A program made the translations under genes and the position numbers. Of a stretch of 21,544 nt of DNA, positions 1-21,544 are shown piece after piece (the first letter of the stretch is position 1; each line of letters starts with the position of its first letter). This DNA is from a virus. Where the stretch lies: positions 1 to 21,544 of the IMG/VR virus record IMGVR_UViG_3300009104_000933; one strand, 5' to 3'. The notes beneath the pieces were generated by a model, which did not search any database, was not told the origin of the DNA, and worked only from the letters and a program-made list of their open reading frames with translations.

Positions 1-130
1 ACTTTCCATTGTCAATGCATCACAAGCACAAAGTCCTTTAGCCCCAATGAGTCAGATTAAAGTTCTACCACACAAAGAAAAAGATGAGTGGAACCTAGTC
101 GCGAAGTACAACATTGGGACAGCTAAATGA
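1..130 (+). CDS. C-terminal end of an unknown phage protein (partial)
   Basis: The frame beginning at base 2 is open from the window edge to TGA at 128-130 and gives about 42 C-terminal residues, ending NIGTAK. The stop overlaps the ATG of the lipase gene (ATGA at 127-130), the compact junction used throughout this window, which supports it as a real gene. No motif can be recognised in so short a tail and the start lies outside the window, so no function is proposed. Confidence 0.6.
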   Translation, partial: LSIVNASQAQSPLAPMSQIKVLPHKEKDEWNLVAKYNIGTAK

Positions 131-894
131 TAGAATATTTACACGAAACAGAACGCAGAACATTAATGGCAAAATTTGCCAAGTACGCATATATGAATCT
201 TTCAGATGCTAGACAAGCAGCAAAAAGAGAAGGGTTCATCAAAACAGAGCTTTTTGATATTGAAGGAGCTCAAACATATATTTTCTTTAATGATAAAGAT
301 TTAATTATTTCTTGCCGTGGAACTCAACCTTCAGAAATGAATGATATAATGGCAGACTTAGAAGTATTTAAATCTGATTCAGTTACAGGAACAAAAATAC
401 ATCAAGGTTTTAAAGAAGAAGTTGATAAGGTTTATAATCTAGTTGAAGAACGGGTTGAAAGATTAGCAGGTCATAAAATTTGGTGTACAGGCCATTCTCT
501 CGGAGGAGCGATGGCAACTATACTAGCACAAAGATTAGAGTTTGCTGGTGGCCATGATGTAGATACATTATACACTTATGGATCACCAAGAGCTGGTGGA
601 CCAAAATTTAGAAAATGGTGTGATAAACATTTAAATCATCAAAGATTTGTTAATAATAATGATGTTGTTCCTTGTGTGCCTACATTTTTAAGATGGCGAC
701 ATACAGGGAATTGTAATTACATTAAATCAACAGGTGAAGTAACAAACTTAGGTCGTTGGAGTTCAGAAAGAATTAGAGATAAGGGTTTAAGTTTATTTAA
801 AACTATCTTTAAAGGAAGATTAGATTTAATAGCAGATCATAATATAGATGATTACATTTTTCACCTAGAGGCAGCTTCAATTCATCATAAATAG
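127..894 (+). CDS. Class 3 (fungal-type) lipase, alpha/beta hydrolase
   Basis: A 255-residue protein of the Lipase_3 family, which hydrolyses ester bonds in lipids. The nucleophile elbow GHSLGG is at 122-127 with Ser124. The probable triad partners are Asp179 in NNNDVVP and His238 in ADHNIDDY, both in the family's usual order and spacing. CRGT near residue 63 matches the oxyanion strand region, and YGSPRAGG (151-158) is a standard conserved block after the serine. No signal peptide is visible, so it probably acts in the cytoplasm or is carried in the virion. The start ATG overlaps the previous stop; a Met14 start is possible. Attack on host membrane lipid or release of fatty acids for reuse are both plausible roles, but the substrate cannot be read from sequence. 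Confidence 0.88.
   Translation: MIEYLHETERRTLMAKFAKYAYMNLSDARQAAKREGFIKTELFDIEGAQTYIFFNDKDLIISCRGTQPSEMNDIMADLEVFKSDSVTGTKIHQGFKEEVDKVYNLVEERVERLAGHKIWCTGHSLGGAMATILAQRLEFAGGHDVDTLYTYGSPRAGGPKFRKWCDKHLNHQRFVNNNDVVPCVPTFLRWRHTGNCNYIKSTGEVTNLGRWSSERIRDKGLSLFKTIFKGRLDLIADHNIDDYIFHLEAASIHHK
886..893 (+). promoter_or_regulatory. Possible T4-type late promoter (CATAAATA)
   Basis: CATAAATA fits the NATAAATA late-promoter form described for marine T4-like phages, one base off T4 TATAAATA. It ends 7 bases before the ATG at 901, so a transcript from it would be almost leaderless. It overlaps the stop codon of the lipase gene. Such AT-rich octamers occur often by chance here, so this is weak. Confidence 0.25.
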
Positions 895-900
895 TATATT

Positions 901-1200
901 ATGTATTGGTTTTTATTAAGAAGTATCATGTCTGCTGTATTAGGCAGTCAGTTTTATAAATGGTATGCAACTACTAAGATAGGCATATACTTTCAGAACA
1001 GACTTGATCAATTTATGGAATATATCTCACAAAAGTATGATATTGAGATTATGAAAAAACAATCAAAATTTGAACAAGATTATCCTTTAATGATGAAACG
1101 AATTGAAAAACTTGAAAAATGGACACACCCAGATAGAAAAAGACAATTCGAGAAAAAGATTAGAGATATTGAAAAGAGATTAGACGATGGAGAAATTTAA
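901..1200 (+). CDS. Small coiled-coil protein, unknown function
   Basis: A 99-residue protein not recognised as a member of any family. The first 30 residues are hydrophobic and aromatic and could form a membrane-associated helix. From about residue 35 to the end it is highly charged with a heptad-like pattern (MMKRIEKLEKW, then FEKKIRDIEKRLDD), which suggests a coiled coil. It starts 6 bases after the lipase stop and overlaps the RimK-like gene by 14 bases, so the three genes are probably co-transcribed. A role with either neighbour is possible but unsupported. Confidence 0.7.
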   Translation: MYWFLLRSIMSAVLGSQFYKWYATTKIGIYFQNRLDQFMEYISQKYDIEIMKKQSKFEQDYPLMMKRIEKLEKWTHPDRKRQFEKKIRDIEKRLDDGEI

Positions 1201-2566
1201 ATCATTTTTAGAAGAACAGAAGGGTGAAAAATATAAAATCTTAGTAATTTCTTCTAAACCAAAAGAAAGTGAAATGTTTCATACAGCAAAGCGATTTGTT
1301 GAGGAAGGAAAGGAAGCAGGACATGAAGTTTATATTGTACAAGTAGAAAGTGCTTACATAAGATTTGAAGATGGTGCTTATTATGTTCATAATGTAGACG
1401 ATAAAAAAGGATTTGAAATAAGTGCTAATGATACTGTAGCGTTTGTTCGTGGTTCAGTAAGATTAAAAAAGAGTTGGTTAGACATACTTTCTCAATTAGA
1501 AAAGGTTGGAGTATGTATGGTCAACAGCAGACAAACTGTTGAATTAACTTCTGACAAATATAGAACTTATTTAAAATTAATGGACTTTGGTTTAACACAA
1601 CCTAAAACAGTTCTTATACCAAATAAAGATGGAGTTGATGCCGCATTAGAAACTTTAGATAGTGAATTTCCAATTATAATGAAAACCCTAGAAGGGTCAA
1701 AAGGTGTTGGAGTTTTATTTGTTGAATCAGAACGCTCATTAACTTCTTTAGTTCAATTACTTTATAATCAAGATGAAGAATCAGATTTATTAATTCAAGA
1801 ATTTAAAAAAACAGATTATGATGTCCGCGTCATAGTACTCGGAGGTAAAGTCATCGGTGCAATGCAAAGAGCTGTAGTTAAAGGAGATTTCCGTTCAAAT
1901 GTATCTCAAGGTGCAGAAGTTAAAGAATTTGATTTAACAGATTTAGAAGTTGAACAAAGTTTATTAGCAGCCAAAGCAGTAGATGGTGCATGGGCAGCAG
2001 TTGATTTTATACCTTCAGAGAATAGAGAAACAGAACCACCTTATATTTTAGAAGTTAATCATTCACCTGGAACAGGTGGAATTGAAAAGGCAACTGGAAT
2101 TAATATAGTAAAATCAGTTATTGATTATTATGTTGATCCAGATAATAGATATTCTGTACCCACACAATGTGGATATTATGAAACTTTAGAAGTAAAACCA
2201 TTTGGTCCTCTAGTAGCTAAGTTTGATACAGGTAATTCAGTACACAATGTTTTACATGCAGAAGATGTCAAAGTATCAGGTAAAAAAATTAGTTTTAAAT
2301 TAAATGGTAAAAGAATTTCAACAAAATTACAAGGAACATATACTTCTGTAACAGGTGGTGGAGAAGATGAAAGATATATTGTTAAATTAGATTGTAATTT
2401 TGGAGGTACTGATTATACAGATATAGAATTCGGGTTAGATGATCGGAGTAGAATGGGAACTGATGTACTACTTGACAGAGATATAATGACTAGATTCAAT
2501 GTAGTTGTAAATCCCAACAGAAAGTATGTAGTTACAACTAAATTTGTTATAAATAAAGATACCTAA
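1187..2566 (+). CDS. rimK: RimK-type ATP-grasp ligase fused to RimB-like retropepsin domain
   Basis: A 459-residue two-domain protein. Residues ~15-320 form a RimK-like ATP-grasp glutamate ligase: nucleotide-binding Lys166 with glycine-rich EGSKGVGV (169-176), QEF (204-206), DVRV (212-215), the RSNVSQGA loop (236-243) and the metal-binding EVNHSPG (289-295). RimK adds glutamates to the C-terminus of ribosomal protein S6. Residues ~330-450 match the RimB/ATP-dependent zinc-protease-like fold: catalytic-type DTG at 347-349, LHAEDV after it, DDRSRMGTDVLLDRD (418-432) and a closing VNPNRKYVV. RimB homologues, usually encoded by a separate gene near rimK, trim the poly-glutamate tail. Fusion would put writer and eraser in one chain. 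S6 as the target here is inferred from the family. It overlaps the preceding gene. Confidence 0.85.
   Translation: MEKFKSFLEEQKGEKYKILVISSKPKESEMFHTAKRFVEEGKEAGHEVYIVQVESAYIRFEDGAYYVHNVDDKKGFEISANDTVAFVRGSVRLKKSWLDILSQLEKVGVCMVNSRQTVELTSDKYRTYLKLMDFGLTQPKTVLIPNKDGVDAALETLDSEFPIIMKTLEGSKGVGVLFVESERSLTSLVQLLYNQDEESDLLIQEFKKTDYDVRVIVLGGKVIGAMQRAVVKGDFRSNVSQGAEVKEFDLTDLEVEQSLLAAKAVDGAWAAVDFIPSENRETEPPYILEVNHSPGTGGIEKATGINIVKSVIDYYVDPDNRYSVPTQCGYYETLEVKPFGPLVAKFDTGNSVHNVLHAEDVKVSGKKISFKLNGKRISTKLQGTYTSVTGGGEDERYIVKLDCNFGGTDYTDIEFGLDDRSRMGTDVLLDRDIMTRFNVVVNPNRKYVVTTKFVINKDT
2548..2555 (+). promoter_or_regulatory. T4-type late promoter candidate (TATAAATA)
   Basis: An exact TATAAATA match inside the last codons of the rimK-like gene. 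A start about 6-8 bases downstream would give a leader of about 28 bases before the ATG at 2590, including the AGAGGA ribosome binding site at 2577-2582. The position is sensible, but exact matches are expected a few times by chance in DNA this AT-rich. Confidence 0.4.
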
Positions 2567-2589
2567 CTAAAAAAATAGAGGAAAAAACT

Positions 2590-2751
2590 ATGATAGATTG
2601 GATGAAGGCCAGATTGGCTGAAAGAACATCATGGGACGGAGCCACTATTGTAGCCATGAGTTTAATGGTATTGCTTGCAGCACCTATTCTTAAACTCCTT
2701 GCATGGCCAGCATTAGTTTACGGCTTGTGGACATTGTATAAAGAAGAATAA
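2590..2751 (+). CDS. Small membrane protein, conserved in marine T4-like phages
   Basis: A 53-residue protein beginning MIDWMKARLAERTSWDG. A charged N-terminal helix is followed by a hydrophobic stretch from about residue 18 to 49 that would form one or two membrane segments, ending YKEE. The start has a good ribosome binding site (AGAGGA, 8 bases upstream), a late-promoter match lies 35 bases upstream, and a strong terminator follows 30 bases after the stop, so this is a well-delimited gene. From memory, similar short proteins with an ERTSWDG motif occur in marine cyanophage genomes as hypothetical proteins. Function unknown. Confidence 0.75.
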   Translation: MIDWMKARLAERTSWDGATIVAMSLMVLLAAPILKLLAWPALVYGLWTLYKEE

Positions 2752-2780
2752 TTCTTTAATACAGAATAAATTATAATTTA

Positions 2781-2809
2781 AAAGGCGTGTTTTAGACACG
2801 CCTTTTTTT
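2781..2809 (+). terminator. Rho-independent terminator
   Basis: A perfect 8-bp stem AGGCGTGT / ACACGCCT (2783-2790 and 2796-2803) with loop TTTAG, followed by a run of seven T. It ends transcription of the block up to the small membrane protein and separates it from the curli-like operon. Confidence 0.92.
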
Positions 2810-2816
2810 ATAAATA
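2809..2816 (+). promoter_or_regulatory. T4-type late promoter for the curli-like operon (TATAAATA)
   Basis: An exact TATAAATA begins on the last T of the terminator run. Expected initiation is around 2822-2824, leaving a short leader with AGAGGAAA (2824-2831) before the ATG at 2836. Terminator followed at once by late promoter is a classic T4-type boundary. It implies that the operon from 2836 to 9262 is expressed late, by phage-modified RNA polymerase. Confidence 0.65.
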
Positions 2817-2835
2817 GTACTATAGAGGAAATATT

Positions 2836-3129
2836 ATGACTATATTACAATTTATGAGTGAAGTGGGTGTACCAATAACCGGTGCTGTTGTAATGGCTTT
2901 TTTCATTTATCTGACACTAAAATATATCTTAGATTCAGTAGTGTCACAAGTAAAAAGCATTGAAAATATTGTCACTATGTTAGAAACTAGGGCAAGAGTA
3001 ATGAATAATGACATTTTGAGAATTGATTTGTTAGTCAGTTCAGCATTAGAGTTGACCCCACCCATTGATAGAGTGGCACGAGCTGAGAATTTTGTTGAAG
3101 ATGGTTCGATAGATGCAAGGAGAGACTAA
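2836..3129 (+). CDS. Small membrane-anchored coiled-coil protein A
   Basis: A 97-residue protein with one N-terminal membrane segment (about residues 8-34: GVPITGAVVMAFFIYLTLKY and on) followed by a soluble helical region with heptad-like hydrophobics (VKSIENIVTMLETRARVMNN) and an acidic tail. It is the first gene after the late promoter and has ribosome binding site AGAGGA. The next gene overlaps it by one base (TAATG) and has the same architecture, so the two are probably a duplicated pair. The shape resembles small phage holin-like (BhlA/UviB) proteins, but there is no specific motif. An assembly or anchoring factor for the curli-like system is an alternative. Confidence 0.75.
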   Translation: MTILQFMSEVGVPITGAVVMAFFIYLTLKYILDSVVSQVKSIENIVTMLETRARVMNNDILRIDLLVSSALELTPPIDRVARAENFVEDGSIDARRD

Positions 3130-3404
3130 TGGATAAGTTAGCCTCTGCTATAGCTGAATTCGGATTCCCTGTCATTATGGCTTTGGGAATGGGTTATTTT
3201 ATATGGTATGTCTGGAAAGTCATTACTCTACAAATTAAACCCGCTTTAGGCAAACTCTTTGCTTCCAGTATTAAATTAACTGATCAATTAAGAATGTTAG
3301 ATCAGGATATGATTAGACTCCAACAGAAGATTAATGTTGTTTTAGAATATAGAGAAAGACAAAAATTAATAGAAGGGTCAGGAGAAGAAGAAAAAGATGA
3401 TTAA
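3129..3404 (+). CDS. Small membrane-anchored coiled-coil protein B
   Basis: A 91-residue protein with the same plan as its upstream neighbour: MDKLASAIAEFGFPVIMALG leads into a membrane helix (about residues 11-33), then a helical region (about 45-80, LTDQLRMLDQDMIRLQQKIN) and a strongly acidic tail. The shared pattern (short helix, G-x-P, hydrophobic segment with F-I-x-Y, then coiled coil) suggests a tandem duplicate that could form hetero-oligomers. It overlaps the downstream CsgF gene by 8 bases. Holin-like or scaffold roles are both possible. Confidence 0.75.
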   Translation: MDKLASAIAEFGFPVIMALGMGYFIWYVWKVITLQIKPALGKLFASSIKLTDQLRMLDQDMIRLQQKINVVLEYRERQKLIEGSGEEEKDD

Positions 3405-3921
3405 GTTTTTAACCAGTATATTTATTATAGGAGTTTTGTTTTTACATGCTTCTAATGTATATACGGATGAATTAACACACAAATTTAAAAATCCAAGTTT
3501 TAGTGGGGTTGGCACATCATCTCATTATCTTACAGTAGAGAATCAAGAGAAATCTAGGAGAGATGGTATTCAAGATGATATTGAATCTGCTTTAAAACAA
3601 GCAGAAAGAGATGCAGAAAACACTACATTAGCTAAATTTTTTAGGAATCTTGAGAGTAGAATTTACGCTCAATTAAGTAAACAGCTAGTAGAAAGTTTAT
3701 TTGCAACTTGCGATCCTGTAGATGTTACATGCACACAAACTACATTTGGTAGTTTTGTTTTAGAAGGTAATCAAATTACTTATCAAAAAACAACTTGCGA
3801 TTCAAGCCTTTGGGCGTGTACACAAGACGAGGAAGTTATAGTTATGACGATTATTGGAGAAGATGGAACTGAAACAATTATAGTTATACCTATAGGAGCA
3901 GGTAGTACAGGCGGTGGTTAA
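3397..3921 (+). CDS. csgF: CsgF-like curli assembly protein
   Basis: A 174-residue exported protein. A signal peptide covers about residues 1-22 (MIKFLTSIFIIGVLFLHASN). The mature N-terminus carries THKFKNPSFSGVG, which matches the QFRNPNFGG segment of CsgF that plugs into the CsgG pore. The helical middle (DIESALKQAE to LSKQLVESLF) and final beta strands (QITYQKT, EEVIVMTIIGEDGTE) follow the CsgF layout. CsgF sits with CsgG at the outer membrane and links the channel to fibre nucleation. Unusual features are two six-residue Cys loops (C-DPVDVT-C and C-DSSLWA-C) and a Gly-rich end. It overlaps csgG by 8 bases, so the pair is translationally coupled. Confidence 0.85.
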   Translation: MIKFLTSIFIIGVLFLHASNVYTDELTHKFKNPSFSGVGTSSHYLTVENQEKSRRDGIQDDIESALKQAERDAENTTLAKFFRNLESRIYAQLSKQLVESLFATCDPVDVTCTQTTFGSFVLEGNQITYQKTTCDSSLWACTQDEEVIVMTIIGEDGTETIIVIPIGAGSTGGG

Positions 3922-4798
3922 GAAGTTAATACCTATATTATTGCTTGCAGGACTCATGCATGGTTGTGCATCTTTTGTTTCTCCAGCTGGATTGGCTGAT
4001 AGAAACTGTGTAGGATTTATTGAGTGTGTAGAACCACCCAAAACAGTAGAACTTCCCACGCACGAAGAATTAAGAGGATTGCCACCGGCAGAAAAGATGC
4101 CAGTAGTTGCAGTATATAAATTTCTAGACAAAACAGGTCAAAGAAAACAAAAAGGTGATGTCGCAATGTTTTCTACAGCAGTGACACAAGGAGCCGAAAC
4201 AATGTTAATTGATGCTCTAAAAACTGCCGGAAATGGACAATGGTTTAGAGTAGTAGAAAGAGTAGGAATAGATCATCTAACTAGAGAGCGACAAATAGTT
4301 AGAACTACTAGAGAACAATATGACGAAGAGGACGATACAGGTTTAGCACCACTCCTTTTCGCAGGAATAATTCTTGAAGGAGGTGTCATAGGATTTGATA
4401 CTAATATCGAGACAGGTGGTTGGGGAGCTAGATATCTCGGCATAGGTAAGTCACAAGCTTACAGGCGAGATATAGTTACTGTCCATCTAAGAGCAGTAAG
4501 TACGCTGACAGGAGAAATACTCCTAAATGTACAAACATCAAAAACTATTCTGTCGATCGCAGATGGTTATGATGTATTTAAGTTCATTGATATGGATACT
4601 CAACTTGTAGAAATAGAAGATGGTATGACAGAGAATGAATCAGTTACACGATCGCTTCGATCATGCATTGAAGCGGCAGTGTTAGAACTAATTTACCAAG
4701 GCGAGAAACAAGAGTTTTGGAAAATTAATTGGCCAGTAGAACCTACTGAAAATATAGAGGTTCCTGTGCCAGAAAATATAGAGGAAATAAGAGGATGA
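3914..4798 (+). CDS. csgG: CsgG-like curli secretion channel lipoprotein
   Basis: A 294-residue outer-membrane channel protein of the type VIII secretion system. It starts with GTG inside the csgF end. The lipoprotein signal ends LMHGC with Cys18 as the lipidated residue. Conserved CsgG blocks are VVAVYKFLDKTGQ (64-76), FSTAVTQGAETML (86-98), the EGGVIGFDTN region, GGWGARYLGIG, STLTGEIL, TSKTILS and a C-terminal W. In E. coli nine subunits form the pore, narrowed by Tyr51, Asn55 and Phe56 of the mature protein. Here Phe is kept (Phe86) but Asn is replaced by Met85 and no Tyr lies in the preceding loop (RKQKGDVAM), so the gate chemistry differs. An extra Cys loop (C-VGFIE-C) lies near the mature N-terminus. 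Confidence 0.93.
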   Translation: MVKKLIPILLLAGLMHGCASFVSPAGLADRNCVGFIECVEPPKTVELPTHEELRGLPPAEKMPVVAVYKFLDKTGQRKQKGDVAMFSTAVTQGAETMLIDALKTAGNGQWFRVVERVGIDHLTRERQIVRTTREQYDEEDDTGLAPLLFAGIILEGGVIGFDTNIETGGWGARYLGIGKSQAYRRDIVTVHLRAVSTLTGEILLNVQTSKTILSIADGYDVFKFIDMDTQLVEIEDGMTENESVTRSLRSCIEAAVLELIYQGEKQEFWKINWPVEPTENIEVPVPENIEEIRG

Positions 4799-5523
4799 AA
4801 ATGTTTAAAAGATATATCGCATTTCTACTTTTATTATGCCCCGTAGTTGTGTTCGCAGCAGCAAATGATAATAAAATATTATTAGATCAAAGTGGTGATA
4901 CACTTAAATTGTACATTGACCAAATAGGTTATGGTAACAAATTATGTGGAACAATATCATCATCTGATTGTGCTACTGACTGGATATTAACTGGTAATAC
5001 AAACACTATTGATATTGATATGCTTGGAAACTTAAACCAAATCTTTGGTCCAACACTATTTGATTCTACTGATATAGACTTAAAACTAGAAGGTAATTCA
5101 AATATATGGGATTGGAATGTAGGTTATGGTGGAAGTGCTGATACTTCAGTATTAGATATAGATGTAGATGGAAATTCTAATACTTTCGATATAGATTGGG
5201 CTTATTCAGCTTCGTCTGAAAGATTAGATTTTGACTTAGATATCACTGGTGGATCTAATGTCTGGAATATTGACATTAATGCAGATGATGTAACTTGGGA
5301 TGTAGATGTTATTGGAAGTTCAAATAACTTTTTAACAGCACAATCTGATGGTTCAGACCAATCTTTAACTTTAGAGTGGATTGGAAGTAGTGGTGACATA
5401 GATATTATTCAAAGTAGTGGAACTTGTGGTGGAAACATTACAAATTGCTTTGGAGTTATTAACGCGGAATTTGATTCAGAAAATGCAATTGTTGACATTA
5501 AACAAAAAGATACTGGCGACTAG
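4795..5523 (+). CDS. Curlin-like secreted repeat protein 1
   Basis: A 242-residue exported protein. A signal peptide covers residues 1-22 (ending VVVFA). The mature part has repeats of about 20-25 residues with alternating hydrophobic strands and turns of the form G-x-x-N: DQIGYGN, TGNTNTIDID, EGNSNIWDW, DGNSNTFDID, IGSSNNF. This is the CsgA/CsgB curlin beta-arch pattern, with many of the usual Gln positions replaced by Asp, so it is very acidic. It carries two Cys loops (C-GTISSSD-C and C-GGNITN-C). It directly follows csgG (ATGA overlap), and its 3' end overlaps the FecR gene. It is the likely substrate or fibre subunit of the CsgG channel. The role is inferred from repeats and context. Confidence 0.75.
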   Translation: MKMFKRYIAFLLLLCPVVVFAAANDNKILLDQSGDTLKLYIDQIGYGNKLCGTISSSDCATDWILTGNTNTIDIDMLGNLNQIFGPTLFDSTDIDLKLEGNSNIWDWNVGYGGSADTSVLDIDVDGNSNTFDIDWAYSASSERLDFDLDITGGSNVWNIDINADDVTWDVDVIGSSNNFLTAQSDGSDQSLTLEWIGSSGDIDIIQSSGTCGGNITNCFGVINAEFDSENAIVDIKQKDTGD

Positions 5524-6625
5524 TCTTTTATTGATTAGTAGCTTTGTCTTTGCGGATAATGTTGGTGATATAACCGAACACAAGGGTAGTGGTGGAATAA
5601 CCCGTCAAAGTGACAGTTTTCCAACTACCCTTGGATTAGGTGTAGAGATGTTAGATCATATAGTGACTGCTAATGGTCGTATAAAAATGACCTTTATAGA
5701 TGATACAGTATTACGATTGACGGAGCATACAGAGGTTACAATAGACGAGTACTATTATGACCCTAATCAAAAGGCGAGTGCTAGAATGGCGATGAATTTC
5801 GTGTCAGGAACGGCACGATTCGCTACAGGTCGATTAGGATTAGTACCGAAAGAGAATATTGTTATTACGACCCCGACAGCCACAATAGGCATTCGTGGGA
5901 CAGATTTTACTACATCAGTTGATGAATTGGGTAGGAGTTTAGTCATCTTATTACCAGAAACTGAATGTACAATAGATGGAGATTGTTCTCCTTCTGGTGA
6001 GATTACTGTAACCAATGATGGCGGAACAGTAACATTGACTGAAGCATATGCGGCAACGATGGTATCTTCTTTAGGTACAATACCAACAGAACCTGTAAGA
6101 CTTGATAATATAAATTTAAATATGATTGATAATATGTTTATTGTCAATCCACCAAAAGAGATTAAAAAGGCAGTCGAAGAAAGTTCTGCAGCAAAAAGTG
6201 ATACTAGTACTAGTATTTTAGACTTTACTGAACTTGATACAGATTACCTTGCTAAAGATTATTTAGCTAAAGATGAATTTGAATTTACTGAATTAGATAT
6301 GGATCTATTAGATGTAGATTTTTTACAAGATGTTTTAGTTGCTATTGAAACTGTAGACATACTAAAACGAGGAGCTCGAGCAGCCGAAGGAACACAAGAG
6401 TTTACTGGTACTAAGCTGGGGTTTGATAAAGAGACACAATATAATACTATAATTGATCAAGGAATGGGTCAGATATGGTTCTATAGAGAAGTTAATGGAG
6501 TAATTTCTGCTAGAATTCCTATAGGATCAAATACAACACTGGAGAGTACAAATGAAGATAAGAAAACTGTTATTACCGTTGGTGATGGGTCTAATGTTAT
6601 CATCATCATTAATCAGAGCGGATAA
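5483..6625 (+). CDS. FecR-domain exported protein
   Basis: Starting at ATG 5483 gives 380 residues with a clean signal peptide (MQLLTLNKKILATSLLLISS, cleavage after VFA at ~24). Upstream Met codons in this frame would bury it, so I chose 5483. Residues ~45-160 are a FecR domain: VEMLDHIVTANGRIKMTFID, then FVSGTARFATG and TATIGIRGTDF. FecR domains occur in periplasmic regulators and in surface proteins next to CHASE2 cyclases. The C-terminal half is acidic with a small repeat (DYLAKDYLAKDEF) and ends GDGSNVIIIINQSG, which looks like a curlin repeat. It contains a Cys loop (C-TIDGD-C). It overlaps the curlin-like genes on both sides, by 41 and 74 bases. Confidence 0.85.
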   Translation: MQLLTLNKKILATSLLLISSFVFADNVGDITEHKGSGGITRQSDSFPTTLGLGVEMLDHIVTANGRIKMTFIDDTVLRLTEHTEVTIDEYYYDPNQKASARMAMNFVSGTARFATGRLGLVPKENIVITTPTATIGIRGTDFTTSVDELGRSLVILLPETECTIDGDCSPSGEITVTNDGGTVTLTEAYAATMVSSLGTIPTEPVRLDNINLNMIDNMFIVNPPKEIKKAVEESSAAKSDTSTSILDFTELDTDYLAKDYLAKDEFEFTELDMDLLDVDFLQDVLVAIETVDILKRGARAAEGTQEFTGTKLGFDKETQYNTIIDQGMGQIWFYREVNGVISARIPIGSNTTLESTNEDKKTVITVGDGSNVIIIINQSG

Positions 6626-7382
6626 CACTAATAGCATCGATATAACCCAAGTTGCTGGAAGTGATGATTTAGTACTTACTATTGAACAAGTAGGATATGA
6701 CAATAAAGTATTCTTTTCTATTGGTGATATAGATGATACAGAAATTAATCTAAAACAAACAGGAAATAATCAAGAAATAGGTTATACAAATGATGCTCCT
6801 AGTTGGGGATCAGGTGCTGCTTGGGGTGGTGACATTGACAGTAAGAGAGGAGATTTTAGATTCTGGCAAAATTGTACTCAAGGAACTTCTTGTAATAAAA
6901 ATGATATTCAATTCCATATAGCTTACGGTGATGATAACAAAGCATGGTGGGCTCAAGGTTATCAAATATCAAGCAGAACAGATACTAGTTGGGCAATTGA
7001 TACTTATGAAGGTGGTGGACATAAAGTAACTATTGACATTCATGGAGATAGAAATGAAATAGTTGGAGTACAAAGAAATTGTGCAGCCAATAATTGTGAT
7101 GGACACACAGCACAAATATATGTTTACGGAGATGACAATTCAATTTTTGGTAAACAGAAGGCAGATGAATCTAAAACTTTTAACTTAACTATTTTAAATG
7201 ATGATAATGTTGTAGATTATCTTCAAGACGGAAATGCATCACATACTGCTACTATAACATTAGATGGAAGTTATGGAACAGATTTAGACATAACACAACA
7301 TTCTAATTCAGCTAAATCCTATACATTATCACAAAATTGTCAAACTTCTGGAGGCTGTAGTATAAGTGTTACACAACAATAA
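6552..7382 (+). CDS. Curlin-like secreted repeat protein 2
   Basis: A 276-residue exported protein with signal peptide MKIRKLLLPLVMGLMLSSSL (cleavage near residue 23). Curlin-type repeats follow: SIDITQVAGSDD, LTIEQVGYDN, INLKQTGNNQ, IDIHGDRNEI, YVYGDDNSIFG, LDITQHSNS and a final ISVTQQ. The Q-x-G-x-x-N motif is better kept here than in the first curlin-like protein. An aromatic insert (SWGSGAAWGGD to NKAWWAQGYQ) interrupts the array. It has three Cys loops (C-TQGTS-C, C-AANN-C, C-QTSGG-C). Its signal-peptide codons overlap the end of the FecR gene by 74 bases in another frame. A two-subunit fibre (major plus nucleator) is a reasonable guess by analogy with CsgA and CsgB. Confidence 0.75.
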   Translation: MKIRKLLLPLVMGLMLSSSLIRADNTNSIDITQVAGSDDLVLTIEQVGYDNKVFFSIGDIDDTEINLKQTGNNQEIGYTNDAPSWGSGAAWGGDIDSKRGDFRFWQNCTQGTSCNKNDIQFHIAYGDDNKAWWAQGYQISSRTDTSWAIDTYEGGGHKVTIDIHGDRNEIVGVQRNCAANNCDGHTAQIYVYGDDNSIFGKQKADESKTFNLTILNDDNVVDYLQDGNASHTATITLDGSYGTDLDITQHSNSAKSYTLSQNCQTSGGCSISVTQQ

Positions 7383-7385
7383 ATA
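7378..7385 (+). promoter_or_regulatory. Possible late promoter (AATAAATA)
   Basis: AATAAATA overlaps the stop of the second curlin-like gene and ends 5 bases before the cyclase ATG. It fits NATAAATA but would give a leaderless message. Internal to the operon and weak. Confidence 0.2.
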
Positions 7386-7390
7386 GATGT

Positions 7391-9262
7391 ATGGGAAAAT
7401 ATCTTACATCTTTTACAGCTTGTGTAGTAGTATTAATTGGTCTTATTGGAATCAGAATAAGTGATCCAGATATAGTAGAACAATTAAGACTAATTAACTT
7501 TGATTATTATCAAAAATATCAAGAAACAACTCAATCAGAGTCAGTAGTTCTTCTAGACATAGGAGAAAAGACACTTGATGTAAAAGGCCAATGGCCTTTC
7601 CCTAGACAAGAATTCGCACAACTAATTTCAACTTTAAGAAACGCAAATGCTGGAATGATAGGATTTACAATTCTATTTCCAGAACCAGATAGATTTGGTG
7701 GAGATGAAGTATTTGCTTCATGGGTGAAAGATAATGGTATTATTTTATCACAAACTACTTCACAAAAATCTTCAGACTCATCTCCTTTTGTAGGTCTCGC
7801 TGTGTTAGGAGATGGAGACCCTGCAACTTTTGCATATAAGTATGCTGGAATTGTTAGTAACCTTGAACAAATACAGCAAGGTGCTTGGGGAGTAGGAATG
7901 CTCTCATCAAGTCCTGAAGTTGACAATTCAGTAAGAAGAATTCCATTAGTAGTTCAAGTTGAAGATCAACTTTATCCAAGTTTTGGGATAGAAGTAGTAA
8001 GAGTAATAAGTGATAAAATGTCTTATACTCTTAAAGTCGAACCGACAGGTATTGAGAACATGAGAATACCACCATATGAACCTGTTAAGACAGATTATAC
8101 GGGTTCAGTTTGGATAGATTGGTCAAGTGAATTTAAAAGATATGAGTATGGAGCACCATTACCAGATTTACAAGGCAAAACAGTTATTGTTGGTGTTACA
8201 GCAGAAGGAATTCAACCTCTGATTACAACACCTATAGGTTTTAAACTTCCACACGAAATACAAGCTTCTCTAATTCACACCTTAACAGGTGGAAAACAGA
8301 TCAGTAGGCCTTCATGGACAACATTAGTAGAAATATCTAGTCTTTTCTTGGTATCTTTGATAATTCTTCTAACAGTATACTATCTTCCAATTTGGACTGC
8401 TGCTTTAGTTTTCGGTAGTAGTATTGTCGGCGTTGGTTTGTCTGCCTTCTACGCGTGGAGCCATTTTGGTTTCTTGTTCGATATCTCATATATCTTTGCC
8501 ACCCTTGTATTAGTATTTAGTCATTCAAGTTTTAACAACTTCTACAGACAATACAAATTAAGACAACAAATTAAAGGCCAATTTGGAACTTACTTATCTC
8601 CAGATATGGTTGATATGCTAGTTAAAGACCCTTCATTGATGAAACTAGGTGGAGATAGAAAAGATATGACTTTCTTGTTTGCAGACATAGTTGGATTTAC
8701 TCCAATATCAGAAGCCTATATGAAAAAAGATGATCCAGAAGGATTAGTAGAATTAATCAATTTATTCTTAGATAGACTTACAAAGATTATTCTTAAAAAT
8801 GGTGGTACTATTGATAAGTATATGGGCGATTGTATCATGGCGTTCTGGAATGCTCCTTTACCATGTGAAGATCATGCATTTAAAGCTGTTCTTTCTGCAA
8901 TAGAGATAGAATTAGAGTGTGAAAAATTAAATAACGAATTAGTAGAACAGGGTCTAGATTTACCAAAAGTTAAGATAGGCACAGGGATAAACACAGGTAG
9001 ATGTATTGTTGGTAATATGGGAAGTGAATCTAGATTTGATTATTCTGTAGTTGGAGATGCTGTAAATCTAGGTGCTAGGTTAGAAGTTCAGACAAGACAA
9101 TATGATACACCAATCTTAATTTCTTCATATACACATGATCTTATTAGTAGTGAGTTTCAATGTGATAGATTAGATGAAATTAAAGTTAAGGGTAAAGATG
9201 AACCTGTAGAAATCTTTGCACCTTTAATTGAAGGTGAAGTTAGAAAATTATATAAAGATTAG
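7391..9262 (+). CDS. CHASE2 domain adenylate cyclase (class III)
   Basis: A 623-residue membrane enzyme that should convert ATP to cAMP. The order is N-terminal membrane helix (~5-23), periplasmic CHASE2 sensor (~30-300, with LLDIGEKTLDVKGQWPFPR), three membrane helices (~311-378), linker and cyclase domain (~420-605). Catalytic residues are intact: metal-binding Asp432 (FADIVGF) and Asp480 (KYMGD), ATP-selecting Lys476, and Asn559 and Arg563 in VVGDAVNLGARLE. Lys476 with Ser552 favours ATP over GTP, as in bacterial cyclases that use Lys and Thr. It is last in the curli-like operon, 8 bases after the second curlin-like gene. In bacteria CHASE2 cyclases often neighbour FecR proteins, so the pair may be a sensing unit. 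Full length, no sign of decay. Confidence 0.93.
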   Translation: MGKYLTSFTACVVVLIGLIGIRISDPDIVEQLRLINFDYYQKYQETTQSESVVLLDIGEKTLDVKGQWPFPRQEFAQLISTLRNANAGMIGFTILFPEPDRFGGDEVFASWVKDNGIILSQTTSQKSSDSSPFVGLAVLGDGDPATFAYKYAGIVSNLEQIQQGAWGVGMLSSSPEVDNSVRRIPLVVQVEDQLYPSFGIEVVRVISDKMSYTLKVEPTGIENMRIPPYEPVKTDYTGSVWIDWSSEFKRYEYGAPLPDLQGKTVIVGVTAEGIQPLITTPIGFKLPHEIQASLIHTLTGGKQISRPSWTTLVEISSLFLVSLIILLTVYYLPIWTAALVFGSSIVGVGLSAFYAWSHFGFLFDISYIFATLVLVFSHSSFNNFYRQYKLRQQIKGQFGTYLSPDMVDMLVKDPSLMKLGGDRKDMTFLFADIVGFTPISEAYMKKDDPEGLVELINLFLDRLTKIILKNGGTIDKYMGDCIMAFWNAPLPCEDHAFKAVLSAIEIELECEKLNNELVEQGLDLPKVKIGTGINTGRCIVGNMGSESRFDYSVVGDAVNLGARLEVQTRQYDTPILISSYTHDLISSEFQCDRLDEIKVKGKDEPVEIFAPLIEGEVRKLYKD

Positions 9263-9292
9263 TTGAAACCACCGGTACACTTTTAGTATAAT
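9263..9292 (+). promoter_or_regulatory. Promoter copy 1 with conserved CCRCCGGTAC spacer
   Basis: The -35 TTGAAA (9263-9268) directly follows the cyclase stop, with an 18-base spacer beginning CCACCGGTACACTTTT and -10 TATAAT (9287-9292). Two more copies with the same spacer lie at 9598-9627 and 18111-18140. Expected start near 9299. Confidence 0.85.
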
Positions 9293-9298
9293 ATATGT

Positions 9299-9600
9299 CA
9301 TACGATTGAGAAAGTCAGTTCTATAGAAACTGATTCAGGAAACAAGAAGTTTCCAGAGTAGGTCGGTTGTTGAGTTCATGATAGACTACAACTGTAAACG
9401 AAATCCTACTCCTTTCTCAATTACGGTTACGGAGATGTTTTAAGAATTGGATCTAAAGCTTGGTCCAGAATCATTAAAACGAAGTATTAGAAATCGAAAG
9501 TGGGAAAATACGGGACAACAAGTAAACGAAAAAGGAACGCAGAAACCTTGTTAAAAAATAATGAGTTAAAAAGGGAAGCTCCAATTGGAGCTTTTCCTTG
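9299..9600 (+). ncRNA. Stand-alone structured RNA with four-way junction, unknown family
   Basis: The RNA is bounded by promoter copy 1 and an intrinsic terminator, with no credible reading frame. The first ~120 nt fold into a cloverleaf-like four-way junction. The closing helix is ATTGAGAAAG 9305-9314 with CTTTCTCAAT 9412-9421 (10 bp). Arm 1 is TCAGTT/AACTGA (9315-9320, 9328-9333), arm 2 GGAAAC/GTTTCC (9338-9343, 9349-9354), and arm 3 GAGTAGG/CCTACTC (9356-9362, 9405-9411) with an inner 7-bp helix (9364-9370 with 9388-9394). Next is a long hairpin at 9437-9480 (GTTTTAA/TTAAAAC outer stem, GGATC/GGTCC inner). Weaker stems lie at 9484-9511 and 9517-9552. I do not recognise the family. tRNA, tmRNA and RNase P do not fit. 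Confidence 0.75.
9571..9600 (+). terminator. Rho-independent terminator of the structured RNA
   Basis: Stem AAGCTCC/GGAGCTT (9576-9582 and 9587-9593) with AATT loop, extended by flanking A-rich and T-rich bases, followed by TTTT then CCTT. It separates the structured RNA from promoter copy 2, whose -35 lies in its tail. Confidence 0.85.
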
Positions 9601-9627
9601 TATCCGCCGGTACCCTTTTGTTATAAT
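9598..9627 (+). promoter_or_regulatory. Promoter copy 2 with conserved CCRCCGGTAC spacer
   Basis: A weak -35 TTGTAT (9598-9603), an 18-base spacer beginning CCGCCGGTACCCTTTT and -10 TATAAT (9622-9627). Expected start near 9634. It drives the leader and the gene at 9734. Confidence 0.8.
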
Positions 9628-9633
9628 GTATAC

Positions 9634-9733
9634 ATAATGAGAAAAGTGAGAAAAATGACAGATTGTATGTAACGGCCAGAGGTGGGGAAACGGAAAAGGT
9701 CGACACTACTCCCCATAGACTACGAGAAAAATT
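9634..9733 (+). other. Structured 5' leader of the 9734 gene
   Basis: About 100 untranslated bases after promoter copy 2. TGGGGA (9683-9688) pairs with TCCCCA (9710-9715), and CGGCC (9673-9677) could pair alternatively with GGTCG (9698-9702). The leader shares AGGTCG and ATAGACTAC with the structured RNA upstream. An 11-codon frame (9637-9672, MRKVRKMTDCM) starts almost at the 5' end and could be a leader peptide, but nothing else supports it. Confidence 0.45.
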
Positions 9734-9946
9734 ATGATACTACTAGAAAGAAAATCCCCCAGAACCGGCAAAATGAATTCAATGCTCTTGGATACTACTT
9801 ATGAAGCATTAGATTCTTATTGGAGAGGTGAAGGATTTGTTCAAGACATTTTTCCAAATCTTAATGAAAATGAGCGTGAGTTCATTAAAACAGGTTATAC
9901 CCAAGAAGATTGGGACGCAATCTTTCCACCAGAGGACTTTGAATGA
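9734..9946 (+). CDS. Small acidic protein, unknown function
   Basis: A 70-residue protein beginning MILLERKSPRTGK and ending EEDWDAIF-type acidic residues (YTQEDWDAIFPPEDFE). The pattern of W-x-x-G, a hydrophobic-F-P-x-L block (VQDIFPNLNENEREF), then T-G-x-T-x-E-x-W-D is one I have seen in small hypothetical phage and plasmid proteins that contact DNA-replication genes, but I can give no function. It overlaps the next gene by four bases (ATGA), so the two are translationally coupled. It is the first gene after promoter copy 2, which suggests early expression. Confidence 0.75.
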   Translation: MILLERKSPRTGKMNSMLLDTTYEALDSYWRGEGFVQDIFPNLNENEREFIKTGYTQEDWDAIFPPEDFE

Positions 9947-10323
9947 ATACAACAGCAGTGAATGAATTAATGAATGCAACAGATCAAGAAATAGATGGTC
10001 TTTGGGTCGGAAAAGAAAAAGAAAGATATGATTTTGTTCTAAAACTTGTAGAACAAAGATCAACAACACGAGGTTATTGGGTTTATCGAATGACAGATAG
10101 ATATGGTAATCTTTTTATTGCATTTGATGGTCGTGAAGAATGGCGTGAAGGAGAAGGTGGTAACAATCAATTAATTGGAAACATGGATTGTTTTACTTGT
10201 AGAGCAACAGTTAATAGACATGATATAGCAAATTATAAATATGGTGGTCCAGACAGTAAACATAAACAAACTGTACTGAATAGAATTAAACTTGGTAAAT
10301 TAATTGAAAAAACAGAAGATTAA
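9943..10323 (+). CDS. Hypothetical protein, possible OB-fold-like domain
   Basis: A 126-residue protein. The middle and end (YWVYRMTDRYGNLFIAFDG, MDCFTCRATVNRHDI, then HKQTVLNRIKLG) follow the beta-rich pattern of OB-fold-like segments found at the ends of some phage replication proteins, where a G-D-x-x-x-x-x-A-T-V-x-x-H block precedes a Q-T-x-L-x-R-x-K strand. This is an inference from pattern only. It starts within the stop of the preceding gene. A TATAAATA at 10234-10241 lies inside its coding sequence and is probably chance. Confidence 0.7.
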   Translation: MNTTAVNELMNATDQEIDGLWVGKEKERYDFVLKLVEQRSTTRGYWVYRMTDRYGNLFIAFDGREEWREGEGGNNQLIGNMDCFTCRATVNRHDIANYKYGGPDSKHKQTVLNRIKLGKLIEKTED

Positions 10324-10348
10324 AGATATAAAAGATACTGACATAGCA

Positions 10349-10471
10349 ATGAGAAATCCTGCTCGCAGAGTTTTTTATTTAGAAAGAGCTGAAAAGAGAG
10401 CTCAAAATGAAGATTTCAAAAAGTTGTGGCGTTTGAAAAAAGAACAACTTTTGAAAAAATATAACATTTAA
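10349..10471 (+). CDS. Small basic helical protein
   Basis: A 40-residue frame beginning MRNPARRVFYLERAEKRAQN and ending LLKKYNI, rich in Arg, Lys and Glu and likely all helical. It lies 25 bases after the preceding gene on the same strand and fills the gap before the Hsp20 promoter region. The charged, regular composition argues for a real small gene, but no ribosome binding site is obvious and no homologue comes to mind. Confidence 0.5.
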   Translation: MRNPARRVFYLERAEKRAQNEDFKKLWRLKKEQLLKKYNI

Positions 10472-10475
10472 TTGT

Positions 10476-10487
10476 TATAAATATAAT
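10476..10487 (+). promoter_or_regulatory. Overlapping late (TATAAATA) and -10 (TATAAT) elements upstream of hsp20
   Basis: TATAAATA at 10476-10483 is an exact T4-type late match and runs into TATAAT at 10482-10487. No well-placed -35 exists for the second (TTGAAA at 10451 is 25 bases away), so the late element is more credible. Transcripts would start about where the next hairpin begins. Confidence 0.45.
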
Positions 10488-10489
10488 AT

Positions 10490-10516
10490 GTAATCGCCGA
10501 AAGGGATTACTTTTTT
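10490..10516 (+). terminator. Terminator-like hairpin in the hsp20 leader
   Basis: Stem GTAATC/GATTAC with an inner CC/GG pair across one bulged G, a GAAA loop, then six T. It has the form of an intrinsic terminator for the genes upstream, yet it lies just downstream of the probable hsp20 promoter, so it could also be a protective 5' hairpin or an attenuator. Confidence 0.65.
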
Positions 10517-10548
10517 AAACCTTGCTTACTAATAGGAGGAAACTTATT

Positions 10549-11001
10549 ATGAATAAGATAAGCATATGGGACGATTTCAGTCCCTTCACTATAGGATTCG
10601 GTTCAGTTTTTAATGAACTAGATAGAGTCCGATCATTACCACAATCTAATTATCCACCTTATAACATCCGTAGGGGTGCTGAGGAAGATTCTTATATTAT
10701 TGAATTAGCATTAGCTGGATTTTCAGAAGAAGATGTGACTGTTTCAGTCAAAGAATCTAATCTGACTGTTTCAGGCGAGCTTAGTGATAAGGATAATGGA
10801 TTTGTACATCAAGGTATCTCACAACGAAAATTCTCAAGGAACTTTGTTCTTGCAGATGATGTTGTGATTCAAGGTGCCGATCTTTCAAATGGAATTCTTT
10901 CCATTTATGCTGAAAGAGTAGTTCCAGAAGAAAAGAAAGCTAGAACTATTGAGATTGGTAAAGTATCTAAATCTACTAAGAAACAATTCCTTAGTGAATA
11001 A
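10549..11001 (+). CDS. hsp20: Hsp20 / alpha-crystallin small heat shock protein
   Basis: A 150-residue ATP-independent chaperone that holds unfolding proteins in soluble form. I start it at ATG 10549 because a strong AGGAGG (10534-10539) lies nine bases upstream; an ATG at 10522 would lie before that site. The alpha-crystallin domain spans about residues 35-130: YIIELALAGFSEEDVTVSV, then NLTVSGEL, a FSRNFVLADDV block and the conserved NGILSIYAER strand. An IEI motif (ARTIEIG) near the C-terminus matches the I-x-I docking motif. Hsp20 genes are a regular part of marine T4-like phage genomes. The hairpin and late element just upstream suggest late expression. Confidence 0.93.
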   Translation: MNKISIWDDFSPFTIGFGSVFNELDRVRSLPQSNYPPYNIRRGAEEDSYIIELALAGFSEEDVTVSVKESNLTVSGELSDKDNGFVHQGISQRKFSRNFVLADDVVIQGADLSNGILSIYAERVVPEEKKARTIEIGKVSKSTKKQFLSE

Positions 11002-11011
11002 ATAAATTTGT

Positions 11012-11061
11012 TGACGGGTCTTGCTTTTAGTGCTTGACCTGTCAGCATACCATGTTATAAT
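11012..11061 (+). promoter_or_regulatory. Sigma70-type promoter overlapped by an inverted repeat
   Basis: The -35 TTGACC (11034-11039), a 16-base spacer and -10 TATAAT (11056-11061) place the start just before the ATG at 11068. An inverted repeat, TGACGGGTC (11012-11020) and GACCTGTCA (11036-11044), overlaps the -35. As RNA it pairs over 9 bp with one G-U, loop 15, without a T run. It may be an operator or a weak terminator of hsp20. It lacks the CCGGTAC spacer of the other promoters. Confidence 0.7.
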
Positions 11062-11067
11062 AGATAT

Positions 11068-11220
11068 ATGTTTGGGAAAATAATGGAATTTTTTAAAAAG
11101 AAGGAAGAATATCTTCCCGAAGAAGATTATGTGAATTATACTGATCCATATATATCGAAGTTAAATAATGATAAAAAAGAAGAGGAAGTAAACAATGAGT
11201 TTTTGGAAAAAACTAGTTGA
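11068..11220 (+). CDS. Small charged protein, unknown function
   Basis: A 50-residue frame beginning MFGKIMEFFKKKEEYLPEED and ending in acidic and Asn-rich sequence (KKEEEVNNEFLEKTS). An amphipathic N-terminus of aromatic and Lys residues is followed by an acidic tail. It lies just after a good promoter, which supports it. Met6 (11083) is a possible alternative start. It overlaps the next gene by 26 bases, and both begin with a similar W/F-K-K amphipathic helix. Confidence 0.55.
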   Translation: MFGKIMEFFKKKEEYLPEEDYVNYTDPYISKLNNDKKEEEVNNEFLEKTS

Positions 11221-11425
11221 TCTCTTTACTCCAGTAGCTTCTGGTGAAAGAGCAAGAGATACAAAAGGTCGATACAAGGCGGATGATAAATCAACCCCTA
11301 ATGTTAATGAAGCATATAAAGATGGTATTAAACCAAAATCTAAAGCCAAAGTCAAAGCCAAACCTAAAGCCAAAAGAGGTAGAGGCCGTCCTAAAGGTTC
11401 AAAAAACAAACCTAAGAAAAAATAA
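11195..11425 (+). CDS. Lys-rich protein with AT-hook, DNA-binding candidate
   Basis: A 76-residue protein. The N-terminus MSFWKKLVDLFTPVASG is an amphipathic helix. The C-terminal third is a histone-H1-like tail: KPKSKAKVKAKPKAK followed by RGRGRPKGSK, a textbook AT-hook whose core GRP inserts in the minor groove of AT-rich DNA. A phage of this composition would offer many sites, so roles in genome packaging, host-chromosome binding or regulation are possible. The repeated Lys-Ala-Pro codons are low-complexity DNA. The next gene overlaps its stop codon by one base (TAATG). Confidence 0.75.
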   Translation: MSFWKKLVDLFTPVASGERARDTKGRYKADDKSTPNVNEAYKDGIKPKSKAKVKAKPKAKRGRGRPKGSKNKPKKK

Positions 11426-11580
11426 TGGCCTTTCTATATAAGAAAGCAGCTCTTATTTCAGCTAAAAAAAGTAGTTCGATAGGCGTTGGTGGGCGAGGTC
11501 GAAGAATCAAAATCGCTATGTCAACTATGAATAAACATAAGAAAAGATCACACAAAGCCTATCGTGGACAAGGTAGATAA
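11425..11580 (+). CDS. Small basic protein, conserved in marine T4-like phages
   Basis: A 51-residue, very basic protein beginning MAFLYKKAAL, with SSSIGVGGRGRR in the middle and MNKHKKRSHKAYRGQGR at the end. It starts in the stop of the AT-hook gene and overlaps the next gene's GTG. The ending resembles small basic hypothetical proteins I recall from cyanophage genomes. Nucleic-acid binding is likely from composition alone; function unknown. Confidence 0.65.
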   Translation: MAFLYKKAALISAKKSSSIGVGGRGRRIKIAMSTMNKHKKRSHKAYRGQGR

Positions 11581-11896
11581 AACACTAAATACTCATTACC
11601 CACTATTTGATGAAGGACTTTATACAGAAGTTATTCATGAAAGTGGAGAGAGGGCTATCAAAATTCTGAAAGGTAAATATAAAAATATTATCTATCAGTA
11701 TGGTAAAGTAGAATTTATTCCTAGAGAAGAATCAGAAATACCTACTATTAATTTTGATAGAGCTGTAAGAAGTTGTCCCGATGAAATGTTAGATACAATT
11801 TCTACAGATAAAGATTTTAATCAACTTATGGGTAATATACTCATAGAACTATTAGCCAATGAAGGCTTAAAGGAACTTAAAAGTGGAATACAGTAA
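11564..11896 (+). CDS. Hypothetical protein
   Basis: A 110-residue protein with a probable GTG start inside the preceding gene; no early ATG exists in the frame. The sequence is well mixed and looks like a folded domain: DEGLYTEVIHESGERAIKIL, a YKNIIYQYGKVEFIP strand pair, then a helical end (FNQLMGNILIELLANEGLKE). I recognise no family. It overlaps the lysozyme start by 14 bases, so it is likely co-translated with it. Confidence 0.7.
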   Translation: MDKVDKTLNTHYPLFDEGLYTEVIHESGERAIKILKGKYKNIIYQYGKVEFIPREESEIPTINFDRAVRSCPDEMLDTISTDKDFNQLMGNILIELLANEGLKELKSGIQ

Positions 11897-12386
11897 AGAA
11901 TTTAGAATAAGGCTTAAAGAAGAATTAATAGCAGATGAAGGTTGTGTATTAAAAGTATACAAAGATCATTTAGGCTATGAGACAGTAGGTGTTGGACATC
12001 TACTTTTAGAAACTGATGAAGAATATGGTCAGGGAGTTGGGTTTCCAATTACACAAACAAGAGCAGATGAACTTTTGTTTTATGATTTAAATAATGTTCT
12101 TAAAGAATGTGAAGAACATTTTCATCAAAATTGGGCTCATTGGCCAGAAGAAGTTAAATTGATAATTGCTAACATGGCTTTTAATTTAGGTATGACTAGA
12201 TTAAAGAAATTTCAAAAAATGCTAACAGCAATAAATGCAGAAGATTATAAAACTGCCGCGAAAGAAGGATTAGATTCTAGGTGGGCAAAACAGGTTTATA
12301 ATCGTGCAAAAAGATTAATGGATCGGTTACGAGGTGTCAATGTAGCTGATAAATTTGGTAAAAACAGAAGATTGAAGAAAAAATAG
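11883..12386 (+). CDS. e: T4-type lysozyme (GH24 endolysin)
   Basis: A 167-residue muramidase that cuts the glycan strands of peptidoglycan at lysis. The catalytic set Glu19, Asp28 and Thr34 (DEGCVLKVYKDHLGYETVGVGH) has the same 9 and 6 residue spacing as Glu11, Asp20 and Thr26 of T4 lysozyme. The C-terminal domain keeps the ANMAFNLGMTRLKKFQKML and SRWAKQVYNRAKRLMDRLR blocks. No signal peptide is present, as in T4, so a holin would be needed. It probably starts with GTG within the preceding gene. It sits just upstream of the polymerase rather than near tail genes. Confidence 0.93.
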   Translation: MEYSKEFRIRLKEELIADEGCVLKVYKDHLGYETVGVGHLLLETDEEYGQGVGFPITQTRADELLFYDLNNVLKECEEHFHQNWAHWPEEVKLIIANMAFNLGMTRLKKFQKMLTAINAEDYKTAAKEGLDSRWAKQVYNRAKRLMDRLRGVNVADKFGKNRRLKKK

Positions 12387-12396
12387 GAAATATATT

Positions 12397-12624
12397 ATGA
12401 ATGGTGAAATGGCAAAGACCTTGAGAGAGGCATTGATTATTAAATATGAAGGTGAGATAGCAGAAGCTAAAGCAAACATACAAGTTTACTTAGCTAATCC
12501 TGTTGGTATTGGAGAGCATCCAGATATCGTATCTGCAATGGATACTCAAATAGAAAAAATGGCACATGCAGAAGAAAAACTGTTAGCGGTCAGAAATCAT
12601 TTTATACCCGAAAGAGTTATTTAA
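12397..12624 (+). CDS. Small helical protein, unknown function
   Basis: A 75-residue protein that looks like a helical hairpin: MAKTLREALIIKYEGEIAEA, a turn around NPVGIGEHPDI, then a second helix MDTQIEKMAHAEEKLLAVRN. The start follows the lysozyme gene by 10 bases with weak ribosome binding site AGGAAA, and the stop abuts the GTG of the polymerase gene. Its constant position next to gp43 might reflect a link to replication, but this is a guess. Confidence 0.7.
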   Translation: MNGEMAKTLREALIIKYEGEIAEAKANIQVYLANPVGIGEHPDIVSAMDTQIEKMAHAEEKLLAVRNHFIPERVI

Positions 12625-15120
12625 GTGCATTTTTACACGAATGTACAGAAGTATAAAGACTTCATACTAGCTCGTGGTATCAAGAATGGTAAGCGATATA
12701 TCAAGAGATTGAAATACGAACCCACTTTATATATCCCAACAAAGAAACCCACAGCACATAAATCTATACGAGGCGAAAACTTACTAGCTAAGAAATTCGG
12801 TTCAATCAATCATGCTTTTAATTGGAAAAAGAAATTCAAAGGTACTAATGTTGATATTCATGGATTAGATACTTGGGAATATACTTACATCAATGAAGTT
12901 TTTCCTAGTGATATAGATTTTGATATTAAACAAGTAAATGTTTTAAATATTGATATAGAGTGTGAGTGTGAAAATGGATTTCCAGAACCTATTGACGCAG
13001 AAGAAAAAGTTAATGCTATTACAATGAAATTGTTTGGACATGATACTATTCATGTTATTGGAACAGACGATTTTGATTTTAAAACTGATAATCCAAATAT
13101 AAAATATTATAAATGTAAACATGAATTAGAATTGTTAAAAACATTTATGGATATTTGGAAAGAACTTGATCCTGATATAGTTACTGGTTGGAATGTTGAA
13201 ACATTTGATATTGCATATCTTGTAAATAGAATTTGGAAATTATTTAATTGGGATACAGTTAGAGAATTATCACCACATAAACTTGTTACATCTAGAGAAT
13301 GGTTTTATATGGGTCAAAAGAAAATGATATCATATACTATATCTGGAGTGTCAGTATTAGACTATCTACAGATGTATAAAAAGTTTACATACATTACAAG
13401 AGAAACATATCGTTTAGATCATATTACAGAAGTTGAATTGGGTAAAAAGAAAATTGACTATTCAGAGTTCGGAGCGATGCATTTGTTCTATAGAAATGAT
13501 TATCAGAAATTTTTAGAATACAATATTCGTGATACTGAACTTGTTGAAGAATTAGATGATAAGTTAAAACTTATGGACTTATTAATTACAATGGCATACA
13601 GTGCTAAATGTAATTATGAAGATGTTTTTGGTTCAGTTCGATATTGGGATTTATTGATTTATAATTTCTTAAAGAAACGAAATATAATTCCACCACCTAA
13701 GAAAGGGAGTCAAGATTCAAGAATTGTTGGTGCCTATGTTAAAGAACCACAAGTAGGACAACATGAATGGATAATGTCTTTTGATTTAAATAGTCTATAT
13801 CCACATTTGATTATGCAGTATAATATGAGTCCAGATACTCATTTATTTCAAAGATTTAATCAAGAAATATCTGTTAAACAATTATTAGAAGGTGAAGTTG
13901 ATATTACCTCATTAACAAATTCTACAGTTACACCCAATGGTGCTATGTTTAATATAGATAAACAAGGTTTTTTACCTGAACTGTTAGAAGAAATTTATGA
14001 TCAAAGAGTGTTGACAAAAAACAAAATGTTACAACACAAAAAAGAATTAGAAAATACTTCTAAAGAAGATACAGTAACAAGAAAGAGATTAGAATATGCC
14101 ATAACGGCTGAAAATAATAATCAGATGGCCAAAAAGATTGCTCTTAATAGTTGTTATGGTGCTTTAGGAAATCAATATTTCAGATACTTCAATAGAGATA
14201 TCGCTGAAGGAATTACAACAGCTGGACAATTAAGTATTAAGTGGGTAGAGAAAGCTGTTAATAATTACATGAATAAATTATTAGAATCTGATGATGATTA
14301 TGTAGTTGCGATTGATACTGATTCAATTTATGTTAGATTTGATGAATTGATCAAGAAAGTAAATCCCAGTAATCCTGTTGATTTTTTAGATACAGTAGCG
14401 AAAGAAAGAATCGAGCCTATGATTAATGAATCTTATGAAGAACTAGCTTCATATATGAATGCATATCAGAATAAGATGCATATGGGTAGAGAAGTCATTG
14501 CTGATAAAGGTATCTGGACTGCTAAGAAAAGATATATTCTTAATGTACATGATTCAGAAGGAGTTAGATATAAAACTCCTAGATTAAAAATGATGGGAAT
14601 TGAAACAGCTAAATCTTCAACTCCAATGTGGTGTAGAAAAAAATTAGAACAAGGTCTTAAAGTTGTAATGAATGGAACAGAACATGATGTTTGGACATTC
14701 ATTGAAGATGCATGGAATGAATTTAAAACATTACCTATAGAAGAAATATCATTTCCTAGAGGTGTTCAGAATGTGACAAATTATCAGAACGCAGCATCAA
14801 TATATAAGAAAGGAACGCCAATTCATGTCAGAGGATCGCTACTTTACAATAACTATTTGTCTAAATATAATATAGACAAGAAATATCCCGTTATTACAAA
14901 TGGTGAGAAGATAAAGTTTTGTTATTTGAAAACACCTAATGTAATCAATGAAAATGTAATTTCTTTTGTCAATACACTACCTAAAGAATTTGAATTGAAT
15001 CCATATATAGATTATGATCTTCAATTCAATAAGTCATTTGTTGAACCTTTAGGTGTAATTTTAGATAAAATAGGGTGGACTACTGAACCAGTATCTACTC
15101 TGGACAATTTTTTTGGGTAG
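12625..15120 (+). CDS. 43: DNA polymerase, family B (T4 gp43-like)
   Basis: An 831-residue replicative polymerase with proofreading. Exonuclease motifs: NIDIE (Asp110, Glu112), GWNVETFD (188-195) and YNIRD (Tyr299, Asp303). Polymerase motifs: A in SFDLNSLYP (Asp387), B in KIALNSCYGALGN (504-516) and C in AIDTDS (Asp564, Asp566). All catalytic residues are present, so both activities should work. It is slightly shorter than T4 gp43 (898 residues). It starts with GTG directly after the preceding stop. It would act with clamp, clamp loader and gp41 helicase in the phage replisome. Confidence 0.97.
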   Translation: MHFYTNVQKYKDFILARGIKNGKRYIKRLKYEPTLYIPTKKPTAHKSIRGENLLAKKFGSINHAFNWKKKFKGTNVDIHGLDTWEYTYINEVFPSDIDFDIKQVNVLNIDIECECENGFPEPIDAEEKVNAITMKLFGHDTIHVIGTDDFDFKTDNPNIKYYKCKHELELLKTFMDIWKELDPDIVTGWNVETFDIAYLVNRIWKLFNWDTVRELSPHKLVTSREWFYMGQKKMISYTISGVSVLDYLQMYKKFTYITRETYRLDHITEVELGKKKIDYSEFGAMHLFYRNDYQKFLEYNIRDTELVEELDDKLKLMDLLITMAYSAKCNYEDVFGSVRYWDLLIYNFLKKRNIIPPPKKGSQDSRIVGAYVKEPQVGQHEWIMSFDLNSLYPHLIMQYNMSPDTHLFQRFNQEISVKQLLEGEVDITSLTNSTVTPNGAMFNIDKQGFLPELLEEIYDQRVLTKNKMLQHKKELENTSKEDTVTRKRLEYAITAENNNQMAKKIALNSCYGALGNQYFRYFNRDIAEGITTAGQLSIKWVEKAVNNYMNKLLESDDDYVVAIDTDSIYVRFDELIKKVNPSNPVDFLDTVAKERIEPMINESYEELASYMNAYQNKMHMGREVIADKGIWTAKKRYILNVHDSEGVRYKTPRLKMMGIETAKSSTPMWCRKKLEQGLKVVMNGTEHDVWTFIEDAWNEFKTLPIEEISFPRGVQNVTNYQNAASIYKKGTPIHVRGSLLYNNYLSKYNIDKKYPVITNGEKIKFCYLKTPNVINENVISFVNTLPKEFELNPYIDYDLQFNKSFVEPLGVILDKIGWTTEPVSTLDNFFG

Positions 15121-15123
15121 AAA

Positions 15124-15145
15124 TTTCTACTCATAGGAGTAGAAA
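15124..15145 (+). promoter_or_regulatory. Hairpin enclosing the ribosome binding site of the nuclease gene
   Basis: A perfect 9-bp stem, TTTCTACTC (15124-15132) and GAGTAGAAA (15137-15145) with loop ATAG, fills the gap between the polymerase stop and the ATG at 15146. The only Shine-Dalgarno-like sequence (AGGAG) lies in its loop and 3' arm. No T run follows, so it is not a terminator. It is placed to control translation of the nuclease. Confidence 0.7.
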
Positions 15146-15565
15146 ATGTATATACCATTTACATATAAAGCCGAAGTTACTAGAGTGGTAGACGGCGATA
15201 CAATAGATGTTGAATTAGATTTGGGTTTCAGTATCTTAATGAGAGCAAGAGTTCGATTATTAGGAATCGACACACCCGAATCAAGAACAAGAGATTTGGA
15301 AGAAAAGAAATTTGGTTTAGCCGCTAAAGATTATTTGAAACATTGGATAGAAGAACAAAAATATGTTATGATTGAATCAACTGAAAAAGGAAAGTTTGGT
15401 CGTGTATTGGGAAATGTTTGGAATCCTGAATGTACTGTATGTGTCAACACTAAAATGATTGAAGATCATCATGCAGTTCCTTATACAGGTCAAAGTAAAG
15501 AAGATATTAAAGAGGCTCATTTAGAGAATAGAAAGAGCTTGACTTCTCAGGGATTGGTAGTATAA
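15146..15565 (+). CDS. SNase-like thermonuclease
   Basis: A 139-residue nuclease of the staphylococcal nuclease (TNase-like) family, which cleaves DNA or RNA using calcium. Key residues match: VVDGDT (14-19), Arg37, Asp42 and Glu45 in RLLGIDTPE, and Arg86 in KGKFGRVLG, equivalent to Arg35, Asp40, Glu43 and Arg87 of the S. aureus enzyme. No signal peptide, so it acts inside the cell, perhaps in host DNA breakdown or repair. Such genes are common in marine T4-like phages. Its stop overlaps the -10 of the next promoter. Confidence 0.93.
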   Translation: MYIPFTYKAEVTRVVDGDTIDVELDLGFSILMRARVRLLGIDTPESRTRDLEEKKFGLAAKDYLKHWIEEQKYVMIESTEKGKFGRVLGNVWNPECTVCVNTKMIEDHHAVPYTGQSKEDIKEAHLENRKSLTSQGLVV

Positions 15566-15566
15566 T
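15539..15566 (+). promoter_or_regulatory. Sigma70-type promoter for the uvsX block
   Basis: TTGACT (15539-15544), 16-base spacer and TATAAT (15561-15566), at the end of the nuclease gene. A start near 15573 would make the message for the ATG at 15573 nearly leaderless, so this may mainly serve uvsX. Confidence 0.5.
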
Positions 15567-15572
15567 AATAGT

Positions 15573-15734
15573 ATGAGTGTAGAAAATATATTTTTAACCT
15601 TACACTTGGTTACATGGGTTTTATTAATCTGTAATATGATTGAACTTCATACATTAAAAAAAGAAGTTAGACAAATTGTAGATTATGAAAATACTCTCAA
15701 GAGAAAACGGAGAGAATTAAAAAACGGAGATTAA
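15573..15734 (+). CDS. Small single-span membrane protein
   Basis: A 53-residue frame beginning MSVENIFLTLHLVTWVLLIC. Residues ~5-25 form one membrane helix, followed by a basic helical tail (LHTLKKEVRQIVDYEN, then KRKRRELKNGD). It lies between the nuclease and uvsX with the next ATG 7 bases after the stop. Membrane segment plus charged tail is typical of small phage proteins that act at the host membrane. Function unknown. Confidence 0.6.
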   Translation: MSVENIFLTLHLVTWVLLICNMIELHTLKKEVRQIVDYENTLKRKRRELKNGD

Positions 15735-15740
15735 TTTATT

Positions 15741-16784
15741 ATGAGTTATTTGAAAAATCTAGTTAAAACGACAGGTAATGAGTTTGCGAGTATTGTAAAG
15801 GAAGGTGTTCAAGCCGCTGATGTCAGTGGTTATATTGACACAGGTTCATACATATTCAATGCTTTGTTATCTGGTTCAATTTATGATGGATTACCTAATA
15901 ATAAGATTACAGCTTTAGCTGGAGAATCTGCTACAGGTAAAACATACTTTGCACTTGGTATGTGTAAACAATTTTTAGATGACAACCCTGATGCGGCTGT
16001 TATCTATTTTGAGTCTGAAAGTGCTATCACAAAAAACATGATTGAGGATAGAGGAATTGATTCTTCTAGAATAGTCATTGTTCCTGTTACAACAGTTCAA
16101 GAATTTAGAACTCAATCTATTAGAATACTTGATCAGTACATAGAAGATAAAACAGATATGAAAATGTTATTTGTTTTAGATTCTCTTGGTATGTTATCTA
16201 CAACAAAAGAAATTGAAGATACAGCTGCCGGTTCTGAAACTAAAGATATGACTAGAGCACAATTAGTGAAAGGTGCGTTTAGAGTTTTAACACTTAAACT
16301 TGGTAAAGCTGGAGTTCCATTAATCGTAACTAATCATACTTACGATCAAATGGGATTATTTGCTAAACGAGTTATGGGTGGAGGAAGTGGTCTTAAATAC
16401 GCAGCTTCATCTATTATCTTTTTATCTAAAAAGAAAGAGAAAGAAGGTACAGAAATTGTAGGTAATATCATTCATTGTAAGAATGAGAAATCAAGATTAA
16501 CTGTTGAAAATAAAGTAGTAGATGTTATGTTAAAATATGAACAAGGTTTAGATAGATATTATGGTTTAGTAGAACTAGCTATCAAATATGGTATCTTTAA
16601 GAAATCATCTACAAGAGTTGCACTTCCTGATGGAACAACTCAATTTGCTAAGACAATAAACAATAATCCAGAAAAATACTTTACAGAAGAAGTATTAAAT
16701 CAAATTAATGAGGCCGCGAGACAGGAATTTTTATATGGCAACGAGATTAGAACAGACAATACTCAAGAATCTGATAACGAATGA
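15741..16784 (+). CDS. uvsX: UvsX-like RecA-family recombinase
   Basis: A 347-residue strand-exchange ATPase. Walker A is GESATGKT (61-68), a catalytic Glu lies in YFESE (89-93), and Walker B is LFVLD (143-147). The RecA-type DNA-binding loop region ([15 protein letters not shown]) and the NHTYDQMG strand follow. UvsX drives recombination-dependent replication with UvsY. The C-terminus is acidic (NTQESDNE), as in other RecA-like proteins. The helicase gene starts inside its last codons, so the two are translationally coupled. Confidence 0.95.
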
Positions 16785-18114
16785 AGAATATACTAGAAAA
16801 GTATTACCTTACATAAAATCAGAATTCTTTCAAGAGAGGGACGAGGAGTTCCTATTCAAACAAGTTAGAGAGTACTTTTTAAAGTATAAATCTATTCCCA
16901 CACCTGAAGCTTTAATAATTGACATTGATGAAAAAGATGATGTTGATGCTCAATTACTTCAAGAATCTATAAATCTTATTCAAGAAATAAAAACAGATAA
17001 TTCATCTACACCAGAAGAATGGTTGATTGATTCAACAGAGTCTTGGTGTAAAGATAGAGCTGTTTATAATGGAGTGATGAACTCTATTGAGATTCTTCAA
17101 AATGATGGTACTAAAGGTGAAATTCCAGATATTTTAAGAGATGCATTATCAGTATCTTTTGATACAAATATTGGACATGATTTCTTAGATGATTGGGAAC
17201 CAAGATTTGATTTTTATCATACAGAAGAAGAAAGAATTCCTTTTGACTTAGAATTAATGAATAAAATAACAAAAGGTGGAATGCCGAATAAGACATTAAA
17301 TATTTGTATGGCAGGAACAGGTGTTGGTAAATCTTTGTTTATGTGTCATGTTGCATCCAGTTGTTTAGTTCAAGGTAAAAATGTTTTATATATTACTATG
17401 GAAATGGCTGAGGAAAAGATTGCTGAAAGAATAGATGCTAATCTACTTGATATATCATTAAATGATTTAAACGATTTACCGAAGTCAATGTATAAAAAGA
17501 AGATTAAAAGAGTTCAAGAAAAGACAAAAGGTAAATTGATTGTCAAAGAATATCCAACAGCTTCAGCTCATTCTGGACACTTTAGACATTTACTTCAAGA
17601 ATTAGATTTGAAGAAAAATTTCAAACCTGATATAATATTTGTAGATTATTTAAATATATGTGCTTCATTCAGAGTTAGACCTGGTAGTAATGTAAATACT
17701 TACACTTATGTTAAGAGTATTGCCGAAGAAATGAGAGGACTTGCTGTAGAGTTTGATGTTCCAATTATGTCAGCTACTCAAACAAATAGAACAGGGTTTG
17801 TTTCTACAGATGTTGGACTTGAAGATACATCAGAATCCTTCGGATTACCCGCTACAGCGGACTTTATGTTCGCATTGATATCTACAGAAGATTTACAAGA
17901 ACTAGACCAAGTAATGGTTAAACAGTTAAAGAATAGATATAATGACCCAACATATCATAGACGATTTGTTGTGGGTGTAGATAGATCAAAAATGAGATTG
18001 TTTGATTGTGAACAGTCTGCTCAAGATGAATTAGTTGATATAGGACCTGTAATGGATCAATCAACTACAGGTGAAAGAATCAGTAGTGAAAAAACAGAAG
18101 ATTTTAAGTATTGA
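16735..18114 (+). CDS. 41: Replicative DNA helicase (T4 gp41, DnaB-like)
   Basis: A 459-residue helicase that unwinds the lagging-strand template. The frame is open from 16708, but ATG 16735 ([13 protein letters not shown]) gives the usual N-terminal helix of the family and is preferred; it overlaps uvsX by 50 bases. Walker A is AGTGVGKS (193-200), [13 protein letters not shown] (221-233) is the H1a block with catalytic Glu, and Walker B is IIFVDYLNI (300-308). SATQTNR near residue 350 is the H3 motif. The last residues are acidic and polar. It should work with a primase elsewhere in the genome. Confidence 0.95.
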
Positions 18115-18140
18115 CACCGCCGGTACACTTTTGTTATAAT
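18111..18140 (+). promoter_or_regulatory. Promoter copy 3 with conserved CCRCCGGTAC spacer
   Basis: Consensus -35 TTGACA (18111-18116), overlapping the helicase stop, an 18-base spacer beginning CCGCCGGTACACTTTT and -10 TATAAT (18135-18140). The best of the three copies. Expected start near 18147. Confidence 0.88.
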
Positions 18141-18195
18141 ATAAAGGTAAGATTGGAAAATCGGTTCTTAACGAGGGAAATAACAGTACCTTTAC

Positions 18196-18253
18196 AATGT
18201 GGACTTTAGTGAGATGAATATCTCCTACGAATGGATAGAGTCCTGAGAGGATT
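18196..18253 (+). repeat. 58-nt direct repeat, copy 1
   Basis: Begins AATGTGGACTTTAG and ends GAGAGGATT. It matches copy 2 at 57 of 58 positions; the period is 79 bases, with a 21-base spacer between the copies. Confidence 0.97.
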
Positions 18254-18274
18254 GAGTTAAGATAGTCCGACTCT

Positions 18275-18332
18275 AATGTGGATTTTAGTGAGATGAATAT
18301 CTCCTACGAATGGATAGAGTCCTGAGAGGATT
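18275..18332 (+). repeat. 58-nt direct repeat, copy 2
   Basis: Identical to copy 1 except C to T at 18283. The change turns a C-G pair of the predicted outer stem into U-G, so pairing is kept. Confidence 0.97.
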
Positions 18333-18352
18333 AGAGGATTAAAAGATAAATT

Positions 18353-18850
18353 ATGAGTAAAGTAAGACAAATATTTTTAGACCAAGACGGAGTTTTAGCC
18401 GATTTTCAGACAACTTGTTCTGAAATGTTGGGATTAAAAATCTGGAATACAGATGAAGGACATAAGCTTTATGATTCACATAAACGAGAATTGACTGCAA
18501 AGCATATGTTTAGGCGATTAAAACCACTACCAGATGCTTGGAAATTGGTTGATTATTGTCTAAATTCAGGTATTCATACTGAAATACTAACAGCAGCAGG
18601 AACAGTAAATCGAACTCTTGTTATTAAAGATAAGATTGATTGGGTACGAGAACATATACATCCTAGTTGGATAGTTATTCCAACATTTAAAGGTAGTCAG
18701 AAAGCAGCATTTGCACATAAGAAAGCAGTATTGATTGACGATTATCAAGATAACATTGATAAATGGGTAGAAGCTGGTGGAATTGGAATTCTACATAAGA
18801 CTGCAGATGATACTATAAAACAATTAAATGACATTATCAACGCAAAATAA
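18353..18850 (+). CDS. HAD-family phosphatase, 5'(3')-nucleotidase-like
   Basis: A 165-residue phosphatase. Motif I is LDQDGVLADF (nucleophile Asp10, acid/base Asp12), motif II is the Thr in EILTAAG (Thr80), motif III is a Lys in FKGSQKAAF (Lys113 or Lys117) and motif IV is AVLIDDYQDN (Asp129, Asp130). The DxDGVLADF form and length resemble the 5'(3')-deoxyribonucleotidase branch of the HAD superfamily, so nucleotide dephosphorylation in host DNA turnover is the best guess. A polynucleotide phosphatase role is an alternative. It is the first gene after promoter copy 3 and the tandem-motif leader, and is likely regulated there. Confidence 0.85.
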   Translation: MSKVRQIFLDQDGVLADFQTTCSEMLGLKIWNTDEGHKLYDSHKRELTAKHMFRRLKPLPDAWKLVDYCLNSGIHTEILTAAGTVNRTLVIKDKIDWVREHIHPSWIVIPTFKGSQKAAFAHKKAVLIDDYQDNIDKWVEAGGIGILHKTADDTIKQLNDIINAK

Positions 18851-19025
18851 GAAAGGGACTATTAAAGAAAAACCCTTAATGGACATTCTCAATCAAAAAG
18901 TAGAGTTGAGAAAAGAACTTATTACGCTCAAAAAACTTCAAGAATCAAAAGAAAGACAAATAGAATTGATAGAAAAAATCGCTGAAATAGAAGAATTTCT
19001 ATCTGAACATAAAATTCAAAAATAG
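18828..19025 (+). CDS. Small coiled-coil protein
   Basis: The open frame gives 65 residues from the ATG at 18828, overlapping the HAD gene by 23 bases, or 48 from ATG 18879 (MDILNQKVELRKELITLKKL). The second start may be the true one, because the first 17 residues are unstructured and the coiled-coil begins at the second Met; neither has a clear ribosome binding site. The rest is a regular Leu/Ile heptad (LITLKKLQESKERQIELIEK). Function unknown. Confidence 0.6.
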   Translation: MTLSTQNKKGTIKEKPLMDILNQKVELRKELITLKKLQESKERQIELIEKIAEIEEFLSEHKIQK

Positions 19026-19031
19026 TATTAA

Positions 19032-19039
19032 CATAAATA
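19032..19039 (+). promoter_or_regulatory. Possible late promoter (CATAAATA)
   Basis: CATAAATA ends six bases before the ATG at 19046, the same close spacing as at 886-893 and 7378-7385. It suits late expression of a head-associated protein, but a leaderless message would result. Weak on its own. Confidence 0.3.
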
Positions 19040-19045
19040 CTGTTT

Positions 19046-21439
19046 ATGAAAACCTTTCTTCAAGTAATCAAAGAACAACCCGTAAATGATAAGCTAGACA
19101 GGCTTACTCATAATATTCCACTATCTAATAAACGATTAAAACAGTTACAGAGATTTTCTGATCTGGCCTTAATGTTTGATTTTGAAGGTTGGCAAAATTA
19201 TCCACCACCATCAAATTCATCAAAAGTTGCTTTTGATGAAATCAATTATATAATTGGATTACAAGATTTCAGAGATCAATGGGAAACAGATATGGTTATG
19301 CATGATGAAAAAATATTGACAGCATTCAAGAAGTATCTTAAAAAACATGATTTAGAAGTTGACTTAGACCCAATAAGAAAAATAAAAGATGATGTTGAAG
19401 GAATTATATTATCACTTAAAAGACATTATAACAGACCTAGACCAAAAGCTTTAGCAAATAAGTTAGGTATAGGATTTACATTTTTTCCATTAAAGACAGC
19501 AGAGACACCTTCTTATCCATCAGGTCATTCAACACAAGGTAGATTAGTAGCAAAACTTATAGCAGATGAAGTTCCATTTGAACATAGAGCAAATATCATA
19601 AGAATTGGTGAAGATATAGGTGAAGGACGAATGGTAGCAGGAGCACATTATCCTTCAGATCACGAATTTGGACAAAGATTAGCTGATGAATTATATAGAT
19701 TAGCAAAATCATCTACATCAACATTGAAATTAGAATCTTTATTGACAGAAATAGAGTTTAGTAATAAAGCAGCATTTCAAGCCTATAATGCTAAACATAA
19801 AATGCGACCAACTACTAAAGTTAAGATTTCTGGTAAAGATACTACAGCTAAAGACGCAGATCCTGATGCATTCAAAGATGATGAAAAAGATAAAGAAGAG
19901 CCAAAAGATAAAAAATCAGAAGTATCTAAAGATAAACCACAAGAGGCGAATAAAAAACAACAAGCTTCAATAAATAAAATTAATAAAAAAGTTGTTGAAG
20001 ATTTAGACTTTATAATTGCGAATGCTGAAGTAGTGAAAATTAAAGGTGGTGCTGGTTCAAATACACCAACAAGAGAAGAAGCTATAGCACTTAAAGATTT
20101 TACTGAAAAAAGAATGGAACAGGATGAACGAAGAAAAGAGGCTGAAGAAAAAGGTAAACCATTTGATGAAGAACCTTATGTGCATGCTAATGTAGTTCAA
20201 AGAGAAATAGATGATGAAACATTAGATGCAAGTATGGATTATTTAAAAGAACAGTTAGGAGAAGAAGGATTTGCTAATTTTATACAGAAACAATCAACCG
20301 GTGGTGCAGTAAATCCACATCTTACAAAACTTACTAAAAAAGAAAGAGGCAAAGTTGGTTGGGATGAAAATTCTCCAGGATATACAAGAGTTAAAGAACA
20401 AATTAGACTTTATTTAAAAAATGATGGAAAAAGTGTTGTTACAGGAGAACCTTTACCTTTTAGTAATATGGAAGTTGACCATAGAATACCTTATGGTTCA
20501 GCAGAAGAAGAAGCTGCTGAAAAAATGGGAATATCTACAAAAGAAGTTGGAAGATTACTTGGTCCGAAAAAGAATTTATCAAAAGAAGATTTAAAAAAGA
20601 GAGAAGAATTAGATAGTATTCTTGTCCCTGCACAACAGAAATTAGACGATGCTAGAACGAATGTAGATATGATGGAAATTGGATGTAATCAGTTAAAAGG
20701 TTCAGCCATGAATGAAGAACTTTTGAATAAAATAAAAAAACAAATAGCTAAAAATCCAGAAGTAAAAAGATTACAAAATGAATATAAAGATGAAAGACAA
20801 AAATTATTAAATAATCATTATAGAGATGAATTTGGAAGAGGAGATTTTAGTTCTCTAAATGAAAAAGATATTAGTCAAATGGATACACAAGAAACTAATG
20901 CTCTTATGAAAGGGTTTAATTATTATCACCCAAGTAAAAAAGAATTTGATGAACAATTAAATGGAGTTAAAAGAAAGGGCATAGAAGGAGATCCAGAGTA
21001 TTATAATAAGCTAAAAGAGTATTGGAAAGGACAAGGTGTAGAACTTCCTGAAAATTCAGATGATATAGATTATGATAAACCACCATTTAATAAATGGATG
21101 AATAGATATATTGCACCTAAAAAGGCAAGAGGTAGAGGTGGAGCCGCTAGAAGAAGTATTAATGCAGAAAGAAAGTTTATTCAAGATCATATGCGAGAAA
21201 ATGATATTAATGTTCCTACTATAGAGGAGATAGATAAAGAAGATAGACAAATCAATGAAGCTAGAGAGAAGATAAGAAAAAATTCGGCCAGAAAACAAAT
21301 TGATATAGAAAATGAAAAATTAAAAGATCCAAAACTATCAGATAGACAAAAATCTAATATCGAGAAAAAACTAGAAAAACTTAAAAAACAGGCAGGAATT
21401 GAAGAAAAAATGATGGGATTTAGTAAATGGATTTCTTAA
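19046..21439 (+). CDS. PAP2 phosphatase - HNH endonuclease fusion, possible internal virion protein
   Basis: A 797-residue multidomain protein. Residues ~110-215 form a PAP2/acid phosphatase domain with all three signature motifs at exact spacing: K125-x6-R132-P133, PSGH (158-161), and R195-x5-H201-x3-D205. There are no membrane helices, so it is a soluble type. A charged linker rich in Lys, Asp and Glu (~265-310) follows. Residues ~455-555 look like an HNH nuclease: VTGEPLPFSNMEVDHRIPYG (His479), Asn539 and CNQLKGS (547-553), with a long insert. The rest is helical and charged. The first residues MKTFLQVIKE resemble the T4 capsid-targeting sequence MKTYQEFIAE, with a possible prohead-protease site after Glu10. 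Delivery with the virion is an inference. Confidence 0.8.
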   Translation: MKTFLQVIKEQPVNDKLDRLTHNIPLSNKRLKQLQRFSDLALMFDFEGWQNYPPPSNSSKVAFDEINYIIGLQDFRDQWETDMVMHDEKILTAFKKYLKKHDLEVDLDPIRKIKDDVEGIILSLKRHYNRPRPKALANKLGIGFTFFPLKTAETPSYPSGHSTQGRLVAKLIADEVPFEHRANIIRIGEDIGEGRMVAGAHYPSDHEFGQRLADELYRLAKSSTSTLKLESLLTEIEFSNKAAFQAYNAKHKMRPTTKVKISGKDTTAKDADPDAFKDDEKDKEEPKDKKSEVSKDKPQEANKKQQASINKINKKVVEDLDFIIANAEVVKIKGGAGSNTPTREEAIALKDFTEKRMEQDERRKEAEEKGKPFDEEPYVHANVVQREIDDETLDASMDYLKEQLGEEGFANFIQKQSTGGAVNPHLTKLTKKERGKVGWDENSPGYTRVKEQIRLYLKNDGKSVVTGEPLPFSNMEVDHRIPYGSAEEEAAEKMGISTKEVGRLLGPKKNLSKEDLKKREELDSILVPAQQKLDDARTNVDMMEIGCNQLKGSAMNEELLNKIKKQIAKNPEVKRLQNEYKDERQKLLNNHYRDEFGRGDFSSLNEKDISQMDTQETNALMKGFNYYHPSKKEFDEQLNGVKRKGIEGDPEYYNKLKEYWKGQGVELPENSDDIDYDKPPFNKWMNRYIAPKKARGRGGAARRSINAERKFIQDHMRENDINVPTIEEIDKEDRQINEAREKIRKNSARKQIDIENEKLKDPKLSDRQKSNIEKKLEKLKKQAGIEEKMMGFSKWIS

Positions 21440-21544
21440 CAGAAGCAGCAGGAAAGAACTTACATTTAGAACATCTTGAAGATGAGATTCTAAATTTTGG
21501 TATTGCTGGTGGTAGAAGTTCAATACAATTTCTACAAGCATTAC
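21427..21544 (+). CDS. N-terminus of a DUF6267-like hypothetical protein (partial)
   Basis: Starts at ATG 21427, overlapping the previous stop by 13 bases, and runs off the window after 39 codons. The visible part, MDFLTEAAGKN then HLEHLEDEILNFG and GGRSSIQFLQAL, resembles the N-terminus of a large conserved protein I recall from marine T4-like phages (a DUF6267-type family with an H-x-x-H-x-E-D block). The M-x-F-L-x-E-A opening is also like capsid-targeting leaders. The rest is needed to confirm the family. Confidence 0.65.
   Translation, partial: MDFLTEAAGKNLHLEHLEDEILNFGIAGGRSSIQFLQAL

Follow-up and report, generated by a model that had tools for sequence, protein, structure and literature searches.

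Between the stop codon of a cyclase gene (position 9262) and the next phage promoter, a T4-like (pelagimyophage-like) marine phage contig carries a well-supported gene for a structured noncoding RNA, a predicted transcript that probably acts in trans. The contig, referred to below as the window, is a 21.5-kb virus record of IMG/VR and was analysed over its full 21,544 nucleotides. It is proposed, with somewhat less than even confidence, that this free-standing RNA functions as a homodimer or a larger homo-oligomer; the chief competing explanation has it bind a protein or the ribosome as a monomer. Natural complexes composed of RNA only have been described from a handful of families, all of them large and poorly understood in function. 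If the proposal is true, a small phage RNA sharing that hallmark would lend itself much more readily to structure determination and mutation, and RNA self-assembly would begin to look like something phages use repeatedly in tRNA islands. A monomer, too, would be a structured RNA gene not described before, from phages whose relatives infect SAR11, which is among the ocean's most abundant bacteria.

An earlier note on this DNA had described a promoter, some 300 bases devoid of reading frames and a terminator, together forming an independent RNA gene. The promoter is an instance of a 30-bp motif conserved throughout the phage group, and 9299-9600 contains no open reading frame (ORF) of at least 50 amino acids. 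The independence of the gene is supported by other phage contigs, which keep the cassette of promoter, RNA and hairpin whilst differing in what lies downstream; the distance between promoter and 3′ hairpin is 260-300 nt. The terminator was upheld in part. The hairpin is present and overlaps the −35 element of the next promoter, but the U-rich stretch that follows is modest and a simple terminator scan calls the hairpin on the minus strand only, so the transcript likely, but not certainly, ends here. The features are collected in Table 1.

Table 1. Features of the RNA gene and its promoters (positions in the window).
Feature	Position	Strand	Details
Noncoding RNA gene (predicted transcript)	9299-9600	+	no ORF; homologues in L016, L015 and L017; no Rfam match
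Four-way junction domain	9304-9422	+	fold z −4.4 to −4.7; 1/126 differences to L016
P1 closing helix	9304-9314/9412-9422	+	11 bp including terminal G.U
Arm P2	9315-9333	+	6 bp UCAGUU/AACUGA; loop CUAUAGA; palindrome CUAUAG at 9321-9326
Arm P3	9338-9354	+	6 bp GGAAAC/GUUUCC; loop AAGAA; one G-C to G-U change in L016
Arm P4	9356-9411	+	base helix GAGUAGG/CCUACUC; loop palindrome UCAUGA at 9376-9381
Long hairpin	9436-9481	+	loop palindrome AAGCUU at 9456-9461; window-specific insertion
A-rich, mostly unpaired conserved stretch	9480-9553	+	4/74 differences to L016, 3/74 to L015
3′ hairpin, probable intrinsic terminator	9571-9599	+	folds in four copies, mostly pair-preserving changes
RNA promoter	9263-9292	+	TTGAAACCACCGGTACACTTTTAGTATAAT; 30-bp phage-group motif TTGA-N4-C-N-C-N-GGTACNCTTTTNNTATAAT (9272 site)
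Next promoter, same type	9598-9627	+	directly 3′ of the RNA; delimits the RNA cassette
Third promoter copy	18111-18140		same 30-bp motif

The first 124 nt of the RNA fold into a four-way junction, as had been claimed, with a closing helix of 11 bp (including a terminal G.U pair) where 10 had been counted. The 3′ strand of P4 abuts P1 with zero unpaired bases between them, and the pair probabilities of P4 are all at least 0.989. The view that such pairing is unlikely to be due to chance also holds: the first 130 nt have a fold z-score of −4.43, with 0 of 200 shuffles as stable; the whole RNA scores −3.92, again with no shuffle as stable, and the junction domain of the homologue in contig L016 scores −3.94. 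The absolute folding energy is unremarkable (34 of the window's 688 other stretches fold as stably), so it is the comparison with shuffles of equal composition, together with evolution, that carries the structural claim. Beyond the junction, the middle part of the RNA folds no better than chance (z −0.13). A long hairpin that had been placed after the junction is real but proved specific to the window, being carried by an insertion of about 39 nt where L016 and L015 have a short spacer instead.

Within the collections searched, the RNA occurs in only three other viral contigs: L016 carries a complete copy, the copy in L015 begins inside the P4 arm and L017 retains the 3′ part only. Between the window and L016, the junction domain differs at 1 of 126 positions and the terminal hairpin at 11 of 32 (a figure inflated by the automatic alignment in that region), whilst flanking genes in that contig show 58-88% identity at their four-fold degenerate sites. 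These differences argue that selection acts on the junction domain, and the contrast within a single transcript favours this explanation over recent transfer of the whole block. The earlier note had held that homologues without compensatory changes would speak against its interpretation, but such change is present. In P4, L015 reads GUGG/CCAC against GUAGG/CCUAC in the window, such that both partners of one A-U pair have been lost, a compensated deletion read by hand from the sequences that the automatic alignment does not place; supplied with a borrowed 5′ part, the L015 arm refolds identically (P ≥ 0.99). No junction pair is broken in the comparable sequences and most are invariant. The terminal hairpin, once re-aligned by eye, displays C-G to U-A and U-A to C-G changes together with one C-A mismatch in L017.

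Wider searches added no further members. A covariance model of the junction domain (R1), run on 95 loci and 30 virus records, identified only the window, L016 and L015 as real; a 15.8-bit match in G017 was rejected as it lies inside an ORF, and 14.4-bit matches in L014 and L152 were rejected as weak. DNA pattern scans for the conserved stretches returned, beyond L015, L016 and L017, only chance matches in unrelated or coding DNA, and a distant blastn search against 50,697 phage records yielded only chance fragments in staphylococcal phages. No credible match that would indicate host mimicry was found in 385 genomes of the class drawn around an alphaproteobacterial MAG.

Three hairpin loops of the RNA contain 6-nt palindromes: CUAUAG in P2, UCAUGA in P4 (counting the closing U) and AAGCUU in the window-specific arm. 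Dinucleotide shuffles form 3.3 loops on average, of which 4.6% are palindromic, and reach three palindromic loops in 2 of 3000 cases, a figure to be read with the palindromes having been noticed post hoc; no other stretch of the window, of 688 compared, has three. The P2 loop is invariant wherever it can be compared, and AAGCUU belongs to the window copy only. In L015, the P4 loop is UCGCGA, two adjacent nucleotides having changed with the palindrome kept; this is a single event, and a random double substitution of the loop leaves a 6-nt palindrome in 12-17% of cases. Both versions of the loop give the same predicted intramolecular fold energy (−37.8). Palindrome-preserving changes of adjacent nucleotides have been accepted for loops L9.3 of OLE and L21a of GOLLD (PMC12286853), and by the argument of that study, namely that adjacent nucleotides cannot pair within one chain, the L015 swap may be read as an intermolecular signature. 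An alternative P4 pairing, GUAGGUC/GACUAC, could also fit the swap but was rejected, being 11 kcal/mol worse in the full domain. Isolated 6-bp duplexes of the loops are weak (−3.8 to −7.9 kcal/mol versus −10.9 for GCGCGC). Self-association through the palindromic loops, drawn from these few sequences, is put forward tentatively, at somewhat less than even confidence. It would provide a specific alternative to the regulator, decoy and scaffold roles that had previously been offered as guesses.

The genomic slot occupied by the RNA bears upon how it may act. Downstream lies a new promoter in the window and L017, a tRNA-Asp gene in L015 and an ORF in L016; the upstream genes also differ between the window and L016. 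In other contigs the same slot contains tRNA-Asp under the same promoter (L004/L113 and L112) or a small ORF (L012, L109 and others). As the flanks vary and tRNA-Asp can take its place, the RNA probably acts in trans, and the changing contents point to a cargo slot for small genes in which the RNA is a self-contained cassette. A role in cis, either as a regulatory 5′ leader or as a processing element within the precursor of an adjacent tRNA, would accord with the tRNA-Asp of L015 and with the ORF of L016, which begins about 20 nt past the RNA and has a ribosome site without a separate promoter. Such a role is nevertheless decidedly improbable: the window and L017 have a new promoter immediately after the RNA, which means that there is no one downstream gene for it to serve, and the 3′ hairpin separates the RNA from the sequence beyond. 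The size of the RNA, its own promoter and its 3′ hairpin would suit a trans-acting small RNA that pairs with phage or host mRNAs, but this too appears improbable, since no complementarity to the rest of the window exceeds 11 nt, a length that most shuffles reach as well, and antisense pairing has no need of a rigid, near-invariant junction. That the structure has no function, having arisen by chance in a spacer or in a decaying mobile cassette, might be supposed from its rare and patchy occurrence in few contigs. The fold statistics, the compensated pair deletion, the conserved promoter and a junction that is near-invariant whilst the flanks and terminal hairpin diverge make this explanation very improbable.

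The choice therefore lies chiefly between an RNA that associates with itself and one that does not. Under the oligomer proposal, the conserved promoter peculiar to the phage group would drive the RNA within the variable slot, and the rigid junction of the RNA would fix the directions of P2 and P4, and of the extra arm in the window. With the arms so held, copies would join through symmetric kissing loops, each loop pairing with the same loop of another copy, to give dimers or larger assemblies, and the conserved unpaired A-rich strand would present a surface to a protein, ribosome or RNA partner. This proposal draws on three homologous loci, one of them full length. The monomeric alternative, a stand-alone RNA whose junction and A-rich part bind the ribosome or a protein of the host or the phage, as scaffold, decoy or sponge, is credited with a substantial minority share of the probability. 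It draws support from the conservation of the unpaired A-rich region, which suggests a binding site, and from the small number of sequences behind the palindrome evidence. However, it requires the palindromes to be coincidental or to bind something else, and leaves both the presence of three such loops and the palindrome-preserving swap in L015 unexplained.

The earlier assignment to no known family agrees with an Rfam search (cmscan) of the window, of region 9263-9760 and of the L016 copy, in which GOLLD, ROOL and OLE were absent even at permissive E-values and the best match in the region, ohsC_RNA, reached 18.4 bits against a gathering threshold of 50. ARAGORN called 0 tRNA or tmRNA genes in the window. 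Short motifs had resembled a group I intron or splicing remnant, a candidate rejected as Intron_gpI was not found in the Rfam search. Among phage RNAs, the stable RNAs C and D of T4 (species 1 and 2) lie in a tRNA cluster and their function is unknown; they are likewise noncoding, from a T4-like myovirus and adjoin tRNA genes, but they are smaller, and distant blastn against the 50,697 phage records found no homology to them. The phi29 pRNA is a phage structural RNA that oligomerises through loop-loop pairing and serves packaging in a podovirus, whereas T4-like phages are not known to need one for packaging. The proposed loop-loop oligomerisation is similar, although the paired loops of pRNA are non-identical.

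GOLLD and ROOL, phage and prophage RNAs that form homo-oligomeric nanocages (PMC12286853), offer the closer comparison. In common with them, the present RNA is phage-encoded, stand-alone, noncoding, multi-branched and associated with tRNA genes (tRNA-Asp lies directly 3′ in L015 and occupies the slot in L004/L113, the window itself having no tRNA), and it has palindromic loops that may form symmetric kissing contacts as well as one palindrome-preserving loop change. It differs in its size of about 260-300 nt, compared with 600-800 or more, in matching neither family in Rfam by sequence or structure, and in its few homologues, and its oligomer is a prediction. A homodimer model is shared with OLE (PMC12286853), but OLE is bacterial, larger, protein-associated and unrelated in sequence. 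With the Rfam models unmatched and about half the size or less, the RNA is not a member of GOLLD, ROOL or OLE and constitutes a new RNA family; by mechanism, it is possibly a small variant of the self-assembling phage RNAs. The more exacting version of this idea, in which two or three palindromic kissing loops, held by the rigid junction, would bring copies of a compact RNA of about 260-300 nt together into defined homo-oligomers as a much smaller, independent counterpart of the GOLLD/ROOL nanocages, and arm 9436-9481 would add one contact in the window, is considered unlikely.

The promoter motif TTGA....C.C.GGTACNCTTTTNNTATAAT occurs three times in the window, as against 0 in 100 shuffles. 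Related contigs contribute 32 distinct instances, all with identical spacing, from many loci within L003-L025 and L106-L149; no match of useful similarity was found among named phage records. At 15 instances an ORF, often with ATG, starts 6-11 nt past the −10 box, giving near-leaderless genes, and the remainder precede longer leaders, noncoding stretches or tRNA-Asp. Given that the −10 box, TATAAT, is of the sigma-70 type, some phage or host factor probably recognises the conserved GGTACNCTTTT spacer. Attempts to predict middle and late promoters in pelagimyophages were reportedly unsuccessful (PMC7029224), and the motif may therefore be useful by itself.

Several other elements adjoin these promoters. 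Between the second promoter and a 70-aa ORF at 9734, positions 9634-9733 comprise an ORF of 11 codons and some 70 nt of noncoding sequence (GGTGGGGAAACGG...ACTACTCCCC), with a fold no better than that of shuffles; relatives have a different leader ORF at the equivalent position. The third promoter copy drives a noncoding stretch (18141-18352) that contains a tandem duplication with a 79-nt period, its 58-nt copies (at about 18196 and 18275) being 98% identical. L007 carries an identical stretch; in L008 the same gene is preceded by a quite different noncoding RNA, about 390 nt long. The slot element of L012, L109 and others was considered as a second RNA and rejected, on our own reading, as a small ORF (L012:2740-2960, L109:490-720 and similar); its conserved stretch GWE..KTTSRGGLTSLKKLRDENG recurs in many related phages.

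The remainder of the window is in keeping with its T4-like assignment, with a gp43-type DNA polymerase (about 50% identical to cyanomyovirus polymerases), a UvsX-like recombinase and a DnaB-like helicase. Upstream of the RNA, 3914-9262 encodes a curli-like cluster, including CsgG and a FecR-domain protein, followed by a CHASE2-adenylate/guanylate cyclase; such curli clusters are known in pelagimyophages (PMC7029224). Curlin-like NSN repeats are visible by eye in the cluster proteins at 4795-5523 and 6552-7382. The cyclase has relatives in at least 80 viral contigs, the nearest named ones belonging to Pelagibacter phage HTVC008M (43%) and OM43 phage Melnitz (34%). A 797-aa protein at 19046-21439 matches no PHROG and, by eye, combines a PAP2-like PSGHSTQGR motif with an HNH-like DHRIPYGS motif.
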